A stretch of DNA of 57,098 nucleotides, taken from Leucothrix pacifica. GTDB taxonomy: Bacteria > Pseudomonadota > Gammaproteobacteria > Thiotrichales > Thiotrichaceae. A program made the translations under genes and the position numbers. Below, in pieces: positions 1-57,098 of the stretch (its first letter is position 1; the number at the start of each line of letters is the position of its first letter). Below the pieces are notes generated by a model. The model did no database searches. It was not told where the DNA came from and was given only the letters and a program-made list of their open reading frames with translations. The stretch is from NCBI RefSeq assembly GCF_003172875.1, contig NZ_QGKM01000005.1, positions 121,881 through 178,978 of the forward strand, given 5' to 3'.

Positions 1-20
1 CTAACTGGCTAACTGGCTAA
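1..20. repeat. short direct repeat at window edge
   Basis: The octamer CTAACTGG occurs twice in tandem and is followed by CTAA. It lies at the very edge of the window, so any longer array or gene to its left cannot be seen. No function is assigned. Confidence 0.35.
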
Positions 21-36
21 TAGTTTAATAACGCGC

Positions 37-70
37 AAAAAAAAGGGAAGCTGATAGCTCCCCTTTTTTA
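37..70 (-). terminator. rho-independent terminator of typA
   Basis: An A-tract, an imperfect 8-bp stem (GGGAAGCT against AGCTCCCC, one mismatch, short loop) and a T-tract lie just downstream of the typA stop codon. Because there are A and T runs on both sides, it could work in both directions. Confidence 0.75.
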
Positions 71-91
71 TGTACCTAGCAATACGACGAA

Positions 92-1921
92 TTAAGCACG
101 CGATGCACGCTTTCGCTCATTCTCTGTCAGCAAACGCTTACGGATACGGATACTCTCTGGCGTTACCTCAACCAACTCATCATCATCGATAAACTCGAGC
201 GCCTGTTCAAGTGTCATACGAATCGGACGAACCAAAATCAGGTTTTCATCAGTACCTGCCGCACGAATATTTGTCAGCTGCTTCGCTTTAGTCGGGTTAA
301 CTACCAAGTCACTGTTGCGGCTATGAATACCTAGCACCATGCCTTCATACACCTCTTCAGCGTGACCTAAGAACAACTTTCCGCGCTCCTGAAGATTGAA
401 CAGCGCGTAAGACAATGCCTTACCAGCAGCCATCGAAATCAACACACCGTTGTTACGCTGACCAATCTTCTCATTGCGGTAAGGACCGTAATGATCAAAT
501 GTGTGATACAGCAAACCAGTACCAGACGTGATCGTCATAAACTCAGTCTGGAAACCAATCAAACCACGAGACGGGATGATGTACTCAAGACGCAAACGCC
601 CTTTTCCGTCCGGAACCATGTTCTTAAGATCACCGCGACGCTCACCCAACTTCTCCATAACAGAACCTTGGTGCTGCTCTTCAACATCAACAGTCAGCGC
701 TTCATATGGCTCTTCACGGTCATCACCTTCACCACGTACTACTACTTCCGGGCGAGACACTGCCAACTCAAAGCCTTCACGACGCATTGTCTCGATAAGG
801 ATACCCAAGTGCAATTCACCACGACCTGATACACGGAACTTATCCGGATCATCTGTCTGCTCAACACGCAATGCGACATTATGGAGTAACTCTTCCTGCA
901 AGCGGTCGTTGATGTTACGTGACGTAACATACTTACCTTCTTTACCTGCAAATGGAGAATCATTCACACCAAAGGTCATACTGACCGTTGGCTCATCGAC
1001 TGACAAAGGTGGTAACGCTTCAACATGCTCAGGGTCACAAAGCGTGTCTGAGATGTTCAGTTTATCCATTCCCGTAAAGGCAATGATGTCACCCGCCTGC
1101 GCGACATCCACCTCAACGCGATCCAGACCATTAAAACCAAGTGGTTGAAGGACACGACCATTTCTGACCTTGCCTTCCATATCGATAACTTTAACAACAG
1201 TATTTTTAGCAACTTTACCCTTCTTGATACGACCGATACCGATCAAACCAACATAAGAGTTATAGTCTAGTGAACTAACCTGCAGCTGGAATGGCGCATC
1301 AGGATCAACATCCGGGTGCGATACATTATCAACAATAGCCTGAAACAATGGCGTCATGTCACCATCACTGACATCGGCTTCCAGACCTGCAAAACCATTC
1401 AATGCTGAAGCGTAAACAACCGGGAAGTCTAGCTGCTCATCAGTAGCACCCAGGTTGTCAAACAATTCAAACGTCTGATCTAGTACCCAGTCAGGGCGTG
1501 CGCCGGGACGGTCAATCTTGTTGATAACAACAATCGGCTTGAACCCCATTGCAAATGCTTTAGATGTAACGAAGCGAGTCTGAGGCATTGGTCCGTCAAC
1601 GGCGTCTACCAGAAGCAATACAGAATCAACCATCGACAATACACGCTCTACTTCTCCACCGAAGTCGGCGTGTCCCGGTGTATCAACGATATTAATTCGG
1701 TAGTCATTCCAGCGAAGGGCGGTGTTCTTAGAGAGAATCGTGATACCACGCTCTTTCTCAAGATCATTCGAGTCCATCATACGCTCAACAACTTCTGCGC
1801 GATCGCCCAAAGTACCTGACTGCTGCAGCAGCTTGTCTACCAGCGTGGTTTTACCATGATCAACGTGCGCGATGATGGCAATATTACGTAAATTCTCAAT
1901 CACAACTTTTTTCTCAAACAA
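92..1921 (-). CDS. typA: TypA/BipA ribosome-associated translational GTPase
   Basis: This is the ribosome-binding GTPase TypA (BipA), which supports 50S subunit assembly and growth at low temperature or under stress. The 609 residues match the family's usual length (about 607 in E. coli). The G-domain is complete: the P-loop AHVDHGKT near residue 20, a DTPGHADF switch II motif near residue 80 and NKID near residue 135. EF-G-like domains follow, then the BipA-specific C-terminal domain ending in a basic tail. The gene stands in its own unit with a hairpin terminator directly after the stop. A small membrane-protein gene lies about 80 bases upstream on the same strand. Identification is secure. 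Confidence 0.97.
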
Positions 1922-2000
1922 GAATAATAGGCGCGGATTATACGCACACTGCGTGCGGACTACACCATTAATATTTCAGGAAAAACAGAAGATTGACGTT

Positions 2001-2300
2001 TTAACGAGAGCAATTTTCATAAATTCGCGCATTACGGATATGTTCGCGGCATGCACTCACATGTTTCTGCATATTAAGATTACATTTAAATAATGAAAAT
2101 AATGAACCTGCAGACATACCCATAACTACTAACCACAGCCAAGAAAGATCAGGAAAAACCAAAGGTACAACCAAAGACAAGACAAAACCGACTACTAAAC
2201 GAACTCTCCACAGGAAAATCCTCTTCCTCAAAGCCTCTTCCCAGTCTGCCGTGAACTCCGCCAGGCGCTCTTCTAACTCGTCTATGTAACTTGAATTCAT
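2001..2300 (-). CDS. small two-helix membrane protein, unknown function
   Basis: This is a 99-residue protein of no family I recognise. The first 25 residues are charged and probably helical, with an Asp/Glu-Leu-rich stretch. Two hydrophobic segments follow at roughly residues 32-50 and 53-70, separated by a tight turn, and the C-terminus is basic with Cys residues. That pattern fits a small inner-membrane hairpin protein with cytoplasmic ends. It precedes typA on the same strand with a gap of about 80 bases, so co-transcription is possible. No clear ribosome binding site is seen before the ATG, which makes the start, and to a lesser extent the gene, uncertain. Confidence 0.6.
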   Translation of the reverse strand: MNSSYIDELEERLAEFTADWEEALRKRIFLWRVRLVVGFVLSLVVPLVFPDLSWLWLVVMGMSAGSLFSLFKCNLNMQKHVSACREHIRNARIYENCSR

Positions 2301-2535
2301 AATAAATCTATGGTTATATTTCAGTAGGTCGGGGTGGCGATACCTTCTGTTTAGCCAAAGATGAAAACAGTTTCACAACATTCAGAAACCAGTTTTCACA
2401 TGATTCTGCTCCAAAAGTGATCACAGCTTTTGCGGCTAAAACAGATAAGGAAAATCTCTGTAAAAAGAGAGATAATAATTACAAGCACAAGACACCTTAT
2501 ACTTTAAACGTAAGCAGAACTCAGTAGGGACTTGA

Positions 2536-3825
2536 ATGCAAAGGCTTGATTTTTCTGACGCACGGCACTTGGTTGCCAGATCGGCGCTTGGACAAGAATG
2601 GGATATCGTAGACCATCTCAAAGGCCGGTCACGTGCCGACGCTGTCAATATACTTCTTAGTCGCAAAGAAAATAAAACACCCGCTCTACCCGCCATGACG
2701 CCGTGGAACAACATCATGAAGATGAGTACCCACAGTCACAAAGGTAAGCGTGATGCCCGCATGCAAATGGGCAGAGAATCAGTCAGGCTCAAACAATGGT
2801 GGATGCACCATTTGCTAACGACAAAAGCGCCTGTACAAGAACGCATGACCATCTTCTGGCACAATCACTTCACCTCCTCCTTCGAAAAAGTCCAACAACC
2901 CAAAATCATGTACATGCAGAATCAATTGCTGCGTGAAAATGCGCTTGGCAATTTTGCAGTGATGTTACGGAAGATTTCACGTGATCCTGCGATGTTGGTC
3001 TATCTGGATGGTTCCCTGAATAAGAAAGGCAAGCCAAATGAAAACTTTGCCCGTGAACTTTTAGAGTTATTCACACTGGGACGCGGACACTATTCAGAAG
3101 CAGACGTCAAAGCAGCAGCAATTGCATTCACTGGTTGGGGGGCTGACAGACACCAAGGCAAATTCGTTTACAACCCGGCAGAGAATGAAGGCAAGCGCGT
3201 TAAGTTCCTGAATCAATGGGTGCAAACCGGTGATCAGGTCATCGATGTCCTGTTAAAGCAGCACAGAACTGCAGAGCATATCGCTGAAAAATTCTGGCAC
3301 GAATTCGTGAGCTATCACCGCCCACCCGCTGGCGTTATCCGTAGATGGGGCAATGTATTTCGTGCTTCGAACTATCAGATTACCACTCTATTTAAAGAAG
3401 TACTCAATAGTAATGAATTCTGGGATGCTCGTTACCGCGGCAACCTGATTAAATCACCGGTTGATTTAGTGATCGGAACACTAAGAGCTCTTCCATACCC
3501 AAGACCGGCTGTTGATGAACTGGTTCGCACAAGCCAACTATTAGGACAAGACTTACTTGACCCACCCAGTGTAAAAGGATGGACAGGTGGTAAACAGTGG
3601 ATAGATACCCAAACACTGCTGGTCAGAACCTCATTATTGAACCGTCTGACCCGTCACACTAAAGCATCTGCGCATGTAGAAAAGAAACTTCCAAACACCA
3701 AGGATGGAGAAGAAGTCGTGAACTGGCTACTTCCTCGCAAACCATCACTATCGCTTCCGACCACTCCGGGGAAGCTACGATTGGTTAAGGCACTCGTTCT
3801 AGACCCTACCTATCAGTTGAAATAG
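2536..3825 (+). CDS. DUF1800 family protein
   Basis: This 429-residue protein belongs to the DUF1800 family. Diagnostic blocks are MTIFWHNHFTSS near residue 108, a DPAMLVYLDGSLN block near 153 and NENFARELLELFTLG near 170, followed by an AFTGWG motif. The family almost always sits beside a DUF1501 gene, as it does here (next gene 37 bases downstream, same strand). The biochemical role is unknown; the pair is thought to act in the envelope. No convincing signal peptide is visible at the N-terminus, so export, if any, would have to rely on another start or on its partner. Homologues are often longer, so this is a compact version. Confidence 0.9.
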   Translation: MQRLDFSDARHLVARSALGQEWDIVDHLKGRSRADAVNILLSRKENKTPALPAMTPWNNIMKMSTHSHKGKRDARMQMGRESVRLKQWWMHHLLTTKAPVQERMTIFWHNHFTSSFEKVQQPKIMYMQNQLLRENALGNFAVMLRKISRDPAMLVYLDGSLNKKGKPNENFARELLELFTLGRGHYSEADVKAAAIAFTGWGADRHQGKFVYNPAENEGKRVKFLNQWVQTGDQVIDVLLKQHRTAEHIAEKFWHEFVSYHRPPAGVIRRWGNVFRASNYQITTLFKEVLNSNEFWDARYRGNLIKSPVDLVIGTLRALPYPRPAVDELVRTSQLLGQDLLDPPSVKGWTGGKQWIDTQTLLVRTSLLNRLTRHTKASAHVEKKLPNTKDGEEVVNWLLPRKPSLSLPTTPGKLRLVKALVLDPTYQLK

Positions 3826-3862
3826 TGAAAATGCATACGTTACACAAGGATACTCCCCTATT

Positions 3863-5032
3863 ATGAATCGCCGTGAATTCATGCAATACGCCAGCTTGGC
3901 ACCACTAGCTGGCTCGATACCGACTGTCTTTGCAAATGACAGCAGCCAAGCAAGCAAACTCAGTAAATCACTTCAGAGACCTGACCGCATCGTCCTAATG
4001 GTCGAGCTGAAAGGTGGTAACGATGGTCTTAACACCCTCGTTCCATTTGAAGATGAGCTTTACCACAACGCCAGACCCAATATTGCGATCAAAAATGCCA
4101 TTCCTCTGAAAGGCGATATGGGCATTAACCCTTATCTGAAATCGCTGCTCAATCTTTGGAAAGAAGGCGATATGGCGTGGGTTCAGGGCGTGGGTTACCC
4201 GGAAGCGAGTCGCTCACACTTCCACTCTGCTGACATTTGGGAAAGCGGAAACCTTGACGGTAAAGGCACAGAAGGCTGGATATCCAAAGTTCTCGGTACC
4301 AACAAGAGTGACCTTAACGGTATCGTACTTGGCGACAACAACTTAGGCCCGATGGCAGGCGAAAAAGGTCGTTCGGTTGCGATGAGAAATTCAAAGGAAT
4401 TCTTACGCCAAACCAAATACCTCAACAAAGAAAGCTTCGACACTGACAACGATGCACTCGGCCACATGCTAAATGTGCAGAACCAAATCAATCTGGCGGC
4501 AGAGCTACTTCAGGATAAACTGCAAAACGCCAAACCATCTCCGATCAGGTTCCCTAATACGACATTCGGCCGCCGCCTTGCGCAGGTCGACAAGATGATT
4601 ACTAATGGTATGCACCTGCCAGTATACAAGGTCACATTAGACGGCTTTGATACGCACGCCAACCAGCGTGATGTGCACAATAATCTAATGAACCATTTGG
4701 GATCAGGCCTGACTGCATTTGTGAAGTCCATGAAACATCACAAGCTGTGGAATAACATCATGGTAGTGACATATTCTGAATTTGGACGTCGTGTACGTGA
4801 GAACGGTAGCTTTGGTACTGACCACGGCTCAGGATCTGTCAACATGGTACTAGGCGGTGCCATCAGAGGTGGACTGTATGGAAAGACACCAAGTCTGAAA
4901 GAAGAAGACTTAGTTAATGGTGATCTGGCGCACTCAGTAGACTTCAGAGAAATCTATACCACCGTCGCCCAACGTTGGTGGAAACGCCCAAGTCCTTGGG
5001 GACAGCAACATAAACCTGTCTTATTTGTGTAA
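3863..5032 (+). CDS. DUF1501 family protein with Tat-like signal
   Basis: This is a 389-residue DUF1501 protein, a family related to the alkaline phosphatase/sulfatase fold. The N-terminus NRREFMQYASLAPLAG carries a twin-arginine motif followed by a weakly hydrophobic segment, so Tat-dependent export of a folded, possibly metal-containing protein is likely. Family blocks include LVMVELKGGNDGLNTLVP, SHFHSADIWESG, a DGFDTHANQ segment and VVTYSEFGRRVREN followed by GTDHGSG. These His/Asp-rich motifs suggest a metal site, though no activity is established. It is the second gene of a two-gene unit with DUF1800 and ends in front of a strong hairpin terminator. Confidence 0.9.
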   Translation: MNRREFMQYASLAPLAGSIPTVFANDSSQASKLSKSLQRPDRIVLMVELKGGNDGLNTLVPFEDELYHNARPNIAIKNAIPLKGDMGINPYLKSLLNLWKEGDMAWVQGVGYPEASRSHFHSADIWESGNLDGKGTEGWISKVLGTNKSDLNGIVLGDNNLGPMAGEKGRSVAMRNSKEFLRQTKYLNKESFDTDNDALGHMLNVQNQINLAAELLQDKLQNAKPSPIRFPNTTFGRRLAQVDKMITNGMHLPVYKVTLDGFDTHANQRDVHNNLMNHLGSGLTAFVKSMKHHKLWNNIMVVTYSEFGRRVRENGSFGTDHGSGSVNMVLGGAIRGGLYGKTPSLKEEDLVNGDLAHSVDFREIYTTVAQRWWKRPSPWGQQHKPVLFV

Positions 5033-5040
5033 TAATATAT

Positions 5041-5083
5041 GCTATGGGTTTAATTGCCTTCAATTATAACCCATAGCTTTTTA
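5041..5083 (+). terminator. rho-independent terminator after the DUF1800/DUF1501 unit
   Basis: A perfect 10-bp outer stem (GCTATGGGTT with AACCCATAGC) continues, after one bulged base, into a 6-bp inner stem (TAATTG with CAATTA) around a CCTT loop. A run of five T follows. It begins nine bases after the DUF1501 stop and separates that gene from the convergent znuB. Confidence 0.88.
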
Positions 5084-5110
5084 CACTATATCGCTTAATC
5101 CTCGCCAGAA

Positions 5111-5899
5111 TTACCGCTGAATCAAGCGCGTAGCCTGACTGGCAAAAAATATGGCCGCCGAAGCAAACACAATACACGGCCCAGCCGGTGCATCAGTATA
5201 GCCTGATGTAAGCACGCCAATCAGTACTGATATAATACCAATCAACGCGGCATAGATCGCCATTTGCTCCGGCGTTTTAGCGAAGCTCCTGGCAGCAGAG
5301 GCCGGAATAATCAATAAAGCAGTAATAAGCAAGGCTCCAACGACCTGCATTGCTGTGGCGACTAATAATGCCACTAAAATTACAAACGCCATATTGACCA
5401 GATTGACATTAACCCCCTCGACTTTTGCCAGCTCTTCATGAATCGTTAGCGTCAGGAGCGGATGCCATAACCAAATCATCACGATTACAACGAGTAACAA
5501 AATCCCGGCGATCGTTGCAACATCAGTCCAGGTGACGGTAAGCACATCACCGAACAACCAATCTTCCAGGTTGACGTTTTGCGTTTGCACAAAGCTAAGT
5601 GCAATTAAACCTAAGGCCAAACCACTGTGCGCTAATATGCCAAGTAAGGCGTCATTACTCACTCTTCTTTGGCGTTGGAATAAATACAGGATAATACCGA
5701 CCAATAAAGTCGAAACGATGACGCCGACCATAAAACCAATATTGAGCAACATGCCGATCGCTACACCCAATAACGCGGAGTGCGACAAGGTATCACCGAA
5801 AAATGCCATACGACGCCACACGACAAATACGCCTAATAAACCGGCCACCGCTGCCACTAAGGATCCTGCTAGTAACGCACGAATTATAAACTCATCCAT
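5111..5899 (-). CDS. znuB: zinc ABC transporter permease ZnuB
   Basis: ZnuB is the inner-membrane permease of the high-affinity zinc importer ZnuABC. From the ATG at 5899 it has 262 residues, matching the usual 261, and starts MDEFIIRALLAGS. The reading frame is open further upstream, but that stretch lies inside znuC and is a shadow. About eight hydrophobic helices are visible, with the family blocks FFGDTLSHSALLGVA near residue 55 and VGALLITALLIIPAS near 195. The gene overlaps the 3' end of znuC by eight bases, so translation is probably coupled. Confidence 0.93.
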   Translation of the reverse strand: MDEFIIRALLAGSLVAAVAGLLGVFVVWRRMAFFGDTLSHSALLGVAIGMLLNIGFMVGVIVSTLLVGIILYLFQRQRRVSNDALLGILAHSGLALGLIALSFVQTQNVNLEDWLFGDVLTVTWTDVATIAGILLLVVIVMIWLWHPLLTLTIHEELAKVEGVNVNLVNMAFVILVALLVATAMQVVGALLITALLIIPASAARSFAKTPEQMAIYAALIGIISVLIGVLTSGYTDAPAGPCIVFASAAIFFASQATRLIQR

Positions 5900-6662
5900 G
5901 CTGACAATCCTCTCCGTGGCCATTTTCAGGCACAACATTGCCGTGAATATCGTGAGTGTGATCATGATGGTGTGTATAGACCGCCAAACCAGCATCAGGC
6001 ATGTCGCCAAATAATCGCTGATACTCCGGGTGGCGACTCACATCATCCGGTACTCCATGACAACAAATATGCTGATTCAGGCAGATCACTTGATCCGTTT
6101 TTGCCATCACCAAATGCAGGTCGTGTGACACCATAATCACACCAAAACCATAACGCTGGCGTAGCTGTGAGATATGCTCATAGAGCTCGCCCTGCCCCAT
6201 TACATCAACGCCTTGAGCCGGCTCATCTAACACTAACAGATCAGGCTTACGCATTACCGCTCTTGCCAATAACACACGCTGGAACTCACCACCTGAAATT
6301 GACTGGATTGACGAATCTACCAAATGCCCCACTTTAAGTTCATCCAGCACTTTCACAGCATCGCCCTTACCGCCTAGCGCAACAAAGCGTTTAACCGTGA
6401 GAGGCATGGTGTTGTCAATATTGATTGATTGGGGAACATATCCAATCCTGAGATTTGCTCGTAATGAGACTTCACCACTATCGACCGTTTGCAAGCCTAG
6501 TAACACTTTTAGCAATGTTGATTTTCCGGCACCATTTGGGCCGATAATGGTCAATACCTTACCTGCCTCAATACTCAAGCTGACATCTTGCAAAATTTGT
6601 CGCTTCTCGAAACTGAGGCTGACGTGTTTTAATACCGCCAATATTTTATCTGAGTCCGTCAT
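5892..6662 (-). CDS. znuC: zinc ABC transporter ATPase ZnuC
   Basis: ZnuC is the ATP-hydrolysing subunit of the zinc importer. The chosen ATG at 6662 gives 256 residues beginning MTDSDKILAVL. Walker A (GPNGAGKST), the signature SGGEFQR and Walker B (LLVLDEP) followed by a switch His in VSHDLH are all present. The C-terminus is His-rich (HHHDHTHDIHG), a common metal-sensing tail in ZnuC. The start codon lies one base from that of the divergent znuA. Alternative upstream starts at 6674, 6692 or 6743 would reach into znuA. I see no clear ribosome binding site for any of them. Confidence 0.93.
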   Translation of the reverse strand: MTDSDKILAVLKHVSLSFEKRQILQDVSLSIEAGKVLTIIGPNGAGKSTLLKVLLGLQTVDSGEVSLRANLRIGYVPQSINIDNTMPLTVKRFVALGGKGDAVKVLDELKVGHLVDSSIQSISGGEFQRVLLARAVMRKPDLLVLDEPAQGVDVMGQGELYEHISQLRQRYGFGVIMVSHDLHLVMAKTDQVICLNQHICCHGVPDDVSRHPEYQRLFGDMPDAGLAVYTHHHDHTHDIHGNVVPENGHGEDCQHG

Positions 6663-6663
6663 A

Positions 6664-7671
6664 ATGAAGCGCATTGTACTCTTTTTTGCCATGATTGCAG
6701 CCCTGACAGCACCATTAGCGGGTGCTGCGGATAAACCACTCATTCTTTCTACAATAAAGCCTGTGCATGCTCTGGTCTCTACGATTGCGGGCGATACTGC
6801 TGAAACTATTCAGATGGTGCCTGACTACGCCTCACCCCATCATTACAGCCTTAAGCCATCTGACTTACGACGCTTAGCTAAAGCATCTCTGGTCTTTCGC
6901 ATCGACCCTATGATGGAAGCTCAACTAAATAAAAGCCTGAACACGATTAATCAAGATAAAGTCATTGTATTATCGCGGTCTGCAGGCATTCAGCTGCTTG
7001 AAGCAGGCCATTCGCATCATGAAGCGTCACACTCAGGCTCAGAAGAAACGGAACACTCAGATGAAGCCGGCGATAAAGCAAAAGATAGCCACAAAGAACA
7101 TGAAGAACATGAAGAACATGAAGAACATTCTGGCTCAGAGCATAGTGATGAAGCCAAGGATTATCACCTCTGGTTAGACCCACATAATGCTATCGCAATG
7201 GTAAAAACAATTCGCGACAGACTGAGCAATGCCCTACCAGACCATAAGACCCAGTTTGAAACCAATGCTCAAAAACTGATAGCTGCCATTGAGCTTACTG
7301 ACTCACAAATCCGTGAGCAGCTTGCAGCTGTTACCACTCAGCCTTATTTAGTAATGCACGACGCATGGCAATACTTCACCAAGCACTATGAGTTGAAGCA
7401 ACTCGGTAGCATTACGCAACAGGAAGGTCTTCAGGCAAGTGGCAAGGCAATCTCAGATGCCCGCAGACTGATTCAAAGTAGTGGTGTGAGTTGTATCGTT
7501 ACTGAACCGGGCGTAAAAATCCGAACGCTTCGTGTACTCACAGAAGATCTCAAGGTTAGTACCACAGAAATCGATCCGCTTGGTCGGGCTATTCCCCTAT
7601 CTGATCAAACATACCCTGAACTACTGCGCTACACCGCGACACAATTACGAAGCTGTCTGGAGCCAAAATAA
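6664..7671 (+). CDS. znuA: zinc-binding periplasmic protein ZnuA
   Basis: ZnuA captures Zn(II) in the periplasm and delivers it to ZnuBC. From the ATG at 6664 it has 335 residues with a clear signal peptide (residues 1-22, cleavage near GAA|DKP). Metal-ligand regions include the His at KPVHALV near residue 35, the long His/Glu/Asp-rich loop at 116-168 typical of ZnuA, and LWLDPHN just after it. The reading frame is open far upstream, but the signal peptide fixes the start. There is no recognisable Shine-Dalgarno sequence, and only one base separates this start from that of znuC on the other strand, so the promoter must lie inside znuC or the message is leaderless. Confidence 0.95.
   Translation: MKRIVLFFAMIAALTAPLAGAADKPLILSTIKPVHALVSTIAGDTAETIQMVPDYASPHHYSLKPSDLRRLAKASLVFRIDPMMEAQLNKSLNTINQDKVIVLSRSAGIQLLEAGHSHHEASHSGSEETEHSDEAGDKAKDSHKEHEEHEEHEEHSGSEHSDEAKDYHLWLDPHNAIAMVKTIRDRLSNALPDHKTQFETNAQKLIAAIELTDSQIREQLAAVTTQPYLVMHDAWQYFTKHYELKQLGSITQQEGLQASGKAISDARRLIQSSGVSCIVTEPGVKIRTLRVLTEDLKVSTTEIDPLGRAIPLSDQTYPELLRYTATQLRSCLEPK
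7094..7129 (+). repeat. 9-bp tandem repeat in the ZnuA histidine loop
   Basis: Four consecutive copies of AAGAACATG (the last one ends in T) encode a repeating Glu-His-Glu pattern in the metal-binding loop of ZnuA. The units are nearly identical at DNA level, so copy number could change by slippage without breaking the frame, altering the number of histidines. Confidence 0.8.
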
Positions 7672-7774
7672 TCATGCGCGATAAAATAACACTCGACAGG
7701 ACTTTTCCTAACACTAAGGTTATGATTAGTTACATTAAACAACATAACAAAACAAAGCTTTCAGGATAATCACC

Positions 7775-8560
7775 ATGTTGCTACCTGCTAACGCACTCGA
7801 ACAAGCACTCCACAACGCCGCTATCGACGAGAATAAAGTAGAGTTATTCTACAAACTCATGATGGAGTCACGCGTTTTTATTTTGGGAAAACCTGCCAAG
7901 GAATTACCCGACACGAATTTTGTACTCGGTGATGATGACGAACTATTAATCAATCATTGGGAAAGTGATGAAGACAAAAGTCCGGTCATTCCATTCTTCA
8001 CCTCATTACAGACACTTCAACGCACTATTCCTGAAGATGAGCCTTATCTGGAAGTACCTACTGAAGCCTTATTCAGAATGACACTGGGCGTTCCCATGGT
8101 GCTCAACCCTAACACTGAATATGGCATGGAGTTTTCACCTGAAGATGTCGTCTCATTGCTTGGCAGTGACAGCGTGAACAACCTTGAAGAACTGCTGGAT
8201 GGCACTGAGTACGATGAGGATGGTGTTTATCTGGATGTATTACGTGCTGAACCAGAGACACTCATTAAAACCATGACTGAGATTCTAGGGGACTACCCTG
8301 AAATTGAAGCGGCTTACTTAGCCAGCATTCATGAGCCATCTGCAGACCCTGAGCCACACCTGTTAGTCGGCATTAAGGGACATGGTGATATTGATGCCGC
8401 TATCGAAGCGGTTGCCGGTCGCATACCGGAAGCTGACAATGACTCTGACTATGAAATGTTCGACTTCTTTACAATTAACGATGATGACCCTGAGATCAGT
8501 GACTTCCTTCTGGAACAAGTAAAACCGTTTTACAGCACGGCATCGACGAAGATTCACTAA
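7775..8560 (+). CDS. SseB family protein
   Basis: This 261-residue protein has the layout of the SseB family (named for enhanced serine sensitivity in E. coli). An N-terminal SseB domain spans about residues 5-125, with a VIPFFTSLQTLQR block near residue 75 and a GVPMVLNPNTEYGMEF block near 110. A C-terminal domain follows (about 150-255, with EAAYLASIHE and PHLLVGIKG). It is acidic, soluble and has no signal peptide, so it is presumably cytoplasmic. The biochemical role of the family is unknown. It is a single-gene unit with its own terminator about 100 bases downstream. Confidence 0.85.
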   Translation: MLLPANALEQALHNAAIDENKVELFYKLMMESRVFILGKPAKELPDTNFVLGDDDELLINHWESDEDKSPVIPFFTSLQTLQRTIPEDEPYLEVPTEALFRMTLGVPMVLNPNTEYGMEFSPEDVVSLLGSDSVNNLEELLDGTEYDEDGVYLDVLRAEPETLIKTMTEILGDYPEIEAAYLASIHEPSADPEPHLLVGIKGHGDIDAAIEAVAGRIPEADNDSDYEMFDFFTINDDDPEISDFLLEQVKPFYSTASTKIH

Positions 8561-8658
8561 ATTTTGTCAAACAAACTCAACTTCTTACAAGAAGAGGTTG
8601 GTGCTTCCATAAAATAAGTCTTCAATATGAAACTTACTTCAGGAGGGGCCAACCCCAC

Positions 8659-8693
8659 AAAAAAGCCAGCTCATTAAAAGAGCTGGCTTTTTG
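8659..8693 (+). terminator. rho-independent terminator after the SseB-family gene
   Basis: A perfect stem AAAAGCCAGCT / AGCTGGCTTTT with the loop CATTAAAAG ends in a T run. It lies between two convergent genes and has A and T tracts on both sides, so it may also serve the minus-strand gene ending at 8787. Confidence 0.88.
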
Positions 8694-8786
8694 CCATCTG
8701 CGTTACACAAACATGGCTTCAATCACTACGTGGCAAGCATAGTCAGCCCACTAAGCAAGCCGAACTGACCAAGATATCTCGATGCA

Positions 8787-11015
8787 TTACTCGAAGCTTA
8801 CATCTTCAATCACTGCCTGTAAGCCAGGACTTACTTCAATCTGAAGACGAATTGGAGGGCCGACATAGCGATTAATGTCTTCAACATAAATCTGCGCCAT
8901 CTCACCTACTTCACGCATATCTTTGGCAGTCTGCTTCATCAGCAGTTTGCGCCCACCACGACTGTCGATCGCGAAGATATGGAAATATTCACGGCCAGTC
9001 AGACGTAAGTTAGCAAATTGCCAAAGAATTGATAACTCGTTCTTTCTGCCAGCATGCAGTTTAATTCCCGGAGAAATTGCGCTGGTGCCGGCAACGGCCC
9101 AACCAGCAAGTCCTGCGCCACTAAGCCCTGAACGAGGCGCTTGTGGAGCCGCAGGACGAACCACCGCTTGTGGTTGCGCTGGTGCAACAGGACGACGAAC
9201 CACCTGAGGCTGCGCTGGCGCACGAGCAACTGCAGGAGCAGGAGCTGCTGCTCTGACAGCAGGTGCCGGAGGAGGCGTAGCGGCACGACGTACTGGTGGT
9301 GGCGTGTAGTTAGACGGCGCACCCAGATAATCCATCAATGCCTGATACTTCGGTGTACTAGGCTGACGCGAATGATCCAACATCGAGAAGAAGTTCTTTG
9401 GTGTTGGCTTACCGATTGCATAATAGTGCATCATCAAACCGCCACGTGTTTCACGATTCCACGCTTGCAGATAACGGGTATAAGCATTTCTCATACGAGG
9501 ATGTTTCTGTGCACTCATAAACAGATTCAGCACATCTGGCTCTTTCACCGTGTGTGGTGGATCAAAACGAATCAAATGCTGACCCGCTTCGTATGCCATC
9601 AATGGCAATCCGTATTTATTCGCCAGCGCTACGTTTTGTTTTACGTAGGCATTCATGGTCAGATTAATCGAACCACCACCAGTATCTTTATCAACCTGAC
9701 CTCCCTGCTCGATTTCCGTAAACAGACGATTCATACCGCCATCAGGATCACGCAACCAGCTTTTAACCGTCTCACGGTGCTCTTTACGAGCGATGTAGTC
9801 ACCGAAATATGGACCAATCGCAAACGCATCCACATAACGTCCACAACCATTCGCTTCTTTCCACAACGGGCAGTCTAAGGTTTCTTTACCCGCCCAAGGT
9901 GCTGATGACTGTGACGCAAGAATACAGACAACACGGCCTGCTTCATTGGCAAACTCACGCTTCCAAATCTGACACATCTCTACCGTACGCTTGGCATACC
10001 AGTTAGCCGCCATTGACACACGACGCTGGTAAGCATTTTTCTCTTTGTACGGGAAGTTCCAAAGCTTGTCGGCTTTACGCGCCGCATAAGTTGTACCCGG
10101 AAAAATAACATTCCACATCTCATTGGAATATTCCAGATACACCTTTTGGTTCTTCCGCAAACGATTCTTTACCATACGCGCATACTGGCGCATGTAGTCA
10201 TCAGAAGCCTTGTAAGGCACGCTGATCCAAGGTGCGGTATTAGTCGCATTTGCCAGGTCGATCATACGCTCAGCAGGGACACCTTTTGAGCCGGTGTAGT
10301 GAGAGTATTCAATCGGCGTACGCTGATTCCACTCCTCAGCATCATTACCACGCGGGTTTGACCAAGGCATAAAGCGTAAGGCATGCAGTGGCTGCATCCG
10401 GGCAATATAGTCTTTATTAAAGATCTGCCTGCGATGATTCGCTTCGTTCTGAATAGGGACGATTTTCAGGTTGCGTAGATAATTCGCAGGATTAATCCGT
10501 GAAATATTCAAACGCAGATTACGCTTCGGAGAATTAAGATCAAAAACCGTTCTGCCCTGATGTTCAGATATGATCTTCAAGTCACCCGTTAATTTAATTA
10601 ACCCCTGTCCTTCATACAGAACAACATAACGTCCGGTTGGGAATGATTCAGGCAAGCTCCAGCTACTCGTCACACTGGTGAAAATTGGATTTTGATTCGG
10701 TGCAGGAAGTGAACGCACCCAACCATTCGCATCCATGTCCAACAGACTTTGCTCGCGCGTATTAAAGGCATTTTGCTGAGTACACCCCGGATCGATGCCT
10801 CGCTTTGTCTGCCAATCGAATTCACATGAGGTGTACCATCCTGTCGAACTTTTAAAAATATCGGTGAATGGAATTGATGCAGTCATCTTGTCCGGACTTC
10901 CCACATTCGACCCCAAACGTGGGTTTGGACTGTATTGGGCAGTGGCCTGGACTGACATGCCTAACAGCAACGTGGCAAGTAGCCCCCGCCAAGTTGATAT
11001 CCTTTTTGTTTGCAT
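8787..11015 (-). CDS. secreted glycoside-hydrolase-like (clan GH-A type) protein
   Basis: This is a 742-residue exported protein. It has a signal peptide (residues 1-26, cleavage near TAQ|YSP), an N-terminal beta-rich region (about 30-195), and a TIM-barrel-like central domain (about 200-565). A Pro/Ala-rich linker (about 570-635) leads to a C-terminal domain of about 100 residues. In the central domain YLEYSNEMW gives an Asn-Glu pair (N298-E299), the usual acid/base signature of clan GH-A. MAYEAGQH offers E476 as the nucleophile. I infer a polysaccharide-acting hydrolase; related sequences are often labelled cellulose-binding protein. The exact family and substrate cannot be told by eye. A GGAGA ribosome site precedes the ATG. 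It appears to be monocistronic. Confidence 0.72.
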   Translation of the reverse strand: MQTKRISTWRGLLATLLLGMSVQATAQYSPNPRLGSNVGSPDKMTASIPFTDIFKSSTGWYTSCEFDWQTKRGIDPGCTQQNAFNTREQSLLDMDANGWVRSLPAPNQNPIFTSVTSSWSLPESFPTGRYVVLYEGQGLIKLTGDLKIISEHQGRTVFDLNSPKRNLRLNISRINPANYLRNLKIVPIQNEANHRRQIFNKDYIARMQPLHALRFMPWSNPRGNDAEEWNQRTPIEYSHYTGSKGVPAERMIDLANATNTAPWISVPYKASDDYMRQYARMVKNRLRKNQKVYLEYSNEMWNVIFPGTTYAARKADKLWNFPYKEKNAYQRRVSMAANWYAKRTVEMCQIWKREFANEAGRVVCILASQSSAPWAGKETLDCPLWKEANGCGRYVDAFAIGPYFGDYIARKEHRETVKSWLRDPDGGMNRLFTEIEQGGQVDKDTGGGSINLTMNAYVKQNVALANKYGLPLMAYEAGQHLIRFDPPHTVKEPDVLNLFMSAQKHPRMRNAYTRYLQAWNRETRGGLMMHYYAIGKPTPKNFFSMLDHSRQPSTPKYQALMDYLGAPSNYTPPPVRRAATPPPAPAVRAAAPAPAVARAPAQPQVVRRPVAPAQPQAVVRPAAPQAPRSGLSGAGLAGWAVAGTSAISPGIKLHAGRKNELSILWQFANLRLTGREYFHIFAIDSRGGRKLLMKQTAKDMREVGEMAQIYVEDINRYVGPPIRLQIEVSPGLQAVIEDVSFE

Positions 11016-11244
11016 TATTTTCTCCGCGTCCTAGAAATTTGCTTTTTATTAATAATCGAATAGCCGAATATTGCCATGAAAACGCCCACCATCCAAACGA
11101 ATGGCGGTATTTATTAGTATATCAAGCATCCAACTCAACTTAATTAATCAATTGATATGATTTTTTTTGTTTGCCTAGATTGCTCATAAAACCTCAAAAT
11201 CTCCATCAACATAAGTATAAACACCAGAGTGTGGAGTAGATTAA

Positions 11245-12786
11245 ATGAGCGAACGTAAGGGTAGACGTGGCGGTGGTGGCAGAAGCGGAAAACGCGCAGC
11301 TCGCCAGATTTCACAAACAAAACAAGCCGCTTACATCGAGCGCAATATCCCTTACTTTGAAGTCCTTGAAGAATCCGGACTAGCCCAGATCGAGTACAAT
11401 GCAGATACAGTATTGGAAGAGATCGGCATTGAGTTTCGTGATGACCCTGAAGCCTTGCAAATATTAAAAGATGCAGGCGCAGATGTACAAGGTGAATTGG
11501 TTCGTTTCCCACGCGGAATGTGTCGCTCCATTATTCAGGCCAGTGCGCCAAAAGAATTTACCCAGCATGCACGCAACCCCGAAAACAGCACCATCATCGG
11601 CGGAAAGCGAACCGTACTGGTACCAGCCTATGGCTCGCCTTTCGTGCGAGATCTGGACGGAGGCCGTCGTTATGCCACCATCGAAGACTTCCGGAATTTT
11701 GTAAAACTCGCCTACATGTCACCGGGATTACATCACTCTGGCGGAACCATCTGTGAGCCGGTTGACCTACCTGTCAACAAGCGTCATTTTGATATGATCT
11801 ATAGCCATATCAAATACAGCGACAAGCCATTTATGGGCTCGGTGACAGCTCCTGAGCGTGCCCAAGATACGGTCGATATGTGTAAGATCGTATTCGGTGA
11901 TGAATTCGTTGATAACAATGCTGTGACAGCGAGTCTGATCAACGCTAATTCACCCATGACATTTGACGACACCATGCTAGGTGCTGCAAAAGTCTATGCT
12001 CGTCATAACCAAGCCACTGTCGTTTCACCATTTATCTTAGCCGGTGCGATGTCGCCGGTCACTGTCGCCGGAACCGCCACTCAAATTCTGGCCGAAGCCC
12101 TTGCCGGCATGGCATTCGTGCAACTAGTGAATCCGGGCGCGCCTGTGGTATTTGGTACCTTCGCAGCGGCCGTTTCCATGCAAACTGGCGCACCAACTTT
12201 TGGTACTCCAGAACCTAGTTTGATTCTCTATACCGCAGCGGCACTGGCACGACGCTTAGGCGTTCCGTTCCGCAGCGGTGGTGGTTTAAATGCCTCTAAG
12301 ATTCCAGACGCTCAGGCAGCCTATGAGTCAGCCAACACCTTGCAAACTGCGGCACTGGCAGGTGTTAACTTTATGTTACACACCGCCGGTTGGTTAGAAG
12401 GTGGACTAGTCATGAGCTATGAGAAATTCATTCTGGATGCAGATCAGGCGAATATGATGCCGATTCTGCTCAAGGGTGTGGATATGAGTGAAAACGGTCA
12501 GGCGATGGACGCTATGCGTGAAACCGGTCCGGGTAATCACTTCCTTGGTGCCACCCATACACAGGCCAATTTTGAAACCGCCTTCTACCGCTCCACAATT
12601 GCCGATAACAATAGTTTCGAACAGTGGCAGGAAGATGGTGAACTAGATGCAACTCAACGCGCTAACAAGATATACAAGCAGATGCTGGCAGATTACGAAG
12701 CGCCTGCATTAGACCCTGCAATTGATGAAGCCTTGGTTGAATACATGGCAACCCGTAAAGCATCATTCCCTGACAAAGATTACTAA
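11245..12786 (+). CDS. MttB-family (non-pyrrolysine) corrinoid methyltransferase
   Basis: This 513-residue protein belongs to the trimethylamine methyltransferase MttB superfamily. Members move a methyl group from a methylated amine to a cognate corrinoid protein. Family blocks are seen near residue 270 (SPVTVAGTATQILAEALAG), 300-325 (an APTFGTPEPS motif) and 360-390. The frame is open with no internal TAG, so it is a non-pyrrolysine member. Characterised relatives such as MtgB demethylate glycine betaine, and others use carnitine or proline betaine. The substrate here is unknown, with glycine betaine the most natural guess. The N-terminus is unusual: residues 1-21 are Arg/Gly-rich (KGRRGGGGRSGKRAAR). 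It is the first gene of a nine-gene operon, with a GGAG site before the ATG. Confidence 0.92.
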   Translation: MSERKGRRGGGGRSGKRAARQISQTKQAAYIERNIPYFEVLEESGLAQIEYNADTVLEEIGIEFRDDPEALQILKDAGADVQGELVRFPRGMCRSIIQASAPKEFTQHARNPENSTIIGGKRTVLVPAYGSPFVRDLDGGRRYATIEDFRNFVKLAYMSPGLHHSGGTICEPVDLPVNKRHFDMIYSHIKYSDKPFMGSVTAPERAQDTVDMCKIVFGDEFVDNNAVTASLINANSPMTFDDTMLGAAKVYARHNQATVVSPFILAGAMSPVTVAGTATQILAEALAGMAFVQLVNPGAPVVFGTFAAAVSMQTGAPTFGTPEPSLILYTAAALARRLGVPFRSGGGLNASKIPDAQAAYESANTLQTAALAGVNFMLHTAGWLEGGLVMSYEKFILDADQANMMPILLKGVDMSENGQAMDAMRETGPGNHFLGATHTQANFETAFYRSTIADNNSFEQWQEDGELDATQRANKIYKQMLADYEAPALDPAIDEALVEYMATRKASFPDKDY

Positions 12787-12866
12787 GAAAGATGATTAAG
12801 TAAGGCTCACTAACCAGCCTTTAACCCTAACAATACACAAGCAACCCTGTGACTGAGGATAACAAT

Positions 12867-13565
12867 ATGAGTGAAGAGTACGATGACGAAGAAATCATCT
12901 TATCCGAATTGCCTGATGATGAACTGGTAGAGCAGATGCACGATGACCTCTATGACGGTCTGAAAGATGAGATTATCGAAGGCACTGAAATTCTGCTCTC
13001 ACGTGGCTGGTCTGCAGAGAAAGTATTATCAGAAGCACTGGTAGGTGGCATGACTATTGTCGGTATTGATTTCCGCGATGGCATTTTGTTTGTGCCCGAA
13101 GTGCTGTTAGCAGCCAATGCAATGAAGGGTGGGATGGGAATCCTTCGCCCGCTGCTAGCTGAAACTGGTGCTAAACCGATTGGTAAAATGGTCATTGGTA
13201 CCGTCAAAGGTGACATCCACGACATCGGAAAAAATCTGGTTGCCATGATGCTGGAAGGTGCAGGCTTCGAAGTAATTGATATTGGCATCAACAATTCTGT
13301 CGAAGAATATTTTGCTGCACTGGAAGAGCACAAGCCTGACGTATTAGGTATGTCTGCCCTGCTCACTACCACTATGCCGTATATGAAAGTAGTCATCGAT
13401 GCGATGACAGAAAAAGGCATTCGTGATGACTACATCGTATTAGTCGGTGGCGCACCACTCAATGAAGAGTTTGGTGAAGCCGTTGGCGCAACCGCTTATT
13501 GCCGGGATGCTGCAACCGCAGCAAGTACAGCCGTTGAACTCGTTGCACAAAAATACGCCGCATAG
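12867..13565 (+). CDS. corrinoid (B12-binding) methyl carrier protein, MtbC-like
   Basis: This is the cobalamin-carrying shuttle between the MttB-like enzyme and the methyl-THF methyltransferase, 232 residues from the ATG at 12867. An in-frame GTG at 12849 exists, but the GAGG motif sits correctly for the ATG. A helical cap domain (about 20-105) precedes a Rossmann-like B12 domain (about 107-232). The base-off signature GDIHDIGKN supplies H118 as lower cobalt ligand, and SALLTTTM and VGGAPL complete the site. The N-terminus is unusually acidic: 17 of the first 38 residues are Asp or Glu against one Lys. This contrasts with the Arg-rich tails of the enzymes it must meet. It is the second gene of the operon. 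Confidence 0.94.
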   Translation: MSEEYDDEEIILSELPDDELVEQMHDDLYDGLKDEIIEGTEILLSRGWSAEKVLSEALVGGMTIVGIDFRDGILFVPEVLLAANAMKGGMGILRPLLAETGAKPIGKMVIGTVKGDIHDIGKNLVAMMLEGAGFEVIDIGINNSVEEYFAALEEHKPDVLGMSALLTTTMPYMKVVIDAMTEKGIRDDYIVLVGGAPLNEEFGEAVGATAYCRDAATAASTAVELVAQKYAA

Positions 13566-14217
13566 TCAGGCGGAATTACTGACAGAGCCGCTACTGGTTA
13601 TTGCCTGTGGCGCTCTGGCCAGAGAGATTCAACAAATAAAATTGTTGAATGGCTGGCAACAACTCCGCATTCAGTGCCTGGATGCTGAGTTACACAATCG
13701 ACCGGAGAGGATATCAGGACAATTACGCAGCAAACTTGCTGAAGTCCGGGACGACTACCAACACATTTTCATCGCCTATGCAGATTGTGGCACCGGAGGT
13801 GAGATTGACCGGGTGATGGCCGAGTTCTCAACAACAGAACGCCCCATCGAGCGGTTACCCGGCGCACATTGTTATGCCTTCTTTGCAGGTCTTGAAGCAT
13901 TTGATCAGCTTGCAGAGGAAGCACTTGGGACATTTTATCTAACCGATTTTCTGGCCCAACATTTTGACCGATTAATTGTTCGCGGAATGAAGCTTGATAA
14001 GCATCCCGAGATCAAAACAATGATGTTTGGCAATTACACCCGACTGGTTTATTTGTCGCAAACACATAACGAAAAACTAGTCATCACAGCGCAACAGGCC
14101 GCGCAATATTTAGGTCTGGCATTTGAACAACGGCATACCGGATATGGTTTGCTGGAAAGTGGCCTTCAGGCCCAAGTTATCAACCAGGTTATCAACTTCC
14201 AACCCCAGAGGGTCTAG
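13507..14217 (+). CDS. DUF1638 family protein
   Basis: This is a DUF1638 protein, with core blocks LLVIACGALAREI, IFIAYADCGTGGEID, LPGAHCYAFFAG and an FDRLIVRGMKL segment. The invariant Cys residues in ACGALA, ADCGTGG and GAHCY could form a metal or thiol site. No biochemical function is established. The family recurs beside corrinoid methyltransferases, which suggests a role in methyl-group or cofactor handling. The start is uncertain: ATG at 13507 overlaps the corrinoid gene by 59 bases, while TTG codons at 13534 or 13543 would shorten the overlap. ATG at 13462 is less likely. None has a clear ribosome site, so translational coupling is probable. Confidence 0.82.
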   Translation: MLQPQQVQPLNSLHKNTPHSQAELLTEPLLVIACGALAREIQQIKLLNGWQQLRIQCLDAELHNRPERISGQLRSKLAEVRDDYQHIFIAYADCGTGGEIDRVMAEFSTTERPIERLPGAHCYAFFAGLEAFDQLAEEALGTFYLTDFLAQHFDRLIVRGMKLDKHPEIKTMMFGNYTRLVYLSQTHNEKLVITAQQAAQYLGLAFEQRHTGYGLLESGLQAQVINQVINFQPQRV

Positions 14218-14221
14218 ACTA

Positions 14222-14542
14222 ATGCCTCAGAAAATAGTCGTTTACTGGAGGGATATTCCCTCGCAGGTGCTCATAAAACGTGGCCGCAATAAGGGCAAAT
14301 GGATGCTGAGTGATCGCTTTCAGGAAGCCATCGACAGTGCAGCCATGAAGTCAGGCAAAGCCGGAACGGATGACTATGTCGCAGAATGGCGTCGTGTTAC
14401 TACGGAATGCGAAAGCAGTGATGACATTCAGGCACAAGCTCAGGCAGAGGCCAATCAATACGAGACTGATTATCCGGACGCTCGCCTAAAGATCATAGTT
14501 GATGCCGGTGGGATTGATAACACAGCACAGGAGGATGCCTGA
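14222..14542 (+). CDS. PF13769 'virulence factor' family small protein
   Basis: This 106-residue soluble protein matches the small family called virulence factor in Pfam (PF13769). It begins MPQKIVVYWRDIPSQV and contains WMLSDRFQEAIDSAAM and YVAEWRR. The family name is historical and says nothing about its function here. It lies between DUF1638 (gap of four bases) and a MetV-like gene (stop/start overlap TGATG), so it is an integral operon member. A role as an accessory subunit of the folate/corrinoid machinery is inference from context only. No membrane segment or signal is present. Confidence 0.8.
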   Translation: MPQKIVVYWRDIPSQVLIKRGRNKGKWMLSDRFQEAIDSAAMKSGKAGTDDYVAEWRRVTTECESSDDIQAQAQAEANQYETDYPDARLKIIVDAGGIDNTAQEDA

Positions 14543-15018
14543 TGTATTCCATGAGACGTTGGTCAGCCAAGCATGCTAACAAGCTGCACCATCTGTACAG
14601 CGGTGTAGAAAGCACTCTTTACAAAGCGGCCCCCCTGTTAGAAAAGATCGGTTATGACAAACTTGAAAAGCCGTTTATGGCGGTTGAGAAAGTCACTAAG
14701 GGCTTATTGTTTGATTCGCAATCCTGTGGCCAATGCACACTCGGTTCAACAGGCATGTCCTGCCCTATGAATTGCCCCAAAACCATTCGCAATGGTCCCT
14801 GTGGTGGTGTGCGCCCCAATGGCAAATGTGAGGTGAAGCCAGACATGGATTGTGTATGGGTTGTGGCATGGGAAGGCACTCAGAATATGCCTCCCAAAGA
14901 GCAAGCCATTCACATCGTTCAGCCAGCACTGGATTCCCGTAAAAAGGGAACCTCTGCCTGGTTACGTGAAGTCCGCCTGAAACGTCAGGAAAAAGCCAAA
15001 GCAAACGCCAGCCAATAA
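14542..15018 (+). CDS. MetV-like methylenetetrahydrofolate reductase C-terminal domain protein
   Basis: This is a 158-residue protein of the MTHFR_C / MetV-like family, the Cys-rich partner found beside short MetF proteins. Seven cysteines cluster at about residues 57-112 (CGQC, CPMNC, GPCGG, GKC, MDC). They could hold zinc or an iron-sulfur cluster. In acetogens MetV pairs with MetF and may link it to electron carriers other than NAD(P)H. Its presence next to metF implies a two-subunit reductase here as well. An AGGAGG ribosome site lies in the upstream gene and the start overlaps that gene's stop. Confidence 0.85.
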   Translation: MYSMRRWSAKHANKLHHLYSGVESTLYKAAPLLEKIGYDKLEKPFMAVEKVTKGLLFDSQSCGQCTLGSTGMSCPMNCPKTIRNGPCGGVRPNGKCEVKPDMDCVWVVAWEGTQNMPPKEQAIHIVQPALDSRKKGTSAWLREVRLKRQEKAKANASQ

Positions 15019-15041
15019 CCACCTGATCGGATGATTGTGTA

Positions 15042-16037
15042 ATGTATTTTGAAGACGAACCAAATCCGGGAGAAAATCTCCCCATTCTACCGGGTCATGT
15101 GTCAGCAGGACGATTTGAGCGGGTGCTGCGCGCTGGTCAATTTGCTGTCACTGCAGAAATTGCACCACCAGACTCTGCTGATCCGCAAGAAGTGTACGAC
15201 CGTGCCGAGGTATTTGATGGCTATGTGGATGCCATCAATGCAACCGATGGCTCCGGTGCTAACTGCCACATGTCCAGTGTTGCCATGTGCGCCCTGCTTG
15301 CTCATAAAGGCTACTCCATGATTATGCAGGTGTCTTGCCGTGATAGAAACCGCATTGCTATTCAAGGCGATGTATTGGGTGCATCCGCGATGGGGGTATC
15401 AAATATTTTGTGCCTGAGTGGTGACGGCGTTCAATCAGGCGATCACCCTGAAGCCAAACCAGTGTTTGATCTGGACTGCATGTCGTCGCTATCCATGCTC
15501 AAAGGCATGCGGGATCAAAAACAGTTTCTGAGTGGCCGCAAACTGACAAAGCCACCGGAAGTATTCTTAGGCGCTGCTGCCAATCCGTTCGCACCACCAT
15601 TTGACTACCGCCCTCACCGCTTAGCCAAAAAGGTAGCAGCGGGGGCGCAGTTCGTACAAACCCAGTACTGCTTTGACATTGAGATGCTGGAAAATTATAT
15701 GAAAAAAGTCGTGGATATGGGCTTGCATGAAAAAGTTTTTATCCTGCCCGGCGTTGGTCCACTAGCCTCTGCCCGAGCTGCCGAATGGATTCGTAGTAAT
15801 GTCGCCGGTGTGCATATTCCGGATGCGATCATTAAACGTTTAGCAGGCGCAGAAAACCAGAAACAGGAAGGTATCAATATCTGTACCGACATGATCAATG
15901 CCATCAAAGACATGCAAGGGGTACATGGTGTTCACATCATGGCGTATCGCATGGAATATGCGGTTGCTGAAATCGTAGAAAAATCAGGAGTACTCGGTAA
16001 CCGAAAACCGTGGTATCCCACACGCGACATCGCTTAA
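15042..16037 (+). CDS. methylenetetrahydrofolate reductase, MetF family
   Basis: This 331-residue flavoprotein interconverts 5-methyl-THF and 5,10-methylene-THF. The blocks VTAEIAPPDSADP near residue 35, INATDGSGANCHMSS near 65, ILCLSGDGVQSGDHPEA near 115 and FVQTQYCFD near 205 are those of the MTHFR barrel. In this operon it would probably run in the oxidative direction, feeding methyl carbons into the one-carbon pool. The Cys-rich MetV-like protein is encoded immediately upstream and is probably its partner. It is distinct from the usual biosynthetic MetF, whose gene is not in this window. Confidence 0.92.
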   Translation: MYFEDEPNPGENLPILPGHVSAGRFERVLRAGQFAVTAEIAPPDSADPQEVYDRAEVFDGYVDAINATDGSGANCHMSSVAMCALLAHKGYSMIMQVSCRDRNRIAIQGDVLGASAMGVSNILCLSGDGVQSGDHPEAKPVFDLDCMSSLSMLKGMRDQKQFLSGRKLTKPPEVFLGAAANPFAPPFDYRPHRLAKKVAAGAQFVQTQYCFDIEMLENYMKKVVDMGLHEKVFILPGVGPLASARAAEWIRSNVAGVHIPDAIIKRLAGAENQKQEGINICTDMINAIKDMQGVHGVHIMAYRMEYAVAEIVEKSGVLGNRKPWYPTRDIA

Positions 16038-16104
16038 CACCTTAATCTAGCAAGCTCTGACCAAGAGCATTAACCAAACAGCACAAGTTCGACCGGAGAA
16101 CATC

Positions 16105-17004
16105 ATGACTACAACTATCGTAACCTCACCCACCAAGGAAGTGAAAATTGGCTTCGACGAGCCATTCGTAATTATTGGTGAGCGCATTAACCCGACGGGC
16201 CGTAAAATTCTGGCCGAAGAAATGAAAAACGGTGACTACAGCCGTGTTGAAGCGGATGCACTGGCGCAGGTCGCAGCAGGCGCACACATGTTGGATATTA
16301 ATGCGGGTATACCATTAGCTGACGAACCTAAAATCCTAGCTGAAGTAATCCAGCTGGTTCAGTCATTTACCGATATACCACTATGTATTGACTCCTCAAT
16401 CATCGATGCACTGGAAGCAGGCTTATCGGTTTATCAAGGACGAGCGTTGGTTAACTCAGTAACTGGTGAGGACGAGTCACTGGATCGCGTATTGCCGTTA
16501 GTGGCTAAATACGACGCTTCAGTAGTGGCTATTTCAAATGACGAAACCGGCATTAGTGAAGACCCGGATGTACGTTTTGAAGTGGCTAAGAAAATCGTTG
16601 AGCGCGCCGCCGATTACGGTATCTCGCATGACCGTGTTGTGGTTGATCCTCTGGTGATGCCAATCGGTGCCATCAATAGTGCCGGTAAACAAGTACTGGC
16701 TTTGGTATCTCGCTTACGCAATGAATTAAAAGTGAATACCACCTGTGGCGCTTCCAATGTAAGCTTTGGCCTGCCCAACCGCAACGGCATCAACGGATCA
16801 TTCCTCAGTATGGCAATGGGTGCAGGCATGACCTCAGCCATCACTAGTCCGTTGCACCCTGAAGTGATTCAGGCGGTGATGGGCTCTGATGTCATGCTGG
16901 GACATGACCCGGATTGCGCCAACTGGATTCGTAAGTACCGTGAAGCCCCGGCAGAAGGTGCGCGCGGCACCCGTACTTCAGGTGGACGCCGCCGCCGTTC
17001 TTAA
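16105..17004 (+). CDS. methyltetrahydrofolate:corrinoid protein methyltransferase (MtgA-like)
   Basis: This 299-residue protein has the pterin-binding (dihydropteroate synthase-like) barrel that transfers methyl groups between corrinoid protein and tetrahydrofolate. The blocks FVIIGERINPTGRK near residue 20, MLDINAGIP near 62, PLCIDSSI near 90, VVVDPLVMPIGA near 178 and CGASNVSFGLPNR near 215 match MtgA/AcsE-type enzymes. It would take the methyl group loaded by the MttB-like enzyme and make 5-methyl-THF for MetF. The last 15 residues are a low-complexity basic tail ending GGRRRRS, absent from typical family members as I know them. It is the seventh gene of the operon. Confidence 0.93.
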   Translation: MTTTIVTSPTKEVKIGFDEPFVIIGERINPTGRKILAEEMKNGDYSRVEADALAQVAAGAHMLDINAGIPLADEPKILAEVIQLVQSFTDIPLCIDSSIIDALEAGLSVYQGRALVNSVTGEDESLDRVLPLVAKYDASVVAISNDETGISEDPDVRFEVAKKIVERAADYGISHDRVVVDPLVMPIGAINSAGKQVLALVSRLRNELKVNTTCGASNVSFGLPNRNGINGSFLSMAMGAGMTSAITSPLHPEVIQAVMGSDVMLGHDPDCANWIRKYREAPAEGARGTRTSGGRRRRS

Positions 17005-17029
17005 ATTTTAGCAACAGGAGATTTCCCCT

Positions 17030-19063
17030 TTGTCTCACGAAACCGCCAAAGTCGTTTTTATGCCCTCAGGGCGTCGTGGTCAGTTTTCGCTAGGAACGCC
17101 ACTGCTACAAATCGCCCAGAGCCTTGGAGTTGATATTGACTCCGTGTGTGGTGGTCGCGGCATATGTGGCCGCTGCCAGGTTGAGTGTGCGGAGGGTAAT
17201 TTTCAGAAACATCAGATTGTTTCCAGTAAATCTCATCTGAATGAGCTGACTGCGGCTGAAAAAAAATATTCCGAAAAACGCAAAGTACTTGCTGAAAACC
17301 GTCGCCTGAGTTGTCACACACTACTGCAAGGCGATGTGGTGATTGATGTACCGCCGGAAAGTCAGGTACACAAACAAATCGTGCGTAAAGAAGCAGACCT
17401 GCGCGATATCACACTCGATAGCACCATTAGCCTGCACTATATCGACGTCGAAGAAGCCGATATGCATAACCCCAAGGGCGACATGCAACGGCTGTGTGAA
17501 GCGCTTAAGCTGGAGTGGGAACTCAGCGATCTGGAGTTTGATTTAAACCTGCTGCAAAAACTGCAACCGATTCTGCGTGAAGGCGACTGGAAAGTGACCG
17601 CAGCGGTCTATGACGGTAAGCGCATTGTGGATGTATGGCCGGGCTTCAAAGAGAAAGTCTACGGTCTGGCCATTGATATCGGCTCTACCACCGTCGCTGC
17701 CCACCTCTGCGATTTGCATACCGGTGAAGTCCTTAACTCCGGTAGTTTAATGAATCCACAGATCCGTTTTGGTGAAGACCTGATGAGCCGCGTGTCATAT
17801 GTAATGATGCATCCGGAAGGCGCGGGCGAAATGACCGAAGCAATTCGTTCGGGACTCAATAAACTCATCGAACAAATTGTAGCCGAGATTGATATTCCAC
17901 TGGATGATGTCATGGAATTGGTCATGGTCGGCAACCCCATTATGCATCACATTTTGCTAGGCATTAATCCGGTCGAACTCGGTGGTGCACCGTTTGCCTT
18001 AGCCACCGACTCAGCAGTTCGCACCCGCGCCAGTGATATGGGTATAACCATCAATAGTGGCGGGATGATTTATGTACTGCCTTGTATCGCCGGTCATGTC
18101 GGAGCGGATGCGGCCGGTGTAGTGCTCTCTGAAGAACCACAACTACAAAATGAAATTACCCTGCTGGTCGATGTCGGCACCAATGCTGAAATCGTTCTGG
18201 GCAATAAAGACTGGCTCATGGCCTGCTCCAGTCCTACCGGCCCTGCATTTGAAGGTGCACAAATCAGCAGTGGCCAACGTGCCGCTCCGGGTGCAATAGA
18301 GCGGGTACGGATTGATCCGCTCACTAAAGAACCTCGTTTTCAGGTCATCGGCTCTGAGCTTTGGTCAAACGAAGCAGGCTTTGAAGAGTCCATCAAAAAA
18401 ATCGGTGTGAATGGTATTTGTGGCTCCGGCATTATTGAAGTAATCGCAGAAATGTATCTCGCGGGTATCATCAGTAAAGAAGGTGTGATCGATGGCGATT
18501 TAGCCACTATAAACCCACGGATTATTCCGAATGACCGCACCTTCTCGTATGTACTGTATGACGACGGCTCCGGCAGACCGGATCGGGTGATTTCTGTTAC
18601 CCAAAATGATGTCAGACAAATCCAACTTGGTAAGGCTGCGCTGTATGCAGGTGTTCGCTTGTTAATGGATAAAATGGGTGTGACACAGATCGACCGCATT
18701 CGTTTGGCTGGTGCGTTTGGTAGCCATATCGATGTAAAGCACGCCATGGTTTTGGGTTTAATTCCTGATTGTCCGCTGGACAATGTTGCTTCAGCCGGAA
18801 ATGCAGCAGGAACAGGTGCTCGCATCGCTTTGCTCAATAAAGCATCGCGCAATACCATCGAAACCGTCGTACGTAATATCGAGAAAATCGAAACTGCAGT
18901 AGAGCCAAAGTTTCAGGATTATTTCGTGGGCGCGATGGCTTTCCCACACGATACCGACCCATTCCCGAATTTATTTGCTGTCGTGACCAAGCCACCAGAA
19001 AAAGAAAAACGTGCTGAAGAACCTGTTGAAGGTAGTCGCCGACGCCGCCGTCGCAGGGGCTAA
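17030..19063 (+). CDS. ASKHA-domain ferredoxin-type corrinoid activation protein (RACE, DUF4445)
   Basis: This 677-residue protein would use ATP and a low-potential electron to return inactive Co(II) corrinoid to Co(I). The N-terminal [2Fe-2S] ferredoxin domain has ligands C40, C46, C49 and C95 (CGGRGICGRC and RLSCHTL). A linker region then leads to an ASKHA ATPase-like domain (about 205-640) with GLAIDIGSTTVAAHL, LLVDVGTNAEIVLG and CGSGIIE motifs. The start is TTG at 17030, supported by a CAGGAG site ten bases upstream; no ATG fits. The C-terminus ends in seven consecutive Arg followed by Gly, preceded by a Lys/Glu-rich stretch. It is the eighth gene of the operon. Confidence 0.93.
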   Translation: MSHETAKVVFMPSGRRGQFSLGTPLLQIAQSLGVDIDSVCGGRGICGRCQVECAEGNFQKHQIVSSKSHLNELTAAEKKYSEKRKVLAENRRLSCHTLLQGDVVIDVPPESQVHKQIVRKEADLRDITLDSTISLHYIDVEEADMHNPKGDMQRLCEALKLEWELSDLEFDLNLLQKLQPILREGDWKVTAAVYDGKRIVDVWPGFKEKVYGLAIDIGSTTVAAHLCDLHTGEVLNSGSLMNPQIRFGEDLMSRVSYVMMHPEGAGEMTEAIRSGLNKLIEQIVAEIDIPLDDVMELVMVGNPIMHHILLGINPVELGGAPFALATDSAVRTRASDMGITINSGGMIYVLPCIAGHVGADAAGVVLSEEPQLQNEITLLVDVGTNAEIVLGNKDWLMACSSPTGPAFEGAQISSGQRAAPGAIERVRIDPLTKEPRFQVIGSELWSNEAGFEESIKKIGVNGICGSGIIEVIAEMYLAGIISKEGVIDGDLATINPRIIPNDRTFSYVLYDDGSGRPDRVISVTQNDVRQIQLGKAALYAGVRLLMDKMGVTQIDRIRLAGAFGSHIDVKHAMVLGLIPDCPLDNVASAGNAAGTGARIALLNKASRNTIETVVRNIEKIETAVEPKFQDYFVGAMAFPHDTDPFPNLFAVVTKPPEKEKRAEEPVEGSRRRRRRRG

Positions 19064-19065
19064 GC

Positions 19066-21063
19066 ATGAGTAGTTACAATATCGGTATTGATACCGGCGG
19101 CACATACACCGATGCAGTGATTATCAACACTGCGACTCGCGAGCTGGTGGCTTCTGCAAAAGCGCTGACAACGCGCGGTGATTTATCCATTGGTGTGATC
19201 GAAGCGTTGAATAACGTGATGGCTACGACTAGAGGGCAACTCAGCGCTGCAGATATTTCACTGGTTTCACTCTCCACAACACTGGCTACCAATGCATTAG
19301 TTGAGGGCCAAGGCTCGAAAATTGGTGTGCTGCTGATTGGCTTTGACGATGTCATGCTGGAACGTAGCAACCTGGAAACAGCCATACCTAGTGCAATAAT
19401 TCAGCGTGTTAATGGCGGTCATACTCATGACGGCTCTGAAACAGTTGCACTTGATGAAGGCAGTATTCGTGACACTTTGGAGGCCAATAAAGACAAGGTC
19501 GGTGCTTATGCGGTGGCTGCTCATTACTCCGTTCGTAACCCTTCCCATGAGCGGAGGGCGCAAACATTAGTGCGTGAGATTATTGGCTGTCCGGTAACTG
19601 CCTCCTGCGATTTATCCGAAGCCTTGAACGGCCCACGGCGGGCACTCACTGCGGCATTCAATGCTCGCATCATTTCATTAATTGTGACGTTGGTGGATGC
19701 GGTACGGGATGCGTTGGGAGGTCACAATATCGACGCACCACTAATGATTGTCAAAGGTGATGGCTCTATTGCCAGTGCTGATACCGTGGTTGAAAAGCCG
19801 ATTGAAACTATTCTTTCCGGTCCGGCGGCCAGCGTGATTGGCGCTAACTTTTTATCCGGTGAAAGTGATTTCATCATTTCCGATATTGGCGGTACAACGA
19901 CTGATGTAGCTATCGTTAAAAATGGCTGGCCGGAGCTGAATGAAGCAGGTTCGGTGATTGGTGGTTTTCGTACCATGGTCAACGCCATTGATATGCAAAC
20001 CATCGGTTTAGGTGGCGACAGTGCGATTGAAATTGATCATCGTGGTCGTATTCACCTACAGGCAAATCGTGTGGTTCCACTGGCACTGCTGGGCCACCGC
20101 TGGCCATCAGTGATTAAGGACTTAAAACATAGTCTCAGTCAAGGCATGGGGCTTGGCGCTGCTACCATGTTCTTGCTACGGCCGGATGGCTTTGATCGCC
20201 ACCCTCTACCCGCTGATATTAGTGATGCAGACCGACAGTTTTTAAACATAATCACTAACGAACCGGTGCGATGGTCACAACTAGTGAATCGCGTCTCTGA
20301 TCGAAATCGAGTGACTCGTTTAGTGGATCGTGGCTTACTCCAAATCGGAGGATTTACCCCCAGCGATGCTGCGCATGTTCTGGATAGGCAATCACAATGG
20401 TCTCGCGAAGCGGCAGAATTAGTTTGCCTGATGATTGGTCGGTCGCACGGTAAAGTCAGCTATAACGATGCCAATATCGATATCGAGTGCCGCACCTTCG
20501 CACAGGAAGTGTTCGACGCCATGGTCGCCAAAAGCACTCACCTGTTACTTGAGCGATTAAGTGGTCATAGCTATCCGCAAGATGACCCGATTATCAGCAG
20601 CATCACGCACGGCAGCACACAGTTAGGAGACCTGAACTTAGCACTTACACCCCGCATTCCGCTGGTTGCTGTTGGTGGGCCGGCACAGGTCTTTTATGGT
20701 GATGTAGGCAGTCGCCTGGGAATTACTCCGATTACTCCCCAAGGCAGTGAAGTTGCTAATGCAATTGGTGCAGCAATTGGCATGATAAAGGCAAACGCCA
20801 CCGTTGAAATTAGTTCCGCAGAGCAAGGTGGTTACCGAATTCATCATGATGGAAAGCCAATATTTATCAGCTCACCCTCCGAAGCTTTAGAAAAAGCGAC
20901 AGCAATGGCTAAAGCAATAGCGACTGAAAAAGCTGAGGCGATGAGTGCGCAGAATCTGAGTATCAGTTCTGAGCTTGAGCGTTTAGACATACCGGGAATG
21001 GAGGGGGATGCAGGGCTTATTTCAGCAAAAATCACTGCGAATTGTCTTGGGTCAATAAAATAG
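19066..21063 (+). CDS. hydantoinase/oxoprolinase-family ASKHA protein
   Basis: This 665-residue protein of the hydantoinase A/oxoprolinase family starts two bases after the corrinoid activase gene. The first ASKHA phosphate loop (GIDTGGTYTDAVI) is at residue 6. A LSGPAASVIGA block lies near residue 255 and a second DIGGTTTDVAI loop near 275. The partner HyuB-type subunit is not encoded nearby. Without it, hydantoin or oxoproline hydrolysis is doubtful. Its position suggests an ATP-dependent role linked to corrinoid or methyl-donor metabolism, but this is inference. Unlike its neighbours it lacks an Arg-rich tail. It closes the nine-gene operon. Confidence 0.85.
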   Translation: MSSYNIGIDTGGTYTDAVIINTATRELVASAKALTTRGDLSIGVIEALNNVMATTRGQLSAADISLVSLSTTLATNALVEGQGSKIGVLLIGFDDVMLERSNLETAIPSAIIQRVNGGHTHDGSETVALDEGSIRDTLEANKDKVGAYAVAAHYSVRNPSHERRAQTLVREIIGCPVTASCDLSEALNGPRRALTAAFNARIISLIVTLVDAVRDALGGHNIDAPLMIVKGDGSIASADTVVEKPIETILSGPAASVIGANFLSGESDFIISDIGGTTTDVAIVKNGWPELNEAGSVIGGFRTMVNAIDMQTIGLGGDSAIEIDHRGRIHLQANRVVPLALLGHRWPSVIKDLKHSLSQGMGLGAATMFLLRPDGFDRHPLPADISDADRQFLNIITNEPVRWSQLVNRVSDRNRVTRLVDRGLLQIGGFTPSDAAHVLDRQSQWSREAAELVCLMIGRSHGKVSYNDANIDIECRTFAQEVFDAMVAKSTHLLLERLSGHSYPQDDPIISSITHGSTQLGDLNLALTPRIPLVAVGGPAQVFYGDVGSRLGITPITPQGSEVANAIGAAIGMIKANATVEISSAEQGGYRIHHDGKPIFISSPSEALEKATAMAKAIATEKAEAMSAQNLSISSELERLDIPGMEGDAGLISAKITANCLGSIK

Positions 21064-21151
21064 CAATTTGATTTGCTAGCATCTGCACATCGCACAATTT
21101 TGCTTTACAATGTGCGCATAACATTTCTAACAACAAAAGGAACCTACCCTC

Positions 21152-21535
21152 ATGAGTAGCTACCCAACCCTAGCGGAGATGGACATTAGCCGCGCTGGAG
21201 AAATCAGACATTATACGCTTCACCAAGAAGGCAAAGGTGACGTCCTGAAAATCTTCTACAAACGCAAAAAAGGTTCTTTTCTGCCTGAACGAAAAACCTT
21301 TAGATTTGGTCGCTCTGCAAAAATGATTGCTACCGGTGACAGAAACCAAGAGTCTCGCGAAGTTTATGAAATCTCGCCGTTCCTGCTCAAAGCCGTCTCT
21401 GAGTTAGATCGACTGTTAAAAGCTCAGGACTCTGTGGTCGATAAGAAGCAACACATTATCGATCGCATGGAGCAGATCGAACAAGAGATTAAATCTGCTC
21501 ACGAAGAAATGCGCAGCCTGCTAAAAGAGCTGTAA
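21152..21535 (+). CDS. DUF3461 (YaeH-like) protein
   Basis: This 127-residue soluble protein resembles the E. coli YaeH/DUF3461 family. Similarities are an opening of the type 'DISRAGEIRHYTLHQEG', then GDVLKIFYKRKKGSF, EVYEISPFLLKAVSELD, and a Gln/Glu/Lys-rich coiled-coil C-terminus (about 85-127). The function of the family is unknown. It lies 88 bases after the corrinoid operon and has its own AAAGGA ribosome site, so it may be transcribed separately. It converges with azlD, whose end overlaps it by 15 bases. Confidence 0.87.
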   Translation: MSSYPTLAEMDISRAGEIRHYTLHQEGKGDVLKIFYKRKKGSFLPERKTFRFGRSAKMIATGDRNQESREVYEISPFLLKAVSELDRLLKAQDSVVDKKQHIIDRMEQIEQEIKSAHEEMRSLLKEL

Positions 21536-21841
21536 GCGACACACAGAAAACGTCACTAAGCCAACCACAATAGTTAGCATCAGGTGACGACTCAGCAAGG
21601 CAGTGACAAAGGCAAGTACGGAGGCGATCAAATAATGATTCTCCGTACTCACCAATATTGCACCGTCGCGCACCAAACTCGCTTGTACAATAATCGCCGT
21701 CAGCACGGCAATTGGCACAAATTCTAAGGCCTGCACCAACAAAGGTGGAATATGGATTTTACCTGCCAATGCCAAAGGCAAATAACGTGGAATAAATGTT
21801 AGTGCTGTCATCGCGACAATCAACCACCAATAATCATTCAT
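21521..21841 (-). CDS. azlD: AzlD-like branched-chain amino-acid exporter subunit
   Basis: This 106-residue membrane protein is the small subunit of AzlCD-type amino-acid exporters. It has about four hydrophobic helices and the family features FIPRYLPLALAG near residue 18 and VPIAVLTAIIVQA near 45. It follows azlC with an eight-base overlap, the standard arrangement. Its stop codon lies within the 3' end of the convergent DUF3461 gene. Confidence 0.9.
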   Translation of the reverse strand: MNDYWWLIVAMTALTFIPRYLPLALAGKIHIPPLLVQALEFVPIAVLTAIIVQASLVRDGAILVSTENHYLIASVLAFVTALLSRHLMLTIVVGLVTFSVCRLQLF

Positions 21842-22568
21842 GAATTGCCCTCCGCTCTGCAGTGTTTTGCTGCTGTTTTAGTACAATAATTCCCACCACA
21901 ATAGCCATCACCGATGAGAACAATAAACCGGTTTGATGCGGCCAGTCGTAAGTCAGCAAGATGCAAACCGCCGAAGTGACAGCGCAAGCCCAATGCGCGG
22001 TATGCTGCAAGGACGGCACCACAATACCGATAAAGGCCACCACCATCGCTACATCCAGCCCCCAGTTTGTCATATCCGGTACTTTTTCCCCGACAGTAAT
22101 ACCAATCCAAGTACACAGCTGCCAGTTCAGATACATAATCAGCGCTGCGCCAATGTAATAGGAATAAAACCCTTTGCCATCATCGAGCTTTGCACGCAAC
22201 CGATTGGCTACCACTGCATAGGCCTCATCCGTCAACCAAAAAGCCATTGGTACCCGTAATAAGGCAGGTATTTTTTCAGCCACAGGCATTAGGCTGGCGG
22301 CATATAACATATGACGAAGGTTGACGATAAACACAGTCATCGCAATCACTGGCAATGCAGCAGCACTGGCCAATAATGTTACTGCAATAAACTGCGAAGA
22401 CCCGGCAAAGACAAATAGCGACATACCCATCGCTTCCCAGTGAGTCAGGCCCAGAGACTGTGCCATCGCACCGTATACAATACCGAACGGAATAGCTGCC
22501 AGAATTAGTGGTAAAATATCCCTCGCCCCGCGTATAAACAGGCCTCCATCAAAGCGTTTGCCCGACAT
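21834..22568 (-). CDS. azlC: AzlC-like branched-chain amino-acid exporter subunit
   Basis: This is the large subunit of an AzlCD exporter for branched-chain or related amino acids, 244 residues from the ATG at 22568. A GAGGGGAAAG ribosome site lies directly before this ATG, so the GTG at 22586 is rejected. Family blocks are IPFGIVYGAMAQSLGL near residue 30, FAGSSQFIAVTLL near 55 and LRHMLYAASL near 85. About six or seven helices are visible. Together with azlD it forms a two-gene unit facing away from the next gene cluster. Confidence 0.92.
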   Translation of the reverse strand: MSGKRFDGGLFIRGARDILPLILAAIPFGIVYGAMAQSLGLTHWEAMGMSLFVFAGSSQFIAVTLLASAAALPVIAMTVFIVNLRHMLYAASLMPVAEKIPALLRVPMAFWLTDEAYAVVANRLRAKLDDGKGFYSYYIGAALIMYLNWQLCTWIGITVGEKVPDMTNWGLDVAMVVAFIGIVVPSLQHTAHWACAVTSAVCILLTYDWPHQTGLLFSSVMAIVVGIIVLKQQQNTAERRAIHE

Positions 22569-22750
22569 CTTTCCCCTCACCCGCACAATATAAAACAGGT
22601 CGCAATATTAGCGTGATGCACTGAGCAGGTCACGAAATTCCTGTTTATAACAAGCCATCGACAAAACAACTGTAAAGCCATGTAAAACCACCTTGTTATC
22701 GGTGTGACATCACGCTAGAGTTCAGAAAAATACTCTGTTTAGGAATAACC

Positions 22751-23806
22751 ATGTCTGACTGTCTTCGAGAATTATTAAAAACACGCCCCTATCTGTTAGC
22801 CGATGGTGCTACCGGTACAAACTTATTCGCTATGGGGCTACAAACCGGTGATTCTCCGGAGCTGTGGAATGTGGATCACCCAGACCGGATCGCCGCTAAT
22901 TATAATAGCTTCATTGAAGCAGGCTCAGACATCGTGCTCACCAACACATTCGGTGGCACTAGCTTTCGCTTAAAGCTGCATGACGCTCAGGACCGTGTTA
23001 CCGAGCTTAATCACGCCGGTGCTAAAGTGGCCCGTGAATGTGCCGATGCCGCTGATCATACAGTATTGGTCGCAGGCTCAATGGGGCCCACCGGTGAATT
23101 AATGGAACCAATGGGTGCACTCACCAAAGAATCAGCGGTTGCGGCCTTTGCCGAGCAGGCACAAGCCTTGGCTGATGGCGGTGCAGATCTGCTTTGGATC
23201 GAGACCATGTCTTCCATCGAGGAAGTTGAAGCCGCTCTGGAAGGCGCCGCAACAACCGGTTTACCTGCTGTCACGACTATTAGTTTTGATATTAATGGGC
23301 GCTCCATGATGGGCGTCACCCCAGCTGATCTAGTAAATCTGTATGAAAACTCAGAACATCCGCCTGTTGCCTGTGGTTCTAACTGCGGTGTTGGTGCTTC
23401 CGAGTTAGTCGTCGCCATTTTAAATATGGGCAACGCGTCAGACAAAGAAGAGAATATATACGTCGCCAAAGCAAACTGCGGCATCCCTGAATACGTTGAG
23501 GGTAAAATCCATTACAACGGTACGCCCGAAATTATGGCGGAATACGTGCGTATGGCCATTGATTCAGGGGCAAAAATTATCGGCGGCTGCTGTGGTACCA
23601 CACCGGAGCATATTCGTGCGATGCGTGAAGCGCTGGATAATCACATCAAAGGTGACAAACCAACGATTGAAGAGGTCGAAACACGTTTGGGAGAAGTCTC
23701 TACAGGTGCTAAAGCGCAAAACCGTGGTGACATGAGCGTATTAGATGGTGCTGTTTCCGGCGGTAATGGCGCCCCTCGCAAGGAGCGTCGTCGCAGACGC
23801 GGATAA
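22751..23806 (+). CDS. betaine/homocysteine S-methyltransferase-like protein with Arg tail
   Basis: This 351-residue protein has the zinc-dependent homocysteine S-methyltransferase barrel. The substrate loop DGATGTNLFAMG is near residue 20, and the zinc ligands are in GSNCGVG (about C217) and the paired cysteines of IIGGCCGTTPEH (about 280). It resembles BHMT/MtvA-type enzymes, which take methyl groups from betaines or methylated corrinoids. The domain is complete but is followed by about 50 extra residues ending in KERRRRRG, a basic tail like those of three proteins in the corrinoid operon. That suggests it belongs functionally with that operon although it stands 1.7 kb away behind azlCD. 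The gene starts a short unit with the PhoD-like gene. Confidence 0.85.
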   Translation: MSDCLRELLKTRPYLLADGATGTNLFAMGLQTGDSPELWNVDHPDRIAANYNSFIEAGSDIVLTNTFGGTSFRLKLHDAQDRVTELNHAGAKVARECADAADHTVLVAGSMGPTGELMEPMGALTKESAVAAFAEQAQALADGGADLLWIETMSSIEEVEAALEGAATTGLPAVTTISFDINGRSMMGVTPADLVNLYENSEHPPVACGSNCGVGASELVVAILNMGNASDKEENIYVAKANCGIPEYVEGKIHYNGTPEIMAEYVRMAIDSGAKIIGGCCGTTPEHIRAMREALDNHIKGDKPTIEEVETRLGEVSTGAKAQNRGDMSVLDGAVSGGNGAPRKERRRRRG

Positions 23807-23813
23807 ACCCTTT

Positions 23814-25700
23814 ATGCCAAAAGCTCTGCCCCTAATATTGGCTGGCCCGGTCCTTCGTAAGTGCACGAAGGATTGTTTTACTGTGTGGCTAGCCCTGAGT
23901 CAGCGCCCGGAGTCTATCAAGCTGATATTATCGGCAGAGTCTGATGGCGTGCTTTTCGACCAAATACTGACGGAAGCACAATATCAATCCGTCAGAATTG
24001 GCAAAAAAGCCTTTATAGTTCTACTCAGTATTAATCCAGATACTCCCTTCCCTCAGGATACTTTCTTCGATTATCAAATTGGTTTTGAGGTGGATGGCCA
24101 GTCCAAAACACTGACAGAACTCCTCCCTGAATTATGCTATGACAAACAGGAGCGCCCGGGATTTTACTTACGCTCTCACCTGAAAAAAGTCATTCACGGC
24201 TCATGTCGCAAACCTCATAGTGAATCTAAAGACGCACTGGCTGAACTCGATCAGCAAATTGCCAAGCACCTGCTGGATGAACAAGAGCGCCCTGACCTGA
24301 TTATTATGTCCGGCGATCAAATCTATGCTGATGACGTGGCTGGGCCAACGCTTAGAGCGATTCACAAAGTCGCGGATTTACTTGAGCTATCACATGAATC
24401 ATGGGATGGATCGAACCCTAGCGATAACAATTCTCTACTCGATGATCAGTGTTGTTACTACAAACGCGATGAATTACTTCCAAAGAACAAAGCGAACCAA
24501 AAAATGCTGGATTTGTTTTTTGGTGGCAGCCAAAAGCCAATCTTTACCGCACGGTTCTCACATAACCATCTGATTACCATGGCCGAAATGATGGCGATGT
24601 ATCTGCTGATGTGGTCACCTACGCTGTGGGAATTGGTAGATATCGATGAAAAATGCATTCCTGAGGAGTACATTGAAACCTTTCGTGACGAACTCACCCT
24701 CATCGACGACTTTGTAGGTGGTTTACAGGCAGTACAACGAGCATTTGCAAACATTCCGGTGTATATGATCTTTGACGATCATGATGTCACCGACGACTGG
24801 AATCTCACTCGCGGCTGGGAAGAAGCCGCCTATCAACACCCTTTTTCCAAACGTATTATCGGTAATGCGCTGGTTGCCTATTGGTTGTGTCAGGGTTGGG
24901 GCAATAATAAAACGGTCTTCGACGAACTACTGGAAGAAAGCCGTGAGGTATTTGAAGAGGATACCTACTCCCCCGAGGAGCTAATCGATAAATTACTCTA
25001 TTTCAGGGAATGGGATTACACCGTTGATACCAATCCCAGAATTATTGTGGCAGACACACGTACGAATCGTTGGCGCTCGGAAAGCAGTTCTAATAACCCC
25101 TCAGGCTTAATGGACTGGGAAGCATTAAGCGATTTACAGCAACAATTAATTCACAATGATTCCGTTATATTGGTCTCTGCTGCACCAATTTTTGGTGTAA
25201 AACTGGTTGAAGTCATACAGCGAATTTTTACCTTTTTCGGTAAGCCACTATTGGTCGATGCTGAGAACTGGATGGCACACAACGGTTCCGCCAATGTCAT
25301 TCTGAACATATTTATGCATACTAAAACACCACAACATTTCATTATCTTATCGGGTGATGTGCACTACTCATTTGTCTACGATGTGTCGTTGCGTTTTCGT
25401 GAAAATGGCCCGGATATCACTCAGGTCACCGCCAGTGGTTTCAAAAATACCTTCCCTGAGAAGCTGCTGAATGTGTTTGATATATTAGACCGGGCGCTTT
25501 ACGGACGACGCTCCCCGCTGAACTTTTTTACTAAACGCCGCAGAATGTCAGTTCGCTCACGCAAACCTGAGGGCTTGGGCAGGCGACGTTTGGTGAATGA
25601 CAGCAGTCTGGGAGTGTTGCTACTCAATAAAGATAATGATGTCGAAACTGAGGTAATCAATGCCTCAGGCAAGACTACCCGATTTATCCGTAAAGAGTAA
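23814..25700 (+). CDS. PhoD-like metallophosphatase family protein
   Basis: From the ATG at 23814 this 628-residue protein follows the BHMT-like gene by seven bases. The metal-binding motifs of PhoD-like metallophosphoesterases are visible: IIMSGDQIYADD near residue 165, IFDDHDVTDDWN near 320 and ILSGDVHYSF near 510. No signal peptide is present, so unlike classical PhoD it is probably cytoplasmic. The first 130 residues form a family-specific beta domain and the C-terminus is Arg-rich. Substrate is unknown; phosphodiesters or phosphorylated metabolites are possible. Confidence 0.85.
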   Translation: MPKALPLILAGPVLRKCTKDCFTVWLALSQRPESIKLILSAESDGVLFDQILTEAQYQSVRIGKKAFIVLLSINPDTPFPQDTFFDYQIGFEVDGQSKTLTELLPELCYDKQERPGFYLRSHLKKVIHGSCRKPHSESKDALAELDQQIAKHLLDEQERPDLIIMSGDQIYADDVAGPTLRAIHKVADLLELSHESWDGSNPSDNNSLLDDQCCYYKRDELLPKNKANQKMLDLFFGGSQKPIFTARFSHNHLITMAEMMAMYLLMWSPTLWELVDIDEKCIPEEYIETFRDELTLIDDFVGGLQAVQRAFANIPVYMIFDDHDVTDDWNLTRGWEEAAYQHPFSKRIIGNALVAYWLCQGWGNNKTVFDELLEESREVFEEDTYSPEELIDKLLYFREWDYTVDTNPRIIVADTRTNRWRSESSSNNPSGLMDWEALSDLQQQLIHNDSVILVSAAPIFGVKLVEVIQRIFTFFGKPLLVDAENWMAHNGSANVILNIFMHTKTPQHFIILSGDVHYSFVYDVSLRFRENGPDITQVTASGFKNTFPEKLLNVFDILDRALYGRRSPLNFFTKRRRMSVRSRKPEGLGRRRLVNDSSLGVLLLNKDNDVETEVINASGKTTRFIRKE

Positions 25701-25754
25701 TCCTGCAACAACGTGTGCCAAGGTATGCGCAGGATCTTAACTATACGGATACCG

Positions 25755-26261
25755 CTAAACGCTTACTAATTCGTCGTCTACTGCTTGTTGAAGTGATGCA
25801 ATCTCTACGCCCAGTGACCGCAATGCTCTGGCGGTAACGCCATGCTTCATAGTCGCTACCACTGCAACCACGTGCGCGCCAAGCAAAGGCCTGTCTTTAT
25901 CAGTTTTCTTTAGCTTGTGTAACTTTTTCATGACGGCTTCTCCGGATGGTTTTGAGGAATGAAACACTCGCTCAGTCTCTAGCGGCTCTGGCTCAGCGTT
26001 TACCGACGACATATCAACACCAATGGATTGCAATGCTTCTTCATATTGCGTGGTGACAGCCTGCCTGAACATATCCGCATTAATCCCTACCCGATCAAAC
26101 ACACGCTTAGCACTGCCATCCGGTAGCTCAAGTGCTGACAGTAAAAAATGCTCCGCACCTGGCTCTTCCTCACCACTAATACGTGCCTGTTCATCAGCAC
26201 CGGCAATCAAGCGACTGATGGTTTTCATATCTTCGATACGAAGTTTTAAGCGTTTGAACAT
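25755..26261 (-). CDS. orphan Clp N-terminal domain protein
   Basis: This 168-residue protein contains two Clp_N-type half repeats, with GAEHFLLSALELPDG near residue 38 and LLGAHVVAVVATMKHG near 125. It has no AAA+ ATPase module. In ClpA/ClpC this domain binds substrates and adaptors, so a free-standing copy could act as an adaptor or decoy for a Clp unfoldase; that is inference. The start codon overlaps the stop of the upstream HTH gene by one base (TAATG) and a GGGAG ribosome site lies inside that gene, so the two are translationally coupled. Confidence 0.85.
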   Translation of the reverse strand: MFKRLKLRIEDMKTISRLIAGADEQARISGEEEPGAEHFLLSALELPDGSAKRVFDRVGINADMFRQAVTTQYEEALQSIGVDMSSVNAEPEPLETERVFHSSKPSGEAVMKKLHKLKKTDKDRPLLGAHVVAVVATMKHGVTARALRSLGVEIASLQQAVDDELVSV

Positions 26262-26497
26262 TAGCGATCTCCCTGCCGGTTGGCGTTGTTTTTGGAAATA
26301 TAGGCGGCATGACGTTTGTGTGCGGCCTGTTTGGTCACACCGAGCGCTTCAGCAACCTGTGACCAACTCCAACCTTGTGCGATGGCTTGTTTGACCGCGT
26401 TTCTTTCTAGTCTCTCAGCCATCAGGCGCAATGCCACCACTGCGGCGAGTGCCTCTTCAGGATTATCCGGTGAGGGTATGGAATTAATATCAGACAT
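26261..26497 (-). CDS. small helix-turn-helix regulator paired with Clp-N protein
   Basis: This 78-residue protein consists of a Leu/Ala-rich helix (about 15-40) followed by a helix-turn-helix at about 42-65 (WSWSQVAEALGVTKQAAHKRH). This type of HTH occurs next to orphan Clp-N genes in other bacteria. It most likely regulates its own two-gene operon through the twin palindromes immediately upstream of its start codon. It has no ligand-binding domain, so the Clp-N partner may be its sensor or may control its stability. Confidence 0.87.
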   Translation of the reverse strand: MSDINSIPSPDNPEEALAAVVALRLMAERLERNAVKQAIAQGWSWSQVAEALGVTKQAAHKRHAAYISKNNANRQGDR

Positions 26498-26498
26498 G

Positions 26499-26544
26499 CG
26501 TCAACTTTAATTGACGAAATCTATTCCGTCAACCTAGATTGACG
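26499..26544 (-). promoter_or_regulatory. twin palindromic operator of the HTH/Clp-N operon
   Basis: Two 18-bp sites with perfect arms, CGTCAA-N6-TTGACG, lie at 26499-26516 and 26527-26544, 28 bases centre to centre. The proximal site begins one base from the HTH start codon. Read on the minus strand, TTGACG of the distal site could be the -35 box and TAAAGT, 17 bases on, the -10 box. Transcription would then start almost at the ATG, giving a leaderless message. A repressor on these sites would block that promoter. The sites are seen directly; the promoter and binding are inferred. Confidence 0.7.
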
Positions 26545-26644
26545 TTTGTTAATTCCGTGATATATTTCCACTGCTATCGATAATTAGATTATTGCTGAGT
26601 TTGTAAGCCAGCCCGCCAACCGCATTTCAACAGAGGGCATCCCC

Positions 26645-27898
26645 TTGACGACTCCAAACAGCACAGCAAGTTACTCGATCGGTCTTTTGTTAAGAATTTT
26701 CCTGCCTTTTGCTGCCGGTTATTTTCTTTCTTATTTATTCAGAGTGGTCAACACCATCATTGCTGGTGATTTATCCAGTGATTTGTCACTCGACGCCAAC
26801 CAGCTTGGTCTGCTGACCAGTGTGTACCTCATCGCCTTTGCTGCGGCGCAATTGCCTTTGGGCGTATTGCTTGACCGATACGGTCCTCGCCAAACTGAAG
26901 CGATATTATTGTTATTCGCCGCTACAGGAGCCGCAGTCTTCGCCGTAGCTGAAACCTCGACTGGCTTATTAGTTGGACGCGCGCTCATCGGCTTCGGTGT
27001 GTCAGCGTGCTTAATGGCCTCATTCAAGGCCTTTGTGCTGTGGTTCCCGATGGAACGCCTGCCGATGATTAATGGCTTCTTGTTAGCCGCTGGCGGTTTT
27101 GGTGTACTCATGGCATCCACACCGGTTGAGTTTGCATTGCAATTTACTGACTGGCGAGGTGTATTCTGGGTGTTAGCAGGAGTGACATTCCTTGTAGCAA
27201 TCGCTGTTTTCTTCGTGGTACCCGATAAGCCTATTGTTAACAATGGCGTAACGACAAAGCAACACATCAGTGGGATCGGTAAGATTTTCAAAAGCCGCAC
27301 TTTCTGGAGTATTGCACCTTGGTCGGTCGCAAGTCAGGCCTCTTCTATCTCAGTGATTAGCCTGTGGACTGGTCCTTGGTTAAGAGATGTCGCAAACTTG
27401 AACCGGGAAGATATTGCAACGACACTGTCTTTGATTGCCGTTGCACTGATCGTGGGTTTCACCTTTATCGGTATGTTTGCGGATTGGTTACGTCGCTTTG
27501 GTATTCGACCAATCAAAGTATCCACCACCGGTATGATTATCTTTATGTTGATACAAGTGGCAATTGTTTTGGAATTGACTGCACACTCAACGGTTCTGTG
27601 GATGAGCTATACCTTCTTTTCAAGTGCCGCAGTATTGACCTATGCCATTCTCTCGCAGAGCTTTCCCGCCGAATTAGCAGGCAGGGTTAACACCGGTCTA
27701 AATCTACTGGTATTTGTTGTTGCGTTTATCATGCAGTGGGGAATCGGCATTATTATCAACCAATTTGTCAGCGACCGAGTCGGGCAATATGAGCCTGAAG
27801 GGTTTCAGGTCGCATTTAGTGTACTCATTGCCATCCAATTCATCGCGATGGCTTGGTTTTATTTCAGTCAGAAACAACATGCTGTAACCGACCCTTAG
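26645..27898 (+). CDS. MFS transporter
   Basis: This 417-residue major facilitator superfamily protein has about twelve hydrophobic helices. The loop between helices 2 and 3 reads GVLLDRYGPRQTE (the family's G-x-x-x-D-R-x-G-x-R motif, near residue 78), and a central cytoplasmic loop lies near residues 195-215. The start is TTG at 26645, with AGAGGG about eight bases upstream; no ATG is better placed. Substrate is unknown. It diverges from the HTH/Clp-N operon, so the operators in the shared region could also influence it. Confidence 0.88.
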   Translation: MTTPNSTASYSIGLLLRIFLPFAAGYFLSYLFRVVNTIIAGDLSSDLSLDANQLGLLTSVYLIAFAAAQLPLGVLLDRYGPRQTEAILLLFAATGAAVFAVAETSTGLLVGRALIGFGVSACLMASFKAFVLWFPMERLPMINGFLLAAGGFGVLMASTPVEFALQFTDWRGVFWVLAGVTFLVAIAVFFVVPDKPIVNNGVTTKQHISGIGKIFKSRTFWSIAPWSVASQASSISVISLWTGPWLRDVANLNREDIATTLSLIAVALIVGFTFIGMFADWLRRFGIRPIKVSTTGMIIFMLIQVAIVLELTAHSTVLWMSYTFFSSAAVLTYAILSQSFPAELAGRVNTGLNLLVFVVAFIMQWGIGIIINQFVSDRVGQYEPEGFQVAFSVLIAIQFIAMAWFYFSQKQHAVTDP

Positions 27899-27921
27899 TC
27901 TGACTCAATATTATACAAATC

Positions 27922-27938
27922 TACTATCTATGATAGTA
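27922..27938. promoter_or_regulatory. palindrome upstream of hybrid kinase gene
   Basis: A 17-base inverted repeat, TACTATC-TAT-GATAGTA, lies about 75 bases before the histidine kinase start and 24 bases after the MFS stop. No T-tract follows, so it is more likely an operator or part of a promoter than a terminator. The factor is unknown. Confidence 0.4.
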
Positions 27939-28011
27939 TTCTCGATTAAACTCACACACACAGCAAAACAACAATAAACCAAGGTAACAAGCGTCGCTGA
28001 ATTTCGTCACT

Positions 28012-29904
28012 ATGAAACTTAATAAAGATAGTCGCTGGCATTTTAGCACTCAACTCATTGTAGTATTTCTGGTCGCCTGCCTGGTTGCTGCGCTTAGTGC
28101 TGATGCGTGGGTGCGTAATCTGGAAACGGACTATCTGATTTCAACGTACAACAACAAAAATTCACAGACGGCTACGCTACTGGCCAGATCAGCCGTTATT
28201 CCTATTTTACAGAGTGACTTAGCGGAGCTTGATGAATTACTCAAAGCCATACGTCAAGTTGATGAAACGTTGATTTATGTAGAGGCTAAAGATATCTCAG
28301 GCACTTTACTCAGCAAAGCCGGCAGTAATGACAACATAGACATTGCTACACCAGACGGTATTCAAAAGCTGTCCAATACCGTGGCCTACCAAGGTGACCC
28401 TTTAGCGACAATAGAAATGACATGGGATACAAGGTCTATCCGCGAGAGCGTGAACCGCCATGTCAACTTGATTCGCTGGATCGTCTTATCCACTGTTGCC
28501 TTGCTTTCAATGGTGCTTTTTAGCAGCCTGAAACGCTTGGTCGCTGACCCCGTGGATAGTATCAACAAGAAACTGCAGGCAATTTCTAAAGGTGAATCAA
28601 CACCCAAAATAAAGCAGCACCCACTGATCTCCAAAGAGTTTAGCTACCTCAGCTACATTGCTAACCAACTCGACACACAATATCAGGAACAACTGGAAAC
28701 GCAGAAATCTCTGGCCATTGAAAGAGACAAAGCGAAGGCTGCCAACAATACCAAAAATGAATTTTTAGGGGTGATTAGTCACGAGTTACGTACCCCCATC
28801 AACGGCACATTAGGGCTGCTGGAGGTCCTGATGAACGACAAAACGCTTAGCCAGGAGCAAGCTGATAACGTTTCAGTCGCCTATTCCTCTACTGACTCAT
28901 TGCTGGCTATCGTCAGTAATATTCTGGATTTCTCTACCATTGAGTCCGGTAAATTACAGATTAAAACGCTGGAGCTAAACCTAAAGCAACTTATTAATGA
29001 GGTAGTTAGCTCAGCGTCATCAAGCGCAGAGAAAAAAGGCTTGCGCATCAGCTGTGAATTAACGCCTGATGTGCCAGATACGTTGATGGCAGATCCGATG
29101 CGTATTCGCCAGATTTTGAATAATCTATTGCTGAATGCAATCAAATTTACTGAGACTGGCAGTATTACCGTATCCACTGAACAAGTCAGTCAATCTGATG
29201 ACGACGTACAGATTCGCCTTAGCGTGACGGATACCGGTATAGGGATTAGTGAAGAAGCGCAAGCAGCACTGTTTACCTCATTCTCACAGCTTGATAACAG
29301 CTCTACCCGCAAACACGGCGGTACCGGACTCGGTCTTACCATCAACCGTGAGCTGGTTAATGCGATGGGCGGGTATATCACGGTGGATAGCCAAGTCGGT
29401 AAAGGTAGCACCTTCAGTGTCACTTTGCCGTTTAAACGCATTAAGCAGTCCGCAAAACAACAAAAGCTATCAGCCACCGAACTCCCTCCCCTACATGGCA
29501 CAGTCTTGTTAGCCGAGGACAACCCGGTCAATACTATGGTTGCGAAGAAAATGCTGAGTTCGTTTGGCCTGACTGTTATTCATGCCTCGAACGGAGCCAA
29601 AGCGGTTGAGAGTTTTAAACAAGACGTATTTGCTGCGGTATTAATGGATATTCAGATGCCTGAGATGGACGGCTATGATGCTACTTTAAGCATACGCGAA
29701 TGGGAGAAGCAGCAGCAGTGTGAACAAACACCCATTATTGCTCTAACGGCTAATGTACTCAGTGCGGACCGTGCACATTGTTTCGAAGTTGGTATGGATG
29801 ACTTTTTGCCGAAACCAATTAAAATGGCTGCACTTCACAAGACGCTGGAACATTGGATTCAAAAAGAAAACGCCGATCTTAGTGCTCAGTCCTCAAGTAA
29901 ATAA
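28012..29904 (+). CDS. hybrid sensor histidine kinase with receiver domain
   Basis: This is a 630-residue membrane sensor. A first helix (about 13-30) and a second near 148-168 bracket a periplasmic sensory region of about 115 residues, and a HAMP-like linker follows. The HisKA domain has H257 in ISHELRTPING. The ATPase domain shows the N box (NNLLLNAIKF), DTGIGIS and GTGLGLT. A C-terminal receiver domain (about 500-620) has the acceptor D546 in MDIQMPEMDG and the conserved Lys in LPKPIK. This is the BarA/ArcB-like layout without an Hpt domain, so a separate Hpt protein or regulator elsewhere is needed. No partner is encoded alongside. The signal is unknown. Confidence 0.93.
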   Translation: MKLNKDSRWHFSTQLIVVFLVACLVAALSADAWVRNLETDYLISTYNNKNSQTATLLARSAVIPILQSDLAELDELLKAIRQVDETLIYVEAKDISGTLLSKAGSNDNIDIATPDGIQKLSNTVAYQGDPLATIEMTWDTRSIRESVNRHVNLIRWIVLSTVALLSMVLFSSLKRLVADPVDSINKKLQAISKGESTPKIKQHPLISKEFSYLSYIANQLDTQYQEQLETQKSLAIERDKAKAANNTKNEFLGVISHELRTPINGTLGLLEVLMNDKTLSQEQADNVSVAYSSTDSLLAIVSNILDFSTIESGKLQIKTLELNLKQLINEVVSSASSSAEKKGLRISCELTPDVPDTLMADPMRIRQILNNLLLNAIKFTETGSITVSTEQVSQSDDDVQIRLSVTDTGIGISEEAQAALFTSFSQLDNSSTRKHGGTGLGLTINRELVNAMGGYITVDSQVGKGSTFSVTLPFKRIKQSAKQQKLSATELPPLHGTVLLAEDNPVNTMVAKKMLSSFGLTVIHASNGAKAVESFKQDVFAAVLMDIQMPEMDGYDATLSIREWEKQQQCEQTPIIALTANVLSADRAHCFEVGMDDFLPKPIKMAALHKTLEHWIQKENADLSAQSSSK

Positions 29905-31034
29905 TCACCGCGACTCTCTAACTTCTCCGTACCGACAATTTTAGCGACAGAACATCCCGGCCATACGTACTTCGTGGTGTTACGGGAAATAATCCGGCCA
30001 CTGGTACCGGCAATGACTTCGATACGCTCTAGAAATGCACCCTCACCTTCCAGCTTGACTAACTCGGCAATCAACTGGCCTTTCTCTACAATGTCACCTA
30101 ATTCTACTTTGTAAGCCAACAAACCGGCTTGATCAACCCGCACCATTTCCGTGGCGTCTAAGTCAGTAGGTTCCGGTGCAAACATTTTTTCAGCGTCTAC
30201 AGGCTCGCCAGTGATCAGACCTTGCGCTTGAAAATAAGCATACAACTGTATGTCATCTTGCTCGTTTAGCTCATCAAATACGTCGGATTGGCCGCGATAT
30301 TCCAGCGTAGCAGCAATGGGAGGCATAGGTATGGCAGCTGCTCGATATTCCTTCTTCAAATCTAACCACAGACTTGGCCAAACCTCATCAAACGAACCTC
30401 CACCGCTATCTTCTGCCAGCAAAGTACCAGCTGAGCCAATCCAATCTGCCAGCGCTTGCATTTCATCAGATAACTGAGGCACGGCAAAGATATGAATTAA
30501 CGCGTCATTATCACAGTGCAAATCAAACACATAATCAGCATCATAGGCTTCCAAAGTGACCCAATGACGTTGTTGTTCCAGTGCTGATACCGGCTTGATT
30601 GCCTTTAAACTTTCACCGAGTAGTTTTAAAACGAGGCGTTTATTTTTGTCTGGATTACTACCTAGCTTGTCACCCAATTGATTTTTAATGAGTGGGAATA
30701 AGCGTAGCCAGTTGCGATTAAAGTTTTTACCCGATACCGAATCGTAACGACCCTGATGTTGGTTAAACCCCAGATTGGCCATTCCCAGAGGATTGACCAT
30801 CGGCATAACGACGAATTCTGCCGCTAATTCATCACGCTCATCAGCTGCGCGCAACATGCCAAGTAAATGATGCAACACCATAATGCCGGGCTGCTCATCA
30901 GCATGTAAGGCGGCCTGTAGATAGACTTTAGGTACTCCGGCTTTGCGCTTTGGGCCTATACGAAAATAATGTAATTCCGTGGTGCGACCAGGTGCATCGC
31001 CAGTGATCTTACGGGTAATCTGCTTAAAGCTCAT
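29886..31034 (-). CDS. succinylglutamate desuccinylase/aspartoacylase-family protein (AotO-like)
   Basis: This 382-residue M14-type zinc protein has a metal-binding block AALHADEQPG (about residues 41-50) and a third ligand in FDLHCDND near 170. A biotin/lipoyl-like beta-barrel forms the C-terminal 90 residues (VELGDIVEKGQLIAEL). It is the last gene of an aot-type operon, in the place occupied by aotO in Pseudomonas, and overlaps the permease gene by four bases (ATGA). It may process an acylated or amidated amino acid brought in by the transporter; the exact substrate is unknown. Its 3' end overlaps the convergent histidine kinase gene by 19 bases. Confidence 0.86.
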   Translation of the reverse strand: MSFKQITRKITGDAPGRTTELHYFRIGPKRKAGVPKVYLQAALHADEQPGIMVLHHLLGMLRAADERDELAAEFVVMPMVNPLGMANLGFNQHQGRYDSVSGKNFNRNWLRLFPLIKNQLGDKLGSNPDKNKRLVLKLLGESLKAIKPVSALEQQRHWVTLEAYDADYVFDLHCDNDALIHIFAVPQLSDEMQALADWIGSAGTLLAEDSGGGSFDEVWPSLWLDLKKEYRAAAIPMPPIAATLEYRGQSDVFDELNEQDDIQLYAYFQAQGLITGEPVDAEKMFAPEPTDLDATEMVRVDQAGLLAYKVELGDIVEKGQLIAELVKLEGEGAFLERIEVIAGTSGRIISRNTTKYVWPGCSVAKIVGTEKLESRGDYLLED

Positions 31035-31786
31035 CGCATGTACTTCGGGTTAAAACGGAATTTTGGCGTTTCTTCTTTCTTGAGGTGTCGAGTCAGATAC
31101 TTATGAACCAGACCAAACACAAAGAAGATCATCATCGAAATCACAATGAAATATAACGCAGCAACAGAGAAATGCAGAAAGACGTTGTAGTCTTTCTCAA
31201 ACAACTCACCAGCCTTATTCATCAAGTCTTTTTGCTCATTAATAACAGGCAAAGTGAAGTAGACCAGCACCGTGGCATGAAACAAGAAAACGACTTCGTT
31301 GGTATAAGCAGGCCAAGCAAGACGGATCGTATTTGGCCAAGTCACTGACCAGAACTCCTGCCACTTACTCATACCCATTGCCCGTGCCGCCTCTATTTCG
31401 CCTTTTGGCACTGTCTTGAGTGCGCCATAGAAGATTTCAGCCGCGTAAGCACTGGTATTTAACACCAATACCAAAGGCCCTAAGAACAAGGGATGTAGTA
31501 CGATGTCATCAATCCCCATCGGCTTCCAGAGCGTTCGGTTCAGCGACAGTGCGAAGCTGTAGAACATAAAGAACTGGATAAACAATGGCGAACCACGAAA
31601 AGCGTAGATATACGCGCGTGATAACCATGAAATCAGACGGTTACCCGAGTTTTTGCCAAGTGCTAGTAACATGGCAAACGGAAAACCAAGCGGTATAGAA
31701 ATCAGTGCGAAATAGAGATTAAACGTCGCAGGACGCGCCAGCGTAATAATGTCCTGCACAAAAGCGTTGTCTAGTAACCAATCCAT
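31031..31786 (-). CDS. aotM: amino-acid ABC transporter permease (AotM/HisM-like)
   Basis: This 251-residue inner-membrane permease belongs to the polar amino-acid uptake family. The EAA loop (GEIEAARAMGMSKWQEFWSV) near residue 130 contacts the ATPase. Five or so helices are visible, and the N-terminus (MDWLLDNAFVQDII) is typical of HisM/ArtM. It is separated from the other permease gene by a single base and overlaps the aotO-like gene by four. Together with AotQ it forms the membrane channel of an arginine/ornithine-type importer. Confidence 0.92.
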   Translation of the reverse strand: MDWLLDNAFVQDIITLARPATFNLYFALISIPLGFPFAMLLALGKNSGNRLISWLSRAYIYAFRGSPLFIQFFMFYSFALSLNRTLWKPMGIDDIVLHPLFLGPLVLVLNTSAYAAEIFYGALKTVPKGEIEAARAMGMSKWQEFWSVTWPNTIRLAWPAYTNEVVFLFHATVLVYFTLPVINEQKDLMNKAGELFEKDYNVFLHFSVAALYFIVISMMIFFVFGLVHKYLTRHLKKEETPKFRFNPKYMR

Positions 31787-31787
31787 A

Positions 31788-32630
31788 TCAGTTCACCGTA
31801 ACCATTCCGCGACTTGCACGGTTTTGTAATGCACGGAAAACGCGCTCTGAAATCATCGCCATAATGATATAGAAAATAAACAAGGCTAAGTAATATTTCC
31901 ATCGCCAATCAGGATGTACTAACCCTGCTCTGGCCAAATAGTTGGGAGCGCCCAAACGATCAGCCCACAACACGATATCGGCGATCTGCAGGAGCGATAA
32001 CAGAGAGGTTGCTTTGAGCAGCAGCATCCATACATTAGACAAACCCGGTAGCGCATACACCCACATTTGGCGCACTTTAAATCGCCAGAAAACTTGTTTC
32101 TCAGTAAAACCATAAGCTTGGGCTGCCTCTAGCTGCCCTTTTGGAACAGAGATCATTGCACCATGAATCACATTCGCCGCGAACGCGCCATAGACAAGTC
32201 CCAGAGAAACACAGGCTAAGATGAGATAATCATTTCCGCTCAGATACCACTGTGCGGCATCACAAGGGGGCCAGCTGCCAGCGTTGTTAGCGATTTCTTC
32301 AGCAGTACAACGGGCGCGGGAAAAAAAGTATTCCACCGTTTGCTCAAAAGCGAGTGGGAAGAATATAAAAAATAAGACATCGGGAACACCACGGACAATA
32401 TTGACGTAGAAGCTACCGATCCAGCGCAAAGGCGCAAATTTTGATTGTTTTGCAGCGGCACCGAGCAAGCCGAATATGACGGCAAAAAAGGCACCAGCCA
32501 CTGCTGCGATTAGGGTAAATTTAAAGCTGGCATACCATGCCATGTGTTTGCCATTGGTGATGTACTCCAGACCTGCGCGCCAGTCCTCACCTAGTAACCC
32601 AACCAATGCATTGACGATCGTATCGATCAT
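31788..32630 (-). CDS. aotQ: amino-acid ABC transporter permease (AotQ/HisQ-like)
   Basis: This is a 280-residue permease, the partner of the next gene. It carries an EAA loop near residue 165 (KGQLEAAQAYGFTEKQVF). It is longer than typical HisQ (about 230 residues). An extra periplasmic loop at about residues 95-130 with two cysteines (RARCTAE and WPPCDAA) could form a disulfide. The gene lies 80 bases after the binding-protein gene; the intervening strong hairpin probably lowers its expression relative to that protein. Confidence 0.91.
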   Translation of the reverse strand: MIDTIVNALVGLLGEDWRAGLEYITNGKHMAWYASFKFTLIAAVAGAFFAVIFGLLGAAAKQSKFAPLRWIGSFYVNIVRGVPDVLFFIFFPLAFEQTVEYFFSRARCTAEEIANNAGSWPPCDAAQWYLSGNDYLILACVSLGLVYGAFAANVIHGAMISVPKGQLEAAQAYGFTEKQVFWRFKVRQMWVYALPGLSNVWMLLLKATSLLSLLQIADIVLWADRLGAPNYLARAGLVHPDWRWKYYLALFIFYIIMAMISERVFRALQNRASRGMVTVN

Positions 32631-32666
32631 AGTCCCCTAATTCCGCAACACTTTTTAAAATGAATA

Positions 32667-32694
32667 AGGGTGTTACCAATAGCGGTAACACCCT
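32667..32694 (-). promoter_or_regulatory. intercistronic hairpin between binding-protein and permease genes
   Basis: A perfect 11-bp inverted repeat (AGGGTGTTACC / GGTAACACCCT) with a 6-base loop lies 16 bases after the binding-protein stop codon. Only a broken T-tract follows on the minus strand, so it is best read as a partial terminator or an mRNA 3' stabiliser. Either would give more binding protein than permease. Confidence 0.75.
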
Positions 32695-32710
32695 CTGAAA
32701 CTACTAGCAA

Positions 32711-33490
32711 TTACTCAGCAGCTTTCTTCTCTTCTTCAGCAGGCGTGTAGAACGGACCTTTTTTGAAGTATTCCATAACCAGCTTATCAACCGTGCCGTC
32801 TGCTTTCGCTTCAGTCAGTGCTGCATTCATTTTCTCAGCAAGGTCAGTATCTTTCTGACGCATACCAATTGCGACACCACCACCAATCTGAACATTCGGA
32901 CCAACGTAAACGATCATACCACCTGAGCCTTCAACCACAGGGTCAAGGAAGCTGCCATCCGCTAACAGAATATCGATGTTACCTGCAGCTAAGTCAGCAA
33001 CCGACTGATCCGGTTTCTCATATGACTTGATGGTGTTATTTTCTTTGAATGTCTCTTCCGCGTAAGCCGCCTGAATTGTTCCACCCTGAACACCAATGTT
33101 CTTGCCTTTCAGGTTATCAAAATCAAACTCATCGCCTTTGGCCGCGGCGTAACGTGAAGGATCTGCCGGAAAATACTCATCACTGAACGCAATCGTTTCT
33201 TTACGCTCATCAGTCACCGACATACCTGCCATGATCATGTCGTAGTTACCTGCGATCATGTTTGGAATGATCGAATCCCACTCGTTTACCACGAACTCAC
33301 ACTCAAGCTCAGCACGCTTACAAAGATCCATACCCAGATCAATTTCATAACCAGCTAATTTACCCTTGTCATCCATAAAGTTCCAAGGTGCATACGCGCC
33401 CTCTGTACCAATACGGACCTTGTCAGCAGCGACTGCTGAGCCTGTAAATGCAACCATTGCGATTGCCAGAGGTAATAGGATCTTCTTCAT
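32711..33490 (-). CDS. aotJ: periplasmic amino-acid-binding protein (AotJ/HisJ-like)
   Basis: This is a 259-residue solute-binding protein with a signal peptide (residues 1-21, cleavage near AVA|ADK). Cluster 3 features are GTEGAYAPWNFMDDKGKLAGYEIDL at about residues 28-52, CKRAELECEFV near 57 and GNYDMIMAGMSVTDERK near 82, which suit cationic amino acids such as arginine, ornithine or histidine. A Glu/Lys-rich stretch ends the protein. It is the second gene of the operon after the ATPase gene, which is an uncommon but known order. Confidence 0.92.
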   Translation of the reverse strand: MKKILLPLAIAMVAFTGSAVAADKVRIGTEGAYAPWNFMDDKGKLAGYEIDLGMDLCKRAELECEFVVNEWDSIIPNMIAGNYDMIMAGMSVTDERKETIAFSDEYFPADPSRYAAAKGDEFDFDNLKGKNIGVQGGTIQAAYAEETFKENNTIKSYEKPDQSVADLAAGNIDILLADGSFLDPVVEGSGGMIVYVGPNVQIGGGVAIGMRQKDTDLAEKMNAALTEAKADGTVDKLVMEYFKKGPFYTPAEEEKKAAE

Positions 33491-33546
33491 TGTATCTCTC
33501 CAGTTTTGCCCACGTTTGGGATAATTTTAAATACAGTCGATGGGGC

Positions 33547-34317
33547 TCAGTTCGCTGTATTAGATAGAAATTGCTTGAGCCTTTCCGAGCTAGGGTTGCT
33601 AAACATCTCAGATGGATGCCCTTGCTCTTCAATCAGCCCCTGATGTAAGAAAATCGCCTTATTACAAACATCACGGGCAAATGCCATTTCGTGGGTCACA
33701 ACAATCATCGTTGTACCCTCTTGCGCCAGCTGACGCATAACGCCCAGTACCTCACCGACTAACTCAGGATCAAGTGCTGAGGTCGGCTCATCAAACAAAA
33801 TTGCATCAGGTCGCATCGCCAAGGCTCTGGCAATCGCAACACGTTGTTGTTGACCACCCGATAAAAAGGCAGGATAAGCATCACGTTTATCTGCGACCCC
33901 AACCTTGTCTAGAAATTCCAATGCAATCTCTTTGGCCTCCGCTTTAGGCAAGCCCTGAACACGCACAGGCGCCTCCATGACATTTTGCAAAATTGTCATG
34001 TGCGACCATAAATTGAACTGCTGAAAGACCATGCCAATACGGGTGCGCAAGTGTTGAACTTGCTGAGGGTCTGAGGCGATACGCCCACCGTTGCGATCAG
34101 ACTTGAATTTAATCGCATCGCCGGCAAGACTGATCTCACCATGCTCTGGCATTTCAAGAAGGTTTATACAACGTAGAAAAGTGGATTTTCCGGACCCCGA
34201 AGAGCCGATCAGCGAGATAACGTCACCAGAGTGCGCCTCCAGCGATAGCCCATGCAATACTTCGAGATCACCAAATCGTTTTTTGATATTGGTAACGGAT
34301 AATACGGGTGATGTCAT
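33547..34317 (-). CDS. aotP: amino-acid ABC transporter ATPase (AotP/HisP-like)
   Basis: This 256-residue ATPase belongs to the polar amino-acid importer family. Walker A is GSSGSGKST near residue 38, the signature SGGQQQRVAIARAL near 150, Walker B ILFDEPTSALDPE near 172 and the switch His in VTHEM near 208. It is the first gene of the operon aotP-aotJ-aotQ-aotM-aotO on the minus strand. Substrate assignment to arginine/ornithine rests on the desuccinylase-like last gene and on similarity to the Pseudomonas layout. Confidence 0.93.
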   Translation of the reverse strand: MTSPVLSVTNIKKRFGDLEVLHGLSLEAHSGDVISLIGSSGSGKSTFLRCINLLEMPEHGEISLAGDAIKFKSDRNGGRIASDPQQVQHLRTRIGMVFQQFNLWSHMTILQNVMEAPVRVQGLPKAEAKEIALEFLDKVGVADKRDAYPAFLSGGQQQRVAIARALAMRPDAILFDEPTSALDPELVGEVLGVMRQLAQEGTTMIVVTHEMAFARDVCNKAIFLHQGLIEEQGHPSEMFSNPSSERLKQFLSNTAN

Positions 34318-34434
34318 GCAGGGGCCCTGTTCTGCGATTCACAAAGGAATGTATTGATTTTTGATATGGCCAACGCTACCGGAAGCCATTAAAAAAAACA
34401 AGCGCAAATAAACAGGGCTCAGATCTTATAAACG

Positions 34435-35817
34435 TTAACCTGCATCATCCAATTCGTACTTTTTAATACGGTAACGTAGCTGTCTGAATGTCATGCCTAA
34501 CTGTTTGGCAGCAGCGGTACGATTCCAACGCGTTTGTTCCAGCGCTTCCAGAATTTGGCTTTTCTCATCATCCGCCTCTGGTTGCCATGCGGGATGGGCT
34601 GAGATTTTAGCCTGCATTGCTTCTGCAGTTTTCACAACAGGACTCACATCCGGCAACTGCAGATCTTCCGGTTGAATCACATTGTCTTCACACAACGTTG
34701 AAGCACGCTCCAGAATATTCTCTAACTCACGCACATTTCCGGGGAATGGATATTGGTTCAGTGCATTCATTGCAGCAGGTGACAAATGGATTTCATCCAG
34801 CGCCCAACGTTCTGCGATCAACTTGAGGAAGAAGTTAGCCAGCAATTCAATATCGCCACCCCGCTCATGAAGAGGAGGTACATCCAACTTGATCACGTTA
34901 AGCCGATAATATAAATCTTGGCGGAAACTACCCTCTTCGACTTCTTTCTCCAAATCCTTATGAGTTGCACTGAGAATGCGTATATCAACGCCCACCTCCT
35001 CTGTTCCACCCACAGGTTTGATGGCTTTCTCCTGAATCGCACGTAGCAGTTTGACCTGCATACCGAGTGGCAGATCAGCTACCTCATCTAAAAACAAGGT
35101 GCCTTTGTGAGCAGCCTGAAACAGGCCTTTTTTATCCTCGACTGCACCAGTGAAGCTGCCCTTCTTATGCCCGAAGAACTCACTCTCCATCAAGTTTTCA
35201 GGAATTGCACCACAGTTAACAGGAATAAAACTGCCACCCGCCCGCGGGCTTCGTTTATGAATTTCGTTGGCAACCAGCTCTTTACCACTACCGGATTCAC
35301 CATGTATGAATACCGGTGCCTGACTGCGAGCCAGCTTAGCAATAGTAGCGTTCAAACGCTGCATCGCCTCAGACTCACCGATAATCGAGCTTTCTTGCGT
35401 ATTATCACTTTTAGATTTTGTCGTGGTACCGGATGAATTTTCCGTGTGGCCAGACAATGTCAAAGCGGTTTGCACTAAATCGCGCAATTTACTCAGATCA
35501 ACAGGCTTTGAAACAAAATCATAAGCGCCGGCTTTCAGTGCCTCAACCGCAGACTCCATACTGCCGAAAGCAGTAATCACCGCCACCGGAATGTGTGCAT
35601 ACTCTCGTTGTATATAGCGCACAATATCCAAACCAGTGCCATCAGGTAGTTTCATATCAGTCAGGCACAGATCCGGCTGGAACGACTGGATGGTCAGCAA
35701 GGCTTCTTTCACAGAGCCAGCTGTTGCCGTATCCAGTCCCATTCGTAATAAGGTGATTTCAAGCAGCTCACGAATGTCTGGCTCGTCATCAATCACTAGT
35801 ACTTTTTGTTGTGCCAT
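34435..35817 (-). CDS. pilR: sigma-54-dependent response regulator PilR
   Basis: This 460-residue NtrC-type regulator is expected to drive transcription of type IV pilin genes when phosphorylated by PilS. The receiver domain has D54 in LTDMKLPDG. The AAA+ domain has Walker A GESGSGKE near residue 170, a sigma-54 contact loop GSFTGA (a Ser variant of GAFTGA) near 222 and Walker B LFLDEVADLP. The Fis-type HTH lies at about 415-455 (WNRTAAAKQLGMTFRQLRYR). It is 31 bases downstream of pilS. No pilin gene is in the window. Confidence 0.94.
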   Translation of the reverse strand: MAQQKVLVIDDEPDIRELLEITLLRMGLDTATAGSVKEALLTIQSFQPDLCLTDMKLPDGTGLDIVRYIQREYAHIPVAVITAFGSMESAVEALKAGAYDFVSKPVDLSKLRDLVQTALTLSGHTENSSGTTTKSKSDNTQESSIIGESEAMQRLNATIAKLARSQAPVFIHGESGSGKELVANEIHKRSPRAGGSFIPVNCGAIPENLMESEFFGHKKGSFTGAVEDKKGLFQAAHKGTLFLDEVADLPLGMQVKLLRAIQEKAIKPVGGTEEVGVDIRILSATHKDLEKEVEEGSFRQDLYYRLNVIKLDVPPLHERGGDIELLANFFLKLIAERWALDEIHLSPAAMNALNQYPFPGNVRELENILERASTLCEDNVIQPEDLQLPDVSPVVKTAEAMQAKISAHPAWQPEADDEKSQILEALEQTRWNRTAAAKQLGMTFRQLRYRIKKYELDDAG

Positions 35818-35848
35818 AAGACGCTTCTCTAGATATTTTTTATATTAT

Positions 35849-37498
35849 TTAACGACTCTTGCGATGAGCGAAGACAATTCTAAAACAACTACCCTTACCC
35901 GTAAGCTGAACGTATTCTAAATTTGCTCCATTACTTAAACATAACTCACGCGCCATAAACAGACCTAAACCTGTTCCTTTGGTGCTCGTAGTATAAAATG
36001 GCTCAAACAAGCGCTCCTGACCGACCTCACTGATCCCGACACCATTATCCATTACACTGAGAATAAGGTCTCTGGTATGAGCAGGTTGCATACACTGAAT
36101 TTCCAGCTGCAGGCCCTCAGGGTTTTCGTGCGCGTATTTTTCAGCATTACGGCACAGGTTCCACATAATCTGATCAAAATGATTCGGGTCAAACTGGATT
36201 TCGGCATCCGACGGCTCCACAAACAAATTGATCTGCCGCATAGTTAATTCCGACTGACGCACGAAGTCCTCCCTGAATTTTTGTAACCACGCTTCCAGCG
36301 CAATGTTTTCGCGACTTGCTTCACGCTTACGAGACAGGTTCAGCACACTCTCGATAGTGGTATTCATGCGCTTGGAGTTTTCCTGAATGATTTGCACCAT
36401 TCGCTGATCAGGCTTACTTAACTCAGGAGACTCCGACAATAACTGCGCTGCGTGGCTAATCGCTCCCAGAGGGTTGCGGATTTCATGTGCAATATTCGCG
36501 GTCAGCTGCCCCAGTGAGGCCATTTTCACACCTTGCTGCTTTTCGCGTTGCGCGCTGGTATCTTCGAGGTATATCAACGCAGCACCATTGGTTCTTGTAC
36601 CAAGCTGGGACAAACGAAAACTGAGTTCAGTAGTACGCCAGTGTTTAATATCGTAACTCACTACTTTTGGACACACATTGGCAACCCAGTGTTTGAAATG
36701 GGCATTAAGCTCTGGTGCAAAGTCGCGCAGTGGTTTACTACGCCAATCTGGCGGACGTCCTAACATATCCCACGCTGTCGGGTTCATATGACGAATAACA
36801 CCAGAGCGCTCCACCACTAAAATGCCGGTTTGTAACTGATCCAGAATAGACTGATTCAGTTGTGACAGATTCGCCAGATCCACGCCACGACGTTTTGCTA
36901 ACTCGGCAGTCACTGAGGCTTTTTCAAACCACTTCCCTAACATCCAAGACGCAGAGAAGATGAATAATGTCAGGATACCGGCATAAGAGAGGTCAGACGC
37001 TGTACGCGTTGCCTCCTGCTGCATAAACACTTCAATCCCCAACAAACTGGTGATGGCGATTGCCGCTAACATTAAAGAGATTTGGCCGGGTCTTAGGATA
37101 TTTTGCAGGATAATAGGTAAACCCAACAGGATTCCCATTCCCGAATGCAAGCCACCACTAGAGAAGATCAGCAATAACAGGAAGATAATATCAATCGCCG
37201 GGTGCAGATACACCTGAGCCATATAACTTGGCCAGCGAAAATGGGCGCTAAAAATGGCTAAGACAGAGATAAAGGTGAAGCTATTCAGAACGATTTCGAA
37301 CAGCTTTGGATCATAACTCCCGAGCTGCATCGGCATGTTTTCTGTCAGCGTGAGTAACTGCAGCACTCCGATGAGAATAAGTCGGTAGATACTATAAAGT
37401 TGTATCGGGCTCCAGGGATTCTGATTGAGTGCAAATGCCGGAACCGATGTCCGGTCGCCGGATGTTATCCGGGTGGCTTGGCGTGCTCTAGACTGCAA
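35849..37498 (-). CDS. pilS: sensor histidine kinase PilS
   Basis: This is a 549-residue sensor kinase of type IV pilus regulation. About six transmembrane helices occupy residues 30-195, the arrangement through which PilS senses pilin in the membrane. A PAS domain (about 205-310, GILVVERSGVIRHMNPTA) precedes the HisKA block MASLGQLTANIAHEIRNPLG near residue 325 and an ATPase domain with DNGVGIS and GTGLGL. The start is TTG at 37498, with AGGGGA about eleven bases upstream. It overlaps the preceding small gene by 34 bases. Confidence 0.92.
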   Translation of the reverse strand: MQSRARQATRITSGDRTSVPAFALNQNPWSPIQLYSIYRLILIGVLQLLTLTENMPMQLGSYDPKLFEIVLNSFTFISVLAIFSAHFRWPSYMAQVYLHPAIDIIFLLLLIFSSGGLHSGMGILLGLPIILQNILRPGQISLMLAAIAITSLLGIEVFMQQEATRTASDLSYAGILTLFIFSASWMLGKWFEKASVTAELAKRRGVDLANLSQLNQSILDQLQTGILVVERSGVIRHMNPTAWDMLGRPPDWRSKPLRDFAPELNAHFKHWVANVCPKVVSYDIKHWRTTELSFRLSQLGTRTNGAALIYLEDTSAQREKQQGVKMASLGQLTANIAHEIRNPLGAISHAAQLLSESPELSKPDQRMVQIIQENSKRMNTTIESVLNLSRKREASRENIALEAWLQKFREDFVRQSELTMRQINLFVEPSDAEIQFDPNHFDQIMWNLCRNAEKYAHENPEGLQLEIQCMQPAHTRDLILSVMDNGVGISEVGQERLFEPFYTTSTKGTGLGLFMARELCLSNGANLEYVQLTGKGSCFRIVFAHRKSR

Positions 37499-37692
37499 AA
37501 GGTACTATCCCCTATTTTTATGGCTTCGTTTTCAGGTATATGCAGGCCACATTTTTCGCAGGGCACCATTTTTTTACTATTTTTGTTACGCTTGAGCGCA
37601 CGCGTGGTGTGCGTAATTTGACCATTACGCCATAACCTTACGGCATACAAGCTGACTGCAAGCAGAACAAACAACAAAAACAGACGAAACAT
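37465..37692 (-). CDS. PP0621 family small membrane-anchored protein
   Basis: This 75-residue protein has an N-terminal hydrophobic anchor (residues 1-18), a basic stretch and a C-terminal zinc-ribbon-like segment VPCEKCGLHIPENEA with a further Cys in FCSLEH. That is the pattern of the PP0621 family, which habitually precedes pilS in gammaproteobacteria. Function is unknown. Its end overlaps the pilS start by 34 bases, indicating coupling. Confidence 0.85.
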   Translation of the reverse strand: MFRLFLLFVLLAVSLYAVRLWRNGQITHTTRALKRNKNSKKMVPCEKCGLHIPENEAIKIGDSTFCSLEHAKPPG

Positions 37693-37805
37693 TGAGGGAA
37701 TTCCTTAGAAAACGACGAAAGAGCACCTGAGTTTAGCAGGGAGTGGTCGCACTGGCATGCCACATAATAAAACTAAGCATACTTGAAGCCACGGCAATCT
37801 GGTAA

Positions 37806-38402
37806 CTATTCAGCACCTGCACCAAGAAACATGCTGTCCACCAAATTATCCTTAAAGGTAAACACCAAACCACCATAGATGGAACCAGCAACTAAGGTAT
37901 CGCCAGCCACACTATAGTCTTCATCGAGATAGTCAGCATAAGCTTCCATAACCTCTTGCTCGGTGCTACCGATTTGAATACCGCGCGAGGTTTCGAGCTC
38001 ACTAGGCTGACGCACCATAATTGAAGAGATAATCTGCGGTGTTTCAGGATCAACAGTACTCAGCTGTAGCTTGATGCCACAGTCCTCGTAGTTCCACTCC
38101 TGAATAATTTCACCTATACCCGACCACAAGACTGGTTCGCCTTTCTCTACACGACATAACACCAGTGGTTCAAATTCCTGAATGGTCATATCCAGCTTGA
38201 GGCCATCGAAGGATTCACTGCGAATTAGGGAGAACTCCCGCAACTCATCACCACTGATAATTGTCAACTGGGTGGATGATGCGAGGGTGAAGCCGTTAGC
38301 TTGTTGGCCTGATTGAGAGGCACCCGCTGATTGGTCACTCATTGGATCTTTGCAACCAATCACTAAAATGGAGAGCCACAGGAGGCCTAATAGCTTCAAC
38401 AT
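37806..38402 (-). CDS. putative lipoprotein of unknown function
   Basis: From the ATG at 38402 this 198-residue protein has a lipoprotein signal (LGLLWLSILVIGC, with the lipobox Cys near residue 17), followed by a Ser/Gln-rich spacer. The folded part begins near residue 50 and contains two further cysteines (VLCRVEK and YEDCGIK). The GGGGGAG ribosome site before this ATG rules out the TTG four codons upstream. I recognise no family; C-terminal blocks such as QIGSTEQEVMEAYADYLDEDY recall small secreted proteins with SmpA/OmlA-like turns. It is divergent from tmcA. Confidence 0.72.
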   Translation of the reverse strand: MLKLLGLLWLSILVIGCKDPMSDQSAGASQSGQQANGFTLASSTQLTIISGDELREFSLIRSESFDGLKLDMTIQEFEPLVLCRVEKGEPVLWSGIGEIIQEWNYEDCGIKLQLSTVDPETPQIISSIMVRQPSELETSRGIQIGSTEQEVMEAYADYLDEDYSVAGDTLVAGSIYGGLVFTFKDNLVDSMFLGAGAE

Positions 38403-38557
38403 TCTCTCCCCCAATATGGTAATGTTTGATGTCTCAAAACTGGTATGGTAATTGCCCTAGTTGAAAACCGTTGGATTGTATGTTCGCTGACAAGTTCCAT
38501 CATTACGCCATAAGGACAAACGGTCTATACTAGCTATTAAAGTGCAGATTGATAGAA

Positions 38558-40552
38558 ATGAATACAAAACACCGCTCAATAGTTGCACTCAGAGGCCATC
38601 GAAATACCAGTTTAGATCGCTGCCATACGATTTTAGAAGGCCATAGTCCTAAATTAATAAGCCATATAAAATATAATAATACACAAAATATACCTTACAG
38701 CAAAGCAAGCACTGAGCTTGGTCAAGAAAACACCATTGTTATTTTTGACGCCACGGAACAGCTCGATGCAAATGCGTTAGGGGTTATCAGCGGTACTATC
38801 ATCGGTGGTGGATTACTCATACTACTATTGCCACCCTCAGGCTACGATCACCCAAATCCGGTATTTATAAAGCGTCTGTATCGCATTTTAAAACACCATA
38901 ACATTCCTATCCTTGACGCAACCGATCCGAAAATTGCATCCAGATTACCGAACGTAGATAGTCCACTACAGCAAAAGAAAACTCTGGAAATTGTACTGAG
39001 TAATGAGCAATCAGATGCTGTTGATGCAATCATTAAAGTCGCTAAGGGGCATCGCAAACGACCACTGGTATTGACGGCTGATCGTGGCAGAGGCAAATCA
39101 ACCGCGTTGGGTATTGCGGCAAAACGCCTCACCGAATCAGGTCTGGAGCGTATCATTGTCTGTGCACCAGCCAAGGCAATGGTTCAGCCATTGCTGCAGC
39201 ACGCGGAAGCATCTGGTGTGACCTATTGTGCGCCAGACCTGTTGGACCGCGAGCACCCCAAAGCGGATTTGGTGCTTATCGATGAAGCGGGAGCGATTCC
39301 GGTGCCTCTGCTGGTTCGACTACTAAAGCACTATCCACGGATTGTTTTCTCAACCACGCTGAAAGGTTACGAAGGTAATGGCAAAGGATTTGCGATTCGT
39401 TTTCAAAAACAGCTACACGCTATCACACCAAACTGGCGCGCACTGCAGCTTGACGCGCCTATTCGCTGGGGAGCGAATGACCCTCTTGAAGCATTGATTA
39501 ACGACTTGCTGCTGTTAAACGCTGAACCTGTCACCAGAGAAATCCCGGGGTCATTCGAACAAGATCAAATTCATTATCAACTGCTGGCACCTCAATCTAT
39601 CGCCGATAATGAAGCCCTGTTAAGGCAGTTATTTGGTTTACTAATCATCGCTCATTACCAAACCCGCCCCTCTGATCTTGCACAGTTATTGGATAGCCCG
39701 GATTTGAGCATTCATTTGCTGACTTATATGAACGACATTGTTGCAGCAGCAATTGTTAGCAAGGAAGGCGGTTTCACCTCTGAGCTAAGCCAACAAATTT
39801 ATAACGGTGAACGCCGCCCCAAGGGCAATCTGGTGCCACAAATACTCACCTTTCAACTCGGCATGCCGCAGGCTGCCAGCTTGACAACAGATCGTGTTAT
39901 GCGAATTGCAGTACACCCTGACTACCAGCGCAACCATGTAGGAAGCAGGCTGCTGGAGCAGGTCAGACAGCACTCATCAGCTGACTATTTATCAAGTAGT
40001 TTCGGATTACATGCTGATTTGCTATACTTCTGGCGTGAATCTAATTATCACATAGCCTATTTAGGCTTAAGACGTGAAGCCAGTAGTGGCTATCATTCTG
40101 CCGTCATGCTTCACCCTCTTACCCCCGAAGGTGAATTATTATTGCAGGAATCGCAGGTGGCATTTAAGCGCCACTTTAGTGCACAGCTAGCAGACAGTTT
40201 GAAGTTTTACGAACCGGATTTAGTACTGGCGATACTTAACAGCGGATTGCCGACTATTGAAAAACCGTGTTCTGCACAAGCGTTTCGGGATATCACACGT
40301 TTTGCCGACGGTGTCTGTGGGTATGATCTGGTGATGTCTGCACTGGTTCGCTGGTTACCTGACGCCTTAGCCGACGATTCCGGCCGGTTATGCGGTAATG
40401 AGTCACAGCTATTAGTACTACGTGTGTTACAACATCATGACTGGGCGTACTGCTGTAAATCCCTCAATTTATCAGGCAGACAACATGCCCTTAAACGTAT
40501 GCAACAAGCAGTCGCAAAACTACTAAAACCTGTTAGCTCACTTGAGCAATAA
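38558..40552 (+). CDS. tmcA: tRNA(Met) cytidine acetyltransferase TmcA
   Basis: TmcA makes N4-acetylcytidine at the wobble base of elongator tRNA(Met). The protein has 664 residues from the ATG at 38558, close to the 671 of E. coli. The helicase-like module has Walker A TADRGRGKSTALG near residue 174 and a DEAG box (LVLIDEAGAIPVP) near 242. The GNAT acetyltransferase region follows with VMRIAVHPDYQRNHVGSRLL near 450 and SSSFGLHADLLYFW near 480. The tRNA-binding tail completes the protein. An in-frame TTG lies three codons upstream. It is the first gene of a plus-strand run. Confidence 0.94.
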   Translation: MNTKHRSIVALRGHRNTSLDRCHTILEGHSPKLISHIKYNNTQNIPYSKASTELGQENTIVIFDATEQLDANALGVISGTIIGGGLLILLLPPSGYDHPNPVFIKRLYRILKHHNIPILDATDPKIASRLPNVDSPLQQKKTLEIVLSNEQSDAVDAIIKVAKGHRKRPLVLTADRGRGKSTALGIAAKRLTESGLERIIVCAPAKAMVQPLLQHAEASGVTYCAPDLLDREHPKADLVLIDEAGAIPVPLLVRLLKHYPRIVFSTTLKGYEGNGKGFAIRFQKQLHAITPNWRALQLDAPIRWGANDPLEALINDLLLLNAEPVTREIPGSFEQDQIHYQLLAPQSIADNEALLRQLFGLLIIAHYQTRPSDLAQLLDSPDLSIHLLTYMNDIVAAAIVSKEGGFTSELSQQIYNGERRPKGNLVPQILTFQLGMPQAASLTTDRVMRIAVHPDYQRNHVGSRLLEQVRQHSSADYLSSSFGLHADLLYFWRESNYHIAYLGLRREASSGYHSAVMLHPLTPEGELLLQESQVAFKRHFSAQLADSLKFYEPDLVLAILNSGLPTIEKPCSAQAFRDITRFADGVCGYDLVMSALVRWLPDALADDSGRLCGNESQLLVLRVLQHHDWAYCCKSLNLSGRQHALKRMQQAVAKLLKPVSSLEQ

Positions 40553-40604
40553 CAAACTATCCAGGGAAGGATTTAAAAATGCCCGTTGGCATTAAAATAC
40601 AATC

Positions 40605-41168
40605 ATGAGAGATCTTAAATCATCTGTTTTTCGCGGTATTGCAATTTTATTACTGTTAGGCGCAGCTGTGCTGTTTTGTGTCTCAATGGTGGAAACAACC
40701 TTTGTCACGTCTGAGCAAAGTATCCATGGATATTGGATTTTTCTGACTGGCTGGCTTGGGTTTATTATTTTTCAGTTCGCCTGGTATGCCACCCCATTAA
40801 ACTTTATGGCATTGCTATTGATGCGAAAGCGGCCGTGGTGGGCGCTTTTGTGTAGTGGTTTAGCATTACTTGCAATGTCTCAGGCATTCTTGTTCAATGA
40901 AATTCCGATGGACACCAGCGGAAACACCATACCTATTCTATCCCGAGGCACTGGCTTCTATAGTTGGATAATCATGAATGGCTGCATATTCTACTCGATT
41001 ATTATGATGCTAATTTATCGGGCGTTTAAGCGCGATTTTGAAAAATCAAACACGCTACCTAGTTCAGTATTGGTATCGGATGCACCAGCGAGCACACTTA
41101 AATCACCGCCCCCGAACCAACCTTTGAGCTTCCCGACTGGAGTTATTAGCACTCGAAGTAACCCTTGA
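40605..41168 (+). CDS. four-helix membrane protein, unknown function
   Basis: This 187-residue protein has four hydrophobic helices, at roughly residues 9-28, 45-70, 78-98 and 120-142, with a cytoplasmic Ser/Pro-rich tail. I recognise no family. It follows tmcA by 52 bases, and a weak stem-loop (AATGCC / GGCATT) lies between them near its start. Codon use is like its neighbours. It may be transcribed with tmcA. Confidence 0.65.
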   Translation: MRDLKSSVFRGIAILLLLGAAVLFCVSMVETTFVTSEQSIHGYWIFLTGWLGFIIFQFAWYATPLNFMALLLMRKRPWWALLCSGLALLAMSQAFLFNEIPMDTSGNTIPILSRGTGFYSWIIMNGCIFYSIIMMLIYRAFKRDFEKSNTLPSSVLVSDAPASTLKSPPPNQPLSFPTGVISTRSNP

Positions 41169-41296
41169 GCCTACACTTATGCGTATGCACACTGCTCATT
41201 AACCTCATAAAAAACGTCATTTGACATAAATATTTGACATACCTTAACGCATAGCGAATGCTCCACCACATATAATAAAATTAGTGGCTTGAAGGA

Positions 41297-42367
41297 ATGC
41301 AACGGTTATTAAAAATATTACTCTGGGGATTGCGAATAGGATTTATCGTGGTTATTGGCGTCACGCTATTCACCGCGCTTAAAGCGCCACCGGAAGTCAA
41401 AGAAGAGCCAGTGGGCGAAGACACCACTTTACGAGTTACAACAGAGTCACTGTCAGAACTCGAATTTGTCACCGAATTCAGTGCTCCGGCAACAGTTGTC
41501 AGTTTAAACGACAGCAGTATCAGTGCCGAAGTACAGGGCCGCGCGCTTAGCATTGATGCGGAAGTAGGCGATCAAATTAAGCAGGGTTCACTGCTGGTAG
41601 AGCTGGACTGCCGCAATTATGTTAACAACAGAAAACAAGCACTTGCAGCTCTAAGACTGAGTAAGACTCAACGTGACTTCGCCCAAAAACAGTACAACAG
41701 AAATAAACGACTACTACAGCGTGGCGTAATTCCACGTGAGACTTTTGATAAGAGTGAGTCTGACCTAACAACTAGTCTGGCGGATATTGAGCTGAAGCAA
41801 ACCTCAATTGATGCTGCTGAACTGTCTATTTCTAAATGCAAAATTTACGCGCCCTTCTCCGGCCAGGTGACGGCAAAACACGTACAACAAGGACAACTCA
41901 TTTCTCCCGGCTCACCTCTTATTCAGCTGTTACAAACAGATAAGTTAGAAGTTGAGGCAGAGCTATCACCCGATGAATTAGCCTCAACCAAAAGCAGTCC
42001 GGAATTGCTATTCACGACTGGTGATACGTCAGTCAAAGTTGATATCCGCAAAGTCATCCAACAACTGAATGCGAGTAGCAACACACTAAGGGTTCGTTTA
42101 GGTGCCAGTTCAAACGACACGTTAATCGCAGGTCTGAATGGTCGCTTAAGATGGCAGGATGGCAGTCGTAAAATCCCACCGGAATACTTGGTTAGCAGGG
42201 ATGACATGCTAGGAGTGATGTTAGTGTCCGATGGCAAAGCAAAATTCCATCCGATTCCCTCAGCGCGCGAAGGACAACCCGCTAAACTTGATTTATCCGG
42301 CAATACTCAAATCATTATCGTTAACCGTTTTTCTGCAAAGACTGGCGAACCGGTAAAAGTGGACTGA
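41297..42367 (+). CDS. RND efflux periplasmic adaptor (membrane fusion protein)
   Basis: This 356-residue HlyD/AcrA-type adaptor is anchored by an N-terminal helix (residues 8-28) and has no lipobox. The split lipoyl domain is visible (VVSLNDSSISAEVQGRALSIDAEVGDQIKQG at about 70-100, and IYAPFSGQVTAKHVQQGQLISPG near 180), flanking an alpha-hairpin of about 75 residues. It starts the efflux pair and ends one base before the pump gene. A GAAGGA site abuts the ATG. Confidence 0.9.
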   Translation: MQRLLKILLWGLRIGFIVVIGVTLFTALKAPPEVKEEPVGEDTTLRVTTESLSELEFVTEFSAPATVVSLNDSSISAEVQGRALSIDAEVGDQIKQGSLLVELDCRNYVNNRKQALAALRLSKTQRDFAQKQYNRNKRLLQRGVIPRETFDKSESDLTTSLADIELKQTSIDAAELSISKCKIYAPFSGQVTAKHVQQGQLISPGSPLIQLLQTDKLEVEAELSPDELASTKSSPELLFTTGDTSVKVDIRKVIQQLNASSNTLRVRLGASSNDTLIAGLNGRLRWQDGSRKIPPEYLVSRDDMLGVMLVSDGKAKFHPIPSAREGQPAKLDLSGNTQIIIVNRFSAKTGEPVKVD

Positions 42368-42368
42368 T

Positions 42369-45300
42369 ATGTATCGCGCGCTTCTAAAAAATCATGTATT
42401 GGCTAATCTGACTTTTGTACTGATTCTGGCCATTGGGTATTTGTCATATCAAAGCATGCCACGCCAGCAAGACCCGACGATTAATTTCAACTGGATTAGT
42501 ATTATCACGATACTGCCGGGAGCATCGGCAGAGGATGTGGAGTCTCGTGTTACCGATCCGATTGAAGACTCCATCAATGGCATCGCAGATATTAACTTCG
42601 TCTCCAGCAATAGCCGTGAAAACACCTCCAGTGTGTTGGTGCGATTTGAAGATTTAAAACCTGAAGTTTATGACAAACGTCTGGCAGATCTACGCCGTGA
42701 ATTGCAGAGTGTTCAGGAACAGCTGCCCGATGAAACCATTGAATCTCGCATCATAGAGATCACATCAGGCACCGCATTCCCGGCGGCAATGATTGCAGTG
42801 ACCACACTCGCTGACGATGAGTTGTTACGAAAATCTGCCAGAAGCGCAGCGCAAAGCATTGATCAGATGTCAGGGGTTGATCGTGTTGATACCGTGGCAT
42901 TGGATGATCCGGAATTACAAATTAACTTCGACCCGGCTGCCTTAGAGTCTTATGGATTACTGCCCGGTCAACTCTCTGACGCCTTGCAGCTGTGGTTTCA
43001 GGACACTGCGGCGGGCAACATCAATGTTGGCCGGGAAAGCTGGCTGGTTCGTCTGGTTGGTAAAACATCAGACCCTGCTGAAGTCAGTGAACTCCCCTTA
43101 CCTGCCCTTCAGGGCGAGATCGATTTGGCACGGGTTGCCACTGTGCAAAGAGCTCGCAAAAAAGCCTCTCAGGATGCGCGGGTTGATGGCAAGCCTGCAG
43201 TGTTGCTGTCTGTCATGAAGCAGGACAACACCAATATCATCAAACTCATCGACCGCTTAAGAGTCTGGGTCGACTTACAGAATAAAGTCAATGCCACCAC
43301 AGGGGTGGAGTACCGCCTGATAGACGACCAAACGTTACCCACCAAAAAGGCCATCAACATCATGCAAAGCAATGCTTTGATTGGTTTGCTACTGGTGCTG
43401 GTGGTGGCATGGCTATTTTTAGGCACACAAATCGCTGTACTAACCGCTATCGGTATTCCATTTATATTGGCGCTGACGTTTTGGGTACTGTCTGCCACCG
43501 GTGAAACCCTGAATGTCACGGTGCTGTTAGGAGTGGTCATAGTGCTGGGAATGCTGGTGGATGACGCGGTAGTCGTGGTGGAATCGATCTATTACCGACT
43601 GCAACGCGGTATGCAATCACTGGATGCAGCTGTTGACTCCATGCGTGAAGTGGCAATGCCAGTGACAACGGCAGTATTAACCACAATCGCGGCTTTTTTA
43701 CCGTTGATGTTATTGCCTGGCATTCTCGGTAAGTTTATGAAAGTTATCCCAATGGTAGTGACAATAGCCTTGGCAATCAGTCTGATCGAAGCATTCTGGA
43801 TGCTGCCGTCACATATCAGCGCGGCTAATATAGATCTGACCAAAAAGTCGCGCGTCCAACGCTGGCGTGAGTCGGCTATTCATTGGATACAGCTTAAATA
43901 TTCTAAGCTGTTGATAAGAGCACTACGATGGCCAAAGATGACTTTCGCAGCTGTGTTTCTGGCTTTTTTCAGTGCTATCGGTGTTCTGTCTGCAGGACTA
44001 ATTAAAGTTGACTTCTTTGCAGGTGACTCGCTTCGTATTTTCTACGTGAATGTTGAAATGAGTGCAACCACACCGCTGGCGGATACTTTAAAGAAAACGC
44101 TAGAAGTAGAACAACAAGTTAAGAAGCACTTGCTTCCCGGTGATGCTCGCTCGGTTGCCTCTTATGCAGGGTTAATGTTTACCGAGACCGAACCCAAAAA
44201 TGGCGACCAATATGGCCAGATTGTCATTAGCTTACTCCCTGAGTTAGAGGGAATGCGAGATGTGAATGCCATCATGGATTCTATGAGACAAGACGTCACT
44301 TCTGTCATAGGGGCGGAGAATATTTCATTTCTGGCTATGTCATCCGGCCCGCCTTCCAGTAAACCCATTAGCCTGAAAGTGCGCGGGGATAGCTACGCCG
44401 AAATTGAAGCTGCAAGTAATGAGTTGTCGAAGATTCTGGCGAATATCAAAGGCATCAAAGACATCAGTAATGATGCAAGTCGTGGGCGCATGGAGCTAAC
44501 GCTGCGAATGAATCATGATGCCATTAGACGAGCCGGTCTAAACCCACAAAACATCACACGCACCATTCGACTCTTAGTTGACGGAGAAGTCGTGTCAGAA
44601 ATGCAGGACAATGGTGAAAAACTGCAAATCCGTGTTAAATCTAAACTGACTGAAATCGATGATCTGAGTAAATTGCTAAGCTTCCGTATTCCTTTGCCTG
44701 ACGGTGGCTCTATTCCACTGAATCGTTTAGTCAATGACACGCGTAAAATTTCACTGGGAAATATTCGCCACTATAACTTCCGAAAAGCAATTACCCTAGA
44801 AGCTGATCTGGTTAAGCTTACCGAACCCGAGGACTTCTGGGCTTGTCGCTTAGAGCCAGCAATTAAAGGCACTGAGCGAGACTACAGTAAGTGCCAACTC
44901 GATACCGTTACCGCGAATGATCTGTTAAAAAAAGGCTGGGAACCCTTCCAAACCCAATATCCGGGTGTGGATCTGGACTTCTCAGGACAACTGGATGACA
45001 TCGAGGAAAGTCTCGATTCCATCGGCCAACTATTCTTAATCGGTATCGGTTTGATGTACTTGATATTGGGAACTCAGTTTAAAAGCTATTTCCAACCATT
45101 TATGATTTTGGCAACCGTGCCATTGGCCTTTACGGGTGTAGTACTTGGTTTGCTAGTGACACAAAACCCACTCAGCTTGTACACACTTTATGGTGTGGTC
45201 GCCTTGGCAGGTATTGCGGTAAATGCGGCCATTGTATTGATATCAGCGGCTAATGACCGCTTTTATGCCGGTATGAGCGTCATACATGCGGCAGTCTATG

Positions 45301-45560
45301 CGGCACGTCGTCGTGTTATTCCAATTCTGATTACCACGCTCACAACTATTGCCGGATTATTTTCTCTGGCAACGGGGATTGGCGGTAAGTCATTGGTGTG
45401 GGGGCCAGTGGCGACAGCGATTGTGTGGGGAGTTGGCTTTTCTGCCTTCCTGACCTTATTTACCATCCCTACTCTGTATATGGCTGGCATGAGTAGAAAA
45501 GTTCGCAAAACGAAACTAAAAGCCGCTAAACTAGCCGCCCAAAACTCATCCGACGAATAA
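42369..45560 (+). CDS. RND-family efflux pump permease
   Basis: This 1063-residue inner-membrane proton-driven pump has the AcrB-like layout: two sets of six helices and two large periplasmic loops. The proton-relay Asp pair lies in helix 4 (LGMLVDDAVVVVESI, near residue 398), and motif A appears as GVDRVDTVALDDPELQI near 175. The loop residues resemble the HAE1/MexB-related 'MMPL-like efflux RND' group rather than classical AcrB. No outer-membrane channel gene accompanies the pair, so it must share a TolC-type channel encoded elsewhere. Substrate is unknown. Confidence 0.92.
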   Translation: MYRALLKNHVLANLTFVLILAIGYLSYQSMPRQQDPTINFNWISIITILPGASAEDVESRVTDPIEDSINGIADINFVSSNSRENTSSVLVRFEDLKPEVYDKRLADLRRELQSVQEQLPDETIESRIIEITSGTAFPAAMIAVTTLADDELLRKSARSAAQSIDQMSGVDRVDTVALDDPELQINFDPAALESYGLLPGQLSDALQLWFQDTAAGNINVGRESWLVRLVGKTSDPAEVSELPLPALQGEIDLARVATVQRARKKASQDARVDGKPAVLLSVMKQDNTNIIKLIDRLRVWVDLQNKVNATTGVEYRLIDDQTLPTKKAINIMQSNALIGLLLVLVVAWLFLGTQIAVLTAIGIPFILALTFWVLSATGETLNVTVLLGVVIVLGMLVDDAVVVVESIYYRLQRGMQSLDAAVDSMREVAMPVTTAVLTTIAAFLPLMLLPGILGKFMKVIPMVVTIALAISLIEAFWMLPSHISAANIDLTKKSRVQRWRESAIHWIQLKYSKLLIRALRWPKMTFAAVFLAFFSAIGVLSAGLIKVDFFAGDSLRIFYVNVEMSATTPLADTLKKTLEVEQQVKKHLLPGDARSVASYAGLMFTETEPKNGDQYGQIVISLLPELEGMRDVNAIMDSMRQDVTSVIGAENISFLAMSSGPPSSKPISLKVRGDSYAEIEAASNELSKILANIKGIKDISNDASRGRMELTLRMNHDAIRRAGLNPQNITRTIRLLVDGEVVSEMQDNGEKLQIRVKSKLTEIDDLSKLLSFRIPLPDGGSIPLNRLVNDTRKISLGNIRHYNFRKAITLEADLVKLTEPEDFWACRLEPAIKGTERDYSKCQLDTVTANDLLKKGWEPFQTQYPGVDLDFSGQLDDIEESLDSIGQLFLIGIGLMYLILGTQFKSYFQPFMILATVPLAFTGVVLGLLVTQNPLSLYTLYGVVALAGIAVNAAIVLISAANDRFYAGMSVIHAAVYAARRRVIPILITTLTTIAGLFSLATGIGGKSLVWGPVATAIVWGVGFSAFLTLFTIPTLYMAGMSRKVRKTKLKAAKLAAQNSSDE

Positions 45561-45565
45561 TAACA

Positions 45566-46288
45566 ATGGCAAATTTCAATACTCACATAACCGTCGCTGC
45601 TGTTGCGTCGGGCTTAATCAGTACACTGTGCTTACAAGTCGGTCTGGTCGATTCAAAAGATGCCATGCTACTGGTATTGATGGGCACCATTGGTGGCATT
45701 CTGCCTGACATCGACCTGCAGTATTCACACCCCAGCCGAATCATATTTTCACTGCTTGGGATCATTTGTTCGTTTCTTTGGATACTCTCTGCCGAGAACA
45801 GCTTATCCGTCGTGGAGCTGTGGGCAATCGGGACTGCAATCTACTTATTGATACGATACGGGCTATGGAAAGTGTTTAGCGTCTACACAACACATCGGGG
45901 AGCTATTCATTCTGTTATTGCGGGCTTTTTATCCATGCAGGTGGCCACTGTCATTAGCTTTCATTTCTACCATAAAGATGATTTCACCTCTTGGCTAATC
46001 GGCTTTATGGTGTTTATTGGCTTTATGATTCATCTATTGCTTGATGAACTTTATAGTGTGGATTTCATGAATCGCCGTATTAAGCGCTCGTTTGGTACAG
46101 CTCTCAAAATTGTGGATACGCGCTACGCTTACACGAGTAGTTTAATTATCAGCTTATGCATCGGGCTATGGTTCGTGGCGCCCAGTGCAAATCGTTTTGC
46201 TGACACTCTAACCTCTGGCAGTACTTATCAATTAATTGCACATCGCTTGTTGCCAGATAATTTGGGCACTATTTTTTCCAGACAATAA
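45566..46288 (+). CDS. YdjM-like membrane-bound putative metal-dependent hydrolase
   Basis: This 240-residue membrane protein of the YdjM family (LexA-binding, membrane-bound metal-dependent hydrolase, PF04307) starts five bases after the pump gene. Diagnostic polar motifs within hydrophobic helices are NTHITVAAV near residue 5, GGILPDIDLQYSHPSR near 38, THRGAIHSV near 108 and IHLLLDELYSVDF near 155. The His/Asp residues are likely metal ligands. The enzymatic activity of the family is unproven. Its place at the end of the efflux operon suggests co-expression. Confidence 0.87.
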   Translation: MANFNTHITVAAVASGLISTLCLQVGLVDSKDAMLLVLMGTIGGILPDIDLQYSHPSRIIFSLLGIICSFLWILSAENSLSVVELWAIGTAIYLLIRYGLWKVFSVYTTHRGAIHSVIAGFLSMQVATVISFHFYHKDDFTSWLIGFMVFIGFMIHLLLDELYSVDFMNRRIKRSFGTALKIVDTRYAYTSSLIISLCIGLWFVAPSANRFADTLTSGSTYQLIAHRLLPDNLGTIFSRQ

Positions 46289-46392
46289 TAGTGCTCGCGC
46301 TGACTTGATAAGACTGACATATACTTAAAGATTACTAACGATCATCCCTTACTGCTCAGGCGGTGATTGTGAACACCACCACAAATGCGACC

Positions 46393-46419
46393 CACAAGAA
46401 TTTGTGATTAACTCTTGTG
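46393..46419. repeat. inverted repeat between YdjM-like gene and pgi
   Basis: Arms CACAAGA and TCTTGTG are separated by 13 bases in the 162-base gap between convergent genes. No T-tract follows on either strand, so it is not a clear terminator. Confidence 0.3.
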
Positions 46420-46450
46420 AGTCATACCCAGCATTATGTGTATCGATAGC

Positions 46451-48124
46451 TTAGCGGTGCTGTCTAAACCAGCTCAGCAATCCATTGGTTGAACTGTCAT
46501 GTTCAAACTTATCTTCGCCGCTCTCGATTTCCTGAAGAACATTTTTCGCCAACTGCTTGCCCAATTCCACTCCCCATTGGTCGTAAGAGTTCACATCCCA
46601 GATAACACCCTGCACAAAGATTTTATGCTCATAAGCCGCCACAATACTGCCTAAGTTGTAGGGGGTTAACTTATCCATCACGATGGAGTTCGTTGGTTGA
46701 TTACCCTCAAAATACATGTGTGGCAAACGCATCTCTGCCTCTTCTTTGGAGATATCTAAACCGTCCAATACAGCCTGCGTTTCTTCTAAAGAACGGCCGC
46801 GCATCAATGCCTCAGTCTGCGCTAAAAAGTTAGACGCCAGAATATCAGCATGGTGCTGGTTATCGGTTTGCGACTGAACGGATGCAATAAAGTCAGCAGG
46901 TATCACACGTGTGCCCTGATGCAATAACTGATAGAAAGCGTGCTGACCATTGATTCCCTCAGCACCCCAAACGATAGGGCCTGTGGAATAGCTAACAGCA
47001 CTACCATCTCTTTTTACCGACTTCCCATTACTCTCCATATCTGCTTGTTCCAGATACATTGGCAGCAGATTTAAATTGTGATCATACGGCAGAATAGCCT
47101 GCGATTCTGCTTCGAAGAAATTGGTATACCACACGCCTAACATCGCCATAATGACAGGGATATTTTGCTCCAGCTCTGCGGTTTTAAAGTGTTGATCCAT
47201 ATCATGGGCGCCCGCAAGCAGCTGCTCATAGTTATCCATACCAATATATAGAATGATTGATAAACCAACGGCTGACCACAGCGAGTAACGACCACCAACC
47301 CAGTCCCAAAAGCGGAACATATTGTCAGTATCAATTCCAAATGCAGACACCGCATCGGTGTTGGTTGAAACGGCAACAAAGTGTTTGGCTATATCTGCTT
47401 CTGTCGTACTTGCTTGCTCCAAAAACCATGCTCTTGCTGTATTCGCATTGGTTAATGTTTCCTGAGTCGTAAATGTTTTGGAGGCGATGATAAATAATGT
47501 GGTCTCAACATCCAGCTGACTCAGTGTCTGGCTGATCTGCATCGCATCGACACTTGAGACGAAATGAACGTTTAAGGCATCTGACGCATAAGGCTTCAAT
47601 GCTGAACAAACCATATCAGGGCCTAAGTCAGACCCGCCAATGCCAATATTGACAATATCCGTAATTGCTTTACCGCTCAGCCCTTTCCACTCACCAGATC
47701 GAACTCGCTCACTAAAGCCTCGCATTTTGTCTAACTCAGCATTCACAGCCGGCATCACGTCTTCGCCATCAGACATAATTGGTGAATTTGAGCGATTGCG
47801 AAGCGCAACATGGAGAACCGACCGCCCTTCTGTAGCGTTAATCTTTTCACCGCTAAATAACTGATCACGCCAACTCTCAACATTGCACTGACGTGCCAAA
47901 GACATGAGCAAAGGCATCGTCTTTTCAGTAATTCGATTTTTAGAATAATCTAATAAGAGGTTGCCATGCTGAATGGAGAATTTGTCAAAACGCTTGGGAT
48001 CAGCGGCAAACAGATCCAGCATATGTTGTTGTTTAGATTCATCAAAATGACTACTCAGTGCTTTCCAGGCAGGGCTCTGAATTAGTGTCATATCTTTGGC
48101 AATACTATCTCTGACTGCACGCAT
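46451..48124 (-). CDS. pgi: glucose-6-phosphate isomerase
   Basis: Pgi interconverts glucose 6-phosphate and fructose 6-phosphate. The 557 residues are eight more than E. coli Pgi. The ATG at 48124 is preferred because a GAGGAAG site lies seven bases upstream; the ATG at 48091 would match the family N-terminus better but has only a weak site. Signature blocks are [16 protein letters not shown]-like near residue 160, the [10 protein letters not shown] phosphate loop near 220, [13 protein letters not shown] near 275 and the catalytic Glu region near 365-390. The gene stands alone, with inverted repeats in its upstream region. Confidence 0.95.
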
Positions 48125-48163
48125 AAAGCTTCCTCGTGGTTCATCCGGACTTTTAATTATCTT

Positions 48164-48181
48164 AAGTGTAGTGTGACACTT
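48164..48181. promoter_or_regulatory. inverted repeat upstream of pgi
   Basis: AAGTGT-N6-ACACTT lies about 40 bases upstream of the pgi start codon, where an operator would be expected. Arms are perfect over six bases. The binding factor is unknown. Confidence 0.4.
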
Positions 48182-48247
48182 TAGCTTGGCGAGTTCATCA
48201 CTATAACTGCTACGCTAATGTCAAATCACAACATTAAACTAAAAAAA

Positions 48248-48262
48248 TGTAGTTTAACTACA
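48248..48262. promoter_or_regulatory. 15-bp palindrome upstream of pgi
   Basis: TGTAGTT-T-AACTACA is a perfect palindrome around one central base, flanked on one side by a run of seven A. It lies about 125 bases upstream of pgi and downstream of the terminator of the preceding minus-strand gene. It could be an operator; the one-base centre makes an RNA hairpin with the full arms impossible. Confidence 0.4.
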
Positions 48263-48297
48263 AAAATACATAAAATCCACAAACTAAGGTCACAGGC

Positions 48298-48325
48298 AAA
48301 AAAAGCCGCGAATAAATCGCGGCTT
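48298..48325 (-). terminator. rho-independent terminator of the OmpA/cadherin-like gene
   Basis: The stem AAGCCGCG / CGCGGCTT with a seven-base AT loop is followed on the minus strand by a run of seven T. It lies 51 bases after the stop codon of the cadherin-like segment, showing that this segment belongs to the same transcript as the OmpA part. Confidence 0.88.
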
Positions 48326-48375
48326 AAATAGGCCTTCCCTGGCCCTTTACTCAAACTATCTTACAACGAGACGAC

Positions 48376-49437
48376 TTACTTTGTAGCTTCTACGTAAACC
48401 ATCACCATGTTGCTGTCTTTGTATCCGGTAGCATCCTGAACCTCATACCAGAACACATCGTCACCAACGTAATCCTTATTAGGTGTGTAGGTTACTTTGT
48501 TACCACTAATGCTGACAGTTCCGTTAGCGCCTTGAGAGACTGTGATGATGTTCAGGTTACTACCATCATCGTTCGCCAGAACATCAATAGTCGCTGTTGT
48601 ATTGGCATCCATCAGATGATCATCAGCCTTAACTTTGGTACAAACAACTGAACAACCAGTGCCTGTTCCATCATCAGTCGCCGACTTCACGTCGATATAA
48701 ACCGTCGCCGTGCTGCTTCCACCCTGACCATCAATAATGGTGTAAGTGAACTGATCCTTACCTACATAACCAGTGTTTGCAGTGTATGTTAACTCACCTG
48801 TAGCACTCTGAGTAACCGAACCGTATGCACCTTGTGTGAAGCTGTCGATACTGATCGTGCCACCATCAGAGTCAGAATCGTTCTCCAGCACATTGATGTG
48901 AACCGACTTACCTGACAAGGTCTCGCCACTATCATCTGTTGCTGTAGGGTCGATATTCACTGTTGCAGCCTCGTTCACCGTAATGAAAACAGTCGCTTCA
49001 GAGGTTAAACCTGCCAAGTCCTCAATCACGTAGGTAAAGCTATCGCTTCCGGAGAAACCAGCATTTGGTGTATAAATCAGCTGACCACCTGCTCCCTCTG
49101 TGACAGTACCGTTAACTGCCTGGTTGAAGCTCTTGATCATGATCATGTCGCCATCAGGATCAATATCATTTCCAGTAACGTTAACTGTTACCGCAGTACC
49201 CATGTCCGTCGTCTCAACATCATCAAATGCGCTTGGTGCATTATTCGTGCTACCGGTTCCTGATGTGTTTACCGTGACTGAAACACTTGCAGTAGACGTT
49301 CCACCATTGCCATCACTGATGGTATAAGTAAATGTATCTTTACCAGTGAAATCTGTTGTTGGTGTGTAAACAATCTGGTTGTCTGCAATGCTTACGGAAC
49401 CACCTTCTGAACCTTGAGTGACTTCAATGATAGTCAA
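48376..49437 (-). pseudogene. C-terminal cadherin-like repeat fragment separated by an in-frame stop
   Basis: This stretch encodes 353 residues in the same frame as the OmpA-domain gene directly upstream, separated from it only by a TAA at 49438-49440. It holds about four repeats of 85-95 residues of the bacterial cadherin/Ig-like type. Each has an NDxDxDGD-like turn, then GxVxxxxxGxLxYTPN, a GxDxFTYxIxD block and a final strand ending in VYV or similar. The first repeat is cut by the stop: its opening strand lies in the upstream gene. A TTG directly after the stop could restart translation, but the product would lack a signal peptide. I read it as the severed C-terminus of a 950-residue surface protein. 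Confidence 0.8.
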
Positions 49438-51228
49438 TTAATCACCATCTGAGTCGAAGTCATTGTTCAATACATCGATTTGAGCAGTTTGGTTAACCGA
49501 TATTTTCGTCGTATCGTTTGTCGCAACCGGACCTGTGTTCCCACCTGATCTGTCAGCATCGCTTCCGCTTGATGTTGTCAGATAGGTATCAACATTACGG
49601 TTGTGACTGAAGTTACTGCGCAGTGCACGTGCAATCCAGGCTGGAGCAGTCGGGATAGCTTCCGTTCTCCAGATAACGCGTGGTGTACCAGGCGCACCCT
49701 GCGATACGAGGATATCGGTAGTACCGGTTTGTACGTTGCGGACACCCACTTGAACATTCTTAGTACCTGTTTGAATGCGCTTATAACCCGCAATCACATT
49801 ACGGAAGCCATTCTGTACACGGCGAGTCTCTGTGCGATATCCAGTACCACCAGCAACCTGACGCTCCGTCACGTACTCAATATCGACGCGACGGTTCTTG
49901 AAGTCCTGATCAGCGGTTGTAGGATACTTCGGATGTGACTTACCTAAGCCACGAGCCATCAAGTGAGCAGGATTAAAGCCTTGTGAAATCATAAAGTCAC
50001 GTACTGCATTTGCACGCTCTTCTGATAATTCCTGATCACGACGCGGATCACCCAATCCACAGCTGTTACCGGTGATGCGGATATTTCCTTTATAGCCATG
50101 CTTGCGAATTTCATTAGCAATCTGACGCAGGCGCTGCTGTGCTGATGGAATCAATACAGCACTGCCATACTTGAAGAAGGTCTGACCTTCCAACTCGACT
50201 GTACTCTTGGCCATGTTACCGGTAGGCACCTGCACTGTCTTATTCGTGTAGATCGGCTGCTTCTTGTAAATTGGCTGATTCTTATATACAGGCTGCTTCT
50301 TATAGATTGGCTGCTGTTTATAAACCGGTTTCTTCGCATAAGTTGCAGCACGGCCTTTTCCGGGCACCTCTACACGAACCCGACGGTAACGCTGGTCAGG
50401 CTGATAAATATTTGCGCCACCGAAATCATAGTGGTAGCTCAGATTAGCCGTTGTTTCCGTGTCATCAGAACCGTCAAATTCGTAACCACCCTTTTTGCGA
50501 GATGCCGCGATATCCAGACCGATACTATGAGGGGTACCTTTGAAGAACTGCTCAATACCCGCAGACAGTGTTGTCATCGCCGCATTCTCTTCATCAGCAG
50601 CAACATCGTCACCCCACTGGTGATCGATACCTGCACGCACGCGTGTATTAGTATTCGGAATAAATGTACCAACACTGGCACCAACACCCCAGTCATACGC
50701 TTTCTCGTAGACCGCTTTAGTTGAACCTGTTGCTGGAATAGCTAGTCGCTTATCACTCAGACCTTTACTAACGTGACCTTCCCAGAATCCTGCTGCGCGT
50801 TCCTGACCGTATCCGACGGTTACCTTGGCATCATCCGTATCGTTACGATCATAAGCAGCGAATGCTTTATTAACGTGAGTCGCATTACCGCGCCCGTCAC
50901 GTGATACCCAGTTATGATTGATCTGAACTCCGCCGGAATCAACACCTTTGTCATCACCATCAAGATCAAAGCCTGCCCACAGACCACCACTGGTCGAGCT
51001 GTTTTGAGTCTCAGAAAAGATATGGCTTAAATCTGCACTTGCATCACCATCGTCCGTTACACTGACACCAACTCGTGTATTACCGCCAACATACTGGTGG
51101 CCGATGCTGTTTACTTGTCTTGCTTCCTGCGCCTGATACTCACCGGCAACCAATTGAGTACTTAAAACTGCCACAGAGGTAAACAGTACTGGTAAATAAG
51201 CCCATTTGTAGCTATTAGTTTTCTTCAT
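49438..51228 (-). CDS. OmpA-family outer-membrane protein, truncated by in-frame TAA
   Basis: This 596-residue protein starts at the ATG at 51228 (GAGAAAAG site upstream). It has a signal peptide (1-29, cleavage near VAG|EYQ) and a beta-barrel-like region (about 30-280). A six-residue repeat block lies at about 301-330, followed by an OmpA peptidoglycan-binding domain (about 345-455, ITGNSCGLGDPRRDQELSEERA and a DFKNRRVDIEY end). A heptad-like repeat block (about 471-505) and a Ser/Asp-rich linker follow. It ends in the first strand of a cadherin-like repeat (QIDVLNNDFDSDGD) at a TAA that the next codons show to be premature. It presumably anchors to peptidoglycan and would normally expose adhesive repeats. 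Confidence 0.88.
   Translation of the reverse strand: MKKTNSYKWAYLPVLFTSVAVLSTQLVAGEYQAQEARQVNSIGHQYVGGNTRVGVSVTDDGDASADLSHIFSETQNSSTSGGLWAGFDLDGDDKGVDSGGVQINHNWVSRDGRGNATHVNKAFAAYDRNDTDDAKVTVGYGQERAAGFWEGHVSKGLSDKRLAIPATGSTKAVYEKAYDWGVGASVGTFIPNTNTRVRAGIDHQWGDDVAADEENAAMTTLSAGIEQFFKGTPHSIGLDIAASRKKGGYEFDGSDDTETTANLSYHYDFGGANIYQPDQRYRRVRVEVPGKGRAATYAKKPVYKQQPIYKKQPVYKNQPIYKKQPIYTNKTVQVPTGNMAKSTVELEGQTFFKYGSAVLIPSAQQRLRQIANEIRKHGYKGNIRITGNSCGLGDPRRDQELSEERANAVRDFMISQGFNPAHLMARGLGKSHPKYPTTADQDFKNRRVDIEYVTERQVAGGTGYRTETRRVQNGFRNVIAGYKRIQTGTKNVQVGVRNVQTGTTDILVSQGAPGTPRVIWRTEAIPTAPAWIARALRSNFSHNRNVDTYLTTSSGSDADRSGGNTGPVATNDTTKISVNQTAQIDVLNNDFDSDGD
49714..49818 (-). repeat. seven-residue repeat block after the OmpA domain
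   Basis: Five successive seven-residue units of the pattern [VI]-[QI]-x-G-x-[RKT]-[NRD] (VQNGFRN, VIAGYKR, IQTGTKN, VQVGVRN, VQTGTTD) follow the OmpA domain. They are conserved at protein level but diverged in DNA, so they are an older, selected repeat. Confidence 0.75.
50239..50328 (-). repeat. six-residue Pro-Tyr-Lys-Gln repeat before the OmpA domain
   Basis: Five units of six residues, P-[VI]-Y-[KT]-x-[QK], link the barrel to the OmpA domain. The sequence is Lys-rich with a Tyr in every unit, and resembles a periplasmic spacer that could bind the cell wall. Confidence 0.8.
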
Positions 51229-51568
51229 AATCTTTTCTCTTGTACAGACCATTTCTTGATATTTATCTGGCTTTCAGTGCTAACCGAAGAGCGTCAATAA
51301 ATCGCCCACTTGCATTAGTAATTAATCATGGGTTAAGTATGAAGAAATCAACGACGATGAGAATTCCCTCCTATCAGCAGATAGATACAACTAATGCCAC
51401 TCTTCGATTTTAAGCTGCCGTTGATTTTTGAGATCTTAAACTTGCGAGAATTTTATTCAGTTAAAACCTGCATCTGAAGGGGAGATTAAGCTATACTCGG
51501 GCGAGTAAATGACGCAGGGCTATAATAAGTGTTAGGGATCATCTGTTAATGAATAAGAATCACTGCCA
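51229..51568. other. 340-base divergent intergenic region
   Basis: This region separates the minus-strand OmpA-type gene from the plus-strand membrane-protein/thrombospondin-repeat genes and should hold promoters for both. Two -10-like hexamers are seen on the plus strand, TATACT at 51492 and TATAAT at 51521, but neither has a good -35 box at the right distance. No RNA gene, repeat or further coding region is recognised. Confidence 0.4.
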
Positions 51569-51976
51569 ATGTCAGTTCTAAGCTTCTTTCCGCTATTCGG
51601 GTTCTTCCTGGTGGGTTACCACATCCTTTATTTTATAGGATTATTTCCCGGCCTTTTGAACCAGCGCCTCATATCAATGAACTTACCTTCAGGGCAGTTA
51701 TGGGAACCAACCATAGCTGTAGTAATCATTTTACTTGGATTGGTAGCCCTTTTTATTGAGCTTTTTAAATCAACTCGCACATCCAGTGTATCTATCGTTG
51801 ATCACATATTGTCAACATTTGTGCTTGTTGGATTTATGGTATCATGGCTAATTTTTGAGTGGTCCGGAAATTCGGTCTTTCTCATACTGACAGTCATGTC
51901 ATTTCTGGATGTAATCGCCGGCTTTACGATTACGATTTCTTCTGCAAGACGTGACTTGTCACTCGGCGGTAAATGA
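51569..51976 (+). CDS. small four-helix membrane protein, unknown function
   Basis: This 135-residue hydrophobic protein has four helices, at about residues 5-25, 45-65, 75-97 and 100-122. It contains short charged loops and a basic end (SSARRDLSLGGK). I recognise no family. It lies 34 bases upstream of the large repeat protein on the same strand and may be co-transcribed with it; a role in its export or in envelope stress is possible but not shown. Confidence 0.65.
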   Translation: MSVLSFFPLFGFFLVGYHILYFIGLFPGLLNQRLISMNLPSGQLWEPTIAVVIILLGLVALFIELFKSTRTSSVSIVDHILSTFVLVGFMVSWLIFEWSGNSVFLILTVMSFLDVIAGFTITISSARRDLSLGGK

Positions 51977-52010
51977 TAACGATATACAAACTCTCGGAGA
52001 TATTAGAACG

Positions 52011-55000
52011 ATGCGCAGCACCATAAGACCTCTGATCTTCGCTAGCATGCTGATCTATTTGAGCTCCCCAGCTTTAGCCGATACGGTAAAGATTGACGGG
52101 GAAGCTGGAACAGCAGTTAACGAAACACACTCGATGATGGCAGACCCGACGACGGTCATTGCCACTCCCTCTATTGTTCAAGGCCAGTTTAATCAGAACT
52201 TTGACATGAACATGGGAATGGACATGAACTTTGAAAACAGCTTCGGTTTAATGCCGATGCCAGGCTTGATGCCGATTGTCCCGGACGCTCTGTTCAATAT
52301 CCCCCCTGAAAGCCTACCAACGTATGCACCGTCAACGTTGATGAATATGCCCCCTGCTCCCTTCTATATAGTAGACATTCCTCTACCCGATGAAGACATT
52401 GAGCAAATTAACTCTCTACGTGCACAACTTGCTGATATTGAAACAGTCGCTGCGCAAACATCAGCAAATGATAAAAAGAAAGTCGCTGAGTTAATGAATG
52501 AACGCGCTCGCTTGTTATCTCGCATTGCTGAACTGGAGAAGCAATTCGCAGACTTCGATGGCATCACAAATAATTTAGCAGGTCAGTTAGCTTCTCAAAA
52601 CCGTGGTTTGGAAGAAAAGCTGGCTGGCTTTAACGGCATGACGCAACAATTCGCAAGTTTTGAAGCCAATGCGACAAATGATAAGAACCGTTTACTGAGC
52701 GAAAATGAAAAATTACAACTCGCACTAAGTAATGCAACGGGTGACCAAGATGCCGACGGCGTTGTTAACCTTTCTGACCAATGTGCTGACACAGCCCCTG
52801 GCATGATTGTTGATAGCAAAGGTTGTGATCTTGATACCGATAAAGATGGTGTTGTCGAAATTCTGGATCGATGCCCTGGCACAGCGGCTGGTTTAACAGT
52901 AACTGCTTACGGTTGTGAAGTTGATACTGATATCGACTCAGTCGTAGACAGTAAAGATAAATGTCCGGCAACTTTTGCTGGTGCTGCAGTAGATGCAACA
53001 GGTTGTGAAATCGATACAGATGCAGACACTGTTGTTGACCGCATGGATCGCTGCCCAGCTACTCCGGCCGGTTTACCAGTTGATGCTGTGGGTTGCCAGA
53101 TCGATTCTGACAAAGATGGCGTTCTGGATGGCTCAGACAAATGTCCGGCGTCAACGCTTGGCATGCTAGTCGATAGCAAAGGTTGTGAAACTGACCTTGA
53201 TGCTGACACAGTTGTTGACAGTAAAGACCAATGCCCCGAGACGCCATTTGGTGTCACTATTGATTCAGTTGGTTGTGAAATAGACTCTGACAACGACGGT
53301 GTTGCTGACAGCAAAGATAAATGCCCCGCAACAGCAGAAGGTATTACTGTTAATGCGACGGGTTGTGAAGTCGATACTGACAAAGACTCTGTTGTCGATA
53401 GCAAAGACTCTTGCCCGACTACTCCGGAAGGCGCAAAAGTTAATGAGCTTGGCTGTGAACTGGATGACGATAAAGACTTTATCGTAAACAGTGCTGATGC
53501 CTGCCCAACGACACCTGAAGGTGCTTCTGTTGATGCCAAAGGTTGTGAGTTGGATAACGACAAAGATGGCGTCGTAAACAGTAAAGACCAATGCCCTGCT
53601 TCTCCTGAAGGCGTGAAAGTGTCCCCACTGGGTTGTGAAGTTGATTCTGACCTTGATGGTGTGAAAGATAGCGCTGATCAGTGCCCTGAAACGCCTGAAG
53701 GTGCAACCGTAGGCGAGACTGGTTGTCAGCTGGACGATGATGCAGATGGCGTGGTTAATGCACAGGATGAATGCCCTGATACTGCAAACGGACGCTCTGT
53801 TAATGCCAAAGGCTGTGAGTTGGATGATGATGCGGACGGTGTGGTTAATAGTAAAGACCAATGCCCGACTACTCCGGAAGGCGCTTCTGTTTCACCACTA
53901 GGCTGTGAACTGGATGATGACCAGGATGGCGTTGCCAATAGTAAGGACGCATGTCCTGAAACTGCGGAAGGTGCAACGGTTGATGTCAAAGGTTGTGAAG
54001 GTGATGACGATAAAGACTTCATCCTGAACAGCATGGATGCTTGTCCTGAGACCGTTGAAGGTGCTTCGGTTGACTCTAAAGGCTGTGAGCTGGATAGCGA
54101 CAAAGATGGCGTGAAAGACAGCGCTGATCAGTGCCCTGCTTCTCCTGAAGGTGTCACCGTAAACGATAAGGGTTGTCAGTTAGATGACGATGCAGACGGT
54201 GTGGTTAACGCACAGGACGCATGTCCTGAAACTGCTGAAGGTGCAACGGTTGATGCGAAAGGTTGTGAAGGTGATGACGACAAAGACTTCATCCTGAACA
54301 GCATGGACGCTTGTCCTGAGACCGTTGAAGGCGCTTCGGTTGACTCTAAAGGCTGTGAGCTGGATAGCGACAATGATGGCGTGAAAGACAGCGCTGATCA
54401 GTGCCCTGCTTCTCCTGAAGGTGTCACCGTAAACGATAAGGGTTGTCAGTTAGATGACGATGCAGACGGTGTGGTTAACGCACAGGACGCATGTCCTGAA
54501 ACTGCTGAAGGTGCAACGGTTGATGCGAAAGGTTGTGAAGGTGATGACGACAAAGACTTCATCCTGAACAGCATGGACGCTTGTCCTGAGACCGTTGAAG
54601 GCGCTTCGGTTGACTCTAAAGGCTGTGAGCTGGATAGCGACAAAGATGGCGTGAAAGACAGTGCTGATCAGTGTCCTGCGTCTCCTGAGGGTGTCACCGT
54701 TAACGACAAGGGTTGTCAGTTAGATGACGATGCAGACGGTGTGGTTAACGCACAGGACGCATGCCCTACAACAACTGAAGGTGCTGAAGTAGATGCCAAA
54801 GGCTGTGAGCTGGACGGCGACAACGACGGCGTCGTTAATAGTAAGGATGCATGTCCTGAAACTGCGGAAGGTGCCACAGTTGATGCGAAAGGTTGTGAAG
54901 GTGATGACGATAAAGACTTCATCCTGAACAGCATGGACGCTTGCCCTGAGACCGTTGAAGGCGCTTCAGTTGACTCTAAAGGCTGTGAGCTGGATAGCGA

Positions 55001-57098
55001 CAAAGATGGCGTGAAAGACAGTGCTGATCAGTGTCCTGCGTCTCCTGAGGGTGTCACCGTTAACGATAAGGGTTGTCAGTTAGATGACGATGCAGACGGT
55101 GTGGTTAACGCACAAGACGCATGCCCTACAACAGCTGAAGGTGCTGAAGTAGACGCCAAAGGCTGTGAGCTGGACGGCGACAACGACGGCGTCGTTAATA
55201 GTAAGGATGCATGTCCTGAAACTGCGGAAGGTGCCACAGTTGATGCGAAAGGTTGTGAAGGTGATGACGATAAAGACTTCATCCTGAACAGCATGGACGC
55301 TTGCCCTGAGACCGTAGAAGGTGCATCAGTTGACTCTAAAGGCTGCGAGCTGGATAGCGACAAAGATGGCGTGAAAGATAGCGCTGATCAGTGTCCTGCG
55401 TCTCCTGAGGGTGTCACCGTTAACGATAAGGGTTGTCAGTTAGATGACGATGCAGACGGTGTGGTTAACGCACAAGACGCCTGTCCGACAACAACTGAAG
55501 GTGCTGACGTTGATGCTAAAGGCTGTGAGCTGGATGGCGATAACGACGGTGTCGTTAATAGTAAGGATGCATGTCCTGAAACCGCTGAAGGCGCGACAGT
55601 TGATGCGAAAGGTTGTGAAGGTGATGACGATAAAGACTTCATCCTGAACAGCATGGACGCGTGTCCTGAGACAGTTGCCGGAGCAACAGTTGACTCTAAA
55701 GGATGTGAAATCGACACAGATAAGGATGGCGTGAAAGACAGCGCTGATCAGTGTCCTGCGTCTCCTGAGGGTGTCACCGTTAACGATAAGGGTTGTCAGT
55801 TAGATGACGATGCAGACGGTGTGGTTAACGCACAAGACGCCTGTCCGACAACAACTGAAGGTGCTGACGTTGATGCTAAAGGCTGTGAGCTGGATGGCGA
55901 TAACGACGGTGTCGTTAATAGTAAGGATGCATGTCCTGAAACCGCTGAAGGCGCGACAGTTGATGCGAAAGGTTGTGAAGGTGATGACGATAAAGACTTC
56001 ATCCTGAACAGCATGGACGCTTGTCCTGAGACAGTTGCCGGAGCAACAGTTGACTCTAAAGGATGTGAAATCGACACAGATAAGGATGGCGTGAAAGATA
56101 GCGCTGACCAGTGTCCTGCTTCTCCTGAAGGTGTCACTGTTAACGATAAGGGTTGTCAGCTAGATGACGATGCAGACGGTGTGGTTAACGCACAAGACGC
56201 TTGTTTGACAACACCTGCCGGTGCAAAGGTTGACGAGAAAGGCTGTGAGTTGGATGACGACAAAGACGGTGTTGCTAACAGCTTAGACGCTTGCCTTGAA
56301 ACAGTTGCTGGTGCAACCGTTGATGCCAAGGGCTGTGAAGTTGACACGGATAAAGACGGCGTGAAGGATAGCGCTGATCAGTGTCCTACTTCTCCTGAAG
56401 GCGTGACGGTCAATGCTGAAGGCTGCCAGTTAGATGACGATGCAGACGGTGTAGTTAATGCACAAGATGCTTGTTTGACAACACCTGCTGGTGCAAAAGT
56501 TGACGAGAAAGGCTGTGAGTTGGATGACGACAAAGACGGTGTCGCTAACAGCTTAGACGCTTGCCTTGAAACTGTTGCTGATGCAACCGTTGATGCTAAG
56601 GGCTGTGAAGTCGATACGGATAAAGACGGCGTGAAAGATAGCGCTGATCAGTGTCCTGCTTCTCCTGAAGGTGTCACGGTCAATGCTGAAGGCTGCCAGT
56701 TAGATGACGATGCAGATGGTGTAGTTAACGCACAAGACGCTTGTTTGACAACACCTGCCGGTGCAAAAGTTGACGAGAAAGGCTGTGAGTTGGATGACGA
56801 CAAAGACGGTGTCGCTAACAGCTTAGACGCTTGCCTTGAAACAGTTGCTGGTGCAACCGTTGATGCCAAGGGCTGTGAGGTCGACACGGATAAAGACGGT
56901 GTGAAAGATAGCGCTGATCAGTGTCCTACATCTCCTGAAGGTGTGACGGTCAATGCTGAAGGCTGCCAGTTAGATGACGACGCAGATGGTGTAGTTAACG
57001 CACAAGACGCTTGTTTGACAACACCTGCTGGCGCAAAGGTTGACGAGAAAGGCTGTGAATTGGATGACGACAAAGACGGGGTCGCTAACAGCTTAGAC
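52011..57098 (+). CDS. giant thrombospondin type 3 repeat surface protein (3' end outside window)
   Basis: The frame is open from the ATG at 52011 (CGGAGA site upstream) to the window end: at least 1696 residues with no stop. There is a signal peptide (1-23, ALA|DTV), a Met/Pro/Asn-rich segment (about 60-118) and a coiled coil (about 127-240). From residue 245 there are 48 complete units of exactly 30 residues plus 12 residues of the next. Each unit has the calcium-binding pattern DxDxDGVxxSxDxCP followed by about ten residues and a GC pair, two cysteines per unit. Such proteins usually end in an OmpA peptidoglycan-binding domain, which would lie beyond the window. I infer a calcium-stiffened cell-surface or outer-membrane-linked rod. 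Confidence 0.9.
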   Translation, partial: MRSTIRPLIFASMLIYLSSPALADTVKIDGEAGTAVNETHSMMADPTTVIATPSIVQGQFNQNFDMNMGMDMNFENSFGLMPMPGLMPIVPDALFNIPPESLPTYAPSTLMNMPPAPFYIVDIPLPDEDIEQINSLRAQLADIETVAAQTSANDKKKVAELMNERARLLSRIAELEKQFADFDGITNNLAGQLASQNRGLEEKLAGFNGMTQQFASFEANATNDKNRLLSENEKLQLALSNATGDQDADGVVNLSDQCADTAPGMIVDSKGCDLDTDKDGVVEILDRCPGTAAGLTVTAYGCEVDTDIDSVVDSKDKCPATFAGAAVDATGCEIDTDADTVVDRMDRCPATPAGLPVDAVGCQIDSDKDGVLDGSDKCPASTLGMLVDSKGCETDLDADTVVDSKDQCPETPFGVTIDSVGCEIDSDNDGVADSKDKCPATAEGITVNATGCEVDTDKDSVVDSKDSCPTTPEGAKVNELGCELDDDKDFIVNSADACPTTPEGASVDAKGCELDNDKDGVVNSKDQCPASPEGVKVSPLGCEVDSDLDGVKDSADQCPETPEGATVGETGCQLDDDADGVVNAQDECPDTANGRSVNAKGCELDDDADGVVNSKDQCPTTPEGASVSPLGCELDDDQDGVANSKDACPETAEGATVDVKGCEGDDDKDFILNSMDACPETVEGASVDSKGCELDSDKDGVKDSADQCPASPEGVTVNDKGCQLDDDADGVVNAQDACPETAEGATVDAKGCEGDDDKDFILNSMDACPETVEGASVDSKGCELDSDNDGVKDSADQCPASPEGVTVNDKGCQLDDDADGVVNAQDACPETAEGATVDAKGCEGDDDKDFILNSMDACPETVEGASVDSKGCELDSDKDGVKDSADQCPASPEGVTVNDKGCQLDDDADGVVNAQDACPTTTEGAEVDAKGCELDGDNDGVVNSKDACPETAEGATVDAKGCEGDDDKDFILNSMDACPETVEGASVDSKGCELDSDKDGVKDSADQCPASPEGVTVNDKGCQLDDDADGVVNAQDACPTTAEGAEVDAKGCELDGDNDGVVNSKDACPETAEGATVDAKGCEGDDDKDFILNSMDACPETVEGASVDSKGCELDSDKDGVKDSADQCPASPEGVTVNDKGCQLDDDADGVVNAQDACPTTTEGADVDAKGCELDGDNDGVVNSKDACPETAEGATVDAKGCEGDDDKDFILNSMDACPETVAGATVDSKGCEIDTDKDGVKDSADQCPASPEGVTVNDKGCQLDDDADGVVNAQDACPTTTEGADVDAKGCELDGDNDGVVNSKDACPETAEGATVDAKGCEGDDDKDFILNSMDACPETVAGATVDSKGCEIDTDKDGVKDSADQCPASPEGVTVNDKGCQLDDDADGVVNAQDACLTTPAGAKVDEKGCELDDDKDGVANSLDACLETVAGATVDAKGCEVDTDKDGVKDSADQCPTSPEGVTVNAEGCQLDDDADGVVNAQDACLTTPAGAKVDEKGCELDDDKDGVANSLDACLETVADATVDAKGCEVDTDKDGVKDSADQCPASPEGVTVNAEGCQLDDDADGVVNAQDACLTTPAGAKVDEKGCELDDDKDGVANSLDACLETVAGATVDAKGCEVDTDKDGVKDSADQCPTSPEGVTVNAEGCQLDDDADGVVNAQDACLTTPAGAKVDEKGCELDDDKDGVANSLD
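52743..57098 (+). repeat. tandem 90-bp repeat array with 270/360-bp higher-order units
   Basis: The basic unit is 90 bp without a single length exception over 48 copies. From about 54.1 kb units are grouped into higher-order blocks: three-unit (270 bp) blocks, then four-unit (360 bp) blocks from about 54.7 to 56.1 kb, then a different three-unit block to the end. The 360-bp blocks 55380-55738 and 55740-56098 differ at one position only, indicating very recent duplication. The first 15 or so units are far more diverged and show no block structure. Confidence 0.92.

Follow-up and report, generated by a model that had tools for sequence, protein, structure and literature searches.

Complementary charged ends on the carrier and clients of a split corrinoid methyltransferase system in Leucothrix pacifica and other oxygen-tolerant bacteria

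How a single B12 carrier can serve several enzymes one after another has long been asked, mainly in studies of fused MetH. The locus described here, from a 57,098-nucleotide stretch of the Leucothrix pacifica genome (the window), raises this question for separate proteins. Judged by its sequences, the cluster is of the aerobic glycine-betaine demethylase / split methionine synthase type (MtgB, MtgC, MtgD, MtgE and a RACo-like activase). The same kind of system has been described in Ruegeria pomeroyi and Phaeobacter inhibens (PMC12478193, PMC5764234) and is reported to be highly expressed across the ocean (PMC12478193). The enzymes are already known. What are the charged ends of these proteins for?

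The cluster and its charged ends

The MttB-like, corrinoid, pterin, homocysteine and activase proteins of the window all have Pfam matches and are encoded by separate genes, hence the cluster does not count as a fused MetH. A fused MetH is also encoded in the L. pacifica genome (L311). The features are as follows.

11245..12786, + strand: MttB-superfamily methyltransferase (MtgB-like), 513 aa; PF06253, E 7.7e-230
11245..11331, + strand: Arg/Gly-rich N-terminal extension of the MttB-like protein, residues 1-29, net +8
12849..13565, + strand: corrinoid protein MtgC (translated from the GTG; ATG 12867 more probable as start); PF02607 and PF02310
12867..12929, + strand: acidic N-terminal extension of MtgC, residues 7-27, net -10
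13447..14217, + strand: DUF1638 protein, tail-less; PF07796
14123..14542, + strand: Virulence_fact-domain protein, tail-less; PF13769
14542..15018, + strand: MetV-like protein without Arg tail, C-terminus Lys-rich; PF12225
15042..16037, + strand: MetF-like methylene-THF reductase, tail-less; PF02219
16105..17004, + strand: CH3-THF:corrinoid methyltransferase MtgD; PF00809, NCBIfam NF005719 above cut-off
16945..17001, + strand: Arg-rich C-terminal tail of MtgD, residues 281-299
17030..19063, + strand: RACo/RamA-like reductive activase; PF14574, PF17651 and PF17650
18968..19060, + strand: Arg-rich C-terminal tail of the activase, residues 647-677, predicted disordered
19066..21063, + strand: hydantoinase-like protein, tail-less; PF05378 and PF01968
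22751..23806, + strand: BHMT-like homocysteine methyltransferase MtgE; PF02574, NCBIfam NF005718 above cut-off
23645..23803, + strand: C-terminal extension of MtgE, residues 299-351, ending KERRRRRG

The listed start of the DUF1638 protein overlaps MtgC and is probably too early. The likeness to the R. pomeroyi and P. inhibens systems lies in the protein families: MttB-like MtgB, corrinoid MtgC, pterin MtgD, homocysteine MtgE, a RamA-like activase and DUF1638. MtgBCDE family genes are frequently colocated in other bacteria, and S. meliloti, in which we found a cluster of the same kind as in the window, is listed as a holder of aerobic MtgBCDE (PMC12478193). The window MtgC is 64-82% identical to MtgC-type proteins at the other loci. 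It matches the NCBIfam glycine-betaine MtgC models below their curated cut-offs (NF047995, 155.8 against 310 bits; NF047996, 194.7 against 370 bits), and the MttB-like protein falls below the cut-off of the trimethylamine methyltransferase MttB equivalog (TIGR02369; 267 against 525 bits).

The sequence-only reading had described Arg-rich ends on four of these proteins, and all four were found in the translations. The MttB-like protein is Arg/Gly-rich at its N-terminus, beginning MSERKGRRGGGGRSGKRAARQ, while the CH3-THF methyltransferase ends in GGRRRRS, the activase in RRRRRRRG (seven Arg) and the BHMT-like protein in KERRRRRG; the net charges of these extensions are +8, +5, +6 and +4, respectively. 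MetF, DUF1638 and the hydantoinase-like protein lack tails, as had been claimed, and so does the Virulence_fact protein. The C-terminus of the window MetV is basic (net +6), but Lys-rich rather than Arg-rich. The corrinoid protein is acidic at its N-terminus as reported, although the count needed correction: the first 38 residues from the GTG hold 16 Asp/Glu and no Lys or Arg, and the claimed 17 acidic residues and one Lys fit the first 40. The true start of MtgC is probably the ATG at 12867 (residue 7), because the aligned column in 76 MtgC-type proteins holds start codons (Met 72, Val 3, Leu 1) and GAGGA is found upstream of this ATG. Within the extension L18, L21 and L26 are invariant, with Q29 next; the invariant Leu residues indicate that the extension is not charge alone.

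The solved relatives 2qne, 2yci, 3zyy and 1y80 have catalytic domains homologous to the window proteins, but their alignments do not cover the tails or the extension. Rather, the alignments of solved relatives start or stop where these segments begin: 2qne aligns with the MttB-like protein only from residue 29, the best solved relatives of MtgD cease aligning at query residue 280, the alignment of the activase with 3zyy stops at query residue 646, and 1y80 begins aligning at MtgC residue 28. The homocysteine module of MetH-type chains aligns with MtgE to about residue 298. Another solved relative of the MttB-like protein, 4yyc, shares the same kind of N-terminal extension. Disorder is predicted for MtgC and the activase, and the predicted structure of the latter has pLDDT below 50 at residues 661-674. 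The entry 3zyy is the activase RACo, 2yci a CH3-THF:corrinoid/iron-sulfur protein methyltransferase and 1y80 a corrinoid protein; like 2qne, they are of the anaerobe type. The 2qne protein is named MtgB in PMC9842639.

The main texts of PMC12478193 ('arginine' and 'tail', 0 occurrences) and PMC5764234 ('arginine-rich' and 'tail', 0 occurrences) do not mention the charged ends, and our literature searches for these tails found no report among the records listed.

Distribution of the tails and of the acidic extension

A C-terminal Arg tail was scored as at least 5 Arg in the last 20 residues, in 94 related loci and the window. By this rule tails were found in 68 of the 71 activases and in 60 of the 61 CH3-THF methyltransferases, as against 75 of 949 other ORFs, many of the latter ORFs being probably spurious. 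Tails were nearly absent from the other cluster proteins (DUF1638 0/46, Virulence_fact 0/40, MetF 1/32, MetV 1/23, hydantoinase-like 0/4). When 47 neighbour families with at least 4 loci each were screened, the majority was tailed in one family only (5 members, 4-6 Arg near the C-terminus, membrane-like in look). An even draw of 398 Pseudomonadota genomes gave 41 activases of this kind, every one tailed, versus 0 of 11 others; tails were also present in 28 of 28 CH3-THF methyltransferases and in 11 of 11 MttB proteins. Among 94 distinct MttB-family proteins, the Arg-rich end is N-terminal in 83 and C-terminal in 4, the 4 forming one supported branch of the tree; the N-terminal label (at least 5 Arg in 36 residues) takes in a few borderline G497 sequences (L301 and one of L284) that are not tail-like.

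Arg is favoured over Lys at every GC level (95 loci), which together with the tail counts by family rules out chance or composition as the origin of the tails. Their Arg codons are a mixture of CGN and AGR, so the tails are not a DNA repeat; a local DNA effect was likewise ruled out by the mixed codons and by the presence of tails on dispersed genes.

The acidic N-terminus follows the same division. In the 93 loci with a corrinoid protein, it is present in 82 of 82 MtgC-type proteins (80 distinct) versus 0 of 11 others, so the co-occurrence check proposed in the sequence-only reading came out positive. The refuting case, tails in a genome whose corrinoid protein lacks the acidic extension, was not found among the examined loci; for L110, the only real apparent exception, a second MtgC at another locus of the genome (L243) is acidic. 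Tailed systems are spread over three phyla (Pseudomonadota, Actinomycetota, Chloroflexota), two of which, Pseudomonadota and Chloroflexota, also supplied the tail-less controls. Related Chloroflexota systems without tails, with methyltransferases up to 56% identical, lack the acidic extension too. These results indicate that the charge pattern of carrier and clients is conserved in many oxygen-tolerant bacteria and absent from the related tail-less systems examined.

Some members depart from the pattern. The Chloroflexota MtgE of L149 and L151 are tail-less, although their genomes hold tailed MtgD. Among the activases, L114 has a degenerate tail and L127 one that is rich in Lys. In L188 and in L204/L125 (one genome), the Arg block is set back from the chain end within the C-terminus. 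The MttB of L043 is a fragment, and that of L079 has a weak N-terminus. Two candidates were rejected: the reading of L195 had run past a stop, and L210 met the crude methyltransferase rule through Arg scattered in its core.

The earlier claim that tails mark the corrinoid-docking enzymes plus the BHMT-like protein also held, the latter being MtgE, itself a proposed MtgC client (PMC12478193, PMC5764234). This distribution bears on what the tails bind. Their partner might be a different polyanion, such as mRNA, DNA, polyphosphate or membrane phospholipid, and they would then localise the enzymes, the acidic end of MtgC being unrelated or preventing sticking. Arg-rich ends do generally resemble RNA- and lipid-binding segments; however, this would leave unexplained that the tags coincide with the proposed partners of MtgC and are almost absent from MetF, MetV and DUF1638, and that the MtgC extension and the tails are present or absent together, and we consider it improbable. 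Far less probable still is binding of folate polyglutamate chains to concentrate C1 substrates. Polyglutamates are polyanions and MtgD uses folate, but MetF, a folate enzyme of the same cluster, is tail-less in 31 of 32 cases, and MtgB, the activase and MtgE are tailed though not known to use folate. Docking on MtgC fits the tail distribution better than binding to RNA, membranes or polyglutamate.

The trees require 2 state changes for the activase, 3 for MtgD, 3 for MtgC and 6 for MttB, some of which are label noise; in the MtgC tree, four proteins with an acidic extension (L077, L088, L245, L247) were scored 'no' by the strict pattern. With 2-6 changes per family, co-occurrence across many genomes amounts to few events per family. 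This small number would suit an inherited side effect, in which tails and extension arose early and hitch-hike with a spreading gene set while doing little. Yet unselected disordered ends drift fast, whereas all 41 activases of the even draw retain the tail; moreover, the genes are often dispersed, one MttB clade bears its tail at the opposite end, and other corrinoid systems show a similar charge pattern; we rate this account as slightly less probable than binding of RNA, DNA or membranes. Thirteen of the 41 activases are tailed though the fetched stretch (up to 20 kb) holds no MtgC or MtgD gene. In phylogenetic contrasts over 65 taxa, the acidic charge of MtgC covaries with the basic charge of MtgD (r 0.30-0.38, p 0.017-0.0016); MtgC charge and the activase tail showed no significant tracking after such contrasts (r 0.17, p 0.17).

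A possible role in holding clients at the carrier

The conserved pattern, absent from tail-less relatives, suggests that charge attraction replaces the links of a one-piece enzyme. We put a probability of about 0.6 on this reading, in which disordered charged ends would tether the clients to the shared carrier MtgC in place of the covalent linkers of MetH. The roles of the clients are in part familiar from their families. MtgC would be the single carrier of a split corrinoid methyltransferase: MtgB would take the methyl group from a methylated amine onto MtgC, MtgD would shuttle it between MtgC and tetrahydrofolate, MtgE would make methionine, and the RACo-like activase would re-reduce cobalt (PMC12478193, PMC5764234). 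Between the disordered Arg-rich end of each client and the acidic, disordered N-terminal segment of MtgC there would be a weak, exchangeable attraction, which may hold clients near MtgC, allow them to take turns and stand in for covalent linkers. We infer that the tails and the acidic end bind each other and thereby favour faster transfer or the choice of partner. In favour of tethering, tails are found in four families that are not homologous but have a proposed partner in common, and other cluster proteins almost never carry them. Against it, Phaeobacter Bmt (MtgE) works alone in vitro, according to the available text of PMC12366255.

Two known systems may be compared. MetH has the same homocysteine, folate and cobalamin modules and works like the MtgCDE half, but its modules are fused in one chain, and an Arg C-terminus was absent from MetH in 7 of 7 examined, that of the same genome included. 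MtaC, the corrinoid protein of methanol:corrinoid methyltransferase, has an extra N-terminal domain fitting a groove between MtaB subunits; unlike the MtgC end, this domain is not described in the available text of PMC9842639 as an acidic disordered segment facing Arg tails. Residues 14-233 of MtgC align with MtaC 27-243 (phmmer).

Instead of docking pairwise, the same ends might co-condense MtgC and its clients into a methyl-transfer body. The use of Arg rather than Lys at all GC levels, often with Gly in between, and the several clients of one oppositely charged carrier would agree with this, and Arg-rich proteins phase-separate more readily than Lys-rich ones (available text of PMC9705477). 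However, each Arg-rich end in the window is short (6-8 Arg), MtgC offers a single acidic stretch, and the observations here fit docking and condensation alike. We regard condensation as unlikely, though the least unlikely of the alternatives to tethering.

If complementary charged tails do tether, the tail would be a sequence tag by which more clients could be recognised among MttB and URO-D proteins that are still unassigned, and would offer a simple design rule for methyl-transfer cascades.

Other corrinoid systems

Similar ends occur outside the MtgBCDE type. Genome G299 has two other corrinoid systems with basic ends and an unrelated acidic corrinoid N-terminus. It is conceivable, with chances that we place somewhat below even, that an acidic disordered carrier end and Arg-rich ends, at either terminus, on any number of unrelated clients form a general assembly code, a plug-in methyl hub replacing covalent linkers that had more than one origin, one of them in a URO-D-type corrinoid system. 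The URO-D enzyme of L320 is tail-less. The L320 activase has tailed activases as its closest relatives (34-37% identity), so its tail may be inherited and not of second origin. No relative of this activase above 37% identity over its full length was found in 398 genomes of the phylum, nor one of the L321 URO-D enzyme above 33% over a long stretch in 321 genomes of the class. The second system of the tailed genome G301 is mixed, with a methyltransferase ending RRRKR and a tail-less activase. One genome has ten MttB-family matches.

Charged ends and the identity of the system

The sequence-only reading had proposed Arg-rich ends on four proteins of the split methyl-transfer system, namely the MttB-like protein MtgB, the CH3-THF:corrinoid methyltransferase MtgD, the BHMT-like homocysteine methyltransferase MtgE and the RACo/RamA-like activase, together with an acidic start on the corrinoid carrier MtgC, and all of these are present in the sequence. 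The start of MtgC is indeed strongly acidic; its composition, given earlier as 17 Asp/Glu and one Lys, is corrected to 16 Asp/Glu and no Lys/Arg in residues 1-38. MtgC probably begins at ATG 12867 rather than GTG 12849, because the former has a good ribosome-binding site and the start codon is conserved.

None of these ends belongs to a catalytic domain: solved relatives cease to align at residue 646 of the activase (3zyy) and 280 of the methyltransferase (2yci), and their alignment begins at residue 29 of MttB (2qne) and 28 of the corrinoid protein (1y80). The MetH-type homocysteine module aligns to MtgE up to about residue 298, and the MtgE extension is 53 residues long. In AlphaFold2 models, MtgC 1-17 and activase 650-677 have no predicted structure (pLDDT <50 at 8-12 and 661-674, respectively). 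An Arg-rich extension is also present in 4yyc, a solved MttB relative that matches an S. meliloti protein.

Pfam and NCBIfam assign to the window an MttB-superfamily methyltransferase, a corrinoid protein, DUF1638, Virulence_fact, MetV, MetF, the CH3-THF:corrinoid methyltransferase, the RACo-like activase and a hydantoinase-like protein; the BHMT-like protein stands beyond a gap from the remaining cluster genes. By its genes, this set corresponds to the aerobic glycine-betaine demethylase/split methionine synthase MtgBCDE, as described in PMC12478193 and PMC5764234. There, MtgE is the methionine module of the R. pomeroyi system; the predicted role of RamA and DUF1638 is re-reduction of the cobalamin. 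The same genome also encodes a fused MetH (contig C125), so it probably has a methionine synthase besides the split system. Contigs C71 and C123 of this genome carry other MttB-like pieces; the C123 ones are interrupted, one of them starting with MSSKPRRRRKMSPREAMHAKR.

The enzymes of the system are already known. The main texts of PMC12478193, PMC5764234 and PMC12366255 contain no terms for the tails, and a literature search, which did not extend to preprints and most subscription papers, found no report of them.

Distribution of the charged ends

A close methyltransferase orthologue (at least 63% identity) was found in 14 further genomes of the 274 class genomes searched, own genome included. 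At these loci the methyltransferase (14/14), the activase (13/13 found) and MtgC (13/13 found) carried the Arg tail or acidic extension. Named genomes were also scanned, and the best 80 loci, going by their record titles, belong to Gamma-, Alpha- and Betaproteobacteria, Actinomycetota and Chloroflexota. The methyltransferase had at least 4 Arg in its last 20 residues in 79 of these 80, the single outlier (L125) having its Arg block further inside; 65 of the 67 activases read were tailed, and 64 of 65 corrinoid proteins read were acidic. In the 14 loci, the best 80 and the window together, at least 5 Arg in the last 20 residues were found in 68/71 activases and 60/61 methyltransferases vs 75/949 other ORFs. 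An MtgE-like protein (>230 bits) was present in 24 of 40 genomes searched among the 80, with at least 5 Arg in the last 30 residues in 19; L131 and L145 had 4 Arg, L143 had 3 Arg and 5 Lys, and two from Chloroflexota (L149, L151) were untailed. Among named strains, tails occur in S. meliloti (pSymB), Azoarcus KH32C and Paracoccus aminovorans; they are missing from Acetoanaerobium and the haloarchaeon Halomicrococcus, both of which have distant activases.

Across 398 evenly drawn Pseudomonadota genomes, queried with the activase of locus L320 from an Arenicellales chromosome (G299), 52 activase loci were fetched. They represent the full- and half-length activase matches listed, G299's own two left out; the other listed matches were ferredoxin-domain matches or pieces of the same genes. 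Among the matches listed, at least 5 Arg in the last 24 residues occurred in 41/41 window-type activases and 0/11 others, the methyltransferase (28/28), MtgE (2/2) and MttB (11/11) were tailed, and 14 MtgC had 7-13 Asp/Glu and 0-2 Lys/Arg per 30 residues.

Chloroflexota provided untailed loci. Matches were found in 77 of 201 genomes, and of 40 loci fetched, L188-L191 and L204 (its activase cut by the contig end) were of the tailed type. In the remaining 35, none of the 34 activases read was truly tailed, no methyltransferase tail was found even at 53-56% identity (L215-L218, L220), and the corrinoid proteins read had no acidic extension. The L195 activase was ruled out as tailed, its apparent tail arising from reading past the stop. 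Activase and methyltransferase tails were concordant in 87 of 91 loci with both, MtgC was acidic in 20/20 genomes chosen for tailed systems, and no tail was seen in the 7 MetH read from 8 stretches fetched. One Chloroflexota genome (G497) is rich in corrinoid systems, with matches for the activase (5), the corrinoid protein (10) and MttB (10). Only one of its 9 corrinoid proteins read has the acidic extension, and it adjoins an Arg-tailed MttB; this genome is a natural internal control, although Arg-rich sequence also occurs in some of its other MttB.

Retention and independent occurrences

On the trees, the tail falls almost wholly on one side in each family: the activase needs 2 changes of state, MtgD and the MtgC extension 3 each, and MttB 6. 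Because so few changes are needed, the genome counts show long retention rather than many origins. The independence of the signal comes from the different folds of the tagged proteins and from an MttB clade tailed at the opposite end: 4 of 94 MttB, on one branch (SH-aLRT 100), carry a C-terminal instead of an N-terminal tail, with an untailed relative (L222) in an untailed Chloroflexota locus. The MttB paralogues L298, L079, L081 and L097 start MRP(S/T/Q)L; instead of an Arg stretch at the N-terminus they have C-terminal tails like GRRGRRGRRRRG. In phylogenetic contrasts (65 taxa; several tests, uncorrected), MtgC extension charge correlated with MtgD tail charge (r 0.30-0.38) and not significantly with activase tail charge (r 0.17).

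Two more corrinoid methyltransferase systems, each with a URO-D-family enzyme, lie in G299 (L321, 7201-9482; L320, 3670-8609). In L321 the URO-D enzyme ends ARKRRRRPKRR, and the adjoining corrinoid protein has 15 Asp/Glu and 3 Lys/Arg in 40 residues. In L320 the last 25 residues hold 12 Lys/Arg in the activase and 9 in the pterin methyltransferase, the adjoining corrinoid protein has 14 Asp/Glu and 1 Lys/Arg in 40 residues, and the URO-D enzyme is untailed. This charge pattern is made by sequences different from those of the window system, and the two systems, without close relatives in the genomes sampled, may add independent evidence for it. The L320 activase tail may have been inherited, since among the matches listed from the 398 genomes its nearest relatives are tailed activases. 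A second system in a tailed genome (L322, G307) has neither tail nor extension, and L323 (G301) is mixed, with a methyltransferase ending RRRKR and an untailed activase.

A probable model for carrier-client contact

The four tagged proteins share one requirement: contact with the cobalamin of MtgC. In fused MetH a single chain secures this meeting; in the split system, flexible ends charged opposite to MtgC could raise the encounter rate, and the partners would stay exchangeable despite the attraction. Condensation of the charged ends is an alternative to such docking, and the data here fit both.

The Arg share of Arg+Lys over 95 loci is 0.82-0.95 in the tails vs 0.61-0.72 in the bodies; because Arg is favoured over Lys at all GC levels, the composition suggests that more than charge alone enters into the contact. 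In the MtgC alignment, position 15 is Asp/Glu in 74 of 76 proteins, and the extension terminates in an L18, L21, L26, Q29 motif kept in 76/76. The invariant Leu motif may be part of the contact with clients. Docking through an extended corrinoid N-terminus has a precedent in MtaC: according to PMC9842639, its N-terminal domain docks to MtaB. In a weak phmmer match, the LPDDEL segment within MtgC residues 14-26 (12888-12926) aligns with YPKDEL near the MtaC N-terminus, and the two segments could be homologous.
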